Assembly: GCA_017461945.1 (NCBI GenBank)
Contig: JAFTSB010000041.1
Coordinates: forward strand, 1-57,735
DNA from: Clostridia bacterium
GTDB taxonomy: Bacteria > Bacillota > Clostridia > Oscillospirales > CAG-272
Direction of reading: 5' to 3'
Length of the DNA: 57,735 nt
Part shown: one piece after another, positions 1 to 57,735 of the stretch
How the letters are laid out: every line of letters starts with the position of its first letter
Numbering within the stretch: the first letter of the stretch is position 1
The notes under the pieces: model-generated
Told to the model about the DNA's origin: nothing
Database searches by the model: none
The model's input: the letters and a program-made list of their open reading frames with translations, nothing else
Program-made: the position numbers and the translations under genes

Positions 1-1
1 G

Positions 2-556
2 CCGACGGTATTATGCAAAGCTTGTTTAGAAAAAGAGCAAAAAGAAAAGCAACGCCGCCAAGAGCAGCAAAAGCAAGAACGTGAACGCGCGGAAGCCGTT
101 GAAAAATCAATGAAGGCATACAATCGTAAGCGCCGCAAACGGCATCTGGTTTTAAGCCTTTGTGTGGCCGGCGTGGCTGCTGCAATTTTTTTGATTGTTA
201 ATATCATCAATATGGTCAACGCCTTCCAAGGCTCTCTGTTGGTGGGGACGGTGATCGGTACCTATGTCGTCTTTTCTTTCATCTGCTGTCTGTTTCACGA
301 TTGCGCTGTACAGGACGTGGTGCTGGATTGGATGGCCAAATCCTTTCAAGCTCCCGGCCTAATCACCACCTTTGATATTGACGGATGCCTGTGGTACATT
401 GGCATGAAGCTGCTGTTTTGGGCCATCGGCTTGGTTTTTGCCGTGGTCGTTGGCATAATCGGCATTACCATCGGTCTCATTATTGCTCCCTTCGTCTTTC
501 CATATGTGATGAACCAGGAGCGCCTTGCCATTCTGGACGGAAGCGAACTTATTTAA
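2..556 (+). CDS. 5'-truncated zinc-ribbon/coiled-coil membrane protein
   Basis: The frame is open from the left edge, so the gene begins outside the window; the first in-window ATG (110) is probably internal. The visible N-terminal part reads PTVLCKACLEKEQKEKQRRQ, with a CxxC that would fit the second half of a zinc ribbon. A charged Q/E/K/R helix follows, then a basic patch and at least two hydrophobic regions in the last ~130 residues. The likely picture is a short cytoplasmic zinc ribbon linked by a coiled coil to a membrane domain. It ends 12 bases before the lipoprotein at 569, so the two are probably co-transcribed. I do not recognise a specific family. Base composition is AT-richer than most of the window. 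Confidence 0.6.
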   Translation, partial: PTVLCKACLEKEQKEKQRRQEQQKQERERAEAVEKSMKAYNRKRRKRHLVLSLCVAGVAAAIFLIVNIINMVNAFQGSLLVGTVIGTYVVFSFICCLFHDCAVQDVVLDWMAKSFQAPGLITTFDIDGCLWYIGMKLLFWAIGLVFAVVVGIIGITIGLIIAPFVFPYVMNQERLAILDGSELI

Positions 557-568
557 GGGAGGACTGCC

Positions 569-2701
569 GTGAAGAAGCTCTTAACTGTTGTGATCATATT
601 GTGCATGATTGCCCTATTCCCTTCATGTTCTTCTCAACCCACAGTTTGCGGCTACCATTTAGACGAAGCAGGAAATCTCATTATTGAGTACGACGATGGC
701 ACATCTGAAAATTTAGGTGAGTTTGAACCGTCAGAGTCTGCTATTGCCGATTCCATACAATCCATCTCGATTTCTGAAAACGGTTTCTACGTTTTAAACG
801 ACATTGAGACCGATATTATAGCCACAAATGTCTTTCAAGTCAATTTCAAAAGCGGATATGGAGCTACCGTTGCCTCTCAAACCGTCAAAAGCGGCAATAA
901 GGCACAAAAACCACAGTTGGAACGTGTAGGATACGCTCTTGTAGGATGGTACTGCAACAACGAAGAATGGCACTTCAACTCCGACACCGTTTTAAGCGAC
1001 ACAACACTTGTAGCAAAATGGGCACCTTTAGATTACACAGTTTCCTTTGACACCGGCACGGATGAGGTCATAGCTCCTCTTGTGATCACTTATGGACAAA
1101 GCACGCTTTTGCCGCAACCATCTCGAACCGGATATACATTTATGGGATGGAAATATCGAGAGCACATAATTGATGCTTCGCCATGGATCATTGCCGCAAA
1201 TTGCAATTTAAAGGCGGAGTGGAAAGCCAATACATATACGATTGCGCTAAACGCTAACGGAGGAGCGATTACCCAAGCAAGCGTTAATGTGGAATACGGG
1301 AAATCCTTCACTCTACCCGTTCCAACCAATGAGTATGGCATGTTTTTCGGTTGGATTTATAATGATAAGCTGATCACGGATGCCGATGGACACTCTTTGG
1401 AAATCTGGTCGTATCTCGAAAATATAGAAGTCTCCGTACCATGGATTATTCAACTTTCCACTGTCGAGGATCTCCAGCAACTATATAAATACCCCCATGC
1501 CCATTTCCAATTACAAAATGACATCATTGTTTCAGATAACGAGTGGATTCCGGTTGGAACGGATTCAATGCCATTCACCGGCATCATAGACGGCAATCAT
1601 CATTCAATTATTGGCCTGCGCATTTCTGCGCTGCAAGACGAACAAAACTATTACGGCTTTATCGGCAAAGCTCAAGGAGGTAAAATATTCAATTTAACAC
1701 TTTCGCTGGTATATATCAATCTCCCTGTTATATCCAACACAGTATATGTTGGCGGTGTCATCGCGTATAACGACGGCACCACCCTTGAAAACATTACGGT
1801 TTCCGGAACGATCGGTCTTGCCAATCATAGTTCAACGTACAACAGCTATGCTGGAGGAATGATTGGATATTCGACTTGCGATTCTGTTCTTTCCTGTACC
1901 AATTATGCAAGTGTTACTGCCAAAACAGTAGCTGCCGGCATTATCGGTTACAAAACCGCCACCGCCGCTTCGACTCAATTTGCATACAACATCAACAATG
2001 GTGAAATAACGGCCGATATTGCAGGAGGATTGATTGGTGACGGTATACTGTGTTGTGCAACCCAATGTAAAAACACAGGTGACATCAATGGCATCACTTA
2101 TGCGGGAGGATTGATCGGACGCAGTGATAGCGTTGTTATCATAAATCAGTGCGTCAACACCGGAAATGTCTCCACCACTTCTACAAACCCCTCCTTATAT
2201 GAGGCTGCCGGTGGCTTGATCGGTGGAATAAGCCTCCTCACCACCGATCACTATAAAACGCCGTCTGTAATCGCGAATTCCTATAATACAGGGTGTATTA
2301 ACGGAGCACATGAAGCGGGAGGCATTTTGGGGGCGGTCGGCAACGGACTGATAAGTATAACGCTTGAAAACTGTTATAACAGTGGTACAGTCACGGGTAC
2401 GGGATATGCCGGAGGCATTGCAGGTATTATGCTTGGTGGGATCATTCGTCAATGCGCCAATTATGCTTGTGTGAAAGGCGACCTGACTGCAACCATTTCT
2501 TATATACTCATCAGTAATCTCACCGTACTGGACTGCTATTACAACAAAAATGTCGGCAACGTTGGTCAAATTCAAGGAACCTTAACCGAAGACTACTATT
2601 CTAACGCATTTTATGTCGGATCTATGTTCTGGAATGCCGATCTGTGGATCTTTTATTCCGACAAGCTGCCCGAGTTAGCCGCGCTTAAAACCGTATTTTA
2701 A
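569..2701 (+). CDS. surface lipoprotein with InlB-type (Flg_new) repeats and GLUG-like repeats
   Basis: Exported lipoprotein of 710 residues. The signal peptide ends in a lipobox (LFPSC, Cys at about residue 20). About residues 90-275 hold three Listeria-Bacteroides (InlB B-type) repeats, each ending in GW or KW-type motifs: VGWYCNNEEW, MGWKYREHIIDASPW and FGWIYNDKL. The C-terminal half (about 430-670) is a ladder of Gly-rich units such as AGGMIGY, AGIIGY, AGGLIGD, AGGLIGR, AGGILGA and AGGIAGI, the pattern of GLUG/beta-solenoid surface proteins. Such proteins usually bind carbohydrate or host surfaces, but no ligand can be read here. A ribosome binding site (AAGGGAGGA) precedes the ATG. It follows the truncated membrane gene closely and ends before a strong bidirectional terminator. 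Confidence 0.85.
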   Translation: MKKLLTVVIILCMIALFPSCSSQPTVCGYHLDEAGNLIIEYDDGTSENLGEFEPSESAIADSIQSISISENGFYVLNDIETDIIATNVFQVNFKSGYGATVASQTVKSGNKAQKPQLERVGYALVGWYCNNEEWHFNSDTVLSDTTLVAKWAPLDYTVSFDTGTDEVIAPLVITYGQSTLLPQPSRTGYTFMGWKYREHIIDASPWIIAANCNLKAEWKANTYTIALNANGGAITQASVNVEYGKSFTLPVPTNEYGMFFGWIYNDKLITDADGHSLEIWSYLENIEVSVPWIIQLSTVEDLQQLYKYPHAHFQLQNDIIVSDNEWIPVGTDSMPFTGIIDGNHHSIIGLRISALQDEQNYYGFIGKAQGGKIFNLTLSLVYINLPVISNTVYVGGVIAYNDGTTLENITVSGTIGLANHSSTYNSYAGGMIGYSTCDSVLSCTNYASVTAKTVAAGIIGYKTATAASTQFAYNINNGEITADIAGGLIGDGILCCATQCKNTGDINGITYAGGLIGRSDSVVIINQCVNTGNVSTTSTNPSLYEAAGGLIGGISLLTTDHYKTPSVIANSYNTGCINGAHEAGGILGAVGNGLISITLENCYNSGTVTGTGYAGGIAGIMLGGIIRQCANYACVKGDLTATISYILISNLTVLDCYYNKNVGNVGQIQGTLTEDYYSNAFYVGSMFWNADLWIFYSDKLPELAALKTVF

Positions 2702-2777
2702 CGTACACCTTGTGAAAAGCGGTACTATTGCAGCACTTTTCAAGCGCTTTGCATTGTTCTCACAAAACGAAATCAAA

Positions 2778-2809
2778 AAAGAGCGGCCTTTTGAAAAAGG
2801 CCGCTCTTT
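2778..2809. terminator. bidirectional intrinsic terminator
   Basis: Stem AAAGAGCGGCCTT / AAGGCCGCTCTTT with a short loop, flanked by A and T runs on the two sides. It lies between convergent genes (lipoprotein ending 2701, oxidoreductase ending 2817) and can serve both. Confidence 0.9.
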
Positions 2810-2816
2810 TTTTGCG

Positions 2817-3881
2817 TCACTTCAAAATAACCTCGTGGCCGGTGCGGGCGGATTCGTAAATGGCATCCAGGATCTTCATCACAACGATGCCGTCCTCGGC
2901 GGTAGCGCGGCAGGGGGTACCGTTTTGCACGCAATCCACAAAGTGTGCCATTTCGTTGGCAAAGATCACATCGAAATCGCCGCTGGGCAAGCTGGGCTCC
3001 ACATCGGCAATATAGCCGCTGATATCGGTATAGACACGGGTGGACTTGCTGTCAATGGTCACGCCGCCCTTGGTACCGAACAGCGCCTTGGAGGTGTTAT
3101 TGGGGCCGTTGAGCTCATAGGAGGTCTCCAGCAAGGTGGTAGCGCCGTTGTCGTAGCGGATCAGTGCCACACCGAAGTCCTCTACATCGCATACGTTCTC
3201 GCCGGTGGCCGAAGCGCGCCATTCGATATCGGCCTTGAGCTTGCGACCGCTGATCTTATCCGAGGTCATGGCATACACCGAAACAGGCTTGGGGCTACCC
3301 ATGAGATAACGGGTCTGATCAATGACATGCACGCCCAGATCAATGACAGGGCCGCCGCCGGAAAGTGCCTTATTGGCAAACCAGCCACCGGGGTTGCCGT
3401 GGCGGCGCAGATACGTGGCCTTGGAATAATAGATCTCGCCCAACACGCCGCTATCGATAAACTCCTTGACCATGGTGTTTTCGGGGGAGAAGCGCAGCAC
3501 AAAGCCCACCATTAGCAGCTTACCTGCCTTTTCGGCCTCGGCCATCATTTCCTCGGCCTCCTTGGTGTTGTATGCCATCGGCTTTTCGCAAAGCACGTGG
3601 AGACCTGCGCGCAGGGCCGCAATGGCGCAGGGGGCGTGGTTGATGTTCCAAACGCAAACGTCGGCGGCCTCCAGCTCGGGCTCAGCAGCAAGCATTGCCT
3701 CCACACTGTTGTAGCGGTGTTCTTCGGGAATGCCGAATTTATCACAGGTCTTTTTCAGATTGGCGGGGTTGATGTCGCAAACGGCCACCACCTCGGCGTT
3801 CTCCAGCTTGGCATAAGCCTTCAGATGGGTACGGGCAATATTGCCTGCACCGATCAAGCCAATTTTCAACTTTTTCATCAT
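2817..3881 (-). CDS. Gfo/Idh/MocA family NAD(P)-dependent oxidoreductase
   Basis: 354-residue sugar-type dehydrogenase. The N-terminal Rossmann fold starts with KIGLIGAGNIARTH (GxGxxA dinucleotide motif). The family's EKP motif occurs as CEKPMAYN near residue 95-100, and the central region has GGGPVIDLGVHVID, the usual substrate-side helix with the catalytic-type His. Family members oxidise or reduce sugars, inositols or their derivatives; the substrate cannot be told. It is the second gene of a two-gene operon: the isomerase at 3896-4753 stops 14 bases upstream. AGAGGA precedes a double ATG (3881/3878), so the start is ambiguous by one codon. Confidence 0.93.
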   Translation of the reverse strand: MMKKLKIGLIGAGNIARTHLKAYAKLENAEVVAVCDINPANLKKTCDKFGIPEEHRYNSVEAMLAAEPELEAADVCVWNINHAPCAIAALRAGLHVLCEKPMAYNTKEAEEMMAEAEKAGKLLMVGFVLRFSPENTMVKEFIDSGVLGEIYYSKATYLRRHGNPGGWFANKALSGGGPVIDLGVHVIDQTRYLMGSPKPVSVYAMTSDKISGRKLKADIEWRASATGENVCDVEDFGVALIRYDNGATTLLETSYELNGPNNTSKALFGTKGGVTIDSKSTRVYTDISGYIADVEPSLPSGDFDVIFANEMAHFVDCVQNGTPCRATAEDGIVVMKILDAIYESARTGHEVILK

Positions 3882-3895
3882 ACGGTTCCTCTTTT

Positions 3896-4753
3896 TTAGT
3901 TTTCGGCCATGACGGTCATCAAATGGTCATATGCCGTTTTGATGTCTGCCACAGGGTCGGCGCCGCACTCACGCTCGATGGTCAGGTAACCGCGATAGCC
4001 GATATCCTCCAATGCCTTCAGGTACGCAGGGAACGGCACCGAGCCGCTGCCAAGGGGCACTTCCTCAAAGTAGCGGATGCCCTGGAATTCTTCGGGAACG
4101 GGATGCACAGCCTTGTAAATGTATTCGGGATTGCCCTTGACTAGCAGGTTGCCGTCCTTGGCGTGGGTATGAACAATATAGTCCTTGAGGGTATAGACGG
4201 CCTGCACGGGGTCATCGCCGGTCACCATACACAGATTGGCAGGGTCAAGATTGACCGCAACGCCCTTGGAGCCGAGAGAATCCAAAAACGCCTTTAGGGT
4301 AGCGGCAGTTTCAGGGCCGGTCTCTACGGCAAAGTGCGCACCGATGGAGTCGGCATACTGGGCAAGGCTATAGCAGGCCTCCTGCATGATCTGATAGCGC
4401 GGATGGTTGGGATCGGAGGGTACCACGCCGATATGAGTCGTGACAATATCGGTTTCCAGGTCCTTGGCAAGATCTATGATCCGTTTGGATTTTTCAATCA
4501 GCCCAGGGTTCAGCTCGGGATTGCCGAATCCCCTGCCAAGGTCACCGCAAAGGGCGGAAAAGCACAGACCATGAGATTTGACAAAATCCAACAGCTGGCG
4601 GCGCTCCTCTTTGCCGAAATTTTCGGGGGAATGGCCGCCCTTGGTACAATACAGCTGCAGACCCTGCACGCCGATTGCGGCAGCGGTCTTGATGGCCTCG
4701 TGGGTCTCCTGCTTAAAGGACTCTACAATAGCGCCAATGGGAAATTGATACAT
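3896..4753 (-). CDS. sugar phosphate isomerase/epimerase (xylose isomerase-like TIM barrel)
   Basis: 285 residues. The start at 4753 (MYQFPIG) is chosen because AAGGAGGAG sits 6-7 bases upstream; a longer frame lacks such a site. The protein has the AP-endonuclease-2/xylose isomerase-like barrel pattern: conserved acidic and histidine positions in TTHIGVV, FAVETGP, NLDPANL, VHTHAKDG and LTIERECG, which in this family bind a divalent metal. Members isomerise or epimerise keto-sugars and related compounds. It is first in an operon with the Gfo/Idh/MocA dehydrogenase, a common pairing in sugar or inositol catabolism, and is divergent from an AraC regulator that probably controls both. Confidence 0.9.
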   Translation of the reverse strand: MYQFPIGAIVESFKQETHEAIKTAAAIGVQGLQLYCTKGGHSPENFGKEERRQLLDFVKSHGLCFSALCGDLGRGFGNPELNPGLIEKSKRIIDLAKDLETDIVTTHIGVVPSDPNHPRYQIMQEACYSLAQYADSIGAHFAVETGPETAATLKAFLDSLGSKGVAVNLDPANLCMVTGDDPVQAVYTLKDYIVHTHAKDGNLLVKGNPEYIYKAVHPVPEEFQGIRYFEEVPLGSGSVPFPAYLKALEDIGYRGYLTIERECGADPVADIKTAYDHLMTVMAEN

Positions 4754-4799
4754 CGTTGCTCCTCCTTGCCGATCAGGCTTGATTTTTTCTCGCATTCAT

Positions 4800-4827
4800 T
4801 TTATAATAAAACATAAGGAACAGTCAA
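4800..4827 (-). promoter_or_regulatory. sigma-A promoter for the isomerase/dehydrogenase operon
   Basis: Read on the minus strand: TTGACT (4827-4822), 16-base spacer, TATAAA (4805-4800). It lies about 50 bases upstream of the chosen isomerase start. Confidence 0.7.
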
Positions 4828-4830
4828 TAG

Positions 4831-4846
4831 AAAATCTTGCGATTTT
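4831..4846. promoter_or_regulatory. inverted repeat in divergent promoter region, possible operator
   Basis: AAAATC-TTGC-GATTTT, a 6-base perfect inverted repeat between the divergent isomerase operon and the AraC regulator, just upstream of the minus-strand -35. It could be an operator; AraC proteins often bind direct repeats instead, so this is weak. Confidence 0.3.
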
Positions 4847-4874
4847 ATAAAACAATATTGCTGTTATGTGAAAA

Positions 4875-5708
4875 ATGGAAAAACACTGGGAAAATATTTA
4901 TGAGATCCATACTCTGGGGGAGGTGCCCGTGATCTTTCATCACGATGTTGCCTGCCACTCCAAACGCGCCAACTGGCACGAAAACATTGAGATCCTGCTA
5001 TTCACCAAGGGAAACGGCGTGGTTGTTTGCGAAGAACAGCGCACCCCCGTTATGGCAGGCGACATTTGCGTTGTTGACTCCAACCTGCTACACCGCGTGG
5101 AAAGCGAGGATACGGTTTTTTATGATTGCTTGATCGTGGATGACGACTTTTGCCAAAAAAATGGCCTTTTCCCCGGTGCGGCATCCTTTCAGCGCTGTAT
5201 CCGATGCCCGGAGCTGACCGATCAATACAACAAAGTTGCGGCGGCCTTTGAATCCAACGCCCCCTATCGTGCGGCAGAAATCCGCGCCGCGGCACTGACC
5301 CTGATGGTCACGCTAATGCGGCGCTTCAGCCGACCTTCGCGCCCTCCCGGCAAGGATAGCAGCTCTGCCATCCGCACGGCCATTGCCTACATCCGTGCGC
5401 ATTTCGCCGACACACTGGACCTGGATCGCCTTGCGGCCGAGGTCAATTTAAGCAAGTATCACTTTATTCGCAAATTCAAGGAGGCCACCGGGCAAACGGT
5501 GGTAGCCTATATCAATGCCGTGCGCATTGAGCAGGCTGAGCGACTGCTGCGAGAAGGAGAGCTTTCTGTGGCGGCGGTGGCCGATGCCTGCGGCTTTGTC
5601 AGCCACTCCTATTTTTCCAAGGTCTTTTATCGCTTGCGAGGCGTTCTGCCCTCGGAGCTGCAAGAAAAAACAAGTATTGACCGCCGCTTGATAAAACCCT
5701 TTTCTTGA
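4875..5708 (+). CDS. AraC family transcriptional regulator with N-terminal cupin domain
   Basis: 277 residues. The N-terminal half looks like a cupin sensor (WHENIEILLFTKGNG, GDICVVDSNLLH), which binds a small ligand in this family. The last ~100 residues form the two-helix-turn-helix AraC domain: LDRLAAEVNLSKYHFIRKFK and VADACGFVSHSYFSKVFYR. It is divergent from the isomerase/dehydrogenase operon and is probably its sugar-responsive regulator. No clear Shine-Dalgarno sequence precedes ATG 4875, so the start is less certain than others here. It ends in front of a shared terminator. Confidence 0.9.
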   Translation: MEKHWENIYEIHTLGEVPVIFHHDVACHSKRANWHENIEILLFTKGNGVVVCEEQRTPVMAGDICVVDSNLLHRVESEDTVFYDCLIVDDDFCQKNGLFPGAASFQRCIRCPELTDQYNKVAAAFESNAPYRAAEIRAAALTLMVTLMRRFSRPSRPPGKDSSSAIRTAIAYIRAHFADTLDLDRLAAEVNLSKYHFIRKFKEATGQTVVAYINAVRIEQAERLLREGELSVAAVADACGFVSHSYFSKVFYRLRGVLPSELQEKTSIDRRLIKPFS

Positions 5709-5735
5709 TATCATAGATGTTTCTTTTCGTATATA

Positions 5736-5775
5736 AAAACGGCACACCGTTTGGCAAACGGTGTGCCGTTTTTTG
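5736..5775. terminator. bidirectional intrinsic terminator
   Basis: Long perfect hairpin AAAAACGGCACACCGTTT / AAACGGTGTGCCGTTTTT with A/T runs on both sides, between the convergent AraC gene and the slipin gene ending at 5787. Confidence 0.93.
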
Positions 5776-5786
5776 TGTCAAAGCAC

Positions 5787-6719
5787 TTATTTCTGCTCTC
5801 GCACGGTTTCGGCCAAAGTGGTGGCCACCCCTGCCAGATTTTGCAGGTCGGAGGGGATGATGATCTTGGTTGCCTTGCCGTCGGCTACCTTGGCCAGCGT
5901 CTCGTAACTCTTAAGTGTCAGTACCTGGGCGCAGGGCGGCACCTCGTTGAGCATACGCAGACCCTCGGCGGTGGCCTGCTGCACCTTCAGAATCGCCTCG
6001 GCTTCGCCTTCTGCCTCGCGAATACGTGCCTCGCGCTGAGCTTCGGCACGCAGGATCGCGGCCTGCTTTTCGGCCTCTGCCTCCAGAATAGCGGACTGCT
6101 TGCGACCCTCGGCCACAAGAATAGCGGAATTCTTCTCACCCTCGGCGCGCAGAATGGCCTCGCGACGCTCACGTTCTGCCTTCATCTGCTTTTCCATGGC
6201 ATCCTGAATTTCGCGGGGCGGAATGATGTTTTTCAGCTCCACGCGATTGACCTTGATGCCCCAAGCATCGGTGGCCTGGTCCAGGATCGAACGCATTTTG
6301 GTATTGATGGTATCGCGAGAGGTCAGCGTGCCGTCCAGATCCAACTCACCGATCATGTTACGAAGGGTGGTGGCCGTCAGGTTTTCAATGGCAAAAATGG
6401 GATTGGTCACACCGTAAGCATACAGCTTGCAGTCGGTGATCTGATAATACACCACCGTGTCGATCTGCATACGTACGTTATCCTTGGTAATGACCGATTG
6501 GGGCGGAAAATCCACCACCTGCTCCATCAGGTTGATCTTTTTGCTCACCTTATCAATAAAGGGGATCTTAACGTGGAGGCCATTGCCCCACGTGGTGTGA
6601 TAGGAGCCAAGACGCTCCATCACATAGGCATGTGCCTGGGGCACAATGTGAATGTTGGCGATCAGAACCACCAAAACAATAATCAAAACCGCCAGAATTG
6701 CAATGACTGCACCAACCAT
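5787..6719 (-). CDS. qmcA: SPFH/Band 7 membrane protein (slipin/QmcA type)
   Basis: 310 residues. One N-terminal membrane helix (residues ~3-22, rich in V/I/L/A) is followed by the Band 7/SPFH domain (HIVPQAHAYVMERLG, then the LKNIIPPREIQDAMEKQMKA stretch). A long alternating Ala/Glu/Arg coiled coil (about 170-245) and a C-terminal hydrophobic stretch follow. SPFH proteins oligomerise into large membrane-attached rings and organise membrane domains or modulate proteases. It lies 31 bases downstream of an NfeD gene, the classic slipin-NfeD pairing, so the two probably work together. The gene symbol is by resemblance only. It is separate from the HflK/HflC-like group at 17.9-21.8 kb. Confidence 0.9.
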   Translation of the reverse strand: MVGAVIAILAVLIIVLVVLIANIHIVPQAHAYVMERLGSYHTTWGNGLHVKIPFIDKVSKKINLMEQVVDFPPQSVITKDNVRMQIDTVVYYQITDCKLYAYGVTNPIFAIENLTATTLRNMIGELDLDGTLTSRDTINTKMRSILDQATDAWGIKVNRVELKNIIPPREIQDAMEKQMKAERERREAILRAEGEKNSAILVAEGRKQSAILEAEAEKQAAILRAEAQREARIREAEGEAEAILKVQQATAEGLRMLNEVPPCAQVLTLKSYETLAKVADGKATKIIIPSDLQNLAGVATTLAETVREQK

Positions 6720-6750
6720 AACTATTTCTCCTTTTTATTTATTATTTTGT

Positions 6751-7170
6751 TCAGCTTACAATCAGCTTTACACCTTGGATTTCCAGAATCGTGACCTGCT
6801 CACCAACGGCAATGACACGGGTCGGATCCTGCGATCGTGCCGACCAACAAAGGCCGCCCACCTTGACCTCTCCTACCTCATCTATATTACGGATCTCCTC
6901 GGTGACGATACAAACCTTGCCGATCAAGGATTCGGCGTTGGTTTTCACTGCCTTGCCTGCCAAAAGCCGGCGGCAAAGAGGGCGCGTGGCAATGACCAAC
7001 AGCAAGCCCACCACCACAAACAACAGGATCTGCACCCACCACGGCACTTCAAACAGCGACAGCACCAAAGAAACCAATGCCGCTGGAAAAAACCAGATGG
7101 CCACAAGATCACTGGTCACGGCTTCCAGCACCACAGCCAGCACCAAAACCGCGATCCACACATACAGCAT
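6751..7170 (-). CDS. NfeD family membrane protein
   Basis: 139 residues. Several N-terminal membrane helices (LYVWIAVLVLAVVLEAVT, then a long hydrophobic region to about residue 75) are followed by a small C-terminal OB-fold-like domain (IGKVCIVTEE, GEVKVGGLCWSARS, EQVTILEIQGVKLIV), the short NfeD type without the ClpP-like protease domain. The OB domain is thought to contact slipin/SPFH partners. AAAGGAGG precedes the ATG, and the promoter at 7219-7248 drives this gene and the slipin. Confidence 0.9.
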   Translation of the reverse strand: MLYVWIAVLVLAVVLEAVTSDLVAIWFFPAALVSLVLSLFEVPWWVQILLFVVVGLLLVIATRPLCRRLLAGKAVKTNAESLIGKVCIVTEEIRNIDEVGEVKVGGLCWSARSQDPTRVIAVGEQVTILEIQGVKLIVS

Positions 7171-7218
7171 AGCAATACCTCCTTTTTACCAATATGGGTG
7201 ACGTTAACCTGTGATTAC

Positions 7219-7248
7219 AGTATAGCATTTCCAATGCCCGGCTGTCAA
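7219..7248 (-). promoter_or_regulatory. sigma-A promoter for nfeD-slipin
   Basis: Minus strand: TTGACA (7248-7243), 18-base spacer ending in TGC, TATACT (7224-7219). The TG before the -10 makes an extended -10. The ~150 bases between this and the next promoter hold nothing else I can name. Confidence 0.8.
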
Positions 7249-7399
7249 GTCGAAAGAGAGTGCGGTAGCGCCAAATAGAGCAAACGGTGGGCGATTTTTG
7301 GGCAATTTTCTATCGTCAAGTCTCATTTTCAAGGGCGCAGGCTGCTTTTTCTCGCCTTTTGAAAAGCAAGGCACATTGCTATTATTTTTGCCACACCTC

Positions 7400-7429
7400 T
7401 TGACTTTTTAAGCAGTAAAATGCTATAGT
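7400..7429 (+). promoter_or_regulatory. sigma-A promoter for the MBL-fold hydrolase
   Basis: TTGACT (7400-7405), 18-base spacer ending in TGC, TATAGT (7424-7429). It leaves a leader of about 25 bases before the start at 7461. Confidence 0.75.
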
Positions 7430-7460
7430 TGTATCAAAGCCCACCGAAAAGGAGATCGTG

Positions 7461-8321
7461 ATGGAAAAGCTGATTCAATATGGCACAAAGGCCTCTTTGT
7501 TTGACGGCCCCTTTGGAAACGGCGCCCCCTGGCACGCCGCCGGAATGGGGTATGTGATCGTAACCGAGCAAAAGCATCTGATCGTGATCGACGGCGGCCA
7601 CCCTCAGGACGCCGAGGAGATCCTTGCCCTGCTGGAGGCCAACGCCAATGGCGTGCCTGTGGTGGATCTGTGGATCATCACCCACCACCATGGCGACCAT
7701 ATGGGCGCCCTGCAGCGGATCTGCGAAACCCCCGCGCTGCTGGCACGGGTCAAAATTGAGAAGCTGGTGTGGCGCTATCCCGAGGAATTTTTGGATGCGA
7801 ACGGCGTAGCTGTGAACGTACAGGGCAACCGTACCATGTATGCGCTGGCCGCGCTGGCGGATGCCGAGGTGCTACATCCCGAGCTGGATCAAAAGCTGAC
7901 CGTGGACGGTATGGAGCTCCATTTCCTGTACTATACCTACGACTGTCGCATCGTCAACCGCACCGCCAACTGCAACGTCTGCTCGCTGGTCTTTACGGTA
8001 CAGGGCAAGCAGAAAAAGGTGATGTTTACGGGCGATGCCTACACCCGTAACCTGCAGGTGGTGGTCTGGCTATATCGCAAGCAGCTGAAATGCGATATTC
8101 TGCAAATGCCTCATCACGCTCTTTGCGACACGGGGCTGCTGGATTTTTACAAAGAGGTGGATGCGAAAACGGTGCTGATCCCCACCTGTATTGCCGGTGA
8201 CCGTGCCATGCACTCCGATCAGTATGCCGGCAATGCCAAGCGCGGCTGGAATCTGTGGGCCGAGGAAAATGCCGACACGGTTTATAAAACCTTTGAAGGC
8301 ACAGTAGAAATCGAGCTGTAA
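7461..8321 (+). CDS. MBL-fold metallo-hydrolase
   Basis: 286 residues. ATG 7461 is preferred over GTG 7458 because AAAAGGAG is then better spaced. The zinc motif HxHxDH appears as ITHHHGDHMGA near residue 75; further metal-binding positions fit VMFTGDAY and MPHHALCD. This resembles the beta-lactamase-fold domain of ComEC-like and related soluble hydrolases. It lacks the membrane parts of ComEC and the beta-CASP insertion of RNase J. Substrate unknown; a phosphodiester or lactone would be typical. It is a single-gene unit followed by a palindrome-rich repeat. Confidence 0.88.
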   Translation: MEKLIQYGTKASLFDGPFGNGAPWHAAGMGYVIVTEQKHLIVIDGGHPQDAEEILALLEANANGVPVVDLWIITHHHGDHMGALQRICETPALLARVKIEKLVWRYPEEFLDANGVAVNVQGNRTMYALAALADAEVLHPELDQKLTVDGMELHFLYYTYDCRIVNRTANCNVCSLVFTVQGKQKKVMFTGDAYTRNLQVVVWLYRKQLKCDILQMPHHALCDTGLLDFYKEVDAKTVLIPTCIAGDRAMHSDQYAGNAKRGWNLWAEENADTVYKTFEGTVEIEL

Positions 8322-8322
8322 T

Positions 8323-8607
8323 CATAACCACCACTTCAAGTGGTGGTATGCACCGTGCCTTCAAGGCAAAAGTGCTAACGACATCGAAAGACGTCCTGAA
8401 CAATAAACATTAGTAATTATCGCCCCACTGTCGAAGATTCGGCAAAGCCTCGCCCTTGGGGAGAGGTGGCGGCGGAGCCGCCGGAGAGGGGGTATTGTCT
8501 GCCCTCTCCCCCGCCTTCGCGTGAGCTCTCCCATAGGGAGAGCCTATGGCTAAAGCATTTTTATTTCACCACTCCAAGTGGTGGTTTATGTACCCTGAAG
8601 GCTACAA
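8323..8607. repeat. palindrome-rich intergenic element, possible non-autonomous IS200/IS605-like element
   Basis: The non-coding 320 bases between the MBL gene and the P-type ATPase hold a set of hairpins. Two near-copies flank the region: ACCACCACTTCAAGTGGTGG at 8327 and CACCACTCCAAGTGGTGGT at 8567, each followed by similar ATGxACC...AAGGC text. Between them are GGCGGC-GGA-GCCGCC (8468-8482), GGAGAGGG/CCCTCTCC (8483-8509) and GCTCTCCC-ATA-GGGAGAGC (8525-8543). Subterminal hairpins at both ends resemble palindrome-associated elements mobilised by single-strand (TnpA/REP-type) transposases. No transposase is present in the window. Confidence 0.5.
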
Positions 8608-8610
8608 TGA

Positions 8611-8646
8611 AAAAATCGGGTCTGACCAGGTCAGACCCGATTTTTT
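8611..8646 (-). terminator. intrinsic terminator of the P-type ATPase gene
   Basis: AAAAATCGGGTCTGACC / GGTCAGACCCGATTTTT with no spacing in the centre. It lies directly on the stop codon of the minus-strand ATPase and is symmetric enough to work in both directions. Confidence 0.88.
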
Positions 8647-11293
8647 AATACAATCCCTTTTTGCCCCACAGCCGTCTGCCCACCAGATGGAAAAATCCAA
8701 CCGGCAGCACCAGGGCAGCAAGCCCCAGCGTAACGGCCAGCTCTCGTGCCGTCAACGGCACGGTACGCATCACGGCGCCACCCAGATAGACCATTACCAG
8801 CTGCACGGCGCCCACCAGTGTCATGATCAGGCAAAAGGCGCGGTTGCGCCCAAGCCCCTCCAGCATCCGCGCCCGATCGGTACGGGCATTGAAGCAGTTG
8901 AACACCCCGGCAAAGATAAACAACGCAAAAAAGGCTGTCAGCAAGCAAAGATCCCCTTCGCTTGCCCGATACAAGCCGCGCACCCATTCCGATTTCAAAA
9001 AGAACACCGACAGCCCCACGGTAAACAGGGTCAACACCGTGATCCGCCCCACTAACGCGCGCGTCAAAATGGGTTCATCCCGTTTTTTGGGCGATTCCTT
9101 CATATAATAAGCCAAGGGGGCCTCTCCGGCAAAGGCCAGGCCGCCAAGGGTATCCATGATCATATTGATCCAAAGCATCTGCACCACGGTGACAGGGGCC
9201 TCGAAGCCAATAAAGGGGCCGATCATGGAAACGCCCACGGCACAGAAGTTCATCACCAGCTGCAGCGTGATAAATTTTCGGATACTTTTAAACACCGTGC
9301 GACCGTAGAGCACCGCGCGGCAAATAGAGGCCAAATTATCGTCCAGGATCACGACATCCCCGGCCTCCTTGGCCACCTGCGTACCGCTGCCCATGGCAAA
9401 GCCCACATCGGCCAGCTTTAAGGCGGGTGCATCGTTGATACCATCCCCCGTCATACCCACCACAAGCCCCAGCTCCTCGGACAGCCTCACCAAGCGGCTT
9501 TTATCGGTGGGCAACGCACGGGCAATGACCGCAAGGCGTGGGAGTAAGGCTTTGACAGCCTCATCGGAAAGGGCGGCCAGCTCATCGCCGGTCAATACCA
9601 CGCCGTGATGCCCCAGAATACCGCAGGCGGTCGCGATGCCGGCGGCGGTCTCTCTTCCGTCTCCCGTAATCATCACCACCTGCACTCCGGCCCCCTGCAA
9701 TGTACGCACGGCGACCTTGGCCTCGGGGCGAACGGGATCCGTAAAGGCGATGGCCGCAAGAAGGGTCAGCCGCTCGCCGATGCGTTCCCCGGGCATCTGC
9801 CCCGAGGGGCACTCGCATAGCAAAAGCAAGCGCTCCCCTGCCTGCATACGGCTTTTGACCCGAGCCAAAAAGCCGTTTTTGGAGAAGGTGCGAACGGCAC
9901 CGTCACCCCCGAAAGCATCCTGCAAATGGGGTGCCAGCCGTTCAGGGGCTCCCGTAACCAGTACGCGGCCATCGGCAAGTGCGCTGGCGGCAAATTTGCG
10001 CGCGCTATCAAAGGGCTGACGTGCTACGATCTCAAAGGCAGGTGCATCATAGTCCAGAAAGGCAGTCAATAGGGCCCGATCGGTGGCGTTGCCACCAAGA
10101 GCAGCCGCCGCACCGTCGCGCTGGCCACGCACCGCCCCCGAATTGCCATAGACCGCCACCGCCAAGCGCGAGAACAGCTCCGGCGCGATGCGTGACAGCT
10201 CTTGCACAGACGAAAAATCGGCCTCGGCCGTTAAAATACCCGAAAGGGTCAGCTTGCCTGCGGTCAAGGTGCCGGTCTTATCGGTGAACAGCACGTTCAT
10301 ACTGCCGGCCGCCTCGATGCCGGCCGGCTTGCGTACCAACACGTGATCCCGTACCATGCGGCGGATATTGGAGGAAAGCACCACGGCGATCATCATCGGC
10401 AACCCCTCGGGCACGGCCACCACCACCACGGTCAGCGCCAGCGTTAATGCGTGGAGCAGCGTATCGGCCATATACGAAAAATCACGCAGACGTATCAGCA
10501 TTTCTGCGCGGTCAAAGCCGGCATCCAGCACCAAGGCATGAAAAAGAAATGCCAAAGCACAGATCGCCGCCGCCACATAACCCACCACGCTGATCTGCCG
10601 TGCCAGGCGTGTAAGCCGATGCTTCAGAGGGCTTTCGCGAGTGTCGCCCTGTAGCTCGCCCGAAATGCCCCCCAGCACGGTGTGATCCCCCACTGCGCAA
10701 ACGCGCATCACCGCCTCGCCGGATAGCACCGTGCAGCCTGCCAGTACCGCCCCGGGGGCATTGGGGGTCACGCCCTCTCCACGTCTCCAGGGGCGTTTTT
10801 CCATCTCGCGGCTCTCGCCGGTCAAGGTCGATTGATCCACCGTCAGCTGCCCTGAAAGCAGGATACCGTCGGCAGGGATACGCTCGCCTGCGCCAAGCAA
10901 TACGATATCGCCCACCACCACCTCGGTGGCATCGATCTCCCGAATCTGCACACGCCGTACCCGACAGCGATCTGCGCCACAGCTCTCGTTTAATTTGACA
11001 AAGGCGTTCTCACTCCCATATTCCGATAGCGTGGAGATCAACGTAGCCAGCAGAACGGAAACGGCAATGCCCACCGTTTCCAGCCAATCGGCATTGCGAA
11101 ACAGCAGCACAAGATGTATGGCCAACGCCAGTAGCAGCACCTTGATCACCGGGTCACCCAGATTGGAAAGAAAAACGCGCCATATCCGTTTTCTACCTAC
11201 AGTGCCCAGCACATTGGCACCGTGCCGCCTTCTGGATTCCTCTACCTCGCTCTCCTCCAGACCGCGCGGTAGCTCCTTTATGGGGTCTTTCAT
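8645..11293 (-). CDS. P2-type (Ca2+-like) cation-transporting P-type ATPase
   Basis: 882 residues. Start 11293 (MKDPIKE) follows AAAGGAGG; the longer frame lacks a site. In order: N-terminal cation-ATPase domain (ESRRRHGANVLG), actuator loop with LTGES, M4 with PEGLPM, the phosphorylation motif DKTGTLTAG, a nucleotide-binding domain, hinge MTGDGINDAPALK, and C-terminal membrane helices. The M6 motif LWINMIMDTLGGLA and a later FNCFNART-like stretch resemble plasma-membrane-type Ca2+ pumps (PMCA/P2B-like). It would export Ca2+ or a similar divalent cation using ATP. It stands alone between a terminator and the divergent ABC exporter. Confidence 0.93.
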   Translation of the reverse strand: MKDPIKELPRGLEESEVEESRRRHGANVLGTVGRKRIWRVFLSNLGDPVIKVLLLALAIHLVLLFRNADWLETVGIAVSVLLATLISTLSEYGSENAFVKLNESCGADRCRVRRVQIREIDATEVVVGDIVLLGAGERIPADGILLSGQLTVDQSTLTGESREMEKRPWRRGEGVTPNAPGAVLAGCTVLSGEAVMRVCAVGDHTVLGGISGELQGDTRESPLKHRLTRLARQISVVGYVAAAICALAFLFHALVLDAGFDRAEMLIRLRDFSYMADTLLHALTLALTVVVVAVPEGLPMMIAVVLSSNIRRMVRDHVLVRKPAGIEAAGSMNVLFTDKTGTLTAGKLTLSGILTAEADFSSVQELSRIAPELFSRLAVAVYGNSGAVRGQRDGAAAALGGNATDRALLTAFLDYDAPAFEIVARQPFDSARKFAASALADGRVLVTGAPERLAPHLQDAFGGDGAVRTFSKNGFLARVKSRMQAGERLLLLCECPSGQMPGERIGERLTLLAAIAFTDPVRPEAKVAVRTLQGAGVQVVMITGDGRETAAGIATACGILGHHGVVLTGDELAALSDEAVKALLPRLAVIARALPTDKSRLVRLSEELGLVVGMTGDGINDAPALKLADVGFAMGSGTQVAKEAGDVVILDDNLASICRAVLYGRTVFKSIRKFITLQLVMNFCAVGVSMIGPFIGFEAPVTVVQMLWINMIMDTLGGLAFAGEAPLAYYMKESPKKRDEPILTRALVGRITVLTLFTVGLSVFFLKSEWVRGLYRASEGDLCLLTAFFALFIFAGVFNCFNARTDRARMLEGLGRNRAFCLIMTLVGAVQLVMVYLGGAVMRTVPLTARELAVTLGLAALVLPVGFFHLVGRRLWGKKGLY

Positions 11294-11372
11294 GGGAACG
11301 CCTCCTTTGCCGGATATTCCCTTCATCTTATGCGGCAAGAGAGAAAAAAAGACCAAAATATGCCACACGGTA

Positions 11373-11401
11373 TTGTAAATTCGTCACATCTGTGTTATAC
11401 T
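11373..11401 (+). promoter_or_regulatory. sigma-A promoter for the ABC exporter
   Basis: TTGTAA (11373-11378), 17-base spacer, TATACT (11396-11401), then a 29-base leader to ATG 11431. No clear promoter was found for the divergent ATPase in the same gap. Confidence 0.75.
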
Positions 11402-11430
11402 GATGGCATCAAATCAAACGAGGTGATGTT

Positions 11431-12132
11431 ATGCTGACGGTTCATCAGTTGACCAAAAGCTATGGTAAAACAAAAGCCTGTAACGGTCTTTCCTTTCACG
11501 TGGATCACGGTAGCGTGACGGTGCTTCTCGGCCCCAACGGCGCCGGTAAAAGCACCCTTCTCAAGTGCATCACGGGCTTTTTGCGTCATCAAGGCAGCAT
11601 TCGTATCGACGGCTTTGCCAACAAGACCACCGAGGCCAAGCGGATTCTGGGCTACGTGCCCGAGATCCCCTCTCTTTACCCCAATCTGACGGTCAATGAG
11701 CATTTGGAATTCATCGCCAGAGCTTATAAGCTGACCGATTACCGCGCTTTTGCTGATGAGCTGCTGGAACGCTTTGAACTATACGACAAGCGCAACAAAT
11801 TCGGCGACGAGCTTTCCAAGGGCATGCAGCAAAAGCTGAATTTGTGTCTGGGACTACTGCCTCGCCCCCGTCTGTTGCTGATGGATGAGCCCATGATCGG
11901 TCTTGACCCCCACGCCATTAAGGAATTGAAGGTTCTGATCGACGAAATGCGCACCAATGGCTGCACGGTGCTGGTCTCCACGCACATGATCGACAGCATT
12001 GATATGCTGTGGGATCGCACCCTGATCATGCAAAAGGGAGAGCTGACCGCCAATGTGACCCGTGAGGAGCTAGAGCAAAGCGGCCGCACCCTGGAGGATC
12101 TGTTCTTTACCGTAACCGAGGGCGAGGTGTGA
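11431..12132 (+). CDS. ABC transporter ATP-binding protein
   Basis: 233 residues, a single nucleotide-binding domain. Walker A is GPNGAGKST (about residue 35-43), the signature is LSKGMQQKL, Walker B is LLLMDEP followed by the D-loop GLD, and the switch His is in VLVSTHMID. The order matches the CcmA/NatA-like exporter subfamily. It is followed four bases later by a polytopic membrane protein, with which it would form an exporter. The cargo cannot be told. GAGGTG precedes the ATG. Confidence 0.93.
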   Translation: MLTVHQLTKSYGKTKACNGLSFHVDHGSVTVLLGPNGAGKSTLLKCITGFLRHQGSIRIDGFANKTTEAKRILGYVPEIPSLYPNLTVNEHLEFIARAYKLTDYRAFADELLERFELYDKRNKFGDELSKGMQQKLNLCLGLLPRPRLLLMDEPMIGLDPHAIKELKVLIDEMRTNGCTVLVSTHMIDSIDMLWDRTLIMQKGELTANVTREELEQSGRTLEDLFFTVTEGEV

Positions 12133-12136
12133 TGCC

Positions 12137-13774
12137 ATGCGCATGACGCTGTATTATATGACCCACACCGTGAAGAATCAGATCAAAAAGCTGTTTCGCA
12201 CGTGGGTGGCCATCTTTTTGGCGGTATGCCTTGGCATGGGTCTGATCTTTGGCTTTGCCGCCGCAGGACTGGCATCGCTGTTTGAGGAGGAGATCCCCGA
12301 GGAGGAGATCACCGAGGTGGCACCGGAGGAGATCGCACCCGAGGACACGCTGACCGAGGAGCAGCGAAATGGGGTGATTGAGCTGGTAGCCGGCGGTATT
12401 GTTTTGGCCGTTCTGGCCTTTAGCATTGCGCTGGCCGACAAAAGCGGTGGTTCGATCTTTTTGATGGCCGATGTGAATTTGCTGTTCCCCGCCCCCATAA
12501 AGCCCCAAACGGTGTTGCTTTTCCGTCTGATCATGCAGGCCGGCACCTCCATTTTAGCCACGCTGTATCTCCTGTTTCAAATTCCCAATTTGATGCTGAA
12601 TCTGGGACTTGGCGGCGGCACGGTGGTGGCCCTGCTGGGGGCGTGGTTCTTTTTGATGATCTATGCCAAGCTGATCTCGGTGCTGATCTATACGGTCAGC
12701 TCCACCAAAGAGCAGCTAAAGCGCTATGTGCGCCCCACGCTGTGGGGTGGACTGTTGCTGATCGGCGTTGCGTATTACCTGTACGCGCGCACCTGCCCCG
12801 ACTATTTTACCGCAGCCACGGGCTTTTTCAATGGGCCGTACACCCGTTATATCCCCATATGGGGTTGGATGAAGGGAATGCTCCTTTACGCTGTAGAGGG
12901 CAATCCCTCCGGTGCGCTGCTCTGTGCCGTCGCCCTCTTGCTGCTGGCAATCGTGCTGGTGGTGATCATTTGGCACATCAAGGCCGATTTTTATGAGGAT
13001 GCCATGGCTCGCTCGGCAGAAACCGCCGAAAAGCAGGCCCGTGCGCAAAGCGAAAAGCCCATACTAAAGCAACGAAAAAAGGAGCGTGCCGACACGCTCC
13101 GTCGCGATGGGCTACAGCGCGGAAACGGCGCAACGGTCTACTTCTTCAAGGCCATGTACAACCGATTCCGCTTTGCCCACTTGCGCGTGTTTACCAAGAC
13201 CTCCGAGACCTATCTGCTGGTATCGCTTGGCCTGTGTCTGTTTCTGCTGCTGATCGTGAAAAATGCCTATTTCCCGGTGGTTCCCTTGGTGCTGGCAGGC
13301 TTTGCCTTTTTCCGCTCCCTTGGCAACCCCATCGCGCAGGATATCGGGCAGGAAACCTTCTTTCTGGTGCCCGACAGCGCCCACCGCAAGGTCTTTTTCT
13401 CCTTTCTTGGCGGTGTGGCAAACAGCGCCATGGATCTGCTGCCCGGCTTTGTGATCTCTGCCCTTTTGCTGCGGGCAGATCCACTCAGCGCGCTGGTTTG
13501 GTTTTTGCTGGTGGTATCCCTCGGGGCATACTCCGACAGCATTGGAATGTTTATTGACCTTTCCCTTTCCACGGGGTTGTCGCAAACCGTGAAATCGCTG
13601 GTACAGATCCTATTTATCTATTTCGGTCTTGCACCTGCTGCGGTATTGATCATTCTTGGCTTTGCCCTGAACAAATTGATGCTCTTTGCCCTTTTGACGG
13701 TACTGGTCAATTTGGGAATTACAGCCATCTCCCTTGCCGTTTCTCCCCTTTTTGTGGAATACGGCAGAAAATAA
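12137..13774 (+). CDS. putative ABC exporter membrane subunit
   Basis: 545 residues with roughly 10 or more hydrophobic segments. After the first helix (~residues 24-48) lies a strongly acidic stretch (EEEIPEEEITEVAPEEIAPE), followed by a second helix group; a long basic cytoplasmic segment (KQRKKERADTLRRDG) occurs near residue 315. The layout matches the 'putative ABC exporter' permeases of Firmicutes that pair with a separate ATP-binding subunit. The immediately preceding gene supplies that subunit (4-base gap). Function beyond export is unknown. Confidence 0.8.
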   Translation: MRMTLYYMTHTVKNQIKKLFRTWVAIFLAVCLGMGLIFGFAAAGLASLFEEEIPEEEITEVAPEEIAPEDTLTEEQRNGVIELVAGGIVLAVLAFSIALADKSGGSIFLMADVNLLFPAPIKPQTVLLFRLIMQAGTSILATLYLLFQIPNLMLNLGLGGGTVVALLGAWFFLMIYAKLISVLIYTVSSTKEQLKRYVRPTLWGGLLLIGVAYYLYARTCPDYFTAATGFFNGPYTRYIPIWGWMKGMLLYAVEGNPSGALLCAVALLLLAIVLVVIIWHIKADFYEDAMARSAETAEKQARAQSEKPILKQRKKERADTLRRDGLQRGNGATVYFFKAMYNRFRFAHLRVFTKTSETYLLVSLGLCLFLLLIVKNAYFPVVPLVLAGFAFFRSLGNPIAQDIGQETFFLVPDSAHRKVFFSFLGGVANSAMDLLPGFVISALLLRADPLSALVWFLLVVSLGAYSDSIGMFIDLSLSTGLSQTVKSLVQILFIYFGLAPAAVLIILGFALNKLMLFALLTVLVNLGITAISLAVSPLFVEYGRK

Positions 13775-13782
13775 AAAAAGAC

Positions 13783-13819
13783 GCCACGGTCACGATATAT
13801 CGTGACCGTGGCAGTTTTT
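13783..13819 (+). terminator. intrinsic terminator of the ABC exporter operon
   Basis: GCCACGGTCACGATA / TATCGTGACCGTGGC perfect palindrome followed by AGTTTTTG, starting about 8 bases after the exporter stop codon. Confidence 0.9.
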
Positions 13820-13850
13820 GTGAAAAACAACAAAAAGTGAGGGACATTAC

Positions 13851-13881
13851 AAAAAACTCTGGCCACTTCTCGTGGCCAGAG
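13851..13881 (-). terminator. intrinsic terminator of the matrixin cassette
   Basis: Read on the minus strand: CTCTGGCCAC-GAGAA-GTGGCCAGAG followed by six T residues. It lies about 50 bases past the last gene of the AT-rich cassette. Confidence 0.88.
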
Positions 13882-13933
13882 GATTCGATTAGGATAGCTT
13901 ACACTTATTGTATAGGAACTAAACACCAATATG

Positions 13934-14500
13934 TTACTTTGAAAAGATCAATTCAGCGAGTTGTTTATATTGCACTGCATATTGATTGTCAGCAGAATAA
14001 ATTATCATTGTATCATCAGAAACGCTACTTTCAAATTGAATACAAAAAACCGATGCTTTTCCTGTCACTAAAGTATAATATGATTCATCGGACTCCACAC
14101 ATTCATTGAGAAAAAGTACATATTTTTCTTCGCTATTAAAACATTCTAATATGCCATCTTGGTTGATCACGGTTATATCTCCCATTGTTCCCCCCAAAAC
14201 TCTAACTGCAATCTGCCGATCACTCTCCAAAGAAGTGAATACATAATCCGTGGTAACAATTTCCCCTCCCGTGTCATTTGTGGTCAATTTGGAAGGCATA
14301 ATTTTCGACAACTTGCAACATTCTATGGCATCTGCTTCTTCTGCTAGTTCAGTTAAAGAATAATTTGGGTACATATGCCCTACAGATACTACAGTCTCAC
14401 TTTCTAATAGTAGTGGGAATATTATAACAGAAACGACAATGGCCATACTGCAAGAAAATATGATCCAAAGTATTGCAGATTTCTTGCTATATTTTTTCAT
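13934..14500 (-). CDS. membrane-anchored exported protein of unknown function, matrixin cassette
   Basis: 188 residues with one N-terminal membrane helix (about 9-30) and an extracytoplasmic remainder. The order of motifs (LAEEADAIECCKLSKI, then VRVLGGTMGDITVI, then EEKYVLFLNE and YYTLVTGKAS) matches a broad class of secreted bacterial proteins of unknown function whose pattern is 'AD-x-hydrophobic-GxV ... V.V.GG..G ... E.YVLFL'. The first gene of the same cassette (15143-15832) has the same order of motifs. I suspect a small beta-barrel, perhaps OB/TIMP-like, but cannot show it. It is third in a tight operon, 16 bases after the metalloprotease. Base composition is markedly AT-rich. Confidence 0.7.
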   Translation of the reverse strand: MKKYSKKSAILWIIFSCSMAIVVSVIIFPLLLESETVVSVGHMYPNYSLTELAEEADAIECCKLSKIMPSKLTTNDTGGEIVTTDYVFTSLESDRQIAVRVLGGTMGDITVINQDGILECFNSEEKYVLFLNECVESDESYYTLVTGKASVFCIQFESSVSDDTMIIYSADNQYAVQYKQLAELIFSK

Positions 14501-14516
14501 TTTGGTGTCTCCTTTC

Positions 14517-15146
14517 TTAATATAGATTAACTATACCCAACCGATCGTCTTCGGATAACTTTCGCACGACAGAACCAGATGGCAAAGCGCTATACATTAC
14601 AATATCTTGGAATGTGCCATCGGGTAGTGCATAACTATATTCATCGGTATGATCGAGGCCCAAGACATGACCCAATTCATGAAGCACCACAGACTCAAAA
14701 TCATATTGAATACTTCTAATATCGCTTTCGCTCTCCCCAGTGTACCACGTTTTAGAAGCATTTATATTCATATCAAATTCTTCCAAATACCAATTCAACC
14801 ATAAGAATGTGTATTTTTTATTCACATAATATGTGTATCCTAAATATGATTCACTAGAGTTGAGAAAAGTAATCGTATTCGTATCGTCTTCAACTGGGGA
14901 ACTAGAAATATTTGTCCTGCCTGCATATACCAAATGATCATAAGCAAAGCAAGTAGTATTCCATGTGCTCATAGCATCTTGAGTGCGTGCTAATTGATCA
15001 TCCGTTAAGGTTGTTGATATATAAATTTGACTAGGAATTGTTTGTAACCCTTTATGTGTGTAGGCATATGCGCCAATAGAAAGGCATAACATTAACGAAA
15101 GCGAAAATGAAAAAACACATAGGCAAACTATCTTTTTGAAACTCAT
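14517..15146 (-). CDS. secreted matrixin-like (M10 family) zinc metalloprotease
   Basis: 209 residues. An N-terminal signal peptide (IVCLCVFSFSLSLMLCLSIG, ending near AYA) is followed by a compact catalytic domain. The zinc motif is HELGHVLGLDHTDE (HExxHxxGxxH plus the third-ligand neighbourhood), about residues 155-168. A downstream Met-turn candidate is VMYSALPSG. This fits peptidase family M10A (matrixin) with no propeptide Cys-switch visible. The start overlaps the stop of the upstream lipoprotein gene by 4 bases (ATGA), suggesting translational coupling. Target unknown. Confidence 0.85.
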   Translation of the reverse strand: MSFKKIVCLCVFSFSLSLMLCLSIGAYAYTHKGLQTIPSQIYISTTLTDDQLARTQDAMSTWNTTCFAYDHLVYAGRTNISSSPVEDDTNTITFLNSSESYLGYTYYVNKKYTFLWLNWYLEEFDMNINASKTWYTGESESDIRSIQYDFESVVLHELGHVLGLDHTDEYSYALPDGTFQDIVMYSALPSGSVVRKLSEDDRLGIVNLY

Positions 15147-15832
15147 TTGTATTCCTCCAATTCATTTTGTGAAATCATTTTTTCGGTATATTCTATTACG
15201 CTTTCCCAATCATAAGAGGTTAATGAAGAATATGCCGATTTGGAAGTACGACATTCAGCATTCTTGCCGCTTTCTTTGATAAATCCAAACCGATCATCAT
15301 CAGCAAACATAGCTTGACAAAGCTCGGCAACATTCCAAGTGCAGTTATTTTCCTCATAGTAGGTATCTACCGCCACAGCCTCGGCCATAAAGATGCCGTA
15401 GTCCCCTTTTTTCAAGCCATCCAACAGGTCGGCACCTGAGCGGTTACCGCCTACGGGGCCTGCCATCACCGTGATATCGGTAGTATCATAATTCCCTTTT
15501 AAAAATTGATCCACCGACATTTTGATCAAGGATTTATAAAGCTTAACACCATTACAATCAATTTCTATATTCTGTATACGCGTGATCTTACCCGAAAATA
15601 TATAATCTGCCGCAGAAAAAAGCTCCTCCTCTGTGGCAAACGGCAAGCAAGCGGATCCGTGATCAGAGCGTTGTTTGCCCACGACTTTGATTGACACATT
15701 ACCCGTATAATCCGAGATTGCAATGTTGGAGCTGCAAGAATTACCAAGAACCGCCAAGACAATCAATAACAAACATAAAATTAGCTTTGGCAGCGCTCTC
15801 CATTTATTAGAAAGCTTAACTTGGAAATACAT
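15143..15832 (-). CDS. lipoprotein of unknown function, first gene of matrixin cassette
   Basis: 229 residues from ATG 15832, chosen because GGGGTGAGG lies just upstream (a TTG further out is less likely). The signal peptide ends in the lipobox LGNSC. The mature part has EELFSAADYIFSGKITRIQ, VDQFLKGNYDTTDITVMAGP and KGDYGIFMAEA: the 'AD-x-IF-GKI ... V..FLKG ... I.V..G ... G.Y.IF' order also seen in the third gene of the cassette. This resembles exported proteins in the database that carry no known function. It overlaps the protease gene (ATGA). AT-rich composition sets it apart from both neighbours. Confidence 0.75.
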   Translation of the reverse strand: MYFQVKLSNKWRALPKLILCLLLIVLAVLGNSCSSNIAISDYTGNVSIKVVGKQRSDHGSACLPFATEEELFSAADYIFSGKITRIQNIEIDCNGVKLYKSLIKMSVDQFLKGNYDTTDITVMAGPVGGNRSGADLLDGLKKGDYGIFMAEAVAVDTYYEENNCTWNVAELCQAMFADDDRFGFIKESGKNAECRTSKSAYSSLTSYDWESVIEYTEKMISQNELEEYK

Positions 15833-15851
15833 AGGCCTCACCCCCAATTTT

Positions 15852-15880
15852 ATTGTACAATATTAACATCCAGTTGTCAA
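15852..15880 (-). promoter_or_regulatory. sigma-A promoter of the matrixin cassette
   Basis: Minus strand: TTGACA (15880-15875), 17-base spacer, TACAAT (15857-15852), only ~20 bases before the start codon at 15832. Near-consensus. Confidence 0.85.
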
Positions 15881-15928
15881 TATTTTCTGTAAATATTGTT
15901 AATTGATATCAAAAGATTCATAATATTG

Positions 15929-15964
15929 AAAAGCCCGATACGTTCTTGGCACGCATCGGGCTTT
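15929..15964 (-). terminator. intrinsic terminator of the SPFH/P1B-ATPase operon
   Basis: AAAGCCCGAT / ATCGGGCTTT, with inner CGT/ACG pairing and T residues on the minus-strand side. It lies directly past the ATPase stop codon. Confidence 0.82.
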
Positions 15965-15968
15965 GGTT

Positions 15969-17891
15969 TTAATACTTCTGCTCGCCGCGCAGGATGCGGG
16001 AGCTGTTGATCAGAACGGCAAAGGCGCCCACATTGTGCAGGATCGAGCCCGCCAGCGAGCTGATCACGCCAAAGGCAGACAGAGCGATCATCACCACGCT
16101 GATGCCAATGGACAGGGCCAGGTTCTGATAGATGGTGCGGCGGGTCTTTTTGGCCAGCTCCACCACAAAGGGAATGTTCATCAAATTGTTATTCATCAAG
16201 GCGATATCGGCCGATTCGATGGCCAGATCCGATCCCATGGCACCCATGGCGATGCCCACGTCCGCCTCGCGCAGAGCCAACGCATCGTTGATGCCGTCAC
16301 CAACGGCCAGCACGGCGTGCTCGTCATCGGAAAGCTCGCGCAGACGGTCCAGCTTATCCTGAGGCAACAAACGGGCATATACCTGATCCACGCCAACCTT
16401 TTCGGCAATGAGCTTGGCAGGCTCTTCGCGGTCACCGGTCAGGATCACGGTGCGCTCAGCACCAAGCTCACGCAAGGCCTCCACGCTCCGCGCCGCATCC
16501 TCGCGGACGGTATCGTTAAAGCACAGGCAGCCAAGCAGGGTCTGATCCACGGCAACATAGCTGATGCTGCCCATGACATCGGTGGCGAAATCGGTGGGAA
16601 CGGCGCATCCATTTTGCTCCAGCCATTCCCGGCGGCCAAAGCGCACCACGCGCCCGTCAGGAGCGGTTCCCTCCACACCGCCACCGGAAACCTCGCGGAT
16701 CTCCAGATCCTTTTGGTATTCCAATCCGTTGGTCAACGCATATGCGACGGCAGCACGGGAAACAGGGTGAGTAGAAGCAATCGCCACAGAGGTAGCCGCG
16801 GCGATCAAGGCCTCAGGGGCGGTATCGCCAAAGGGAATGACATCGGTGAGCCCCAACTCACCCTTGGTCACGGTACCGGTCTTATCAAAGACCACGGTGT
16901 CGATCTCGGTCAGCTCCTCAATGAACTTAGAGTTTTTGATCAGCACACCGCGCTTGGTGGCCACCGACAAAGCGGCGATCATCGGGGCAGAGCTGACCAG
17001 CATCTGACCGCAGGGGCAAGAAACCACCAACACGGCAATGGCTTGCGCCACGTCGCGGGAGATCAGCGCCACCACGGCGGCAACGCCCAGCACAAAGGGA
17101 ATGTAATAGCCCAAAAAACGATCCAGAATACGAGATTCGGGAGCGGAGATGTTTTCGGAATTTTCCAGCAGCTGCAAAATTTTAGAGAAGGAGGTATCGA
17201 TGTATTCCTTTCGAACCTCCACCACAATGCGGCCATCCAGGTTGACGGTACCGGCATAAACGTCCTCGCCCACCTCAACGTGTGCGGGCTGGGGCTCGCC
17301 GGTCAGGGACTTCTGATCCACGTGCGTATTGCCCGCGATGACCACACCGTCCACCGGAATGCCCGATCCGGGCTTGATGACGATCTGCTGTCCCACCTTC
17401 AGCGTCTTGGCATCTACCACCTGCTCCTCGCCGTCTACCAACAGCACGGCGGTGCTTTGCTGCATCCGCTTCAAGCCGTCGATGACATCGCGGCCACCCA
17501 TAATGCTACGCTCCTCCAGAATGTGTGCCACATTCAAAATCAGAGGGATCAGCAGCGCCAGGATCAGCTCCTGATTGAATACGCAGGCAATGATGGCAAT
17601 GCCCACCAGAATCTCCATGGCGTTGGTGAGATTTTTGGTAAAGATCCCCTTTACGCCGGTGATGATCACGGGAATGCCCTCAATGAGAAAGCCAATGAAA
17701 TACAGCAGCTGGGGGACGATGGGATAGGCGTTGCCCAACACATAGGTGTAGATCAGGCCCACCGCCAGGCACGCCAGCGTAGCAGCGCCGCAAATGATAT
17801 CCTTGGTCAGCTTGCGGCGGCCGGCATTGGTAAGATTGTCACGGGAAAGGGCTTGCAGGGAGCTTTGCCCCATGTTATTGATATTTTCCAT
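15969..17891 (-). CDS. P1B-type heavy-metal-transporting ATPase without HMA domain
   Basis: 640 residues. Motifs in order: actuator LTGEPQP (TGE), the intramembrane VSCPCGQMLVSSAP (CPC), phosphorylation DKTGTVTKGE, the P1B-specific STHPVS (HP motif), hinge VGDGINDALAL, and two last helices with LHNVGAFAVLINSSRIL. These identify a P1B transition-metal pump. There is no N-terminal metal-binding HMA domain, and the final helix has H-N-V-G where Zn/Cd pumps of the ZntA type usually have an Asp, so metal choice is open. It is the last gene of a four-gene operon (gaps 14, 8, 11) behind three SPFH proteins, an unusual setting. Confidence 0.92.
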   Translation of the reverse strand: MENINNMGQSSLQALSRDNLTNAGRRKLTKDIICGAATLACLAVGLIYTYVLGNAYPIVPQLLYFIGFLIEGIPVIITGVKGIFTKNLTNAMEILVGIAIIACVFNQELILALLIPLILNVAHILEERSIMGGRDVIDGLKRMQQSTAVLLVDGEEQVVDAKTLKVGQQIVIKPGSGIPVDGVVIAGNTHVDQKSLTGEPQPAHVEVGEDVYAGTVNLDGRIVVEVRKEYIDTSFSKILQLLENSENISAPESRILDRFLGYYIPFVLGVAAVVALISRDVAQAIAVLVVSCPCGQMLVSSAPMIAALSVATKRGVLIKNSKFIEELTEIDTVVFDKTGTVTKGELGLTDVIPFGDTAPEALIAAATSVAIASTHPVSRAAVAYALTNGLEYQKDLEIREVSGGGVEGTAPDGRVVRFGRREWLEQNGCAVPTDFATDVMGSISYVAVDQTLLGCLCFNDTVREDAARSVEALRELGAERTVILTGDREEPAKLIAEKVGVDQVYARLLPQDKLDRLRELSDDEHAVLAVGDGINDALALREADVGIAMGAMGSDLAIESADIALMNNNLMNIPFVVELAKKTRRTIYQNLALSIGISVVMIALSAFGVISSLAGSILHNVGAFAVLINSSRILRGEQKY

Positions 17892-17902
17892 AGTGCCCTC
17901 CC

Positions 17903-18847
17903 TTACGGATCCAGAAAGATCTTGGTCTCGCCGTCCTGCACCACGCGCACGGTACCGATCTTGGCAATGGCCTGTGCAAACTTATCGGCATAGATACGGG
18001 TACGCACCACATCGGGATTTTGCTGGAATTCGGCCAGCACGCCCCAGAACTCGGCCAGATCGCTGTTGGCGGCACCAATGGCCAGCGATTGCTGACTTCT
18101 GGCAGCACCCACGGTGGTATTGGCAATGGACTGTGCCTCGGGCAACAGATTTTCACGGTACTGATACGCGCGCTCGACGATGGTCTCGGCCTGCACGTTA
18201 GCGGCGTTAACGGCCTCATAGGCATCCCGCACCTCCTCGGGCATTGCCACCTGCGTCAGCTCCAGCGAGGTAATGGTGACCCCTGCGCCGATTTGATCCA
18301 GCTTTCCGGCGGCAAAGGCCATCACAGCCTTGGAAAAATCATCCTTGCCGTCGGTCAGCAGCTCATCCACATCCATGTGGCAAGCCTCGTTGACCATGGC
18401 AGAGCTGACCGTTGCATGGATCAGCTGGGAGACATCTGCCACGTGCGTGGCATACAGGACCGGATCGGAAACCATATATTTCACAGAGGCCGCAACCACG
18501 GCAATATTTTGGTCTCCCGTAATCAGATAGCCACCGTTGGTGGCGGAAATGGCACCCTCGCCGGTAAAATGGGTGGTTACACTCTGCTCGATCACCTTTT
18601 CCGAGGGGATGGTCACCACCTCGTCAATAAAATACGGAAAGGCAAACAAGAGACCCGGCTCGTGCACCTGATCCTCGTAAGAATCCCCCACCAGCTTGCC
18701 AAAGCGCAGCACCAAGGCCACGTTTCCGCTTTCCACAACGCGGATGCCGGAAAGAAGGATAAACAGCACGACGACAACAACCAAAATGAGGAAATATTTG
18801 GTTACCGTTTCAAGGACGTCGGCAAATAGTGTCTTCTGCTTTTTCAT
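17903..18847 (-). CDS. HflK-like SPFH/Band 7 membrane protein
   Basis: 314 residues: one N-terminal membrane helix (about 19-36), then the SPFH domain opening with VVESGNVALVLRFGKLVGD and GLLFAFPYFIDEVVTIP. The coiled-coil region includes LELTQVAMPEEVRDAYEAV and a C-terminal ERAYQYRENLLPEAQSIANT ... LAEFQQNPDVVRTRIY stretch, which follows the HflK rather than HflC pattern. In bacteria HflK and HflC build a large cage around the FtsH protease. No FtsH is nearby; the neighbour is a P1B ATPase 11 bases downstream. Confidence 0.85.
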   Translation of the reverse strand: MKKQKTLFADVLETVTKYFLILVVVVVLFILLSGIRVVESGNVALVLRFGKLVGDSYEDQVHEPGLLFAFPYFIDEVVTIPSEKVIEQSVTTHFTGEGAISATNGGYLITGDQNIAVVAASVKYMVSDPVLYATHVADVSQLIHATVSSAMVNEACHMDVDELLTDGKDDFSKAVMAFAAGKLDQIGAGVTITSLELTQVAMPEEVRDAYEAVNAANVQAETIVERAYQYRENLLPEAQSIANTTVGAARSQQSLAIGAANSDLAEFWGVLAEFQQNPDVVRTRIYADKFAQAIAKIGTVRVVQDGETKIFLDP

Positions 18848-18855
18848 AAGCGATC

Positions 18856-19995
18856 TTACGGGGTGGGCTCCTCGGTCACGATGCCGTTGTCAGCAGCGGC
18901 CTCGTTGATCAAAGCAGCAATGGCATTGATCAGGGCGGTGCGATCCTCGGGGGCCAGATCGGGGTGGGAGAGAATGTAGTTCAGATCGTTGATCACGGTC
19001 TGATTGCCGTTTTCATCGGTCATATACTTGGAATACTCGGTCAGAATGCTGAAGGGATACTCATCGGCCTTGACCACCAGCACTGTCTTGTTGTTAACAG
19101 AAGCCACCACCGTATCCAGATTTTTGAGGAACTGATACAGCTCGATATTGGCAGCCTGGGCATCGGCGTAGATCTTGGCCACAGCGGTTTCGGTCTCGGC
19201 CTTGATCTTGGCCGCCTCGGTGGTGCCCTGCCCTGTGATCTCGGCAGCCTCGGAATCGGCCTCGGTATTGATCTCGTTGGCCTTGAGGTAAGCGTTGGCA
19301 ATGATGATATCAATATCCTTTTGGCGATCTACGCGCATCTGCTCGAACACGGCATCCAGATTGGCATCGGGCAAGGAAAGGCGCAGGATGCTGACATCCA
19401 CCACATGGATGCCGTAATTGGCAAGGCAGTTGTCGTGTACACGGGTGTAGATCTCCTGCTGGATCTGATCGATTTTGATCTGCTCCTTTTCCAGAGAAAC
19501 CAGTGCCGTCAGCTCGTAAGAGCCCATGGTACTGTTGGTGGCGCTGAACACCTGATCGTTGATGTAGCTATTGACCGACCCGTTAGCACCCACGCTGTTG
19601 TGGAACAGCACGGGGTCGCTGATCTCCCAAGCCACGTAGGACTGGATAATGATATTACGCTTATCTTTTGTGGTGGTCTCCAGGCGGTTGGCCTCCAGGT
19701 ACTGCAATCTGTTGTCATAGGAGACAACGCTCTCAAAGGGCCAAGGAAGCTTGAAGTACAGTCCCGCGTCGGTGATCTCCTCACGGACAGCGCCAAAGCG
19801 CAGGATCACGGCGCAGTTGCCCTCCTTCACCACCGTGGTGAAGCCAAACCAAAACAGCACCAGCACCACAACAAGTGCCGTGGCGTATTTGGCAATGCGC
19901 ACGCCCAAGGCAGAGCGCACCTTGGGGGCACCTGCTCCCTTCTCCGGGGCAGAGCCGTTTTGGATCTGCTCCATCTCGTTTATCTTTTTACTCAT
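18856..19995 (-). CDS. HflC-like SPFH/Band 7 membrane protein
   Basis: 379 residues. A short cytoplasmic N-terminus, one membrane helix (about 36-55), then the SPFH domain (VVKEGNCAVILRFGAVREE, AGLYFKLPWPFESVVSYDNR). The coiled coil (RQKDIDIIIANAYLKANEIN, EAAKIKAETETAVAKIYADA) and the final IELYQFLKNLDTVVASVNNK ... VVKADEYPFSIL region match HflC. An acidic extension of about 70 residues at the C-terminus (from about 310) is longer than usual for HflC. It sits between the two HflK-like genes and probably forms hetero-oligomers with them. Confidence 0.87.
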   Translation of the reverse strand: MSKKINEMEQIQNGSAPEKGAGAPKVRSALGVRIAKYATALVVVLVLFWFGFTTVVKEGNCAVILRFGAVREEITDAGLYFKLPWPFESVVSYDNRLQYLEANRLETTTKDKRNIIIQSYVAWEISDPVLFHNSVGANGSVNSYINDQVFSATNSTMGSYELTALVSLEKEQIKIDQIQQEIYTRVHDNCLANYGIHVVDVSILRLSLPDANLDAVFEQMRVDRQKDIDIIIANAYLKANEINTEADSEAAEITGQGTTEAAKIKAETETAVAKIYADAQAANIELYQFLKNLDTVVASVNNKTVLVVKADEYPFSILTEYSKYMTDENGNQTVINDLNYILSHPDLAPEDRTALINAIAALINEAAADNGIVTEEPTP

Positions 19996-20009
19996 AATTT
20001 CGTCCTCCG

Positions 20010-21827
20010 TTAATTGGATCCGGTAATGCTGCCAATGTAGATGTTGGAAGCATCAATTCCGTCACCCACGATCACCACACGACCGTTGGCGTATGCCGCG
20101 GTAATGGCCTGCAGGTATTTGTAATAGCGGTATTCGTCACGATAAGCCTGATCGGCCTCCACACTGGCCATAAACTCGGCCACGGCACCGGTGGCCGTTG
20201 CAATGCTTTCCAACCGTTTTACATTGGCCGCACCCACCATGGTCAGCGCAGCGCTTTGCGCGTCGGCCAGCTTGACTGCCGCCACGCCCTCGGCATCCAG
20301 CACGATCTGCTGGGCTTGGATCTCGGCGCTGATCAGCTCCTGATAAACGGCAGCCACGTCAACGGGGGGATGGATGCTTTCCAGCACCACGCTGACCACG
20401 GCAAGACCGGTCTGATGCTCGTTCATCCGCGCGATCAGCTCGGTTTTAAACTCCTCGGCAAACACCGCACGGTCGGTGGCCAGCAGCGTGGCAAGATCGG
20501 TGCTGATGGTTCTGGCCGTAACGGTTTCATAGGCTGCCGCCTGCAGCAAAAGCTCAGGGGCGGCCGTATTTTTCAAATAGGCGTGCAGATCGTCGATGCG
20601 ATAGGAAACGCGCAGGTTGATGGAGACCAGCTCCTTGCCGCCGCCCAGCAGCAGCTTGTATTCCTCACTACCGTGGGATTCGGTCCAGATATTGTCGGTG
20701 CTTTCATCGGACAAATACCCCACCGTTACGTTGCTGACCACCTGCGTATCATAGACCTCAACGGTATCGAAGGGCCAGGGCAGAGTCATATGTAAGCCGG
20801 GCTGTAGCGCTTCATCCTGCAAGCGCCCCAAGCGGTAGTGGGCCCCCTGCTGATAGGGCTCGATCTTGACCATACCGCTAAAGCCCCACAGCAGCAGCAC
20901 CACACCCATGAGGGTATAGGGCAGAATGGTTTTGATCAATCGGATGCTCCAAAGAGAGCGCATCGTAATACCCGTATTTTTTTCCAGGTAAGAAAGAACA
21001 CCAAGGTCCTCACCGCCAAGCCCCGGCATGGGGATCGACAGCTCGGGGGCGGTATTCATCTCGTGACGGATCACACGCACCGCCAGCGAGATCACCAAAA
21101 ACAGCGTTTCATAAGCGAACAGCACCGCCATGATCACCGTGGCCACCTTGCAAAGATCGGCAAAGCCCATCAGCTTGATCATCATCACAACGGCGATCAC
21201 ACCCTGTGCCAGACGTCCTGCGGTCAGGGCGCCGCGCAGGCTGTGCAGAATGGCCTGATGATACACGTCGGCGGCGTTTTTCTCCTCGTGTTCGGCGCGT
21301 TCCTCGCTCAAATTCTGACGGTCGCTGTCACCGGCGTGCTTACACCATTTTTCCAGCACGATGAACAGCACAAAGGCGGCCACCAGAAAAACGGGAATGT
21401 GATATCCCAAGGCATATGCTCTTACGGTGGTGCGGGCCATCAGCCAGAAATAAACGTTGGCACCGATGATCAGCAGCAAGGTCAGCGTGACCAGAATACC
21501 ACCGCGATGCTGATGCCACAGAGCTTTTATGCCCGTCAAGATGCGATGGGGCAGCTCCTTCACTGCACGCTTGAGCCTACCCTTTTGGGGGAGCTCCTCC
21601 GTTTCCGTTACAGGAGCGGCAGGGGGAACGGCGTGCCCAAGTGGGATCAGTAGCAGTAAATTGATCACCGCCGGCAGCAGTAGCACGATGGCACCCAGCA
21701 GCAGGGGCAGATAGGCGGTGGTGAAATACAGCACCCCTGCCCCCACAGCCGCCAGCATCAGGATCGCCGCCGTGGTGATGGCGGCCACCCGTGACGGTGC
21801 CGTAGGCTTTTTCTTTGTTTGTTTCAT
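20010..21827 (-). CDS. polytopic membrane protein fused to an HflK-like SPFH domain
   Basis: 605 residues from ATG 21827 (AGAGGAG upstream). The first ~330 residues contain about six or seven membrane segments (for example LLLGAIVLLLPAVINLLLLI, VFLVAAFVLFIVLE, ATVIMAVLFAYETLFLVI, LPYTLMGVVLLLWGF), which is not the usual single anchor. After MVKIEPYQQGAHYRLGRLQD begins an SPFH domain with LQPGLHMTLPWPFDTVEVYD, and the C-terminus ends like HflK (DEYRYYKYLQAITAAYANGR). It is first in the SPFH/P1B operon. The N-terminal membrane region may recruit or cap the assembly; its family is unknown to me. Confidence 0.85.
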   Translation of the reverse strand: MKQTKKKPTAPSRVAAITTAAILMLAAVGAGVLYFTTAYLPLLLGAIVLLLPAVINLLLLIPLGHAVPPAAPVTETEELPQKGRLKRAVKELPHRILTGIKALWHQHRGGILVTLTLLLIIGANVYFWLMARTTVRAYALGYHIPVFLVAAFVLFIVLEKWCKHAGDSDRQNLSEERAEHEEKNAADVYHQAILHSLRGALTAGRLAQGVIAVVMMIKLMGFADLCKVATVIMAVLFAYETLFLVISLAVRVIRHEMNTAPELSIPMPGLGGEDLGVLSYLEKNTGITMRSLWSIRLIKTILPYTLMGVVLLLWGFSGMVKIEPYQQGAHYRLGRLQDEALQPGLHMTLPWPFDTVEVYDTQVVSNVTVGYLSDESTDNIWTESHGSEEYKLLLGGGKELVSINLRVSYRIDDLHAYLKNTAAPELLLQAAAYETVTARTISTDLATLLATDRAVFAEEFKTELIARMNEHQTGLAVVSVVLESIHPPVDVAAVYQELISAEIQAQQIVLDAEGVAAVKLADAQSAALTMVGAANVKRLESIATATGAVAEFMASVEADQAYRDEYRYYKYLQAITAAYANGRVVIVGDGIDASNIYIGSITGSN

Positions 21828-21899
21828 TTGGACTCCTCTCTCGCGCGACATGCGCGACACGCGCGCCGGGGCGCGCAGGATTTCTCCGATATATGTTTT

Positions 21900-21928
21900 A
21901 TATTATCATATTTATACGCGCTTGTCAA
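21900..21928 (-). promoter_or_regulatory. sigma-A promoter of the SPFH/P1B operon
   Basis: Minus strand: TTGACA (21928-21923), 17-base spacer, TAATAT (21905-21900). The leader to 21827 holds a GC-only hairpin, GCGCGC-CCCG-GCGCGC (21860-21875), just before the ribosome binding site. Confidence 0.88.
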
Positions 21929-21962
21929 GAAAGCAGGGCAAGCGTCACAAAAAAGAAACAAA

Positions 21963-22002
21963 AAGGACTGCTTTTTTACACAAATGGTACAAAGCAGTCC
22001 TT
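21963..22002 (-). terminator. intrinsic terminator of the nucleotidyltransferase gene
   Basis: AAGGACTGCTTT / AAAGCAGTCCTT with a 16-base loop, followed on the minus strand by a T run. It sits 7 bases beyond the stop codon at 22009. Confidence 0.85.
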
Positions 22003-22008
22003 GCTTAT

Positions 22009-22920
22009 TTACTTTTGGTACAGCTCCTTGTGATACACGCCGGTGGCATACAGCTCTTCAAAGGCGGCCACCACGGCCTCTTTATCCTCCCGATAGGTCA
22101 CGCCAAACCACTTATCGCCGGTTTTCAGCACCCGCACCGTGGCACTTCCCTTTTGCACCATACCGTCGATAACGGCAGGGAGCAAATATTCGGCCTTGAT
22201 GTCGCCGGGCTGCAATCCGCCAAGAAATGCGGCAAAGCCGGTCTCCAGCTCATCCAGGAATTCGGGGGTAAGGGCCCACATATTCATCGAAACGATGGAA
22301 TCGGGATCAATAGGGGTACGAACGCCGTCCTTTTCCACGGCAGCGCCCTCGCCGTCACGCACCAGACCGTGGGTCTCGGTTACGCCGGTCAGATAGCCCT
22401 CGGCGCTCACACGGCAGATGCCACGGGAAACACCGCCGTTTTCGCTCAAGGTATTTTTTAAAATAAAGCCGGGCATGCAGAAGCTACCCTTTTTGCCTGC
22501 GTTTTCCACCAAAAAGTCGTGGGCGAGACGGAAGCCCTCCTTGCCATAGTAGTCATCGGCATTGATGACCAAAAAGGGCTCGTTTACAATACCGCGGCAG
22601 GAAAGCACAGCCTGGCCGGTTCCCCAAGGCTTTTTGCGATCGGCCGGGCAGGTGAAGCCTTCGGGCAGATCGTCCTTTTCTTGAAACGCATAAGCGATGG
22701 GGCAGATCTTTTCGATGCGTTCGCCAATGATCTCGCGAAAATCCTTTTCCAGATCCCGGCGGATGATAAACACAACACGGTCAAAGCCGGCCTCTAATGC
22801 ATCGTGAATGGAATAATCCATAATAATCTCGCCGTTGGGGCCCACGGGCTCCAGCTGCTTGATGCCGCCCCCAAAGCGCGAGCCAATGCCCGCCGCCATA
22901 ATGACAAGACTGGTCTTCAT
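22009..22920 (-). CDS. sugar-phosphate nucleotidyltransferase
   Basis: 303 residues of the NTP_transferase fold. The N-terminal signature is VIMAAGIGSRFGGGIKQLEP (nucleotide-binding G-rich loop, with Lys after it), the metal-binding Asp pair is in FLVINADDYYG, and later motifs include NGGVSRGIC and VSMNMWAL. This activates a sugar-1-phosphate to an NDP-sugar, with UTP:glucose-1-phosphate as one option. The exact sugar is not shown. It is a single-gene unit with its own promoter (22959-22987) and terminator. AAAAGGAG precedes the ATG. Confidence 0.85.
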   Translation of the reverse strand: MKTSLVIMAAGIGSRFGGGIKQLEPVGPNGEIIMDYSIHDALEAGFDRVVFIIRRDLEKDFREIIGERIEKICPIAYAFQEKDDLPEGFTCPADRKKPWGTGQAVLSCRGIVNEPFLVINADDYYGKEGFRLAHDFLVENAGKKGSFCMPGFILKNTLSENGGVSRGICRVSAEGYLTGVTETHGLVRDGEGAAVEKDGVRTPIDPDSIVSMNMWALTPEFLDELETGFAAFLGGLQPGDIKAEYLLPAVIDGMVQKGSATVRVLKTGDKWFGVTYREDKEAVVAAFEELYATGVYHKELYQK

Positions 22921-22958
22921 AGCATACTCCTTTTCATCAAATGATGTGGATTGATATC

Positions 22959-22987
22959 AGTATACCATATTCTGTTGCATTTTGCAA
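22959..22987 (-). promoter_or_regulatory. sigma-A promoter of the nucleotidyltransferase
   Basis: Minus strand: TTGCAA (22987-22982), 17-base spacer, TATACT (22964-22959). The leader has the palindrome CATCA-TT-TGATG right before the Shine-Dalgarno sequence. Confidence 0.8.
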
Positions 22988-23040
22988 GTGCAAGATTAGA
23001 CACAATGCTTTTGAGTTTGGCCACGACCTTTTGAAAAAGC

Positions 23041-23072
23041 AGAAAAATCCCGACACGTGTCGGGATTTTTCT
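23041..23072. terminator. intrinsic terminator downstream of the MATE gene
   Basis: AGAAAAATCCCGACAC / GTGTCGGGATTTTTCT, a perfect 16-base palindrome about 50 bases past the MATE stop codon. The T run faces both ways. Confidence 0.88.
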
Positions 23073-23119
23073 GTGTGAGTTGCATTTTATTGCAGCGGAT
23101 ATCCTGCGTTGGCATTGGA

Positions 23120-24520
23120 TCAAGCCTTCAGGCTTTCGTCTGCCACCAGCTGGGTGGCCCAATTTCCTTTTTTCAAAAGGAGCGCACCCAGCACAAATTT
23201 GGCGGACTCCACCCCCTGGCAGATCACGAATAGCCAATGGATATCCAGCCCAGTAAAATGGGTGAGGATCAAGGCAACGGGCATGACAACGGCCCACATA
23301 TAGATACTGTCAAACAGCAGTGTGATCAGCACCTTTCCCCCGGAACGGAGCGTAAAATATGCGGCGTGGGCGAAGGAACGGAAGGGAGTGGCGATCGCGG
23401 TGACGATCATCATAAAGCCGGCCAGCTGCCATACGCTCTCACCGGTATTATAGATCCGTGGGAAGAAAGGAGAGATGGCTGCCAGAACACCGCCCATGCC
23501 TACCGCGCAAAGCACGGAAAAGGTCATCATCTTGCGGTCGGCATCCTTGGCCTCCTCCAGCTTTCCTGCGCCCAGCAGGTTGCCCACCACAATAGCAATC
23601 GAGGTGCCCAGAGCCATATAGACCACGCTGACCAGATTTTCGATGGTAGCGTTGATATTCTGGGCGGCCACCACATCCAGGCCACGGGTGGAATAGCATT
23701 GGTTGCGCATGGTCACCGCCAGCGACCAGAAGAATTCGTTGATCATCAGGGGCAGACCCTTCAACGCAATGGTGCCCATCAAAGCGCGAGGAATGTGGAA
23801 GGAGCGGTACGCGCCCATCAAAAATTTACATTTTTCGGTATGGGTATGCCCCCATACGATCAAGAGGGCCAGCTCCACAAATCGGGAAAGCACCGTAGCA
23901 ACAGCAGCACCCACTACGCCAAGAGCAGGTGCCCCCAACAAGCCAAAGATCAGAATGATGTTGAATACAAAGTTGGTCACCACCGCGGCAATGCTGGCTA
24001 CCATAGGCATTACGGTCTCCCCTACCTCGCGCATGGTAGAGGCGTATGCCTGTGAAATCGCATACGGGATCAGGCCAACCAGCATCACGTACAAATATTT
24101 TTTGCCCTCGGAAAGGGTCAGCAGGAGATCACCCTCGGCACTGCCGTCATGCAAAAACAAATGGATCAGCTCCTCACTGAAAAAGCCGAACACCAGCACG
24201 CCGATCACGCCCGCCAAAAAATTGATCAGCAGCTTAAAGCGAAAGGTATACCGCTCGCCCTCTACATCCTTCATACCGTGGTATTGGGCGGTAAAGATTC
24301 CCGCCGCCGAAATGGCGCCGAAGATCAGCAGGTTGAAAATGAAAATAAATTGATTGACGATAGAAACGCCGGACATAGACTCGGTACCGAGGCGCCCCAC
24401 CATGATATTATCCAGCAGGTTGACCAGATTGGTAAAACCGTTCTGGATCATAATGGGTACCGCCACCGCCAAGACCGTGCGATAAAAAGCCTTGTCTCCG
24501 ATGTATTTTTTAAGCGTCAT
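23120..24520 (-). CDS. MATE family efflux transporter
   Basis: 466 residues with about 12 hydrophobic segments. The family entry motif AVPIMIQNGFTNLVNLLDNI and the following VGRLGTESMSGVSIVNQFIF are typical of MATE pumps (NorM/DinF/MatE superfamily), which exchange cations for drugs or metabolites. The second MATE repeat begins near ALKGLPLMINEFFWSLAVTM. It is the last gene of an AraC-patatin-MATE operon, 41 bases after the patatin gene, and may export the ligand or product linked to that regulator. Confidence 0.9.
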   Translation of the reverse strand: MTLKKYIGDKAFYRTVLAVAVPIMIQNGFTNLVNLLDNIMVGRLGTESMSGVSIVNQFIFIFNLLIFGAISAAGIFTAQYHGMKDVEGERYTFRFKLLINFLAGVIGVLVFGFFSEELIHLFLHDGSAEGDLLLTLSEGKKYLYVMLVGLIPYAISQAYASTMREVGETVMPMVASIAAVVTNFVFNIILIFGLLGAPALGVVGAAVATVLSRFVELALLIVWGHTHTEKCKFLMGAYRSFHIPRALMGTIALKGLPLMINEFFWSLAVTMRNQCYSTRGLDVVAAQNINATIENLVSVVYMALGTSIAIVVGNLLGAGKLEEAKDADRKMMTFSVLCAVGMGGVLAAISPFFPRIYNTGESVWQLAGFMMIVTAIATPFRSFAHAAYFTLRSGGKVLITLLFDSIYMWAVVMPVALILTHFTGLDIHWLFVICQGVESAKFVLGALLLKKGNWATQLVADESLKA

Positions 24521-24561
24521 AGCATATCTCCTTGATTACAAAACAACACGATTTTTCTGTT

Positions 24562-25422
24562 TTATCGCAAAAAATCACGGATACGTGTCAGGTTTTTCTC
24601 GCAAATTTTGCGGCCCACCTCATATACCGCCTTCAGTTTTTCGGGGTCTCTTTCCAGGCGATCGATCACCAGGGTCTGCTCCGGTTGGATCACCAGCACC
24701 GCCCCCTCGGCCTCGCGCTTGGCAATGTAATCCAGTGTACGGTTATAGTCTTCATGACGGCGGTGGAGAGCCTCCAGCGTTTTGGGGTATTTTCCAAGTG
24801 CCAAACGCATCAAGCCACCGCCACCGCTTTTTTTCTTGCGATAATCAGCAGGGCGCGTCAGAATCACCAGGTTGCGTTCATACCCAATGGATTCAAAAAA
24901 GCGTAGCGGAATCGAGTCGGTAATACCTCCATCCAGATATTTGTGTCCGTCTATTTCCACCGGCTTTGCCAGCACAGGGAGTGAGGCCGAGGCGCGGAAC
25001 CATTCATAGTCCTTGCCTTCTACCTTTCGCATACGTTTATATACGGCACGTCCCATTTCGATATCGGTGGCCACAACGTAAAATTCCATGGGGTTTTCGG
25101 CAAAAGCCTTTGCGTCAAACAGATCCAGCAGCTCAGGTACGATCCGATAACAAAAATCGGCATTGAACAGATTGCCCGTGCGTAAGAGCGAGCGCAGGCT
25201 GCAATAGCGTTTGTCGTTGCAAAACCGCATATTATAACGAATGGTGCGTCCGATCTGCCCGGATTTGAAATTGCATCCAAAGGCCGCGCCGGCAGAAACA
25301 CCCACGGCGCCATCCAATGTGATACCGTGTTCCATCAGCACATCCAACACGCCGGCGGTAAACATTCCGCGCATAGCGCCGCCCTCCAAAATCAAGCCCT
25401 CTTTTGTCATACCGTTTTCCAT
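24562..25422 (-). CDS. patatin-like phospholipase (RssA-type)
   Basis: 286 residues. The oxyanion loop is GLILEGGAMRGMFTAGVLD; the nucleophile elbow is VGVSAGA (GxSxG, Ser near residue 43); the second catalytic residue is in YLDGGITDSIP (DGG). Family members hydrolyse membrane lipids or acyl esters with a Ser-Asp dyad. The ATG at 25422 overlaps the end of the AraC gene by 16 bases; an internal ATG at 25410 is possible, but its spacing from the ribosome binding site is poor. It lies between the AraC regulator and the MATE gene. Confidence 0.88.
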   Translation of the reverse strand: MENGMTKEGLILEGGAMRGMFTAGVLDVLMEHGITLDGAVGVSAGAAFGCNFKSGQIGRTIRYNMRFCNDKRYCSLRSLLRTGNLFNADFCYRIVPELLDLFDAKAFAENPMEFYVVATDIEMGRAVYKRMRKVEGKDYEWFRASASLPVLAKPVEIDGHKYLDGGITDSIPLRFFESIGYERNLVILTRPADYRKKKSGGGGLMRLALGKYPKTLEALHRRHEDYNRTLDYIAKREAEGAVLVIQPEQTLVIDRLERDPEKLKAVYEVGRKICEKNLTRIRDFLR

Positions 25423-26312
25423 TCTCCTTCTTCTCTTATAATGCTGCGACGATAATGTGCCGGTGCCACTCCATAGGAAGCCTTAAAGGCGCGGCTGAAC
25501 GTATAAATGGAGGCATAGTGCAACAGGTCGGCAATCTCCCCCACCGAAAGCTTCCCTTCGGCCAGCAGCAATCGCGCAGCCTCCAATCGACGCGAGCGGT
25601 AATAGTGCATCAGCGTGTCGGAGGTAACCTTGCAGAACACATCCGACAGATAGCTGTAATTGTAGCGCAGCGCATTGGACAGATCGGAAAGGCCCTGCAT
25701 GGTATAGATGTGCGTGTCGATATAGTGCATCATCTGATAGCAAAGCTCCTCCTGCTTTCCGACACCAACGGTGCCTTTTCCACGGGATAATGTGTGGAAA
25801 TTTCGCAATACGTATAGCAAAATTTGCTCCAAAGAGGTCGACAAAATACGCTGGGCGTAGGGCTCTTGTCCATCCACCTCTGCAATGGCATCGGCCACCA
25901 GCGCGCGGATGCGCTCATCGCGAAAGACACGGCGGTCGGCCGGTGCGGAAGACCGCGTCAGCTCCTCAAATGCGGCAGAGAGCTCGGGCGATTCGGTATG
26001 AAAGGCAAAGAAATCGTATTTCAAGGGGCTTTGTACATCCGATTGAATGCCATGAAAGTCGCCGGGAAAGGACAAATAAATATCACCGCGGCTGACTGGT
26101 ACGGAAACGCCATTGGTCAGCACCTCTCCCTCACCGTCGGTGACGATGGTCAGCTCAAACCAATTCAGATGTCCGTGTACAGGAATGACCGTGCCACCGG
26201 CGCAATGCAATCGGCCGATCTGTAAAAGGCGGGTCTGGCCGATCAAACGCGGCTCTTGAATATAAGAGCGATTCAAATGATATTTTGTCTCGGTATTGAC
26301 CGCTTTGCTCAC
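25407..26312 (-). CDS. AraC family transcriptional regulator
   Basis: 301 residues from GTG 26312, chosen because AAAGGGGGG is just upstream and because the perfect promoter at 26344-26372 lies inside the longer frame. The N-terminal part is a cupin-like sensor (VIPVHGHLNWFELTIV, GDIYLSFPGDFHGI); the C-terminal 100 residues carry two helix-turn-helix motifs (LRYNYSYLSDVFCKVTSDTL, IADLLHYASIYTFSRAFKA). Unlike the first AraC gene it leads an operon with patatin and MATE genes, and it is also divergent from the carbohydrate cluster at 26.5 kb, so it could control either. Confidence 0.87.
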   Translation of the reverse strand: MSKAVNTETKYHLNRSYIQEPRLIGQTRLLQIGRLHCAGGTVIPVHGHLNWFELTIVTDGEGEVLTNGVSVPVSRGDIYLSFPGDFHGIQSDVQSPLKYDFFAFHTESPELSAAFEELTRSSAPADRRVFRDERIRALVADAIAEVDGQEPYAQRILSTSLEQILLYVLRNFHTLSRGKGTVGVGKQEELCYQMMHYIDTHIYTMQGLSDLSNALRYNYSYLSDVFCKVTSDTLMHYYRSRRLEAARLLLAEGKLSVGEIADLLHYASIYTFSRAFKASYGVAPAHYRRSIIREEGEWKTV

Positions 26313-26343
26313 ACGGTTCCCCCCTTTTTTCAGCATTGCTCTC

Positions 26344-26372
26344 ATTATAACGCTGGCCCGTTGGAAAGTCAA
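26344..26372 (-). promoter_or_regulatory. sigma-A promoter of the AraC-patatin-MATE operon
   Basis: Minus strand: TTGACT (26372-26367), 17-base spacer, TATAAT (26349-26344). Its position fixes GTG 26312 as the start of the AraC gene. Confidence 0.88.
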
Positions 26373-26456
26373 TAAAAATGGCGTCTTTTTGGCAAAAATC
26401 CCCCTTGTTCTCTCAAAAATCCAAAAAAATGCAAAATTTTAGAGAAAGAATTGGTA

Positions 26457-26485
26457 TTTACACAAAAAGGTGTATGCTCTATAAT
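26457..26485 (+). promoter_or_regulatory. sigma-A promoter of the carbohydrate cluster, with inverted repeat in spacer
   Basis: TTTACA (26457-26462), 17-base spacer, TATAAT (26480-26485). TACAC-AAAAAG-GTGTA (26459-26474) is an inverted repeat that overlaps the -35 and spacer, a good place for a repressor. The leader contains the GC hairpin TGCGC-CGAC-GCGCA before the ribosome binding site. Confidence 0.75.
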
Positions 26486-26532
26486 GAAATCAACACGTGC
26501 GCCGACGCGCATAAAATAAGGAGGACTTGAAA

Positions 26533-27603
26533 ATGAAGACCTTTACCGTTGCCGTTGTGGGCTGTGGCCGTATTGCCAACAATGCCCATTTCCCCGCTTT
26601 TGCCAAAATGGACAATATCCGCGTCAAATATGCCTGCGACCTCATCCGGGAAAAGGCTTTGGCCGTCAAAGAGAAATATAGCTTTGTAGAGCAGGTCATC
26701 ACCGACTATCATGTTGCCCTTGCCGACCCCGAGGTGGAGGCTGTATTTGTGCTGACCCCCAATTTTGCTCATTATACCGTGACCATGGACGCGCTGCGCG
26801 CCGGCAAGCACGTTATGTGCGAAAAGCCCATTACGATCAGCTATGCCCTTTCCAAGGAAATGGCCGATGAAGCCAACAAGCGCGGCTTGATGCTGAACAT
26901 CGGCGTTTGCAACCGTTATCACAAGTCGGTAGAGCTGCTGGAAGAAATGAACCGCGAGGGTAAGTTTGGCAAGATCTATCATGTCTATTGCTCCTTCCGC
27001 GATTTCCGCTCCATTCCCGGTCTTGGCGGCGCCTTTACCACCAAGGAGCAATCGGGCGGCGGTGCCTTGATCGACTGGGGTGTACACTTTTTGGATCTGA
27101 TCCTGTACGTATTGGGGGGTGCCAAGCTGGAAACTCTGACCTGCGATGCTTACAGCGAAATGGCAAAGGATATGAAATCCTATAAATACCACAAGATGTG
27201 GGCCGAGGATACCGCGGACGTGGAAAACGGCACCAACGATGTAGACGACTTTATTACCGGTCACATCCGCACCGATCGCGCCACCATTTCCTTTAACGGC
27301 GCGTGGGCACAGAATCTGGATCAGCGCGATATGTACGTGGACTTTCTTGGCGACAAGGGCGGCGCCCGCTTGGATTATGGCAAGCAGTTTGTGTTCTGCA
27401 ACGGCGAAACGCTGGAATCCACCCAAAGCGAGCATCCGATCCCCAATATGTACCGCTGTGAGGATGCCGACTTCCTTGCTTCGATTGAAAGCGGTGTAAA
27501 GAACCGCAATCACATTGACAACGTGCTGGAAAGCGCCAAGCTGCTGGATGCGCTTTACCGCTCGGCCGAGGCAAAGCGCGAGCTGCGCGGTGCTGAGATC
27601 TAA
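26533..27603 (+). CDS. Gfo/Idh/MocA family oxidoreductase
   Basis: 356 residues from ATG 26533, chosen for its 8-base spacing from AAGGAGG (a TTG at 26527 is less likely). The Rossmann start is VAVVGCGRIANNAHFPAFAK; the EKP motif is MCEKPITISYA near residue 95; the central catalytic-region motif is GGGALIDWGVHFLDLILY. It would oxidise or reduce a sugar or cyclitol with NAD(P). It opens a carbohydrate cluster with a second, divergent Gfo-like protein, then a PfkB kinase and a FAD oxidoreductase. The substrate is unknown. Confidence 0.92.
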   Translation: MKTFTVAVVGCGRIANNAHFPAFAKMDNIRVKYACDLIREKALAVKEKYSFVEQVITDYHVALADPEVEAVFVLTPNFAHYTVTMDALRAGKHVMCEKPITISYALSKEMADEANKRGLMLNIGVCNRYHKSVELLEEMNREGKFGKIYHVYCSFRDFRSIPGLGGAFTTKEQSGGGALIDWGVHFLDLILYVLGGAKLETLTCDAYSEMAKDMKSYKYHKMWAEDTADVENGTNDVDDFITGHIRTDRATISFNGAWAQNLDQRDMYVDFLGDKGGARLDYGKQFVFCNGETLESTQSEHPIPNMYRCEDADFLASIESGVKNRNHIDNVLESAKLLDALYRSAEAKRELRGAEI

Positions 27604-27618
27604 AAGGCGGATGTGTAT

Positions 27619-28461
27619 ATGAAAAAAATCGGTTTTATCGATTATTATTTAAGCGAGTGGCACGCCAACAATTACCCGGCTTGGATCCGGGCCGCCAATG
27701 CGGTTCTGGGCACCGATTATCAAGTAGCCTATGCTTGGGGTGAGCTGGAGACCTCTCCCCGTGATGGAATCACCACCGCCAAGTGGTGCGAAACATTCGG
27801 TGCGACTCCCTGCGCCACCATAGAGGAGGTCTGCGAGAACAGCGATGTGCTGCTGATCCTTGCCCCCTCTGACCCCGACAAGCACCTGCCCTATGCCAAA
27901 ATCGCGCTTCCCTACGGCAAGCCCACCTACATTGACAAGACCTTTGCCCCCGACCTTGCCACGGCCAAGGAGATCTTTGCGCTGGCAGAGCAGCACGGCA
28001 CCCCCTTTTTCAGCACCTCGGCCCTGCGGTATGCCACCGAGCTGGGCGACCTTGCAGGCAGTCGACAGCTGGCCGTGACCGGCAGCGGCCGCACCGCCGA
28101 CGAGTATCTGGTGCATCAAGCAGAAATGCTGGTAAAGCTGCTGGGAGAGGGCGCCTCCAAGGCCCGCGCCATGCAGACCGGCCTGCTGACAGTTTTTGAG
28201 ATCGGCTATGCGGACGATCGCCGCGCAACTATGACCTTTTCCCCCAACGCCTTACCCTTCACCTTGCTTGGCGAGGGCGGCGAAAAGCCCCGTTGGCGGC
28301 AGATCAAATCCGACTTTTTTGCCCTGCTCCTCCAGGATATCCTCCGCTTTTACGAAACCGGCAAGGTCAGCTTTGACATTGCCGAAACGCTGGAGGTTAT
28401 GAAGGTGCGCGAGGGGGCCTTGAAGGCCCGGAACACGCCCGAGGAATGGATTGCACTATAA
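27619..28461 (+). CDS. divergent Gfo/Idh/MocA-like protein
   Basis: 280 residues from ATG 27619 (AAGGCGG 8 bases upstream). It shows the NAD-fold rhythm (KIGFIDYYLSEWHANNYPAW, SDVLLILAPSDPDKHLPYAK, PTYIDKTFAPDLATAKEIFA) with IDKTFAPD where the EKP motif would be. The N-terminal GxGxxG is absent, so nucleotide binding may be altered. The length is shorter than usual for the family. It follows the preceding oxidoreductase by 15 bases and is closed by its own terminator, so the two likely form a pair acting on one substrate or as a complex. Confidence 0.75.
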   Translation: MKKIGFIDYYLSEWHANNYPAWIRAANAVLGTDYQVAYAWGELETSPRDGITTAKWCETFGATPCATIEEVCENSDVLLILAPSDPDKHLPYAKIALPYGKPTYIDKTFAPDLATAKEIFALAEQHGTPFFSTSALRYATELGDLAGSRQLAVTGSGRTADEYLVHQAEMLVKLLGEGASKARAMQTGLLTVFEIGYADDRRATMTFSPNALPFTLLGEGGEKPRWRQIKSDFFALLLQDILRFYETGKVSFDIAETLEVMKVREGALKARNTPEEWIAL

Positions 28462-28468
28462 CACAAAC

Positions 28469-28505
28469 GGCAGATGCGACAAAAACCGCATCTGCCCTCT
28501 TTTTT
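28469..28505 (+). terminator. intrinsic terminator
   Basis: GGCAGATGCG-ACAAAAAC-CGCATCTGCC followed by CTCTTTTTT, between the Gfo-like gene and the kinase promoter. Confidence 0.9.
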
Positions 28506-28507
28506 AC

Positions 28508-28536
28508 TTGACGGCAAGCCCAAAATGCTTTATAAT
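28508..28536 (+). promoter_or_regulatory. sigma-A promoter of the PfkB kinase gene
   Basis: TTGACG (28508-28513), 17-base spacer, TATAAT (28531-28536). Its -10 confirms ATG 28582 as the start. The leader holds GTGTGCC-GAT-GGCACAC immediately before AAGGAGGAG. Confidence 0.85.
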
Positions 28537-28581
28537 GAAGGTATCACTTCGTGTGCCGATGGCACACACAAGGAGGAGCAT

Positions 28582-29520
28582 ATGGCAAAAATCATCGGTC
28601 CCGGATCCTTGAACGTAGACATCACGGGCTACGCCCCCCACCTCCCCGTTGGCGGAGAAACCACCAAGGGCACCTCTCTGCGCTTTAGCCCCGGCGGCAA
28701 GGGCAGCAATCAAATGACCGCCGCACACCGCGCCGGTGCCGAGGCAATGTTGATCGGCGCTATGGGAAACGATGTGCTGGGCAATATTTTGAAAAAGCAC
28801 TATCAAACCGAGAAAATGTCGCAAAAACACATCACCGTATCCGATAATTTTGAAACCGGGAGCGCCTTGATCGAGATCGACGGCCGCGACGGGCAGAATC
28901 GCATTATTGTGATCCCTGCCGCCAACGAGCTGGTGGATCGGGCCGCCGTGCTGGCAGCCGAGGGCGACTTCGCCGACTGCGATGCTGTGCTGACTCAGCT
29001 GGAAACCACCACCGAGGCGGTGCTGGCCGCCAAGGAGCTGGCACACAAATACGGAAAGCCCTTTATTCTCAATCCTGCCCCCTACGGTGTCATAGACCCT
29101 GCCGTGTTTGATGGCGTGGATTATGTCACACCTAACGAGACCGAGGCCGAGGAGTTCACCGGTGTAAAGGTGGATTCGGTAGAGGACTGCCGCCTTGCCG
29201 CAGCCAAGCTGATGGCAATGGGCGTAAAAAATGTTATCATCACCCTTGGCGTGCGCGGTGCCTTTTTTACCGACGGCAAGCGCGAGTTGCTGGTCCCCGC
29301 TCTGAAGATGAAGGCCGTGGAGACCACCGGTGCCGGCGATGCCTTTAATGGTGGTTTTGTGACCGCCTTGGCAGAGGGCTGCGATGTGGAGACCGCTTTG
29401 AAATTTGCCACCTGCACCTCGGCCATTTCGGTGACCCGTCTGGGTGCCGCCTCCTCCATGCCCCAGCGCCACGAGATCCTTGCCCTGCTAAAGCAGGAAT
29501 TTGGCATTGAAATGCAATAA
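28582..29520 (+). CDS. PfkB family carbohydrate kinase (ribokinase-like)
   Basis: 312 residues. The PfkB N-terminal motif is seen as GSLNVDI and FSPGGKGSNQMTAAHRAG (GG-K-N cluster). The C-terminal PfkB signature with the catalytic Asp is VETTGAGDAFNGGFVTALAE, and the ATP-binding region has IITLGVRGAFF. Close to ribokinase in length and motif order, so a free pentose or a related sugar is a likely substrate, phosphorylated with ATP. Its own promoter suggests it can be expressed separately from the upstream oxidoreductases. Start supported by AAGGAGGAG. Confidence 0.9.
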   Translation: MAKIIGPGSLNVDITGYAPHLPVGGETTKGTSLRFSPGGKGSNQMTAAHRAGAEAMLIGAMGNDVLGNILKKHYQTEKMSQKHITVSDNFETGSALIEIDGRDGQNRIIVIPAANELVDRAAVLAAEGDFADCDAVLTQLETTTEAVLAAKELAHKYGKPFILNPAPYGVIDPAVFDGVDYVTPNETEAEEFTGVKVDSVEDCRLAAAKLMAMGVKNVIITLGVRGAFFTDGKRELLVPALKMKAVETTGAGDAFNGGFVTALAEGCDVETALKFATCTSAISVTRLGAASSMPQRHEILALLKQEFGIEMQ

Positions 29521-29567
29521 AATTGATATACGTTACCTTGTTTTGAAAACAGAAAGATGGGAGCCTT

Positions 29568-31364
29568 ATGAACAGACATCTAAAGCACGAGGTTTTGAAA
29601 TGTGATTTTTGCGTGGTAGGCGGCGGTCTTTCGGGCAGCTTTGCGGCCCTTGCCGCGGCACGTCGCGGTGCCAAAGTTATTCTGATGCAGGATCGCCCCA
29701 TGCTGGGCGGAAATGCATCCTCCGAGATTCGTATGTGGGTGCGCGGTGCCAAAGGAAAGTTCGAGCGCGAAAGCGGTCTGATCTCCGAGCTGGAGGAGCG
29801 CAACATCCGTCGCAACCCCACGTTGGTGCCTTCCTTATTTGATGCCACCCTTTACAGCATGCTCCGCGAGAATGAGAACATCCGCCTATTGCTCAACTGT
29901 TCCTGTGCCGATGCCGTAGCCGAGAAGGGGCACATCGTCAGCGTAACGGGTTGGCAGACCACCACCTACACCTGGTATACCGTTGAAGCCGATTATTTTG
30001 CGGATTGCTCCGGCGACAGTATCCTTGCTCCTTTGATCGGTGCAAAATACCGCCACGGGCGCGAGGCAAAGGCGGAATACGGTGAAACACTGACCCCCGA
30101 TGTGGCCGACAGCTACACAATGGGCATGTCGATTCTGCTGGCCGCCCGAGAGACCGATCATCCCGTTCCCTTTACGCCCCCCACCTTTGCCAATGTTTAT
30201 CCCACCGATGATTCCTTTGCCAACGGCAAGTGCGACAACAAATATGCCCTCAGCCGTGACCATAAGATCGGCACCAGTGGCTGTAATCTTTGGTGGGTAG
30301 AGCTTGGCGGCGATATGGACAGCATTCACGATGCCGATCGGTTGCGTGATGAGCTGTTGGCCGCCATTTACGGCGTGTGGGATCACATCAAAAACCGTGG
30401 TGATCACGGCTTTGAGAACTGGGATCTGGAATTTGTGGGCTTTTTGCCCGGCAAGCGCGAGAGTCGCCGCTACATCGGTGACCACATTCTGACCGAGGGC
30501 GAAATTCTGGAGGGCGGTCACTTTGACGATGTAGTCGCCTTTGGCGGATGGCCCTTGGACGATCACAATCCCCACGGTATGCGGCAGTTGGGCGAGGACA
30601 CCTCTCCCTCGGTCTGCATCCCCACTCCCAATCCCTATGGCATTCCCTACCGCGTGCTGTATGCACCGGATTTTGACAACTTCTTTTTTGCCGGCCGTAA
30701 CATCAGCGCCACCCACGCGGCCCTTTCCTCTACCCGTGTAATGGCCACCTGCTCGCTGCTGGGGCAGGCCATGGGCACCGCCGCCGCGTTGGCAGTACAG
30801 CACAAGACCACGCCGCGAGGTGTTTATGAAGATCACCTTGCCGCGCTCCAGCGCGCCCTGCAGGAGGACGATATGTTCCTGCCCGGCAAGCCGGTCTCCT
30901 ATCACAAGGCCCTGACCGATGCACAGACCAATCTGACCGATGCACAAAAGGGCGCGCTGTTCAATGGTATCGAGCGCCCCCGTATCGAGGGCGACGAAAA
31001 CGGTATCTGGCAGAATGTGGGCGAGGCGTTGACCTTCACTTTCCCCGCTCCAACGGCCCTTGGTACGCTGCGCCTGCGCTTTGACCCCGACTATACCAGA
31101 GAGTCGATCTCTATCAACAAAAAAATGAAGGTATTTACGCAAAAGCTGCACACGGGTAAGGATTTCCAACCCGTGAAGGTAGCCGCCACTCTTGTAAAGG
31201 GCTTTACCGTTCTGGTGGACGGCAAAGCGGTTTTCACCACCAACGACAACCACCGCTCGGCCGTCAAGATCCCCTTGAACGTCACCGGCCGCGAGCTTTC
31301 GATCCGTTGGGAATCCACCAACGGTGCAAAAAAGGTGCATTTGTTTGCGGTGGATCTGATCTGA
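29568..31364 (+). CDS. FAD-dependent oxidoreductase (FAD_oxidored type)
   Basis: 598 residues. The N-terminal FAD-binding fold begins CDFCVVGGGLSGSFAALAAA (GxGxxG), followed by LMQDRPMLGGNASSEIRMWV, a recognised pattern in FAD_oxidored proteins. The FAD-domain end motif is FFAGRNISATHAALSSTRVM. The last ~130 residues look like a beta-sandwich (FTFPAPTALGTLRLRFDPDY), possibly carbohydrate-binding. Such proteins are frequent in sugar-degradation clusters but poorly characterised. It follows the kinase by 47 bases with GGGAG before the ATG, and ends before a strong bidirectional terminator. Confidence 0.87.
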   Translation: MNRHLKHEVLKCDFCVVGGGLSGSFAALAAARRGAKVILMQDRPMLGGNASSEIRMWVRGAKGKFERESGLISELEERNIRRNPTLVPSLFDATLYSMLRENENIRLLLNCSCADAVAEKGHIVSVTGWQTTTYTWYTVEADYFADCSGDSILAPLIGAKYRHGREAKAEYGETLTPDVADSYTMGMSILLAARETDHPVPFTPPTFANVYPTDDSFANGKCDNKYALSRDHKIGTSGCNLWWVELGGDMDSIHDADRLRDELLAAIYGVWDHIKNRGDHGFENWDLEFVGFLPGKRESRRYIGDHILTEGEILEGGHFDDVVAFGGWPLDDHNPHGMRQLGEDTSPSVCIPTPNPYGIPYRVLYAPDFDNFFFAGRNISATHAALSSTRVMATCSLLGQAMGTAAALAVQHKTTPRGVYEDHLAALQRALQEDDMFLPGKPVSYHKALTDAQTNLTDAQKGALFNGIERPRIEGDENGIWQNVGEALTFTFPAPTALGTLRLRFDPDYTRESISINKKMKVFTQKLHTGKDFQPVKVAATLVKGFTVLVDGKAVFTTNDNHRSAVKIPLNVTGRELSIRWESTNGAKKVHLFAVDLI

Positions 31365-31370
31365 ATTGCA

Positions 31371-31405
31371 AAAGAAAAAGCCGCCCGGTGGGCGGCTTTT
31401 TCTTT
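31371..31405. terminator. bidirectional intrinsic terminator
   Basis: AAAGAAAAAGCCGCCC-GGT-GGGCGGCTTTTTCTTT between convergent genes (FAD oxidoreductase, C_GCAxxG protein). Confidence 0.92.
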
Positions 31406-31439
31406 TATTTGTCGCAAAAACAGTAAAACGGTATTGCTT

Positions 31440-31904
31440 TTATTTCACCGAATGCTCTTGGACATATGCCTCCAAAATGCCGGCGGCAGTGCCCACTTGA
31501 CGGGCGCAAGGCCGGGTACGATAGTACTCCTCGGTACGAGGATCGGGGTCGGGCGCGGTATCCTTTCCCTTCTTGCTGCCCAAAAGCTCACGGCAGATCA
31601 AGGTGCCGTGCGCCTCCTTAAAGGCATCGCAAAGGGAGCGGATCAAGCGATAGTGAGCGGCTTTGACGGCGTCGTCGGTGAGATCGTCATAGCCGTATAG
31701 AGCGCCGGCCACCATACACATCCCCGAAACGGCGCCGCAGACCTCCCGTTGACGGGCCAAGCCACCGCCGAAGGGGGCGGCCAACCGCAGTGCGGTTTTT
31801 TCATCCATGCCTATCAGATCGGCAAAAGCAGCGACCACGGCCTGGGCACAGTTTGCACCCGATAAAAACAGCTGAATGGCCTTTTCTTTTCGCGTCATTT
31901 CCAT
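31440..31904 (-). CDS. C_GCAxxG_C_C family protein
   Basis: 154 residues. The family motif is laid out as GANCAQAVVAAFAD, then FGGG...REVCGAVSGM, then TLICRELLG, with a final PCARQVGTAAG, so four of the family's conserved Cys are present. Members are small soluble proteins of unknown role, often beside redox or transport genes; bound metal or a disulfide relay have been suggested. GGAG precedes ATG 31904, four bases after the stop of the zinc-ribbon gene, making it the last gene of that operon. Confidence 0.87.
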   Translation of the reverse strand: MEMTRKEKAIQLFLSGANCAQAVVAAFADLIGMDEKTALRLAAPFGGGLARQREVCGAVSGMCMVAGALYGYDDLTDDAVKAAHYRLIRSLCDAFKEAHGTLICRELLGSKKGKDTAPDPDPRTEEYYRTRPCARQVGTAAGILEAYVQEHSVK

Positions 31905-31908
31905 ACCG

Positions 31909-32556
31909 TTACTCCAGCTCCAACGAATCGCAATGCAAGAATTCGTGAGCCTGGAGCAAGGAATTGGCAGGGATCACCTTGCTGGCTCCGCAGGACTTGC
32001 AGGTCACCTTCACGCCTTCGGGCAGGATCTCGGCATCGTATTCCCGTTCCTCGCCATCCTTACAATGGCAACGGATCTTTCCTTCCGCATCCAGATCACG
32101 GATTACAAACATGACGATCTCCAGTACCTGCGGATCGGGGAGCAGCTCCTCAGCCTCCTCACCATGCAGAGCGCCGAAATCGGTAATGCCGTTCTTTTCC
32201 ATCAGCTCCAGCAGCATCAGCTCGGTGCGGGAAAGCTCTGCCTTAACATGATTGATCTCACCCATCACGCAGATGTTGATATCGGAATAGGGGCAAGGCA
32301 ACGAGAACAGCTCACTGCCAAAAAAGATGCTTTCGCTGACGGTAAAATGATGGGGGTTGGGGCAGATGATACAAGGAACGGTCAGCCGCACCTTGCCGTT
32401 ACCGGCCAGATTGACCTCCATAGCGCTTTTGCCGCAATCGCACTTTAATCGGACCATCGAGCCCTTTAAATGAAACAGATTCACGGCGGTCATTACGCCC
32501 GCACCGCAATGGGGGCAACGATAAGCAAGTGTGGTTTGTTTGGATTCGAGAACCAT
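31909..32556 (-). CDS. multi-zinc-ribbon protein of unknown function
   Basis: 215 residues from ATG 32556 (AAAGGAGC 7-8 bases upstream; the upstream TTG at 32562 is less likely). It has Cys clusters YRCPHCGAG, LKCDCGKS, PCIICPNPH, RCHCKDGEE and TCKSCGAS, so two to three zinc ribbons are likely, with a helical middle (LSRTELMLLELMEKNG). No signal peptide or membrane segment is seen. I recognise no named family. It lies 26 bases after an exported lipoprotein and directly before the C_GCAxxG gene. Confidence 0.75.
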   Translation of the reverse strand: MVLESKQTTLAYRCPHCGAGVMTAVNLFHLKGSMVRLKCDCGKSAMEVNLAGNGKVRLTVPCIICPNPHHFTVSESIFFGSELFSLPCPYSDINICVMGEINHVKAELSRTELMLLELMEKNGITDFGALHGEEAEELLPDPQVLEIVMFVIRDLDAEGKIRCHCKDGEEREYDAEILPEGVKVTCKSCGASKVIPANSLLQAHEFLHCDSLELE

Positions 32557-32582
32557 AGTCAAAGCTCCTTTATCACGCGACG

Positions 32583-33653
32583 TTAAATATCATAACTGTC
32601 GATAATGTCATAATTATACCCAAAATGCAGCGCTTCTACCCATCCGTTGTACCAATCGGCAAAGGCAACATCGTAGAGCCGCATCCGTGCCTCGACCTCC
32701 CCATAGGAATAGCCGTTTGCAGTATACAAAATCACATATGTATAGCTGCCGATCTCCACGCGGCCATGATCGCCAAGGGTGCGCTCCGTGGCAAACAGCC
32801 AATCCGAAATTTCGGCAAGACCGGTGTTATCGGGGGTCAGATTTTGCTCGGCACCCACGGTGCCATAGGCCGAAAAACCGTTAAACGTGTCGGCGTTTTT
32901 GCTTTTTTGCAAAGCGGAAAGCACCTCGCTGACCTTGCCGTCATCCGCCTTGCCCCCTACATAGGGGATGGCCAGATAGGCGATGTTGCGGGAGGGGGTA
33001 TTATCGTTAAGCCCGTTTGCGGCAGCATAGGCCTTTGCCGCATCGGTGGTAATGCCCTGCTCCAAGCGTTTGGTCAACGTGGCGGAATAGGTGGCGGCCA
33101 GCAGCTCCAGCTCCCGTACGGCACGCAGCGCCGTCTCGTTGGCAAGTGGGCCGTAGAGGGCCTGCAAATACTCATCTAAGCTGATGGAATAGCCGGCAGC
33201 GGCATCAAAGCGCATACCGGAAATATCCTGCTCAATGGCGCTTTTGTGCGCCTCAGTCAGAGTGACACCCTCGCTTTGTGCAGCCTCGCAATAGATCAGC
33301 ATTTCACAGACGCGCTCCAGCGTGGCGTTCATCAACACATCGTACCAGGAAAGACCGTCATCATAGATCTGGTCGTGCAGGCTTTTGGTCTTGTCATAGG
33401 TCACGTGCTTTTCCATTTCGGAGATCAGCACACCGCCATAATCGTAAAAGAAAAACGCCATCATTCCCGGGGTCACGGTGAAATGATCGGTGCGCATCGC
33501 CACATCCTTATCATAAACCGGCTCCCCTTGGATCATAGATAGTCCGCTACTAAGGGGCGCATCGCTCCCCTTTTTGCAGCCGATGGGTGCCATCAGCAGC
33601 ACCGGCAACAGCAACAGCAGCAGCAACCGCGCCAATATGTGTTGTTTGGTCAT
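32583..33653 (-). CDS. lipoprotein, SurA/foldase-like
   Basis: 356 residues from ATG 33653 (AGAGGAGAAGG upstream). The N-terminus is a hydrophobic signal peptide with a weak lipobox (APIGC). The mature protein is mostly helical and begins with KDVAMRTDHFTVTPGMMAFF, parallel to TVPMMSYLVYTEYQNRVAMY in the larger neighbour at 33756-35732, so the two look like distant paralogues. No clear parvulin domain is visible here. Perhaps an extracytoplasmic chaperone on the membrane. A 15-base hairpin lies just upstream of its ribosome binding site. Confidence 0.7.
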   Translation of the reverse strand: MTKQHILARLLLLLLLPVLLMAPIGCKKGSDAPLSSGLSMIQGEPVYDKDVAMRTDHFTVTPGMMAFFFYDYGGVLISEMEKHVTYDKTKSLHDQIYDDGLSWYDVLMNATLERVCEMLIYCEAAQSEGVTLTEAHKSAIEQDISGMRFDAAAGYSISLDEYLQALYGPLANETALRAVRELELLAATYSATLTKRLEQGITTDAAKAYAAANGLNDNTPSRNIAYLAIPYVGGKADDGKVSEVLSALQKSKNADTFNGFSAYGTVGAEQNLTPDNTGLAEISDWLFATERTLGDHGRVEIGSYTYVILYTANGYSYGEVEARMRLYDVAFADWYNGWVEALHFGYNYDIIDSYDI

Positions 33654-33670
33654 GACCTTCTCCTCTTGGG

Positions 33671-33710
33671 GCGAAATGGCTCGGGCGCGCAAGCACCCGA
33701 GCCATTTCGC
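33671..33710 (-). other. 15-base-pair hairpin between two co-directional genes
   Basis: GCGAAATGGCTCGGG / CCCGAGCCATTTCGC with a 10-base loop. On the transcribed (minus) strand no T run follows; the ribosome binding site of the lipoprotein comes right after. It may be an RNA processing or stability element, or attenuate the downstream gene. Confidence 0.7.
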
Positions 33711-33755
33711 ATTTTAACCGTTTCGCTATGGTCATAGCAACGGTGTGTGCCGATC

Positions 33756-35732
33756 TTAGCCGGCAATGTAGCGATAGTAATCGCTGTTTACGGTAACGGG
33801 GTGAGTCTCCTGAATGCCCTTGAGGTAAGCGGTGTTATCGTTGCCGGAAAGGGTCTTTTTGATCTCGCTTCTCCAGGTCTCGTTCTCGTTGCCAACGTAG
33901 TACATAATGTGGTAGCCATAGGTGGTCTTAACGGGTTCGGGATAACCGATCTCGCCCTCGACACGGGTGCTATCGAAGAGCCATTCCTCAAACTCCTCAA
34001 CCATCTGGCCCTCGTAAACATCATCGTAGAATACGTTGCCGTCCTCGGTATATTCCAGACCATACTCCTCGAACACAGACTGATCGATCTTGTAGTACTT
34101 GGAGCCGTTCTCGCGAGTAGCCTCGGTGATCTTGCCCTCGGCATACAGGGTATCCAGCAGCTCGCCTGCCATAGCATAAGCGGTCAGCTTGCCATCGCGA
34201 GCCAGCACCTTGTCAGCCAGCTCCTTGATCTTGCCGGTGAAGGCGGAGGTAGAGGTCTTGCCGTCATAGGTAGTGCTCTTGAACAGGATATGACCAACGC
34301 TGCGCACCAGATCGTCGTTGCGGTGCATGCCGGTCACAAAGAAATAAGCGGAATAGGTGGAGGTTGCCTTCTGGTATTCCACAGGCTTCTCCTCAGAACC
34401 CTCGGAGCCTTCAGCGCCTTCGGAGCCTTCAGAACCCTCGGTCTGAGCCTCGGGCTGGCCATCGGATTCCTCTTTCTTCTCGGTCTCCTCGCCCTTGATG
34501 GCGCTGACCACATCCTCCAGCTTCTTGGTATCGCCGTTCTTGCGCAGGTAGGTCTTTACATCATTTTCCTTCTTGGATTCAAACAGCCACTCGTCCAGAT
34601 CGTCATCACCATCGCCATCCGCAGCGTTTTCAACAGCAGCCTTCAGCAAAGCCTTCTCAGCAGCAGCGCTGCACTCGGCGATCTGCTCCTCGGTCAGGGC
34701 ATCCACGGTGGTCTCCTTCTTCTCGGCCATGGCAGCCATTTCGTCCTCCAGAATGTAGTTATACAGCTTCTGGTTGAAGTCGATGGCGGAAACACACTTG
34801 ATCAGTTCTTCCACGCGGGCGGCGTACTTTTCCTGCTCTGCCTTATACTTAGCAGCGGCCTCCTCGTTTTTGGTAGCGGCATCATCGCCCGTATCAACAG
34901 GAGCGAAGGTAGCGGTAAAGGTATAGCCGATGTAATCACAGTAAACGTCGTAGGTGGACTTGTTGTTGTTATAGTACTCGTCAATACGGCCGTCGGTCAC
35001 GCCGGCAAGGAACTCCTCTGCCTTGTGGTTGGACCACTTGGTAGCCAGCTCGGTCAGCTTCATCATAGCGCGGACGTCCTTCAGGATCACGCCTTCGCCG
35101 TACATCAGGCTGAGATAGCCGTTGGTGGAGTAGCCGTAAAGGGTCGCGTACTGCTCCAAAGCATCCAGCTCTTTCTCGATCTCCTCCAGCTCCTCATCGG
35201 TCAGTGCGAAGTTGGCAGCCTTGGCCTCCTCGCAGCAGGCCAGGATCTGGCGCACGTCGCTTTCTGCAACACCTGCAAAATAATCAAACCAGGTCGTGGT
35301 GACCAGCTGACCATCAGGGCCGGTCACAGAGCTGTAAACCTGCTCGCGCAGGGGGGAGGAGGTGTCCAGAGCCTTGCCGCCCTCACCGCCGCCAATGGCA
35401 ATGCTGGTGCCGTATTGCTCGGAATATTCCTCATACATAGCAACACGATTCTGGTACTCGGTATAGACCAGATAGGACATCATCGGTACGGTCACTTCAA
35501 AGTTCTGAGATTCTGCAATGATGCGCATACGCTTAAACGTACCGCGAGAATTCAAAACGCTGATAGCAACCACAGCAATCAGCAGCACCAGTACGGCCAC
35601 CACGATCAGCGTGCCGACCCACGTGGGCATGCCTTTGCTTGCCTTCTTCTTGCCGATGTTCTTCTTACCAACATTCTTGTCGGTCAGAACCGTTTCGGCT
35701 CTTTCATTTCTTGTTCTGTTTCCTTTTCCCAT
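33756..35732 (-). CDS. membrane-anchored parvulin-type foldase (PrsA/SurA-like)
   Basis: 658 residues from ATG 35732 (AAGGTGG upstream). A basic cytoplasmic tail and one membrane helix (TWVGTLIVVAVLVLLIAVVA) precede an extracytoplasmic part. An N-terminal SurA-like helical region is followed by an acidic Gly-Ser-Glu linker (TEGSEGSEGAEGSEGSEEKP) near residue 410, then a PPIC-type region with VRSVGHILFKS and a terminal TTYGYHIMYYVG, the two signature strands of parvulin. It would help fold exported proteins. It starts an operon with the lipoprotein, zinc-ribbon and C_GCAxxG genes. Confidence 0.82.
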   Translation of the reverse strand: MGKGNRTRNERAETVLTDKNVGKKNIGKKKASKGMPTWVGTLIVVAVLVLLIAVVAISVLNSRGTFKRMRIIAESQNFEVTVPMMSYLVYTEYQNRVAMYEEYSEQYGTSIAIGGGEGGKALDTSSPLREQVYSSVTGPDGQLVTTTWFDYFAGVAESDVRQILACCEEAKAANFALTDEELEEIEKELDALEQYATLYGYSTNGYLSLMYGEGVILKDVRAMMKLTELATKWSNHKAEEFLAGVTDGRIDEYYNNNKSTYDVYCDYIGYTFTATFAPVDTGDDAATKNEEAAAKYKAEQEKYAARVEELIKCVSAIDFNQKLYNYILEDEMAAMAEKKETTVDALTEEQIAECSAAAEKALLKAAVENAADGDGDDDLDEWLFESKKENDVKTYLRKNGDTKKLEDVVSAIKGEETEKKEESDGQPEAQTEGSEGSEGAEGSEGSEEKPVEYQKATSTYSAYFFVTGMHRNDDLVRSVGHILFKSTTYDGKTSTSAFTGKIKELADKVLARDGKLTAYAMAGELLDTLYAEGKITEATRENGSKYYKIDQSVFEEYGLEYTEDGNVFYDDVYEGQMVEEFEEWLFDSTRVEGEIGYPEPVKTTYGYHIMYYVGNENETWRSEIKKTLSGNDNTAYLKGIQETHPVTVNSDYYRYIAG

Positions 35733-35797
35733 TGTTGGAACCACCTTTTTGTTATTATTTTATTGCACCGTATGCGTTTTTTTCATACAATGCGTTG

Positions 35798-35834
35798 CCG
35801 CGCGAATGCGCGGATGGGGACTTTGATCATTATA
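35798..35834 (-). promoter_or_regulatory. possible promoter -10 and leader hairpin of the foldase operon
   Basis: Minus strand TATAAT at 35834-35829, without a good -35. The leader holds CCGCGC-ATTC-GCGCGG (35813-35798). The -10 fit alone is weak; the RNase J stop codon is about 40 bases beyond. Confidence 0.45.
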
Positions 35835-35873
35835 GCGGATGCGTGTGTCCGCTGTATGACGGATCTGTGAATA

Positions 35874-37556
35874 TCACACATCCATAATAACCGGCAGGAT
35901 CATAGGCTTGCGGCCGGTTTTGTGAAAGAGGAACTTGGAAAGATCGTCACGCACGCGGGTTTTCAGCCGCATACGGTCACGGGCATCGCCAGAGCGAAGT
36001 CCGGTTTCCAGCGAGCGCTGAACCACCTGCTTTGCTTCATCCATCAAGGGCTCGTTCTCGCGGACGTAAACAAATCCGCGGGAGACCACGTCGGGGCCGG
36101 AGAGCAGCATTTTATGCTCCTCATCAATGGTAGCAACCACCACGATCAAGCCGTCTTGAGACAGGTGACGGCGGTCACGCAATACAATATTGCCAACATC
36201 GCCCACGCCATAACCGTCTACCAGTACCTGACCGGCAGGGGCAACCCCTGCAAAACGCGCACCGTTTGCGTCAATTTCCAGTACTTTACCGATTTCGGAA
36301 ATAAAAATATTGCGATCGGGAATACCCATTTCCAATGCCAGCTCACGGTTGGCAGCCAGATGGCGGCTTTCGCCGTGGATGGGCATATAGTAGCGGGGCT
36401 TGGTCAAGGCCTGCATCAGCTTGATCTCCTCCTGGCAGGCATGGCCGGAAACGTGAACCTCCATGGCGGAATCGTGCAAGACCTCCACGCCGTTTCGAGA
36501 CAGCTCGTTGACCACACGACCCACAAGCTTTTCATTGCCGGGGATCGCGCTGGAGGAAAGCACCACCAGATCGCCGCGGCCAAGCGTGACCTGTTGGTGA
36601 TCGGAATAGGCCATACGGTACAGGGCGGACATAGGCTCACCCTGGCTGCCCGTGGTGACCAGCGTCAGCTGCTCGGGCTTAAAGCGTTTGATATCGTTGA
36701 TATCCACCAAAAGGCCCTTGGGAACCTTCATATATCCAAGCTCAACGGCGGCACCTACAATATTCAGCATACTGCGCCCCGTAATGGCCACCTTGCGGCC
36801 GTGCTGGGCGCTGATGTCAATGATCTGCTGCACGCGATGCACGTTAGAGGAAAACGTGGAAATCACGATACGTTTATCGGGATTTGAGGTAAAAATATAC
36901 TCCAGCGAGCGGCCAACCGTTTTCTCAGAGGGGGTAAAGCCTGCCCGTTCTGCATTGGTCGATTCGCACATCAGCATCAAAACGCCCTTGTTGCCCAACT
37001 CGCCAAGGCGGGTCAGATTCATCATTTCGCCCTGAATGGGGGTGATATCCAGCTTAAAGTCGCCGGTGTGAATAATGGTACCCAGAGGGGTATGAATGGC
37101 CAGGCAACAGGCATCCGCAATGGAGTGATTGACACGGATGAACTCCACATTCAGCGCGCCTGCGCGTACCGTATCCCCTGCACTAACGGTGCGAAGGTCG
37201 GGGGCAAAGGGGAGCGAATGCTCCTCCAGCTTGTTTTTGATGATGCCCAGCGTCAGCTTAGTGCCGTAGATGGGGGGCTGCACACTGCGCAGCACATAGG
37301 GGATAGCGCCGATATGATCCTCGTGCCCGTGTGTGAGAAAAATACCACGCAGACGGTCACTGTTTTGCTCTAAATACGTGACATCGGGAATAACCAGATC
37401 CACTCCCAACATATCCTCATCCGGGAAGGCCAGGCCGCAATCCACCACGATCATGTCATTGTTATACTCAATGACCGTCAGGTTTTTGCCGATCTCCTGC
37501 AATCCACCAAGAGGAATGATTCGAATCTTGCCTTTCTCTTTTTTGGTTCTTGGCAT
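35874..37556 (-). CDS. rnj: ribonuclease J
   Basis: 560 residues, the usual length for RNase J. The beta-CASP metallo-beta-lactamase motif is LTHGHEDHIGAIPYVL (HxHxDH) near residue 75-90; further metal residues occur in TIIHTGDFKLD and in the VHVSGHACQEEIKLM and YMPIHGESRHL stretches. The C-terminal domain closes the fold. It degrades and processes RNA by 5'-3' exonuclease and endonuclease action, central to mRNA turnover in Firmicutes. AAAGGAG precedes the ATG; the leader from the 37688-37716 promoter is long, about 120 bases. Confidence 0.97.
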   Translation of the reverse strand: MPRTKKEKGKIRIIPLGGLQEIGKNLTVIEYNNDMIVVDCGLAFPDEDMLGVDLVIPDVTYLEQNSDRLRGIFLTHGHEDHIGAIPYVLRSVQPPIYGTKLTLGIIKNKLEEHSLPFAPDLRTVSAGDTVRAGALNVEFIRVNHSIADACCLAIHTPLGTIIHTGDFKLDITPIQGEMMNLTRLGELGNKGVLMLMCESTNAERAGFTPSEKTVGRSLEYIFTSNPDKRIVISTFSSNVHRVQQIIDISAQHGRKVAITGRSMLNIVGAAVELGYMKVPKGLLVDINDIKRFKPEQLTLVTTGSQGEPMSALYRMAYSDHQQVTLGRGDLVVLSSSAIPGNEKLVGRVVNELSRNGVEVLHDSAMEVHVSGHACQEEIKLMQALTKPRYYMPIHGESRHLAANRELALEMGIPDRNIFISEIGKVLEIDANGARFAGVAPAGQVLVDGYGVGDVGNIVLRDRRHLSQDGLIVVVATIDEEHKMLLSGPDVVSRGFVYVRENEPLMDEAKQVVQRSLETGLRSGDARDRMRLKTRVRDDLSKFLFHKTGRKPMILPVIMDV

Positions 37557-37687
37557 AAAATCTCCTTTCTGATTGACTTAAAAAAAGGAACACAAAAGCA
37601 GACTCCCATCAAGGCGTACCACGTCCCCCGCCCGTTTGCTGGAGCCTATACAAATTGCTTCCGATCTCAAAATACATCCATTTTATT

Positions 37688-37716
37688 ATTATACACCAAT
37701 ATACGCTTCTTGTCAA
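37688..37716 (-). promoter_or_regulatory. consensus sigma-A promoter of RNase J
   Basis: Minus strand: TTGACA (37716-37711), 17-base spacer, TATAAT (37693-37688), a full consensus match. The ~125-base leader holds no recognised riboswitch. The -35 nearly touches the stop codon of the next gene (37720). Confidence 0.93.
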
Positions 37717-37719
37717 GTG

Positions 37720-37986
37720 TTAGAATAGCAACAGGGGCAACATTATGATCACCGCCCCCAGGGCGCCGCATAGAAACCCCCAACAGAAGGTCGAAAACCG
37801 ACCGGTGGCGCGTTTTGATGGCGGTTGCAACACGTTTTTGTGTCCAATGATACGGTTGGCCTCTACCACCATATCCGAGGGGAGCGAAGCCGTTTTTTGA
37901 GGGCGTAGGATGAGATACGCCCGTTCAAACAGCGGACTTTCGCGGGTCTCTAATACGTACATTTCTTTTTGACAGCCTTTCAGCAC
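37720..37986 (-). CDS. small membrane-anchored protein, divergent from abrB-like gene
   Basis: 88 residues from GTG 37986, which has a perfect AAGGAGG 8 bases upstream; longer frames beginning at 38085 or 38211 have no such site. It reads MYVLETRESPLFERAYLILR..., then DMVVEANRIIGHK, a basic linker and one C-terminal membrane helix (about residues 66-87). I recall similar short proteins in Clostridia, but no function is known. Its ~220-base upstream region holds a GCCCCT/AGGGGC hairpin and the Spo0A-box-like sites shared with the AbrB-like gene. Confidence 0.6.
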   Translation of the reverse strand: MLKGCQKEMYVLETRESPLFERAYLILRPQKTASLPSDMVVEANRIIGHKNVLQPPSKRATGRFSTFCWGFLCGALGAVIIMLPLLLF

Positions 37987-38077
37987 AAAATCAGCCTCCT
38001 TGTAACTTGTTTTTGCCCCTATTTTTGCCAGGGGCGCGTGAAAATAATCGCAAAACACGCAAACGGTATGCTGTTTT

Positions 38078-38136
38078 TTCGACATTTTTTGCGGTTTCGA
38101 CAAGCCTCGGCAAAAGCTTCTCTCCCCATTCGACAA
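38078..38136. promoter_or_regulatory. cluster of Spo0A-box-like sites
   Basis: Forward TTCGACAA at 38096-38103 and 38129-38136, each the reverse complement of the Spo0A box TTGTCGAA, and TTCGACAT at 38078-38085 (7 of 8). A further TTCGACCT lies inside the spacer of the abrB-like promoter (38218-38225). Spo0A represses abrB in Bacillus, so the arrangement would fit that circuit. By eye only; not scored statistically. Confidence 0.5.
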
Positions 38137-38204
38137 GGTTCGGGAATTAAAATTTAAAAGAGCGAAGAAAATGTGAATATTCCATAAATTACCATTTTTG
38201 GATA

Positions 38205-38233
38205 TTGACATCCATTTTTCGACCTGCTATAAT
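38205..38233 (+). promoter_or_regulatory. consensus sigma-A promoter of the AbrB-like gene
   Basis: TTGACA (38205-38210), 17-base spacer ending in TGC (extended -10), TATAAT (38228-38233). The early transcript has GGGT-CGAAA-ACCC. Confidence 0.93.
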
Positions 38234-38287
38234 AGGGTCAGGGTCGAAAACCCGAGAATGAAAGCATATAATAGGAGGAATGATATA

Positions 38288-38533
38288 ATGAAATCTACCG
38301 GAGTGACAAGACAAATTGACGAGCTGGGCCGCTTTGTGCTCCCCATTGAGATCCGCCGCGCCATGGGTCTGAAGGTCAAGGATACCCTTGAGATCTTTAC
38401 CGACGATGACGGTCGCATCATTTTACAGAAATATCAGCCCGCCTGCATTTTCTGTGATCACGCAGATGACATTGTATTGTTTGAAGGCAAGCGCATCTGC
38501 AGCAAGTGCATGGAAAAAATCAAGGCGATCTAA
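38288..38533 (+). CDS. AbrB/SpoVT-type transition-state regulator
   Basis: 81 residues from ATG 38288 (AGGAGG nine bases upstream; the longer frame overlaps the promoter). N-terminal swapped-hairpin DNA-binding domain: TGVTRQIDELGRFVLPIEIR followed by GLKVKDTLEIFTD, the AbrB family pattern. The C-terminal tail carries CIFCDHADD and RICSKCMEK (two CxxC), likely a zinc knuckle, seen in other clostridial AbrB homologues. It probably controls post-exponential and sporulation genes. Upstream Spo0A-box-like sites support such a role. Confidence 0.93.
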   Translation: MKSTGVTRQIDELGRFVLPIEIRRAMGLKVKDTLEIFTDDDGRIILQKYQPACIFCDHADDIVLFEGKRICSKCMEKIKAI

Positions 38534-38538
38534 TATAT

Positions 38539-38572
38539 AAAAGCGCTTGCGGCAGCTGCCGCAAGCGCTTTT
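38539..38572. terminator. intrinsic terminator downstream of the AbrB-like gene
   Basis: AAAAGCGCTTGCGGCAG-CTGCCGCAAGCGCTTTT, a perfect palindrome between convergent genes. Confidence 0.9.
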
Positions 38573-38584
38573 CATATAGACGGA

Positions 38585-39553
38585 TCAAGCCCAGCTCATA
38601 GTGGTGGGCTTTGCTTCTTCGATGACAATGGGCTTAAGGAAGGTCACGGCCTTGCGCAAGCCTTCGTCAATGCTCATCAAGCTATCCTCATGCTCGATAG
38701 ACAGCACACGATCATAGCCACACAGGCGCAGGTTGGAAACCAGATCGCGCCAGTAGGTCTCGCCATTGCCATAGCCAACGGTACGGAACACCCACGCGCG
38801 ATGAATCTCATCGCCATAGTGCTTGGTATCCAGCACACCGTTCTTGGCGGTGTTGTAGGTATCGATCTTGGTATCCTTGGCGTGTACGTGATAGATGGCA
38901 CCGGCCAGCTCACGGATGGCGGCCACGGGATCCATTCCCTGCCAAATCAGATGGGAGGGATCAAAGTTGGCACCGATCACATCACCAACTGCGGCGCGAA
39001 GGCGGAGCAGCGTTTCGGGGTTATACACGCAGAAGCCAGGATGCATTTCAAAGGCGATATGAGGAACATGATGCGCCTTGGCAAAGGCACCTGCCTCCTT
39101 CCAATACGGAATCAGCTTTTCGTTCCACTGCCAATCCAGAATGGCAAGAAAATCCTCGGGCCAAGGGCAGGTCACCCAGTTGGGGTATTTGGAATCCTCG
39201 GAGTCACCGGGGCAACCGGAGAAGGTAATGACCGTGTCTACGCCCAGTTTTTCGGCAAGCAGGACAGCATTGCGGAAATCCTTATCAAACTGTGCAGCGA
39301 TCTCCTTGTTGGGGTGGAGTGCGTTACCGTGAGCAGCCAAAGCGCAGATCTCCATATCGTATTTTTTAAAGGTTGCCTTGAACTCCTCCAGTGCGGCAGG
39401 ATCCGCCAACAGCTTCTCGGGGTTGCAATGCGCCTTGCCGGGATAGCCGCCGGCACCGATCTCTACGGTGTGAACGCCCAGAGAGGAAAGAATGGAAAGG
39501 GTTTCATCCAAGGATTTGGAGCCGTACAGATTTGCAAGAACACTGAGTTTCAT
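38585..39553 (-). CDS. sugar phosphate isomerase/epimerase family protein
   Basis: 322 residues from ATG 39553 (AAAGGAA upstream). TIM-barrel isomerase pattern with metal-site type motifs: VEIGAGGYPGKAH, VDTVITFSGCPGD, IAFEMHPGFCVYN, GANFDPSHLIWQG, YHVHAKDT and VLSIEHEDSLMS. Longer than the first isomerase in this window and with a distinct WPEDFLAILDWQWNE stretch, often seen in isomerases annotated with Gfo/Idh/MocA partners. The substrate is unknown. It has no adjacent oxidoreductase; upstream lies a repeat region, downstream the AbrB terminator. Confidence 0.88.
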   Translation of the reverse strand: MKLSVLANLYGSKSLDETLSILSSLGVHTVEIGAGGYPGKAHCNPEKLLADPAALEEFKATFKKYDMEICALAAHGNALHPNKEIAAQFDKDFRNAVLLAEKLGVDTVITFSGCPGDSEDSKYPNWVTCPWPEDFLAILDWQWNEKLIPYWKEAGAFAKAHHVPHIAFEMHPGFCVYNPETLLRLRAAVGDVIGANFDPSHLIWQGMDPVAAIRELAGAIYHVHAKDTKIDTYNTAKNGVLDTKHYGDEIHRAWVFRTVGYGNGETYWRDLVSNLRLCGYDRVLSIEHEDSLMSIDEGLRKAVTFLKPIVIEEAKPTTMSWA

Positions 39554-39657
39554 AGTGTGTATTCCTTTCTGCCAAAGTGGCATTAGATTTTGATGGTAAG
39601 GGGCAACAGGCGAGCAAAAACCAAATGTGTCATGGTATGTACGTCATCATCACGGAG

Positions 39658-39736
39658 AAGCTTTCGGCAATTTGCTTGCAAATCGGTGGTGTTCAACCAC
39701 CGCGAAAGCTTCATCTGCTTCGCCCTTGGGCGAAGC
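39658..39736. repeat. structured intergenic element: three-way junction plus hairpin
   Basis: Outer stem AAGCTTTCG (39658-39666) / CGAAAGCTT (39703-39711) encloses two inner hairpins, ATTTGC-TT-GCAAAT (39670-39683) and GGTGGT-GTTCA-ACCACC (39685-39701). A separate hairpin GCTTCGCCC-TT-GGGCGAAGC follows (39717-39736). The shape resembles a structured RNA or a hairpin-ended mobile repeat. No gene is present in 39600-39750. Confidence 0.6.
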
Positions 39737-39750
39737 TGGGTAACAGAAGT

Positions 39751-40034
39751 ATTGGGCGATTTTTCAAAGCTCAAACTATTTCCATTTGGCAAAGAAAAAT
39801 CGTTCAAGGCGAGGCACGACGGGAGAAATGGACGATGACGAATATACATTCGTCGAGTTCATTTGTCACGGAGTAACAAAGTATTGGACGATTTTCAAAG
39901 CTCAAACCATTTCCATTTGGCAAAGAAAAATCGTTCAAGGCGAGGCACGACGGGAAAAATGGACGATGGCGAATATACATTCGTCGAGTTCATTTGTCAC
40001 GGAGTAACGAAGCATTGGGCGATTTTTCAAAGCC
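39751..40034. repeat. tandem direct repeat, two copies of 131/132 bp plus a partial third
   Basis: Copy 1 is 39751-39882 (132 bp), copy 2 is 39883-40013 (131 bp), and the third begins at 40014 and ends near 40034. They differ at only a handful of bases, including one lost T and a change in GACGAAT (copy 1) to GGCGAAT (copy 2) that still pairs with ATTCGTC through a G-U pair. Each unit contains an outer CGATTTT.../AAAAATCG pairing and the small hairpin. Short frames in the repeat do not look like protein. Function unknown. Confidence 0.85.
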
Positions 40035-40036
40035 AA

Positions 40037-40066
40037 AAAGGGTCACCGCCAAGGCGGTGACCCTTT
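40037..40066 (-). terminator. intrinsic terminator of the lamin-tail protein gene
   Basis: AAAGGGTCACCGCC-AA-GGCGGTGACCCTTT, with a short T run on the minus-strand side. A further small hairpin, CACCCC-TTTC-GGGGT, lies at about 40075-40090. Confidence 0.8.
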
Positions 40067-40101
40067 CTTAGGTTACACCCCTTTCGGGGTCTGTTTTGAA
40101 A

Positions 40102-41775
40102 TTACTGCTTATCCTCTTCCTCAGCGGCAGCCTCGGCAGGAGCTTCTTCAGCAGTCTCGTCGATAACCTCGACCTCGCCCTCAGCAGAGACGTCGTCGGC
40201 AGCGACGGGCTTATTCTTCTTCTTGATCACAATGATCACAACCACAACGATGGCACCAACCACCAGAACACCACCAACGATGATCAGGATCAGAGCCCAT
40301 ACAGGCAGACCCTTCTTGGTGTTATTCTTAACGGGCTTGCGGTCCTTGTTTCTTTCTTCCAGCTCGGCACGGTCAACAAAGCCCTCGGAATAGTCCTTCT
40401 GGTTCTCCTGGTTGTCCTCAACCTCATCGGGCTTCTGAACGGTTACGCTCAGCCAAGCGGAAACACCGGCGGTCTGCCAGGTGCTTTCGCCACCCTGCAG
40501 AAGCTTGCCATCCGTACCCTTGATAACGGGGTTGGCCTTGGTGTCGAATACGCCTTCGTTAAACTTCTTATCGTTACGGTCAACCCAGTCATAAACCAGG
40601 CCAGCCATCTTGGCATTGTAGTAATCCATTACAGCCACGTTAGCATCAGCCGCATTAGCAGCAACTGCTTCGGCATAAATTCTTGCCTCAAGGCTAGCAA
40701 GACCGTGAGCCACAGTGATGGCACCCTCAACCTTGCTGGCACCAACGGGATCTACGTAGTTCCACTGCCATGCGGGCATGGTACCGGGCGAGGGAGCCTC
40801 GGTATAAGCAACAACGGCAGTTTCCATATAGCTCTTAACGTAACCGGCAGCTACGTAATCGTCATAGAACTCAGTCTCGCCAGCAACCTTTCTGTTCTCG
40901 TTGAGCAGTTCGGGCTTTGCGTTAGCGGGAACGTAGTAAGCAGCGAAGTTGTCCATAGACTCGTTGGTCAGAATACCAACGGGAGTATTGACACACCACT
41001 CGGCCATGCACTCTACTCTGGGGTCGAGCTGTGCCTGATTCTGACCGGGAGTGGTAACAGCATTGTTATCAAGGTTCCAATCGTTGGGAACAATGGCGTA
41101 CATCCAGTCAGCATTGAGAGACATATGAGTAGAAGCAATGCCGCCGGCGGTGTTGCCGCCCTTGCCGCAAACAGCCAGAACCAAAGCCTCATCGGGAACA
41201 TTGTAGTAGTTGCGGAAGTAAGTAAAGGGAATATCGGTTGCGGTGGGAGCGATGGTGGGGCCAACCTTACCGGCAATCTTGTCGGTATCGCCAGTCCAGA
41301 ACCAGATCACAGCAAACTGGCCGGGCTTGAGCAATGCAGAAGAGGGGTTGTAGCACTGGTACTCTTTTGCATTTGCAGGTGCCTCAGCGGTGTAGATGTC
41401 ACCGCCAGTCAGTTTGATCATGTTGGTGAACTTGCCGGGATTAGCACCGGTCTTTCTGAAACCGCTGCTCTTGGTGCCGGCGATGGCGTAATCATAGAGG
41501 TTGACCTCGGTTTCGCCTGCGTTGTAGATCTCAATGTAGTCAAAGGCATCAGGAGAAGTCCAGACAGCGGCGTCGGTACCGGAGATCTTGTCGTCGAAAT
41601 CGGTATGACCGGTCTTGGAGTTTTGGAGCATCTCGGTGATGATCAGGGTGGGTCTTTGATCGGCAGTGGAATTGTCGAAAGCAGACTTGGCAACATCCTC
41701 TGCAGAAGCAGGGAGAACGGCCACAACACCCACAAGCATCATAACAGCCAAAATGGCAGCAAGAAATTTGCGCAT
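40102..41775 (-). CDS. exported membrane-anchored protein with lamin-tail domain
   Basis: 557 residues from ATG 41775 (AAAAGGAAGG upstream). Signal peptide (FLAAILAVMMLVGVVAVLPA) followed by a lamin-tail-domain pattern: PTLIITEMLQNS, DYIEIYNAGETEVNLYDYAI and ALLKPGQFAVIWFW. The C-terminus has one membrane helix (about residues 490-520), then a basic stop and an acidic cytoplasmic tail (EVIDETAEEAPAEAAAEEE). The protein is therefore displayed outside the cell but anchored. LTD domains occur in bacterial surface proteins and nucleases; no nuclease is visible here. It has a perfect-consensus promoter and probably strong expression. Confidence 0.82.
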   Translation of the reverse strand: MRKFLAAILAVMMLVGVVAVLPASAEDVAKSAFDNSTADQRPTLIITEMLQNSKTGHTDFDDKISGTDAAVWTSPDAFDYIEIYNAGETEVNLYDYAIAGTKSSGFRKTGANPGKFTNMIKLTGGDIYTAEAPANAKEYQCYNPSSALLKPGQFAVIWFWTGDTDKIAGKVGPTIAPTATDIPFTYFRNYYNVPDEALVLAVCGKGGNTAGGIASTHMSLNADWMYAIVPNDWNLDNNAVTTPGQNQAQLDPRVECMAEWCVNTPVGILTNESMDNFAAYYVPANAKPELLNENRKVAGETEFYDDYVAAGYVKSYMETAVVAYTEAPSPGTMPAWQWNYVDPVGASKVEGAITVAHGLASLEARIYAEAVAANAADANVAVMDYYNAKMAGLVYDWVDRNDKKFNEGVFDTKANPVIKGTDGKLLQGGESTWQTAGVSAWLSVTVQKPDEVEDNQENQKDYSEGFVDRAELEERNKDRKPVKNNTKKGLPVWALILIIVGGVLVVGAIVVVVIIVIKKKNKPVAADDVSAEGEVEVIDETAEEAPAEAAAEEEDKQ

Positions 41776-41809
41776 GGTTAGCACCTTCCTTTTTTCATAT
41801 TGTGTCATC

Positions 41810-41838
41810 ATTATAATATAACTTCTGCCGTTTGTCAA
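41810..41838 (-). promoter_or_regulatory. consensus sigma-A promoter of the lamin-tail protein
   Basis: Minus strand: TTGACA (41838-41833), 17-base spacer, TATAAT (41815-41810), a full match. Confidence 0.92.
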
Positions 41839-42039
41839 TAAGTTTTTCAAAAAATGCCCTTTCCATTTGTGTAAATTATGCAAAATTACGGTTTGCACGC
41901 CGGTTTCTTTACAGTTTTGCAATAAACAGAGCGCTTTTTGCGCCGTTACGGGTTACGGAGCTCTTTGTCAAACTCGTCCAAAGGTGACGGCTCCGCGCGC
42001 GCGAAATATATTAAAGGAGGAAAAATTCGCCAAAGGGGC

Positions 42040-42068
42040 TTGCATTGCCACGGCTTTTATGTTACAAT
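42040..42068 (+). promoter_or_regulatory. sigma-A promoter of the Ldh-family gene
   Basis: TTGCAT (42040-42045), 17-base spacer, TACAAT (42063-42068) with TTTATGT before it (extended -10). The 170 bases further upstream to 41870 hold GC-rich palindromes (CGCGCGCGCG near 41995) and an orphan AAAGGAGG at 42013 without a start codon. Confidence 0.75.
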
Positions 42069-42131
42069 AAATCTGCATGGGGCCTTTGGAACAAGCTCCA
42101 AAATAAAAATCAGAACGGAAGGTATCAAGCA

Positions 42132-43244
42132 ATGGCAAAGACCAGTATCGTTGATTGGAAAACAATCACCAACTTCGTTGTCGACTCCTTCGTCGGCTAC
42201 GGCATTCCTCGCGAGGATGCTATCATCTGTGCAGACGTCCTGCTCGAGAGCGACAAGCGCGGCATCGAGTCTCACGGTTGCAACCGCTTTAAGCCCATCT
42301 ATCTGGACCGCATCGAGGCCGGCATCCAGAACCCCGTCACCAACTTTGAGATCATCAAGGAAACCGAAACCACCGCTGTGGTAGACGGTCACGACGGCAT
42401 GGGCCAGGTCATCGGCTACAAGTCCATGAAGATGGCCATCGAGAAGGCTAAGAAGTACGGCATGGGCATGGTCGTTGTCCGCAACTCCTGCCACTACGGT
42501 ATTGCAGGCTACTACACCTCTATGGCCACCAAGGCCGGCTGCATTGGTCTGACCGGCACCAATGCCCGCCCCACCGTTGCCCCCACCTTTGGTGTTGAGG
42601 GTATGTTTGGTACCAACCCCCTGACGCTGGGCGTTCCCACCGACGAGGCTTTTGACTTTAACTTTGACGCCGCTACCTCCACCTACCAGAACGGCAAGCT
42701 GGAGTACTATCAGCGTCTTGGCAAGGATGCCCCCAAGGGCGCTCTGGTTGCCACCGACGGCAACGCTTATGAGGGTCTGGCAGGCGACGCTCTGAAGGCT
42801 ATGGCTCGCGGCGAGGCTGCTCTTTGCACCCTCGGCGGCCCCGGCGAGGAGCTGGCAGGCTACAAGGGCTATGGCTTTGCTATGTTTGTTGAGCTGCTCA
42901 GCGCTGCTCTGCAGGATGGCAGCTACGGCAAGGCTCTGACCGGCAAGGGCGAGAACGGTGAGAAGGTTCCCTTCCATCTGGGTCACTTCTTCATCGCCAT
43001 CGACACCGATCACTTCCTTGGCGAGGATGTTTGCCGCAAGAAGGCCGGCGAGATCATCCGTCAGGTTCGCTCCGCTAAGCGTGCCCCCGGTGCAGAGCGC
43101 ATCTACACCGCAGGCGAGAAGGAGTACGAGATCCGTCTGGCTCGCGAGGCCGGCGTTCCGATCAACGAGTCTGTACAGGCTGAGATCTGTGCCGTTCGCG
43201 ACAAGCTGGGCCTGACCCAGTACAAGTTCCCCTGGGAGAACTGA
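42132..43244 (+). CDS. Ldh family NAD(P)-dependent oxidoreductase (malate/L-lactate/ureidoglycolate type)
   Basis: 370 residues from ATG 42132 (GGAAGG upstream), the typical length of the Ldh_2 family, which is unrelated to classical lactate dehydrogenase. It has the family hallmarks ESDKRGIESHGCNRF (Arg/His of the catalytic neighbourhood), VVVRNSCHYGIAGYYTSMAT and IGLTGTNARPTVAP, and GYKGYGFAMFVELLSAAL near the C-terminus. Members reduce 2-oxoacids such as malate, 2,3-diketo-L-gulonate or sulfolactate. The codon choice (high in C-ending codons) suggests a highly expressed enzyme. It ends at a strong terminator. Confidence 0.92.
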   Translation: MAKTSIVDWKTITNFVVDSFVGYGIPREDAIICADVLLESDKRGIESHGCNRFKPIYLDRIEAGIQNPVTNFEIIKETETTAVVDGHDGMGQVIGYKSMKMAIEKAKKYGMGMVVVRNSCHYGIAGYYTSMATKAGCIGLTGTNARPTVAPTFGVEGMFGTNPLTLGVPTDEAFDFNFDAATSTYQNGKLEYYQRLGKDAPKGALVATDGNAYEGLAGDALKAMARGEAALCTLGGPGEELAGYKGYGFAMFVELLSAALQDGSYGKALTGKGENGEKVPFHLGHFFIAIDTDHFLGEDVCRKKAGEIIRQVRSAKRAPGAERIYTAGEKEYEIRLAREAGVPINESVQAEICAVRDKLGLTQYKFPWEN

Positions 43245-43254
43245 TTGCGTTAAT

Positions 43255-43286
43255 AAAAGCCACCCCGATGCATCGGGGTGGCTTTT
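43255..43286. terminator. bidirectional intrinsic terminator
   Basis: AAAAGCCACCCCGATG-CATCGGGGTGGCTTTT with T run, between convergent Ldh and SPOCS-LysM genes. Confidence 0.93.
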
Positions 43287-43318
43287 TTGTTGCAAAAACG
43301 CGACAACGGTGTGGCATT

Positions 43319-44881
43319 TTAAGGAATCAGCAGGTATCGCACCCCCGCAAGTGACCCAGGGGCACCGGGGGCATCTGGGCTGATGCCGTTGGCATCGGCT
43401 ACGGCATCGGGGGCAACGCCATAGCGCTTAGCTACTGCCCATAGGGTATCCTCACCCGTGGGATAGCACAGCTCCAGATCGGCGCGCGCGGCAGCCTCGG
43501 TTGGTGTCAGTGCAGCCTCCTGCAGCATACGGACGCGATCGGTACGCGTGCCGCGCAATGCCAGCTGCACCTCGGCATCCATATGCAGGGCAGCACCGTC
43601 GCGAGTCAGATCGGCGTGACATTCGGGCACGGTGGCGGTCAGCTCCACCTGGTCGCAGGGCTCCTCCAGTACCGTGCGGAAGGGGGCCGTCGCCTCGCAC
43701 ACGCCATATTCCCCGGCCAAACGGTACAGCACATGGCAGCGAAGCTCTCCGGCAAGAAGGGTTTTTCCACCCTCGTCGCTCTTTTCGCGGATCTCCGCCT
43801 CCCCAAGGCGCAGCAATAGCTCGCATCCGTTGGGCAAACCGACCTCGGCCAAGGGGCGCTCGGCCGAAACGTGCAAGCTGCGGTTATCACAGATCACGGG
43901 GCGCCACAGCTCCTCCTCCACCTGCTGGCACCGTGCCGTTGCGCCGGGAGAAAACAGATCCTTGCACACAATAGCCTGCTCCTCGGTCTGCCCCTCGGGG
44001 CAAAGGAACACCTCGACCTCCAGATCCAGCGTCTCCTCACTCACATCCGCACGGATCGCTCCCACCGTGCCCTGCACTCTGCCCTCAGCATCGGTGTGCA
44101 TCCCCTCGACGGTCAGCTCCTTTTCAAAGGGAATACGATGAGTCAGCATCACGGGAGCAGGGTCCGTTTCTCCGGTGTTTTCCCGGCACAAGAGCAGGGT
44201 AATCACCGCCTGCCCACGGCACAAAATGCCTTCGGTTTTGCACACCGTTTCATCAAAAAACACGCAACCGTGTGCAAAAATCAAGCGCAGGTCGCCTTTT
44301 TCGGCCGTCTCCTCGGACGGATGAACCGTCAACGTATCCCGCAGGGTCAGCTGCTCGGTCTCTCCCACCAACAAACGGCCGCAATCCGCCGCTTCACACA
44401 GCCGAAAAGCCTTTTCCCGTGCTTCCACGGGCCCTGTCACGCGGGGGGCGATCTGCTTGGTGCCCCACGCCCCGGTGTGAACGTGAGCGCGACACCGCAC
44501 CGACAGCTTGCGTGGAGCCACTACGCGACTGATCACGGCATCCGGCACCACCTGGGCAGTAAGGCAAACCCCTTCGTTCACATCAAAATCGGCCGGCAGC
44601 TCCAGTGGCGTGGCAAGCGCATAGCTTTCCTCATGCTCGGCACCGTACAATGCCCCATCGGGCCCCACGTATAAGATGTGGTAATGAACCGTACCCGACA
44701 GCTCGGCTCGGCCACCGCCGATGAATTTACTGGGGGGCAGGATCACGGGTCTGACCCACAGCAAGCGGCTGATCTCGCTGCGGTAATCGGGGAGCGTGAT
44801 CTCACAGGTCAGCTCCAAGGGCTGTGTTTTATGAAGCAGCGCGGACTGCACCCTTTCGTTTTGCTCTGCATTGCGTTCCAT
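43319..44881 (-). CDS. SPOCS (DUF3794)-LysM spore-envelope protein
   Basis: 520 residues from ATG 44881 (AAAGGAG upstream). Several SPOCS-like (DUF3794) modules are seen: PDYRSEISRLLWVRPVILPP followed by GTVHYHILYVGPDG, a middle module with HRIPFEKELTVEG, and a third with LLAGELRCHVLYRL. The C-terminus is a LysM domain (YPTGEDTLWAVAKRYGVAPD) that binds peptidoglycan. This architecture occurs in spore coat/cortex proteins of Clostridia, deposited by the mother cell. The sigma-E-like promoter at 44911-44939 supports that timing. Confidence 0.9.
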   Translation of the reverse strand: MERNAEQNERVQSALLHKTQPLELTCEITLPDYRSEISRLLWVRPVILPPSKFIGGGRAELSGTVHYHILYVGPDGALYGAEHEESYALATPLELPADFDVNEGVCLTAQVVPDAVISRVVAPRKLSVRCRAHVHTGAWGTKQIAPRVTGPVEAREKAFRLCEAADCGRLLVGETEQLTLRDTLTVHPSEETAEKGDLRLIFAHGCVFFDETVCKTEGILCRGQAVITLLLCRENTGETDPAPVMLTHRIPFEKELTVEGMHTDAEGRVQGTVGAIRADVSEETLDLEVEVFLCPEGQTEEQAIVCKDLFSPGATARCQQVEEELWRPVICDNRSLHVSAERPLAEVGLPNGCELLLRLGEAEIREKSDEGGKTLLAGELRCHVLYRLAGEYGVCEATAPFRTVLEEPCDQVELTATVPECHADLTRDGAALHMDAEVQLALRGTRTDRVRMLQEAALTPTEAAARADLELCYPTGEDTLWAVAKRYGVAPDAVADANGISPDAPGAPGSLAGVRYLLIP

Positions 44882-44910
44882 ATGCGATCTCCTTTGCAAG
44901 GTTTTGGTCT

Positions 44911-44939
44911 ACTGTATGCAAGACACCGCTCAAATATGA
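44911..44939 (-). promoter_or_regulatory. sigma-E (mother-cell) promoter of the SPOCS-LysM gene
   Basis: Minus strand: TCATATT (44939-44933), 14-base spacer, CATACAGT (44918-44911). This closely fits the Bacillus subtilis sigma-E consensus (kmATATT, 14 bases, CATACAnT). No sigma-A-like pair is visible in this gap. Confidence 0.75.
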
Positions 44940-44984
44940 AAAACCCCGAAACGTATCGTTTTTTTCGACACGTATCGGGGTTTT
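44940..44984 (-). terminator. intrinsic terminator of the GH115-like gene
   Basis: AAAACCCCGA / TCGGGGTTTT with inner ACGT pairing and T residues on the minus-strand side. It directly abuts the sigma-E -35 of the next gene. Confidence 0.82.
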
Positions 44985-44986
44985 CA

Positions 44987-46882
44987 TCAATAAATATCCT
45001 TTTCCGTCAGCTGGATCAACAGCGAAACACCAATCTTGCGCTCACCGTTGTACCATCCCTGCCACGGGCCGCGCTCGGCCACGCGCCGCAGCTCCAGAAT
45101 CTCGTGCAGGGGCGCGGCGATCTTCTTTTTCTCGTCGGGGGTGCCCCCCTTCCAGCCCTGCAAAAAGCCGATCAGCCAACGGGTCATCCGCAGCATATAT
45201 TCGGCCTGTAGCAGATAGAATATTTCAAAGTACTCGCGCGAAGACGAGGGAAGGCGATCCTTCAGTACCTTCCATTCCTCGCACAAAGCTGAGAAACGCC
45301 GTTCGCTTTCAACAAAGCGGTCTATATAGCCAATCTCGGGGCGGTCGCTTCCACGGGCCAAATAGCGTGCAACGGTGCGCAAAACACCGTCGTTGGCCAC
45401 ACAGTTTTTGAAGTGCAGTTGGCCGTAATGACGATAGTAAAAGCCATGCCGCTGACAAAATGCGCGCAAAGCCTCCTCGCCAAGGTCGGCAAAGGCATCA
45501 AAATAGCGTTGCGCCTGCACCTGCATCTCGCCACCTGCTTTTCCAAATACAAAGGCATATCGTTGGCTCAGATATTCTTCCAATTGAAAGCATGCAGGAG
45601 CCCAGACCAGTGCGGCGTTCATATGGGCTCCGCGGTGAAGCTCGCGCAGGTTGGCCACGTTGAGAATGGAATAATACAGCGAGCCCAACTCTTTTGCGGC
45701 GCGGTAGGCGGCCTCCATTTTTTGAGGCGTGCAGGCCTCGGCAAGGTGGGGGCCCTCGGTCCAGTAGCCCACGTGATAATACACGCCGTAGGTACGCCCG
45801 GGCAAACGCTCGGTGGTGAAAAAGTCCTGCCCAAACATCTGATTGATGCCGATATCACTAAAAATCACGGTAGATCCTTCGGGGGTCCTCAGATATCCCT
45901 TGCCGTAAAGCTCCGCGCCCTCTAACCAAAGGGTTACGGTAGAATAAAAATCCTCATTGCCCAACACCTCGCGCACAATATCGTACTGCGTTTGAATGGC
46001 ATCGGTAATAATGGCCCCACGGGCAGCTTCATTCATCGGAATGGTGCTGTCGCTTTTCCAAACGGCGCGATCGGCCTTGCCGCGCAGACCCAGCTGCCAG
46101 ATCACGTGGGTGCGATATTTCGCCCACCGTTTGGCGTATTCGCGCCATATTTCCTCCATTTTGGTGCGATTGCCAAGAAAGGAAACGTTTTCCTCCAGTC
46201 CCTGCCCCTTCATATATTTCGCCGCCGAAAACCACGAAACGCCAAGAGGCTCGACATGATGCTGCGAGATGTACAGGCCCCGGCGCGTTACCGCCCGAAC
46301 CAGCTGCTCCTCGGCCGGATTCATAATATCCACAAAGGACGAAGGGATCAGCAAATTGATCTTGCAGCGCAGAGCGCTTTCAATGACCATTTCCAGCACG
46401 TCGGGGTGCATCACATGGTCGTAAAAGGGATAGTCAATATCGCGGTTGCCGCCACCGGCTTTGAAATCGGTGAGCAGATCCTCGTCGTTGAGAAACCAAC
46501 CGCGAAAGCGCGTTTCCCCAGGGGCATCGGTATAGGAAGTATCGGGCAGATCCTTTTGATCAAAGGGGGCCGGAAACAGTCCGCTGACCCGTGTCATAGG
46601 ATCAATACCCAGCAGACGGTATTCAAAATCATAAATGCCGTAAACCGTGCCCAATGTATCAGAGCCGGCAATACGTATCCGGTTTTTATCGACCGTGACC
46701 GCAAAGGATTCGGGAACTCCCTCTCCTGTGGTGAGGATCTCAATAGGGGCGGCAGACAACACCTTTGCTCGCATGCCCAGCAAACGATCCAGGTCGCGCT
46801 CCAGATCACGGACGGCCAATTTCACAGCCGGTGCGACCGCTCCCCTGATGCAAACAGGCGTATGGCGATCCAAACAAAACAT
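44987..46882 (-). CDS. GH115-like glycoside hydrolase (putative)
   Basis: 631 residues from ATG 46882 (AGGGAGGAAAGG upstream). No signal peptide is seen, so it is likely cytoplasmic. The N-terminal ~120 residues form a small alpha/beta domain (AVKLAVRDLERDLDRLLG). The core has FRGWFLNDEDLL, STVTLWLEGAELYGK, VIFSDIGINQMFGQDFF and VYYHVGYWTEGPH, which I match by eye to GH115 alpha-glucuronidases. The catalytic residues cannot be fixed without alignment, and GH67-like or related proteins are alternatives. It would release uronic acid side chains from xylan-type polymers if the assignment holds. Confidence 0.6.
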   Translation of the reverse strand: MFCLDRHTPVCIRGAVAPAVKLAVRDLERDLDRLLGMRAKVLSAAPIEILTTGEGVPESFAVTVDKNRIRIAGSDTLGTVYGIYDFEYRLLGIDPMTRVSGLFPAPFDQKDLPDTSYTDAPGETRFRGWFLNDEDLLTDFKAGGGNRDIDYPFYDHVMHPDVLEMVIESALRCKINLLIPSSFVDIMNPAEEQLVRAVTRRGLYISQHHVEPLGVSWFSAAKYMKGQGLEENVSFLGNRTKMEEIWREYAKRWAKYRTHVIWQLGLRGKADRAVWKSDSTIPMNEAARGAIITDAIQTQYDIVREVLGNEDFYSTVTLWLEGAELYGKGYLRTPEGSTVIFSDIGINQMFGQDFFTTERLPGRTYGVYYHVGYWTEGPHLAEACTPQKMEAAYRAAKELGSLYYSILNVANLRELHRGAHMNAALVWAPACFQLEEYLSQRYAFVFGKAGGEMQVQAQRYFDAFADLGEEALRAFCQRHGFYYRHYGQLHFKNCVANDGVLRTVARYLARGSDRPEIGYIDRFVESERRFSALCEEWKVLKDRLPSSSREYFEIFYLLQAEYMLRMTRWLIGFLQGWKGGTPDEKKKIAAPLHEILELRRVAERGPWQGWYNGERKIGVSLLIQLTEKDIY

Positions 46883-46910
46883 ATCCCTTTCCTCCCTGTG
46901 ATTTTTCTTT

Positions 46911-46939
46911 ATTATATCACAAACAGGTGCGGCACGCAA
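46911..46939 (-). promoter_or_regulatory. sigma-A promoter of the GH115-like gene
   Basis: Minus strand: TTGCGT (46939-46934), 17-base spacer, TATAAT (46916-46911). Confidence 0.78.
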
Positions 46940-46974
46940 CATCCGATACACCAAACGCTGTTCGATGCATGATG

Positions 46975-47697
46975 TCAGGCCGTGGCAAAGGTCAGCTTTG
47001 CCCCATAGAGTGCGTTATTCTCGTCACCCACGATCACATTGTGCCACTCGGCGGTAGTGCCGTAAAACACCACGGTATCCAAAGCGCTGCAGGATGCAAA
47101 CGCCCCTGCGGCAATGCGCTTTACCGAGCGATGCAACGTCAGTTCCCGGGAGCTGCGCGCCGTGGGACAGTACAAAAGGGTGCTGCCGTCAGCCGTATAC
47201 AAAGCGCCGTCCGACTCCAGAAAGGCGGTATTCCCTGCCGCCACCCGTACATAGGCCAGCCGGGGGCAATCGGCAAAGGATGCGGCGGTAAGGCTGACCA
47301 CGGTGGTCGGGATCTCCACCGCTCCCACGATACTACCCGCAAAAGCACCCGGTAAAATTTCGGTGACCCGGTCTCCTGCAGGGCTTTGAGGTGGGATCAA
47401 CACGCAGGCGGCCGTGCAGCTTCCCATACCGGCCAGTGCGCAGGTGCCGTCACCGTTACTGCGAAAATACAGCCCTTCGCTGTAGGTTTTGACGGCCGTG
47501 GTGTTTTCCTCTGTCGCAGCATCGCCCTCCTCGGGCGTGGGAGCGTTCAGCTCGTTCTTGGTGGCATCCGTGCTCTCTTGTCCACTGACATCCTCTTGCT
47601 CGGCGGCAGAGATCTCTGTGCTTTTGCCAAGGATCACGCATCCGCAGATGATCACGCAAAGCAGCAGCAAGCTGCCGGCCATTTTCCAAATTTTCAT
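46975..47697 (-). CDS. leucine-rich-repeat (BspA-type) lipoprotein
   Basis: 240 residues from ATG 47697 (AAGGAGGAG upstream). Signal peptide LLLLCVIICGCV with a lipobox-like Cys, then an acidic Thr/Glu-rich linker, then BspA-like LRR_5 units: VTEILPGAFAGSIVGAVEIP, AASFADCPRLAYVRVAAGN, KRIAAGAFASCSALDTVVFY. Such repeats mediate surface binding in gut and oral bacteria. It ends with EWHNVIVGDENNAL, a common closing motif of these proteins. Upstream of the GH115-like gene, but that gene has its own promoter. Confidence 0.85.
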   Translation of the reverse strand: MKIWKMAGSLLLLCVIICGCVILGKSTEISAAEQEDVSGQESTDATKNELNAPTPEEGDAATEENTTAVKTYSEGLYFRSNGDGTCALAGMGSCTAACVLIPPQSPAGDRVTEILPGAFAGSIVGAVEIPTTVVSLTAASFADCPRLAYVRVAAGNTAFLESDGALYTADGSTLLYCPTARSSRELTLHRSVKRIAAGAFASCSALDTVVFYGTTAEWHNVIVGDENNALYGAKLTFATA

Positions 47698-47732
47698 ATT
47701 TTCTCCTCCTTTTCCCGGTTTGGGGTGTTCCG

Positions 47733-47761
47733 ATACTACCACACGCAAAGCAACCGGTCAA
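47733..47761 (-). promoter_or_regulatory. sigma-A promoter of the LRR lipoprotein
   Basis: Minus strand: TTGACC (47761-47756), 17-base spacer, TAGTAT (47738-47733). The ~180 bases from here to the next promoter carry no recognisable gene or site. Confidence 0.75.
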
Positions 47762-47938
47762 GCCCCAATCGCTCGCCCGAAAACGACGGAGATGCCAAGA
47801 AAGAGCGGTGATTGCCCATTTTTTGGTCGAAGGAAACGGAAGCATCGGGCACAAGGGGTGTTTTTGCGATGAAAACTTGATGGCCGCCATACATTTTCAA
47901 GCAGAGACCTGCATATCCTTGCGGCAAAATTGGCCACC

Positions 47939-47967
47939 TTGACATTCGGATGTTTTTTTGGTATGAT
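47939..47967 (+). promoter_or_regulatory. sigma-A promoter of the SGNH-dus-murI gene string
   Basis: TTGACA (47939-47944), 17-base spacer, TATGAT (47962-47967). Leader of about 40 bases to ATG 48012. Confidence 0.87.
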
Positions 47968-48011
47968 ATAGGGAGCGTACCGGATCAAATCCAAATACAG
48001 AGAGGTAATCC

Positions 48012-48656
48012 ATGAAACTGCTGTTTATCGGCAACAGCCATACATACTATAACTCCATGCCCGAGACCGTGATGCGTTTGCTGGAAGCCAGCGGCCAAAA
48101 GGTACACGTCACGATGCTGACCGAGGGTGGAAAGGGCTTGGGGCACCATGTGGTTTCCCCCGCTGTGGCCTTTAATATCCGCTGTGGAAAATACGATGCC
48201 ATTATCGTGCAGGATAAAGCCACCGGCTTTGACCCCGTGGCCTTTCGCGACGGTGCCAAGGCGCTGAAGGAAATGGCCGACAAGGCCGGCACTCCCTTTT
48301 ATTTATATATGCCCTGGGCTGCACGCGACAACCGCGCCGCACAGCGCCCTATGACCGAGGCTTATCATCAGTTCTGCCGCAACAACGGCTGCTTGTTTGC
48401 CCCTGCCGGCGAGGTCTTTTCCCGCTTGCTGCTGACCGAGGCCCCCGATACCCTTTACCGCGAGGACGGCAACCACGCCACTCCTCTTGGCAGTTACGCT
48501 GCCGCTGTAACCGTATTTTATACCGTGACCGGCCGCAAGCGCATCCTTCATATCGAGGGACTGCAGGATCCCGGCATAGAGCAGGGCTTTGCCCCCGAGC
48601 TTTGCCAACGCATTCATACCGAGGCCTGCCGCATGACGCGACTGTATAACGGATAA
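48012..48656 (+). CDS. SGNH/GDSL-like hydrolase
   Basis: 214 residues. Block I is FIGNSHTYYNSMP (GNSH in place of GDS), which is typical of SGNH proteins of this group, and block V is DGNHATPLGSYAAA (the catalytic Asp/His pair DxxH). No signal peptide, so probably cytoplasmic. It would hydrolyse an ester or acetyl group; substrate unknown. The stop codon shares its last base with the ATG of the dus gene, so the two are translated together. Confidence 0.85.
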   Translation: MKLLFIGNSHTYYNSMPETVMRLLEASGQKVHVTMLTEGGKGLGHHVVSPAVAFNIRCGKYDAIIVQDKATGFDPVAFRDGAKALKEMADKAGTPFYLYMPWAARDNRAAQRPMTEAYHQFCRNNGCLFAPAGEVFSRLLLTEAPDTLYREDGNHATPLGSYAAAVTVFYTVTGRKRILHIEGLQDPGIEQGFAPELCQRIHTEACRMTRLYNG

Positions 48657-49684
48657 TGCCGGATTTGAAATTTGGTTCCGTCTCCTTAAAGCACGGATTG
48701 ATGCTGGCGCCGATGGCCGGCGTAACCGACACCTCCTTTCGCATTCTGTGCCGCCGGGCCGGTGCGGAATATACCGTTAGTGAAATGGTATCGGCCAAGG
48801 CTCTTTGCTTTGAGCAAAAAATGAAAAAGGCGGGGGCGGTACGAACCGCCCCCCTTGCTACCGTCACCTGCCAGGAGGCGCCAATGGCCGTCCAACTGTT
48901 TGGCTCCGACCCCGCCTTCATGCGTGAGGCCGCCATCCTGCTGGAATCGGGTGCCTATTTGGGGGCAAGCAGTGAGCTGCCTCCTGCCGCCATTGATATC
49001 AACATGGGCTGCCCTGTGGCCAAGGTGGTGGGCAATGGAGAAGGCAGCGCTTTGATGAAATCCCCGGAAACCGCCGCCGCCATCGTGCGCGCTATCAAGG
49101 ATGCCATCCACCTGCCGGTGACGGTCAAGATCCGCGCCGGATGGGACGAGCACTCTAAAAACGCCCCCGAGCTGGCCAAGCGGCTGGAGGATGCCGGTGC
49201 CGATCTGATCACGGTACACGGCAGAACACGTCAACAATTTTACGCACCGTATAGCGATAATCGCGTCATAGCCGCTGTGAAACGCGCCGTCCGCATCCCC
49301 GTAGTGGGCAACGGTGACCTCTTTACCGCCGCCGATGTCAAACGGATGCGCGAGGAGACCGGCTGCGACGGCGTGATGATTGCACGGGGCGCTATGGGCA
49401 ATCCGTTTTTGTTTGCCGAAATCATTGCCATGGATGAGGGACTTTCCTATACCCCTCCCACCGACGAAGAACGGCTGGAGCTGGCTATGGTGCACGCCGC
49501 TGATATGGTGGCCCGCAAGGGCGAGCGTGTGGGACTTGCCGAGGCGCGCAAGCATATGCTATGGTATTGTAAGGGGTTGCGTGGCGCTTCTACGGCACGT
49601 GAAGCGCTGACCCACGCCGAAAGTCTGGCCGCCATCCGCGCCGTATTTGACGAATTATTGGAGAGAAATCAATGGGAATCCTGA
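48656..49684 (+). CDS. dus: tRNA-dihydrouridine synthase (DusB-like)
   Basis: 342 residues. It carries the Dus pattern: LMLAPMAGVTDTSFRILCRR at the N-terminus, NMGCPVAKVVGNGEG (the region of the catalytic Cys), VHGRTRQQFY, and IPVVGNGDLFTAADVKRMRE plus GCDGVMIARGAMGNP (FMN phosphate site). It reduces uridine in tRNA with FMN and NADPH. Overlaps the SGNH gene by one base and the next gene by 13, all in one orientation. Confidence 0.95.
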   Translation: MPDLKFGSVSLKHGLMLAPMAGVTDTSFRILCRRAGAEYTVSEMVSAKALCFEQKMKKAGAVRTAPLATVTCQEAPMAVQLFGSDPAFMREAAILLESGAYLGASSELPPAAIDINMGCPVAKVVGNGEGSALMKSPETAAAIVRAIKDAIHLPVTVKIRAGWDEHSKNAPELAKRLEDAGADLITVHGRTRQQFYAPYSDNRVIAAVKRAVRIPVVGNGDLFTAADVKRMREETGCDGVMIARGAMGNPFLFAEIIAMDEGLSYTPPTDEERLELAMVHAADMVARKGERVGLAEARKHMLWYCKGLRGASTAREALTHAESLAAIRAVFDELLERNQWES

Positions 49685-50236
49685 TCATCACCAACGACGA
49701 GCTGCTTTGCCGAATGCTGACCTTGGAGCTGAAGCGCCACGGTATTGCTGAGCAAGGCAAGTTAGATCTGTGCCTGGTGGATCTGGACCGTCATCCGCTC
49801 CCCCTCCACCATAAAGGCTATATCATTGGCCTTTCCCGCACCCCGGAGCAGGTTGACCCCCCCCACCATCGAAAAGCTGACGGCTCTGCTCTCTCTGCCC
49901 TTTTCGGCACGTGCCCTGCAATCGGTGCTGATGCAACTCCCCCACCCACACAAAGACACCATAGAAATCACGGGTCATACACTGCGGCTCAACGGCTCCG
50001 TCATCCATCTCAGCGACACCGAGACCGCCCTGCTGCGGCTGTTGTATGACAATCGCCACCGCGCTGTCACAAACGAGGAGCTGAACGCCCTTTTAGGCGA
50101 TAGCGCCACCCACACCAACACCTTGGCCGTCTTTATGCACCGCCTGCGGCGCAAGCTTTCGCAGGACGGTGTTCAGCGCATCAAAACGCTGCGGCAAAAG
50201 GGGTATCAATGGATCGAAAACGAGGTAACGGTATGA
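49672..50236 (+). CDS. winged-helix response-regulator-like protein, split by a frameshift
   Basis: Two overlapping frames look like one gene. From ATG 49672 the frame reads MGILIITNDELLCRMLTLEL..., a short receiver-like start; near 49857-49864 (eight C) it loses sense. Dropping one C joins it to the second frame (EQVD-PPTIEKLTALL), giving about 187 residues whose C-terminal half is an OmpR/PhoB-type winged helix (LSDTETALLRLLYDNRHRAV ... VFMHRLRRKL ... KTLRQKGYQWI). The receiver part is short and lacks a full phosphorylation pocket. Frameshift could be real, phase-variable, programmed or an assembly error. The 3' end overlaps the next gene by ATGA. Confidence 0.75.
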
Positions 50237-50808
50237 AAAAAACGTCATTTCTGCTACTGCTCGCGATGGTGCTTTTGCTATCGTCGCTTTTGCTTTGCTC
50301 CTGCAAAAAGGATGCCTATACGCCCCCCGACACTCCCCCTGCGACCGATGACGATGGGGGTAGCTCCATGCCCCAAGAGCCCGATAACGACGGTGCCACC
50401 GAGGCCGAGCAGCATCTGGACCGTTACGGTTATCCCTTGGGCTTTACCCTACGCTTTACCAAGGGCGACAGCGGCTTTGACACCGGTACCGGCCAGATCT
50501 TTCAAGGCAACCGCTCCGAGGCCTATGATTTCAGCAGCAAGCTGCGCCAGCTTTATATAGATATGACCGAACACAACATCTACAATCTGCCCGCAGATCT
50601 GACCTACGCCACCCTTTCGGGCGGCGAAACGCCTCCTGCCGATAACGTGCTTTATACCTTGACCTTTACCGAGGATGGCAAGACCTATTCCTTTTCCATC
50701 GACTCTGCGGCAATGGACGCCTACAACACCTCTGACGTTTCCAATCTCCGCGGCCTGGTCCTCTCGCTGGCGCATCTGGCAGACGACCACTTTGCTGCCA
50801 AATCGTGA
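50233..50808 (+). CDS. lipoprotein of unknown function
   Basis: 191 residues from ATG 50233, which overlaps the regulator's stop as ATGA. Signal peptide with LLLCSC lipobox, then a Pro/Asp/Glu-rich linker, then a compact domain (GYPLGFTLRFTKGDSGFDTG, LYIDMTEHNIYNLPADLTYA, YTLTFTEDGKTYSFSIDSAA). No family recognised. The end overlaps the glutamate racemase GTG start. Confidence 0.72.
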   Translation: MKKTSFLLLLAMVLLLSSLLLCSCKKDAYTPPDTPPATDDDGGSSMPQEPDNDGATEAEQHLDRYGYPLGFTLRFTKGDSGFDTGTGQIFQGNRSEAYDFSSKLRQLYIDMTEHNIYNLPADLTYATLSGGETPPADNVLYTLTFTEDGKTYSFSIDSAAMDAYNTSDVSNLRGLVLSLAHLADDHFAAKS

Positions 50809-51566
50809 ATGACCGAACCGCTGCCCCCATTGCCCTGTTTGATTCGGGCGCCGGTGGCATTGGCGTGTTGAGAGAAGTACAAAAGCTGCTCCCCCGGGAG
50901 CAGCTTGTTTATTTTGGCGACAGTCGAAACGCCCCTTATGGGGAACGTTCCGCGCAGGAGGTCAAAGAGCTGGTGCTTTTTCACGGAGAGCGGCTTTTGA
51001 AAAACGCCAAGGCCCTGGTGCTGGCCTGCAACACCGCCACCGCCGTTGCCGCTGCCACGCTGCGGCAACGGTACCCGGGCGTGCCCATCATTGGCATGGA
51101 GCCCGCTTTGCGCCCCGCGGTACATTCTTTGAAAAATCCCAAAGTGCTTGTACTGGCCACGGCGGCCACGTTGAGCCAGGAAAAATACCGTCTTTTGCAA
51201 AAAAAGTACGAAAAAAACGCAACCGTGTGGTCGATTCCGGCTCCGGGACTGGTGCGTCTTGTAGAGGCCGGCCATGGAGATTCGCCGCAGACCGACGCCT
51301 ATTTGCGCACTCTCCTTGCCGATCTGCCCACACCCCCCGATGCCGTTGTGCTGGGCTGTACGCACTTTCCCTTTGCCGCCAATGCCCTGCACCGGGTCTT
51401 GGGGGATATTCCTCTTTGGGACGGTGCCGCCGGCGCCGCCGCTCAATTAAAGCGAGTATTGGAGCAAAAAGGGCTTTCCGCATCAACCGGTGCTGTGGGC
51501 AGTACCGTATTGAACGCCTCTGACCCCCGATCCCTGCCTCTTTTTTTGCGACTTTTGCACCCATAA
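50805..51566 (+). CDS. murI: glutamate racemase
   Basis: 253 residues. Opens with the MurI pattern IALFDSGAGGIGVLREV, then YFGDSRNAPYG, and carries both catalytic cysteines in VLACNTATAVAAATLR and VVLGCTHFPFAA. It makes D-glutamate for peptidoglycan. The GTG start overlaps the stop of the lipoprotein gene, so expression is probably coupled; an ATG at 50809 is in a different frame. It is the last gene of the 48.0-51.6 kb string. Confidence 0.94.
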   Translation: MNDRTAAPIALFDSGAGGIGVLREVQKLLPREQLVYFGDSRNAPYGERSAQEVKELVLFHGERLLKNAKALVLACNTATAVAAATLRQRYPGVPIIGMEPALRPAVHSLKNPKVLVLATAATLSQEKYRLLQKKYEKNATVWSIPAPGLVRLVEAGHGDSPQTDAYLRTLLADLPTPPDAVVLGCTHFPFAANALHRVLGDIPLWDGAAGAAAQLKRVLEQKGLSASTGAVGSTVLNASDPRSLPLFLRLLHP

Positions 51567-51589
51567 TACCAAGGAAACCGCATCAACTC

Positions 51590-51618
51590 TTGCAAAGAGA
51601 GCACATTTATGTTACAAT
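51590..51618 (+). promoter_or_regulatory. sigma-A promoter of the MBOAT gene
   Basis: TTGCAA (51590-51595), 17-base spacer, TACAAT (51613-51618) preceded by TTTATGT, the same extended -10 text as the Ldh promoter at 42040-42068. Confidence 0.75.
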
Positions 51619-51650
51619 AGAAATAATCACAAAGGAAAGGGAGGGATTTT

Positions 51651-53057
51651 ATGCAGTTGACAGGTCCGCTCTTTCTTTTTGTTTTTCTCCCCCTCTCCCT
51701 TCTCCCGCTTCTCCTGCTCAAGCAGCCGCAACGGCGCTTGGCCCTGTCTTTCTTGTCGCTGCTCTTTTTCATCGTGGTCAATCGCAACCATCCCATGGGC
51801 ATGATCCACATTGCGTTGCTGCTGTTTTTCGTTACCGTTTTGGCCTATCTCCCCATTCCTCACAGCGTGGGAGGTGGCCGTCTCCGCACGGTGCTGGGCG
51901 TAGTCGTCCCCTTGCTTTCGCTGATCGCCGCCCGTATTTTAGGCGAGTATTTCCCCCATTTTTACACATACCCCACCGGTATGGGCATCGTTTCTCTTGG
52001 GGCGGTCTCCTATGCCATTGACAACGCCAGAGGCGACGCCGTACGCCCCAAAAACGCCTTAGAGCTGATCGGCTATCTGCTGTTTTTCCCCGTTCTGGCG
52101 GTGGGGCCCATCCTGCGATGCAAGCAATATTTTGACCTGACCGAGGATATTTCCCTTTCTACCGAACGCTTCAGCGAGGGGGCTCGCTTGTACATGATGG
52201 GCTTTGTAAAACGCATTGCCGTGGGCGCTGTGCTGCTGCGCGCCATTGCCGAGGTGCTTTCGTACCGTGCGGTTGCCTTGCCCCTATCGGCAGTTTTGTG
52301 TCTGCTGCTGTTTTCCTATCTGTATTTTTACTTTTTTGTATCCGGCGGTGCCGACATGGCCAGAGGTGTTTGCGCCTTGTACGGTATTGTTCTCCCCCGT
52401 GACCGTGGCAATGTGATCTTTGCTACCACGCCCAGTCGGATGTTTTACGGCATTTTGCTCTCGCTTCGCAACTACTTACTGGATTATCTGTACCGCCCCC
52501 TTTGCCGGCTGTGCGGCAAGCGAGTGGGCCCTCTGCTGTTTGCATTACTGACCTTTTTGCTGACCACGCTGTTTTACCGTACGGATCTCCGCCTTCTGGT
52601 GGTGGCGTTGCCCATTTTGCTGTTCACGCTGCTCTCGCTTTTGCCCCTGCGTTGGCGCAGCAAGCTGCGCGCGCGCCCCTTGAATATCCTCTGTTCCATG
52701 GCCTCGGTGGTGCTGGTTGCCCCCGTAACGCTGGCACTGCTGATGAAAAACCCCTTGGATGTTTTTTCCCTGCTGCGAGATGCGTTTTCCGCGCCCAGCG
52801 CCTATCCCTCCTATTTCATTTTCGGCATGGTAAAGGACACTCGTTATCTTCTTCTCGCGGCCATTCCTATGATCCTTTGCCTGCTGATGGGTCGATACGC
52901 CCCCTTGCTTCGCCGCTCGTCACACACGGCCCTGCAACGCGTTTCCGCCATCGTTGGCACCATACTGCTGTTTGCCGCCTTTGTGTTGACGCTGATCTAT
53001 TTCATGCCCCAGTTCCCGTGGCTTGCCGACTATGTCCACGGCCCCTTTCGTTTGTGA
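51651..53057 (+). CDS. MBOAT-family (AlgI-like) membrane protein lacking canonical His motifs
   Basis: 468 residues with about 11 hydrophobic segments. The AlgI-like order can be followed: LLFFPVLAVGPILRCKQYFD, the SGGADMARGVCALYG stretch (like FSGYSDMAIGL), then LRNYLLDYLYRPL (like RDYLYIPL) and FSLLRDAFSA near the end. The two conserved His-bearing motifs, WRRWH and LWHG, are missing: the region reads MFYGILLSLRNYLL and later LTTLFYRTDL. No His occurs between about residues 110 and 430. So either a divergent enzyme or a transport/scaffold role. Its partner follows 9 bases later. Confidence 0.72.
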   Translation: MQLTGPLFLFVFLPLSLLPLLLLKQPQRRLALSFLSLLFFIVVNRNHPMGMIHIALLLFFVTVLAYLPIPHSVGGGRLRTVLGVVVPLLSLIAARILGEYFPHFYTYPTGMGIVSLGAVSYAIDNARGDAVRPKNALELIGYLLFFPVLAVGPILRCKQYFDLTEDISLSTERFSEGARLYMMGFVKRIAVGAVLLRAIAEVLSYRAVALPLSAVLCLLLFSYLYFYFFVSGGADMARGVCALYGIVLPRDRGNVIFATTPSRMFYGILLSLRNYLLDYLYRPLCRLCGKRVGPLLFALLTFLLTTLFYRTDLRLLVVALPILLFTLLSLLPLRWRSKLRARPLNILCSMASVVLVAPVTLALLMKNPLDVFSLLRDAFSAPSAYPSYFIFGMVKDTRYLLLAAIPMILCLLMGRYAPLLRRSSHTALQRVSAIVGTILLFAAFVLTLIYFMPQFPWLADYVHGPFRL

Positions 53058-53066
53058 GGTGATGTG

Positions 53067-54188
53067 ATGAAACAAGAATCTTCAATGCTTCACCTGATCG
53101 TGGTGACGGTCTTTGTGGGTATACTGTTAACGTGCTCCATTTTTTATTTCACCAATCTGCTGGTAGAGGGCGAATCTACCGTTGCCCCCAGCTGCTATGA
53201 CGGCTCCGTCTTTGAAAGGACCGATCCCCTTTCCGCCTTTCAGCGCACCGTCTATCAGCACGACAGCTCGCTTGCGCTGATACGGGAATATCAATACCGT
53301 TTGTTTGGTATTGTCAGCGGCAACACGGTGATCGCGGGAGAGGATGATTTCCTTTTCCCCGTTTGGGATGAGGCACACCATTACTCTTATGTGGACGATT
53401 TCACCGGTAAATCCGCCTTTACTGCCCGGCAATCCGCCGCGATTCTGGCCGAGCTGGAGCGGCGGCGTACCGCATATGAGGCCTTGGGTGCCGAATACCT
53501 GCTGGTGGTGCTTCCCAACGCCCAGACCGTATACAGCGAGTGTATGCCTGCCTATTACGGTCCTATCAGCGAACAGACGCGATTGCGGATGCTGAATGAG
53601 TACCTATACGACCACGGCTACATTTATTTTGTTGATCTGACCGACGAGCTGCGAGAAGCAAAATCGGATGGGCTGCTGTACAACAACACCGAAAGCTCGC
53701 TGAACGCCCTGGGATTTTATCACGTGTATCGGGCCATATATCAGCGGTTTTCCGATGATGTTTTGGCCAACACCGACCTGATACAGCGCAAGAGCCTTCA
53801 CTTTTATCAACACCGCACCACCGGCAAAAGCGTGGCAAGGGAGGCAGGGCTCTCTGACGTTGTGTACAACCGCACCGTATCGCTTTCCAACTCCACCAAG
53901 CTGAACTATCGCTATGTATACAATGCCGGCTTTGCGGCCACCACCATTCTGCTGCCCTTTTACGTTTCGTCGGAAAACACCGCCTCCCCCGAGCTGCTGC
54001 TGCAGTTTTCCAACACGTGGGACCGCTTGCAGATCGAACCCTATTTTTCTAACACCTTTGGCATGGTGACCTATCAGACGGACTTGGAGGAGGATCCGGG
54101 CACCTTTGCTGCCGCCGCCCCCAAGGTCGTGATTCAGTTTATTTACGAAAATGAGCTGTCTCTTTTGCTGCCCGAGGAAATGCAATAA
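53067..54188 (+). CDS. AlgJ/DltD-like SGNH partner protein with degenerate motif
   Basis: 373 residues from ATG 53067 (GAGGTGATG upstream; GTG 53064 possible). One N-terminal membrane helix (LIVVTVFVGILLTCSIFY) anchors an extracytoplasmic SGNH-like domain (GAEYLLVVLPNAQTVYSECM, YLYDHGYIYFVDLTDELREA). The usual YxxTDTHWNxxG of AlgJ/AlgX-type acyltransferases reads LYNNTESSLNALGFY, so the Asp and His are replaced, and no GDSF-type nucleophile motif was found. With the upstream MBOAT protein it would form the usual pair that O-acylates a surface polymer, but both catalytic signatures are absent. Confidence 0.7.
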   Translation: MKQESSMLHLIVVTVFVGILLTCSIFYFTNLLVEGESTVAPSCYDGSVFERTDPLSAFQRTVYQHDSSLALIREYQYRLFGIVSGNTVIAGEDDFLFPVWDEAHHYSYVDDFTGKSAFTARQSAAILAELERRRTAYEALGAEYLLVVLPNAQTVYSECMPAYYGPISEQTRLRMLNEYLYDHGYIYFVDLTDELREAKSDGLLYNNTESSLNALGFYHVYRAIYQRFSDDVLANTDLIQRKSLHFYQHRTTGKSVAREAGLSDVVYNRTVSLSNSTKLNYRYVYNAGFAATTILLPFYVSSENTASPELLLQFSNTWDRLQIEPYFSNTFGMVTYQTDLEEDPGTFAAAAPKVVIQFIYENELSLLLPEEMQ

Positions 54189-54238
54189 GAGGCAAAATCG
54201 CGTTACGTATCCCTATTTTTGTGTAAGGAGAAGGATGT

Positions 54239-54940
54239 ATGGCACAATGGCTTGACACGGTCTGCTTTGCCTTTGACCTCGGCATATTAGAGGCCATCCA
54301 CAGCTTTGCCGTCACCACCGATCATGCCTTTTTGTGGTTTTTGCGGTTGATCAGTCTGCTGGGTGAGGAGGGCATCGGACTTATGATCATGGGGCTGCTC
54401 CTTTTGCTGTTCCGCCCCTCCCGTCGCACGGGCATTTGTGTGCTGCTGGGGCTGCTGTGCGGTCTGTTTATCACCAACATCTTTTTAAAAAACGCCGTGG
54501 CGCGGGTGCGCCCCTTTCAACGGGAGGATGTGGAAGCCTTTCGCGCGTGGTGGGAATATGCCGGCGCAACAACGGTCAGCGAAAAATCCTTCCCCTCCGG
54601 TCACACCACCGCCGCCATGTCGGCAATGACCGCCCTGTTTTTAAACGGAAACAAAAAATATAGCTGGACGGCCTATATTTTTGTGGTATTGACCGGCCTT
54701 TCCCGTATGTATCTGGTGGTGCATTATCCCACCGACATTCTGGGGGGCTTGTTGGCCGGTGGCCTGGCTGCCGCCGCCGCTTATGGCCTGACGGTATGGA
54801 TTTACCGGCAGATCGCCAAGCACCCCAACGCCCCCGTCTCTCGCTTTGTGCTGCACTTTGACTTAGTGGAGCGCATACGGGGCAAGAAAACCGTCGTCCC
54901 TCGCACCACCGATACCGGTCCGGGCGACGATGCGATGTAA
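54239..54940 (+). CDS. PAP2 family phosphatase (undecaprenyl-diphosphatase-like)
   Basis: 233 residues with about six membrane segments. The three PAP2 signature motifs are present: KNAVARVRP (KxxxxxxRP), FPSGHTTAAMSAM (PSGH) and SRMYLVVHYPTDILGG (SRxxxxxHxxxD). It dephosphorylates lipid phosphates, for instance undecaprenyl diphosphate or phosphatidic acid phosphate, at the membrane. Its last 35 residues are a charged, cytoplasmic tail. It follows the SGNH partner gene by 50 bases and may share transcription with it. Confidence 0.9.
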   Translation: MAQWLDTVCFAFDLGILEAIHSFAVTTDHAFLWFLRLISLLGEEGIGLMIMGLLLLLFRPSRRTGICVLLGLLCGLFITNIFLKNAVARVRPFQREDVEAFRAWWEYAGATTVSEKSFPSGHTTAAMSAMTALFLNGNKKYSWTAYIFVVLTGLSRMYLVVHYPTDILGGLLAGGLAAAAAYGLTVWIYRQIAKHPNAPVSRFVLHFDLVERIRGKKTVVPRTTDTGPGDDAM

Positions 54941-54945
54941 CAGAA

Positions 54946-54980
54946 AAAATGCGGCACAGGTATTGCCTGTGCCGCATTTT
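54946..54980 (+). terminator. intrinsic terminator downstream of PAP2
   Basis: AAAATGCGGCACAGG-TATTG-CCTGTGCCGCATTTT followed by T. The right arm also contains the -35 of the plsY promoter. Confidence 0.9.
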
Positions 54981-54991
54981 TGTGGTATAAT
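54963..54991 (+). promoter_or_regulatory. sigma-A promoter of plsY
   Basis: TTGCCT (54963-54968), 17-base spacer, TATAAT (54986-54991). The -35 lies inside the terminator stem. Confidence 0.8.
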
Positions 54992-55044
54992 GTATGCTGT
55001 AAGAATGTTTCCCCCACACATTTCCATCCAAAAGGAGGAGCCTT

Positions 55045-55833
55045 ATGTTTTTGGTATGGGGCATCTATAATCTTTTCAAAAATGGTCTGCTGCGCTCACT
55101 GCTGGCCGCCTGGCAGCCCGGCGAGACCGGACACGCCGTGGCCATTGGTCTTTCCTTTGCGCTTTGTATTCTTTTCTCCTATTTGCTGGGCAGTATCAAC
55201 TTTGCCCTGGTCATTTCCAAGGTGTTTTATCACGACGATATCCGCAAATACGGCAGCGGCAATGCGGGTGCCACCAACATGGCAAGAACCTACGGCAAAA
55301 AGGCCGCTGTGGCCACCTTTTTGTGTGACGGTCTCAAGGGCGTGATCTCCATTCTGTTTGCCTGCCTTATCTTTGCACACCCCATGAGCGAGCCCTATTA
55401 TTTCTACTACGTTACCGCCGTTTACTTCTCGGCCTTCTTCTGCATTTTCGGCCATGTGTTCCCCTGCTTCTCCCACTTCAAGGGTGGCAAGGGCTTTGCC
55501 ACCACCGCGCTGACGGTTATCGCGCTCAACCCCTTTATCGCCGCTATCCTGCTGGCGATCTATATCCCATTGGTCGCCATGACTCGCTATATCTCGCTGG
55601 GCTCTGTCATCATTTCCCTGTTTTACCCCATTCTGCTTTCCAGCTTTGACAGCATCACGGTGCAATATGGCATCTCCACCTTTGTATCGTTGCTGATCGC
55701 CGCCCTTGTTACATGGGCACACCGCGAAAATCTGAAACGCATCTATCACGGCAACGAGCGAAAGATCAAGCTGTGGCACAAGGAGCCCGACACATCCGCT
55801 GGCACCGAAGACAACACCGACGACAAGCAATGA
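55045..55833 (+). CDS. plsY: glycerol-3-phosphate acyltransferase PlsY
   Basis: 262 residues, polytopic. It carries the PlsY motifs YLLGSINFALVISK (S/G-rich), YGSGNAGATNMARTYGKK (the GSGNxGxTN loop) and HVFPCFSHFKGGKGFATTAL (third motif), each typical of the enzyme. It transfers an acyl group from acyl phosphate to glycerol-3-phosphate, the first step of phospholipid synthesis. The C-terminal ~30 residues are a charged extension (about 230 onward). AAAGGAGGAG precedes the ATG. Confidence 0.95.
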   Translation: MFLVWGIYNLFKNGLLRSLLAAWQPGETGHAVAIGLSFALCILFSYLLGSINFALVISKVFYHDDIRKYGSGNAGATNMARTYGKKAAVATFLCDGLKGVISILFACLIFAHPMSEPYYFYYVTAVYFSAFFCIFGHVFPCFSHFKGGKGFATTALTVIALNPFIAAILLAIYIPLVAMTRYISLGSVIISLFYPILLSSFDSITVQYGISTFVSLLIAALVTWAHRENLKRIYHGNERKIKLWHKEPDTSAGTEDNTDDKQ

Positions 55834-55879
55834 CCCGCCCCCCAAGTGGGTGCAAACCTTTACGAAAAGGAAGAAAAAA

Positions 55880-57070
55880 GTGAATACGTATGCTGAACTT
55901 GCGTCGCTTTGCCTGCTGGCAGCGCGCACCGAAACCTTAAAAAAATTGATCTTTTCCCGACCCAATGACGGCGATATCAATCGCGCCACGGGCGTGCTGT
56001 GCCGCGTTGGCGGTCAAGTGGTTTTGCAGATCGAAACCCTGCACAGCGATCACAAGGCCACCCACGAAAATCTACCCCTGAATCGCGAAACCGAGGATAT
56101 TCTGTCGGTGCGATTTACCCGTTTTTCACAGATCAATCTGCTGACCACAGGGGGCGACTGTGAATTCCGCCGCACCAAAAAGGGCGCCGAGCTAATACTG
56201 GGTGCCGATAAGCTGCGCCGCCGCTTGCTGGACGACATCAATCTGGAAACCGTGACCATTGGCGGCAACGACAAGGAAAAGAAGCGCATCCTCACCGGCA
56301 AAGAGCCCTTTTTGATGCATTTGGGCGTTGCCGATGCCAATGGACGCATTTATGACAAGAAACAGGCCAAATTCCGCCAGATCAACCGTTTTTTGGAGCT
56401 GATCGCGGACATTCTCCCTGCCCTGCCCAAGGAGGAGATCCGTATTGTGGATCTGTGCTGCGGCAAAAGCTATCTTTCCTTTGCCGTGTACCATTATTTT
56501 GCAAACGTATTGGGATTTTCGGTTTCGATGACCGGTGTGGACCTCAAGCCCGACGTAATCGATTACTGCCAGGATGTGGCCGAAAATCTCCATTTTGACG
56601 GTTTGGAATTCCTGTGCGGCGATGTGGGCGCATATGAGACCGCTGACGAGCCCGATCTGGTCATTTCTCTCCACGCCTGCGATACCGCCACCGATCTGGT
56701 GCTGGAGCGCGCGCTGGATTTTGAGGCCAAGGTCATTCTGGCCACCCCCTGCTGTCACCACGAGCTCAATCACAATCTCAACTGCCCTGCGTTGGATTTC
56801 ATTGCCCAGCATTCAATGCTGCGCCAGAAATTCTGCGATGCCGCCACCGATGCGCTACGCCTGAAGTGGTTGGAGGCCAACGGCTATGATGTAACCGCGT
56901 TGGAGCTGATCGACCCCGATGATACCCCCAAAAATATTATGCTCCGTGCCATCCGTCGCCCCACCGCCGGTGAAAATACCCCGGCCGAGGTGCGCGCCAT
57001 TGCCGAGTACAAGGCAGCCCGTGATTTTTTGATGGGGCCGCCCCAAAAGACTGCGAAAAAGAAGAAATAA
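55880..57070 (+). CDS. class I SAM-dependent methyltransferase
   Basis: 396 residues from GTG 55880 (AAAAGGAAG just upstream; GTG 55850 is less likely). The N-terminal ~180 residues are a separate domain (LLTTGGDCEFRRTKKGAEL). The methyltransferase core is EIRIVDLCCGKSYLSFAVYH (SAM-binding motif I), then GVDLKPDVIDYC, VISLHACDTATDLVL and LATPCCHHELNHNL, matching methyltransferases related to the Methyltransf_32 group. The substrate is unknown; tRNA is one guess, since a TtcA-like tRNA gene follows after 9 bases. Confidence 0.85.
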   Translation: MNTYAELASLCLLAARTETLKKLIFSRPNDGDINRATGVLCRVGGQVVLQIETLHSDHKATHENLPLNRETEDILSVRFTRFSQINLLTTGGDCEFRRTKKGAELILGADKLRRRLLDDINLETVTIGGNDKEKKRILTGKEPFLMHLGVADANGRIYDKKQAKFRQINRFLELIADILPALPKEEIRIVDLCCGKSYLSFAVYHYFANVLGFSVSMTGVDLKPDVIDYCQDVAENLHFDGLEFLCGDVGAYETADEPDLVISLHACDTATDLVLERALDFEAKVILATPCCHHELNHNLNCPALDFIAQHSMLRQKFCDAATDALRLKWLEANGYDVTALELIDPDDTPKNIMLRAIRRPTAGENTPAEVRAIAEYKAARDFLMGPPQKTAKKKK

Positions 57071-57079
57071 GGAGCTTTC

Positions 57080-57735
57080 ATGGATCTGCGCCGAGTACTT
57101 AGCTATGTCCGCCGCGCCGTGGACGATTATCAGATGATCGAGGCAGGCGATCGCGTGGCCGTTGGCATTTCGGGGGGCAAGGATTCCCTCACGCTGCTGG
57201 CAGGTCTGGCCGGTCTGCGTCGCTTTTACCCCAAGCCCTTTGAGGTGGTCGCCATCACCGTGGACATGGGCTTTGAAGAAAACCACGATTACAGTCAGAT
57301 CGAGGCCTTTTGCCAAGAGCTGAACGTGCCCTTTCACGTTAAAAAAACCGACATCTATAACATCATTTTCAACATCCGCAAGGAGAAAAGCCCCTGCGCC
57401 CTTTGCTCGAAAATGCGGCGCGGCGTGCTGCACAACACCGCCAAGGAGCTGGGCTGCAACGTGGTGGCGCTTGGCCATCATCAGGACGATGTGATCGACA
57501 CCTTTATGCTAAACCTCTTTTACGAGGGGCGCATCGGCTGCTTTGAGCCGGTCTCCTACCTTTCCAGGGTAGGGGTAAAGGTCATCCGCCCCCTGTTGTA
57601 CATGCCCGAAAAATCGGTGGTCTATTTCACCAACAAAAACGGATTGCCCGTCTACAAAGCCCCCTGCCCTGCAGACGGTTACACCCAGCGTACCGAGATC
57701 GGCAATTTTTTGGCGATGATGGAAAAGCACAGCCC
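57080..57735 (+). CDS. TtcA-like tRNA 2-thiolation ATPase, 3'-truncated
   Basis: The frame starts at ATG 57080 (AAGGAG upstream) and is open to the window edge, giving 218 visible residues. PP-loop motif SGGKDSLTLL near residue 31-40, CALCSKMRRG (CxxC) near residue 114-117, and HHQDDVIDTFMLNLFYEGR. This is the TtcA/TilS group, where a [4Fe-4S] enzyme thiolates cytidine in tRNA (TtcA). A second CxxC would be expected downstream; CPADG (Cys near residue 195) may be one half. Right of the methyltransferase by 9 bases. Confidence 0.9.
   Translation, partial: MDLRRVLSYVRRAVDDYQMIEAGDRVAVGISGGKDSLTLLAGLAGLRRFYPKPFEVVAITVDMGFEENHDYSQIEAFCQELNVPFHVKKTDIYNIIFNIRKEKSPCALCSKMRRGVLHNTAKELGCNVVALGHHQDDVIDTFMLNLFYEGRIGCFEPVSYLSRVGVKVIRPLLYMPEKSVVYFTNKNGLPVYKAPCPADGYTQRTEIGNFLAMMEKHS

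Follow-up and report, generated by a model that had tools for sequence, protein, structure and literature searches.

The window, a stretch of 57,735 nucleotides from the genome of a gut-dwelling Clostridia bacterium, contains four minus-strand open reading frames encoding three SPFH proteins and a P1B metal ATPase (Table 1). The gaps in the order SPFH1, SPFH2, SPFH3 and P1B are 14, 8 and 11 bases by ORF coordinates, exactly as in the sequence-only reading that had proposed a four-gene operon, and the order of the genes is conserved in relatives, in agreement with that proposal. The gaps leave no room for an NfeD gene, and the operon does not contain an NfeD-SPFH pair.

The sigma-70-like site in front of SPFH1 has the sequence TTGACA-17-TAATAT with a TG ahead of the second hexamer, matching the consensus at 10 of 12 positions. 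The match is weak on its own, because the pattern scan gave 16 such sites against 10.3 (sd 2.8) in shuffles; TTGACA/TATAAT-like boxes are also seen, by eye, upstream of the operon in many relatives. Just 3′ of the pump gene, a 14-bp hairpin is followed by a T-rich stretch (RNAfold −23.5 kcal/mol for a 50-base stretch), so the transcription unit looks complete; the pattern scan, in which the loop limit was 8, gave 11 sites, and the hairpin is not one of them.

Table 1. Genes and signals of the operon (coordinates in the window)
Feature	Position	Strand	Description and evidence
SPFH1	20010..21827	-	605 aa ORF; Band_7 (Pfam)
SPFH2	18856..19995	-	379 aa ORF; Band_7 (Pfam); TIGR01932
SPFH3	17903..18847	-	314 aa ORF; Band_7 (Pfam); TIGR01933 below cut-off
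P1B metal ATPase	15969..17891	-	640 aa ORF; E1-E2_ATPase + Hydrolase (Pfam); TIGR01525
Sigma-70-like promoter of the operon	21900..21928	-	Pattern scan; like boxes in many relatives
Likely terminator, hairpin + T-rich tail	15930..15964	-	RNAfold

The SPFH proteins and the pump

All three SPFH proteins match Pfam Band_7, with E-values of 6.7e-12 (SPFH1), 2.3e-24 (SPFH2) and 2.5e-23 (SPFH3). The best NCBIfam model is HflK for SPFH1 and SPFH3 and HflC for SPFH2; SPFH2 passes the HflC model TIGR01932 (135.8 bits, cut-off 134.4), and SPFH1 and SPFH3 fall below the cut-off of 159.4 for the HflK model TIGR01933 (89.1 and 137.7 bits). These best matches, together with the trees, verify the earlier assignment of two HflK-like proteins and one HflC-like protein. 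SPFH2 and SPFH3 each carry one N-terminal membrane segment (hydrophobic residues 38–56 and 20–38, respectively). In SPFH1, Band_7 covers residues 321–513 and is preceded by an extra multi-spanning N-terminal membrane domain of about residues 1–320, with five hydrophobic segments in the window protein by a simple hydropathy cut-off and six to nine in six relatives. This N-terminal region is conserved among Clostridia and gives a weak profile match to its Pseudomonadota counterpart (probability 74%, E 2.7e-5), which falls partly on the segment adjoining the SPFH domain.

The pump is a P1B ATPase, with E1-E2 ATPase and HAD domains and DKTGT, CPx and HP motifs; CPC, DKTGT and HP are invariant in 18 sequences, and no N-terminal HMA domain is matched in the pump by Pfam. 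Its score for TIGR01525 is 498.5 bits, above the cut-off of 346.25. The P1B-2 (ZntA/CadA) signature combines CPC with a Lys and an Asp in the two final helices, and the aligned ZntA carries both residues. In the window pump CPC is present (SCPCG at 291–295), but S598 occupies the Lys site, and the Asp site falls on the H619-N620 pair of the last membrane helix, the Asp of ZntA lying opposite H619 in one alignment and N620 in the other. The pump is also outside the ZntA/ZiaA clade, despite a score above the cut-off for the Cd-family model TIGR01512 (432.9 bits, cut-off 313.5). A P1B-1 (CopA) identity was likewise rejected, as the pump is below the cut-off of the Cu model TIGR01511 (347.2 against 397 bits) and outside the CopA clade. 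Judged by motifs and tree position, the pump is classed as a cassette-specific P1B lineage, neither CopA nor ZntA.

Conservation of the quartet and the position of FtsH

The quartet is a conserved cassette. The gene order 1-2-3-4 is kept in 35 of 35 clostridial loci having upstream DNA. Among 118 family genomes, which partly overlap the genomes of the 35 loci, cassette-type HflC (454–618 bits, next best 172) and cassette-type P1B (942–1148 bits) are found in the same nine, about 1 kb apart with SPFH3 between them, and all four genes are present in the eight of these besides the window genome. Both are found in the same two of 147 order genomes. At most 10 pump candidates were scored in the 118-genome survey and 8 in the 147-genome survey, so pumps could be missed, and the SPFH1 survey scored at most three candidates per genome. 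The sequence-only reading had proposed a survey for conserved co-occurrence and would have given up a dedicated complex had the pump adjoined SPFH genes in one genome only; the pump adjoins them in all 35 clostridial loci and in a second phylum, and that case does not apply. Directly upstream of 16 of 35 clostridial operons are LRR genes.

In the second phylum, Pseudomonadota, the quartet lies in the same order on plasmids of Paraburkholderia, Burkholderia, Rhizobium and Klebsiella aerogenes; 28 plasmid records match the Paraburkholderia HflC, of which we followed 10 at ≥59.7% identity, plus Aquibium. Identities between the window and Paraburkholderia are 33.3% over 583 aa for the pump, 29.5% over 298 aa for the HflC-like protein (111.1 bits against TIGR01932 in Paraburkholderia, below the cut-off of 134.4) and 26.9% over 353 aa for SPFH1. 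For SPFH3, BLAST gives 30% over only 80 aa (7.9e-7), no better than SPFH3 against SPFH1. The BLAST scores of the cassette pumps of the listed plasmids (299–335 bits) overlap those of the ordinary P1Bs ZiaA (324) and CadA (303), so the cross-phylum link of the pump rests on tree, signature and gene order. Specifically, quick trees group the two phyla with SH-aLRT values of 93 for SPFH1, 97 for SPFH3 and 98 for the pump, and leave the placement of SPFH2 ambiguous. The pump motif is ACPCAL in 7 of 7 Pseudomonadota cassette pumps, in place of SCPCG(Q/H). No LRR gene is among the listed features beside four annotated plasmid copies (L170, L174, L175 and L176), for which the PLSDB tables are incomplete, and the Klebsiella stretch from HflC to the pump has no DNA-level match in 5,426 E. 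coli genomes. In Paraburkholderia, the gene of a metal ABC transporter permease is located upstream of the quartet.

The comparison with HflKC trees suggested in the earlier reading places the trio lineages apart from canonical HflK and HflC in a wider quick tree, in which SPFH1 and SPFH3 each pair with their own cross-phylum partner; a smaller quick tree, evaluated by SH-aLRT only, carries a long-branch warning for the meeting of SPFH1 with SPFH3. FtsH is encoded outside the operon, elsewhere in the genome of the window (C66, 807.7 bits). A missing ftsH is unremarkable, because none of 20 HflKC loci inspected (11–17 kb each) has a match to ftsH and the annotation of 6.5 kb around hflKC in E. 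coli includes no ftsH. The absence of FtsH stated earlier holds for the operon itself, but unlinked ftsH is normal and does not show that the pump takes its place, and we dropped that part.

The trio could still be an HflKC-type adaptor for the unlinked FtsH, controlling degradation of the co-encoded pump. Its HflK/HflC ancestry fits such a role, as do the presence of FtsH in 36 of 37 cassette genomes searched and the E. coli hflKC genes, which have no neighbouring ftsH, so that action in trans is normal; moreover, the known substrates of FtsH are stated to include mgtA, whose product is itself a P-type ATPase. We nevertheless consider an adaptor quite unlikely, since the trio lineages are separate from the canonical ones, G117 and G219 hold the cassette plus a separate canonical-type HflC, and the trees of the trio follow that of the pump better than that of FtsH (tree-distance agreement r 0.80–0.94 among the four genes versus 0.63–0.78 with FtsH in 29 genomes, the former partly expected from linkage alone). 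The same match of the four gene trees argues against mere co-transcription of SPFH proteins and pump for one shared stress, without a joint machine. Contact between ring and pump is a prediction here, which leaves room for such a regulon; the constant order and short gaps of the genes in both phyla make it very improbable, as do the next commonest flanking family, LRR genes, reaching just 16 of 38 loci, and the fusion of a transporter to an SPFH protein in the CDF class.

Direction of transport and a proposed mechanism

The window quartet has the order HflK-HflC-SPFH-P1B of an HmtA-type cassette. In the hmtA locus of Pseudomonas aeruginosa, PA2439 is annotated as HflK, PA2438 as HflC, PA2437 as HflC family and PA2435 as the P-type ATPase HmtA (PMC4542158 Table 2). 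PA2439–PA2435 is up 5.6–14.4-fold in a znuA mutant (PMC4542158), and its proteins increase upon Zn depletion. Zur is reported to shift the PA2439 promoter, against which a 2022 review places Zur on all zinc-uptake promoters except that of hmtA; HmtA is reported as a Zn/Cu importer, and the same review calls import unconfirmed; and hmtA mRNA is described as low, with no repression by excess Zn, a pattern that the source paper explains by a mainly Cu-related role. If PaFlo5-7 is the same trio, deleting it from PA14 changed little under the ordinary growth conditions examined. The sequence-only reading had known of no characterised system of this composition; PA2439–PA2435 is such a counterpart, induced by zinc depletion, although only partly characterised. 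The suggestion in that reading that an SPFH ring might sense metal stress also needs widening, because the Pseudomonas precedent points at least as much to uptake under metal starvation.

By analogy with this locus, import may be likelier than efflux, and the role of the cassette is probably Zn or Cu uptake. In 36 upstream regions, we found no clear Zur- or Fur-like box by motif matching: mean best matches versus single-base shuffles were 11.08 and 10.89 (sd 0.15) for Zur, 8.83 and 8.49 (sd 0.15; about two sd above) for Fur, and 6.83 and 6.67 (sd 0.11) for a Pseudomonas-type Zur motif.

The same scaffolded module might instead be an exporter, with a Zn/Cd/Cu efflux pump gathered by the SPFH ring in the way that PacL proteins gather CtpC in mycobacteria. 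Export is the direction of most P1B ATPases according to a review, the Cd-family score is above cut-off, the His-Asn pair of the last helix is common to the window pump and a PacL-type pump of Pseudonocardia, PacL-CtpC platforms are a demonstrated scaffold-P1B case, and the second trio described below contains a fused cation-efflux (CDF) domain. However, all 4 cassette genomes that were checked already have CopA-like and ZntA-like pumps, likely exporters, to which the cassette pump is an addition (a genome of the same genus that lacks the cassette has these two types only), and in Pseudomonas it is zinc depletion that induces the counterpart locus. We regard export as rather unlikely.

The recurrence of the quartet in distant bacteria suggests a dedicated scaffolded metal transporter, and we give about even chances to the operon encoding an SPFH-scaffolded transporter of the HmtA-locus kind. 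In such a transporter, as modelled on HflK/C, the HflK-, HflC- and HflK-derived proteins would probably form a single hetero-oligomeric ring or cage on the external face of the membrane, which the N-terminal membrane domain of SPFH1 would probably dock to the P1B ATPase. By analogy with HmtA of P. aeruginosa, the pump would carry a transition metal, with Zn and Cu the likeliest, and would probably do so inward under scarcity; the ring would serve to keep the pump stable or clustered and to shape a small space at its outer mouth. More tentatively, and with somewhat less than even confidence, SPFH rings could be transport compartments: an old, horizontally spread HflK/C-derived family around a dedicated metal transporter (a separate HmtA-type P1B or a fused CDF domain), in which metal is handed through the fenced outer-face space, with LRR lipoproteins added in some Clostridia.

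SPFH rings are found in every domain of life, yet few have a defined client. The cassette, with three ring proteins and one pump in two phyla, offers a small, testable client system; it would explain the zinc-depletion response of HflK/HflC-like genes in P. aeruginosa, and for HmtA, reported as a P1B importer, a direction that a review calls unconfirmed, the component still missing may be its SPFH partners. If the compartment reading is true, this would be, to our knowledge, the first SPFH cage whose built-in client is a metal pump.

Comparison with known systems

By gene order and published annotation, the operon resembles PA2439–PA2435 in having three Hfl-type proteins followed by a P-type ATPase. 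It differs in that PA2436 and PA2434 are additional genes there, and in that Zur binding is reported at that promoter, contradicted by the review, whereas the operon here has no clear Zur box. The trio shares with HflK/HflC its ancestry and, in SPFH2 and SPFH3, the single N-terminal membrane segment; it differs in having three genes, the large extra membrane domain of SPFH1, separate lineages and a pump in the operon.

The mycobacterial PacL-CtpC efflux platforms are a case of demonstrated clustering of a P1B ATPase by a scaffold. There, too, scaffold and pump are co-encoded. PacL1 is a DUF1490-family membrane protein, not called SPFH, and flotillin is dispensable in these platforms. Pfam finds no DUF1490 among the four operon proteins, and the flanks of the P1B gene, 11 bases before and 121 after, are too short for one.

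A second K-C-K SPFH trio, found in two phyla, is also tied to a metal transporter; in Aquibium (L204) and G085 (L071), the first SPFH protein of this trio carries a fused CDF domain as its transporter. The fusion is not a common feature in these samples: a match across both domains came from one genome, G085, in each of the sets of 81 family and 20 genus genomes, from none of 38 matches from 398 phylum genomes, and, among 59 matching plasmid records at 80% coverage, from that of Aquibium alone. In contrast to the cassette trio, its SPFH branches group with canonical HflK/HflC. The fusion hints, from structure and independently of the cassette, at a role of such rings in handling metal transporters.

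Organization and conservation of the quartet

The sequence-only reading had described a four-gene operon of three SPFH proteins and one P1B ATPase behind a promoter, with FtsH absent. The minus-strand positions and the gaps of 14, 8 and 11 bases are reproduced, a domain search returns three Band_7 domains and one P1B ATPase, a sigma-70-like promoter lies upstream of the quartet, and the genome encodes FtsH on another contig. In addition, there is a hairpin with a T-rich tail 3′ of the quartet.

The regions beyond the operon contain several further features. Just downstream, G+C is 0.38, versus 0.53 and 0.58 for the 2-kb bins on either side, and a short ORF in this stretch contains HELGHVLGLDH and is metalloprotease-like by reading. 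A separate SPFH gene (Band_7, 141 bits) with an NfeD-like neighbour, a label from reading, lies ~9 kb from the quartet. A P-type ATPase ORF of 907 aa has a calcium-type look, judged by reading rather than by a family search.

Scanning one-genome-per-species contigs with the window pump gave 38 loci. The survey of co-occurrence proposed in the sequence-only reading shows the order SPFH1-SPFH2-SPFH3-P1B, on one strand, in all 35 loci with upstream DNA. The other three are a truncated locus with SPFH3 and the pump visible (L029), a locus that ends inside the pump gene (L031), and a distant pump (29%) whose 7.6-kb locus shows no match to an SPFH protein (L038). Among 118 family genomes, 9 carry a cassette-type HflC, and the same 9 carry the cassette-type pump ~1 kb away; the two also coincide in 2 of 147 order genomes. 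Of the nine family genomes, the eight other than the window's all contain the full quartet. The survey sets overlap, with six of the nine family genomes recurring among the 38 loci (L008, L014, L015, L032, L034 and L036). The presence of the cassette is patchy, since G235, a genome of the same genus, lacks it.

The quartet families are the commonest among 38 sources (the window and L001–L037), followed by an LRR family (16). LRR genes lie directly upstream of SPFH1 in 16 of 35 clostridial loci (single in one, paired in 15), the nearer one at −11 to +32 bases, with some overlapping SPFH1. A loose lipobox pattern matches 26 of the 31 LRR frames, as read, and BspA-type LRR_5 was found in all six frames scanned by Pfam. 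Across 29 genomes, pairwise gene-tree distances correlate at 0.80–0.94 within the quartet versus 0.63–0.78 between the quartet and FtsH, and the partial correlations given FtsH are 0.64–0.87. Part of this agreement can be explained by linkage alone.

Coordinates of the quartet and of other features
Feature	Location	Strand	Remark
SPFH1	20010-21827	-	
SPFH2	18856-19995	-	
SPFH3	17903-18847	-	
P1B pump	15969-17891	-	
Sugar-nucleotide-transferase-like ORF	22009-22920		upstream of quartet, where 16 of 35 clostridial loci have LRR genes; label from reading
Low-G+C stretch	14001-16000		
Metalloprotease-like ORF	14517-15146	-	
P-type ATPase ORF	8645-11368	-	
NfeD-like neighbour	6751-7170	-	
Separate SPFH gene	5787-6719	-	
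LRR stretch upstream of SPFH1	L016:3160-5180		example
LRR stretch upstream of SPFH1	L034:905-3257		example
Cation_efflux-Band_7 fusion, first SPFH of trio	L071:8699-10231 (G085)	-	PF01545 1.2e-25
Cation_efflux-Band_7 fusion, first SPFH of trio	L204:553-2100 (Aquibium)	+	PF01545 4.5e-25
P1B paralogue L188	G085:C10:536402-538036		
DUF1490 + P1B	L203:2387-4923		Pseudonocardia plasmid

SPFH lineages and plasmid quartets

Quick trees, with support by SH-aLRT only, were built for the SPFH proteins and pumps. SPFH1 and SPFH3 belong to the HflK side of the SPFH tree, and SPFH2 belongs to its HflC side, in agreement with the two HflK-like and one HflC-like proteins of the sequence-only reading. The SPFH1 proteins of Clostridia and Pseudomonadota group together (93), as do the SPFH3 proteins (97), and the HflC-like sets of both phyla are placed outside the clade of canonical HflC (98), their mutual order left unsettled by the tree. 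The N-terminal region of SPFH1 matches its Pseudomonadota counterpart weakly (probability 74%, E 2.7e-5), and part of the match covers the segment adjoining the SPFH domain. SPFH1 has matches in 20 of 398 sampled phylum genomes, full-length only in the window's own and over the SPFH part in the other 19.

Among the first five plasmid records examined, two contain the exact quartet (Paraburkholderia sprentiae and Rhizobium tumorigenes), two an ordinary HflKC pair, and one, from Aquibium, an HflK-HflC-HflK (K-C-K) trio followed by one intervening gene and a P1B gene. The Paraburkholderia HflC matches 28 plasmid records, 10 of them at ≥59.7% identity; all four genes were confirmed in seven of the ten (the query record and six by tblastn), and the remaining three have clustered HflK, HflC and pump matches in a comparison limited to those genes. 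The window and Paraburkholderia proteins share 33.3% identity over 583 aa (pump), 29.5% over 298 (HflC-like), 26.9% over 353 (SPFH1), and only 30% over 80 aa for SPFH3, no better than SPFH3 versus SPFH1.

A fused CDF-HflK gene heads a second K-C-K trio, with HflC and HflK genes next, in two phyla (G085 and Aquibium). The two trios pair gene by gene in the tree (99, 97 and 92), and the fused trio was not detected in any other sampled genome or plasmid record.

The cassette pump

Among 40 plasmid matches listed for the window pump, from a search of up to 5000 records, cassette pumps score 299–335 bits; bit scores alone do not separate them, because a ZiaA (324) and CadA (303) are comparable. In a pump tree of 37 rows, including 9 clostridial and 7 plasmid cassette sequences, the cassette pumps of both phyla cluster together (98) and are separate from CopA, ZntA/ZiaA and a PacL-type pump. 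The domain search finds no HMA domain in the window pump. CPC is retained in cassette pumps, and in the four shown in the alignment the ZntA acidic position is E or D and the ZntA Lys position Ser or Thr. H123, E127, S129 and G132 are shared by all 16 cassette pumps compared; among the 20 other sequences, none of these residues occurs in more than 2. The last-helix His-Asn is likewise invariant (16/16), but a PacL-type pump has it too, as does one clostridial paralogue.

Each of the four cassette genomes searched (G000, G117, G178 and G205) has three P1Bs at E 1e-60, namely a CopA-like, a ZntA-like and the cassette pump; G235 has two. The paralogue with the same His-Asn, L188, lies outside any cassette seen and is placed, with weak support (76), as sister to the cassette pumps. 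On a Pseudonocardia plasmid, DUF1490 (PacL-family) and a P1B adjoin a zinc ABC substrate-binding protein gene.

Comparison with HflK/C and the Pseudomonas HmtA locus

By analogy with E. coli HflK/C, the SPFH domains of the quartet would assemble into a cage on the outer side of the cytoplasmic membrane. The extra membrane domain of SPFH1 would face the co-encoded pump, because the CDF class has a transporter domain at that place.

The P. aeruginosa locus is annotated as PA2439 (HflK family), PA2438 (HflC), PA2437 (HflC family), PA2435 (HmtA) and PA2434, and these genes are listed as 5.6–14.4-fold up in a znuA mutant (PMC4542158). Zn depletion raises PA2435 and PA2437–PA2439, with significance not reached for all (PMC11761036). 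The PA2439 promoter is shifted by Zur, and hmtA mRNA is low, without repression by Zn (PMC8531726). One review calls hmtA an exception among Zur-bound promoters and HmtA import in need of confirmation (PMC10393844), another calls HmtA a Zn/Cu importer (PMC8456098), and both rest on Lewinson 2009.

Several points argue against a scaffolded importer. The direction of HmtA is unconfirmed, and reports on its Zur control conflict. No clear metal-responsive box was found in 36 upstream regions with Zur- and Fur-type motifs. Deletion in PA14 of PaFlo5-7, a three-SPFH-gene operon that probably corresponds to PA2439–PA2437, had small effects in the conditions tested, with biofilm ~20% lower and attenuation in Galleria (PMC13086221).

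The word ATPase is absent from the text of that paper and from a study that uses sequence and operon context to divide the SPFH proteins of prokaryotes into 12 subfamilies (PMC2636767). Among the literature matches listed, mostly outside subscription journals, no title or abstract treats an SPFH trio and a pump as one system. Import of metal by the cassette pump is the favoured reading, as suggested by the regulation in Pseudomonas and by a pump that is extra to the usual ones; the quartet would be an SPFH ring scaffolding its co-encoded metal pump, likened to the PA2439–PA2435 locus.
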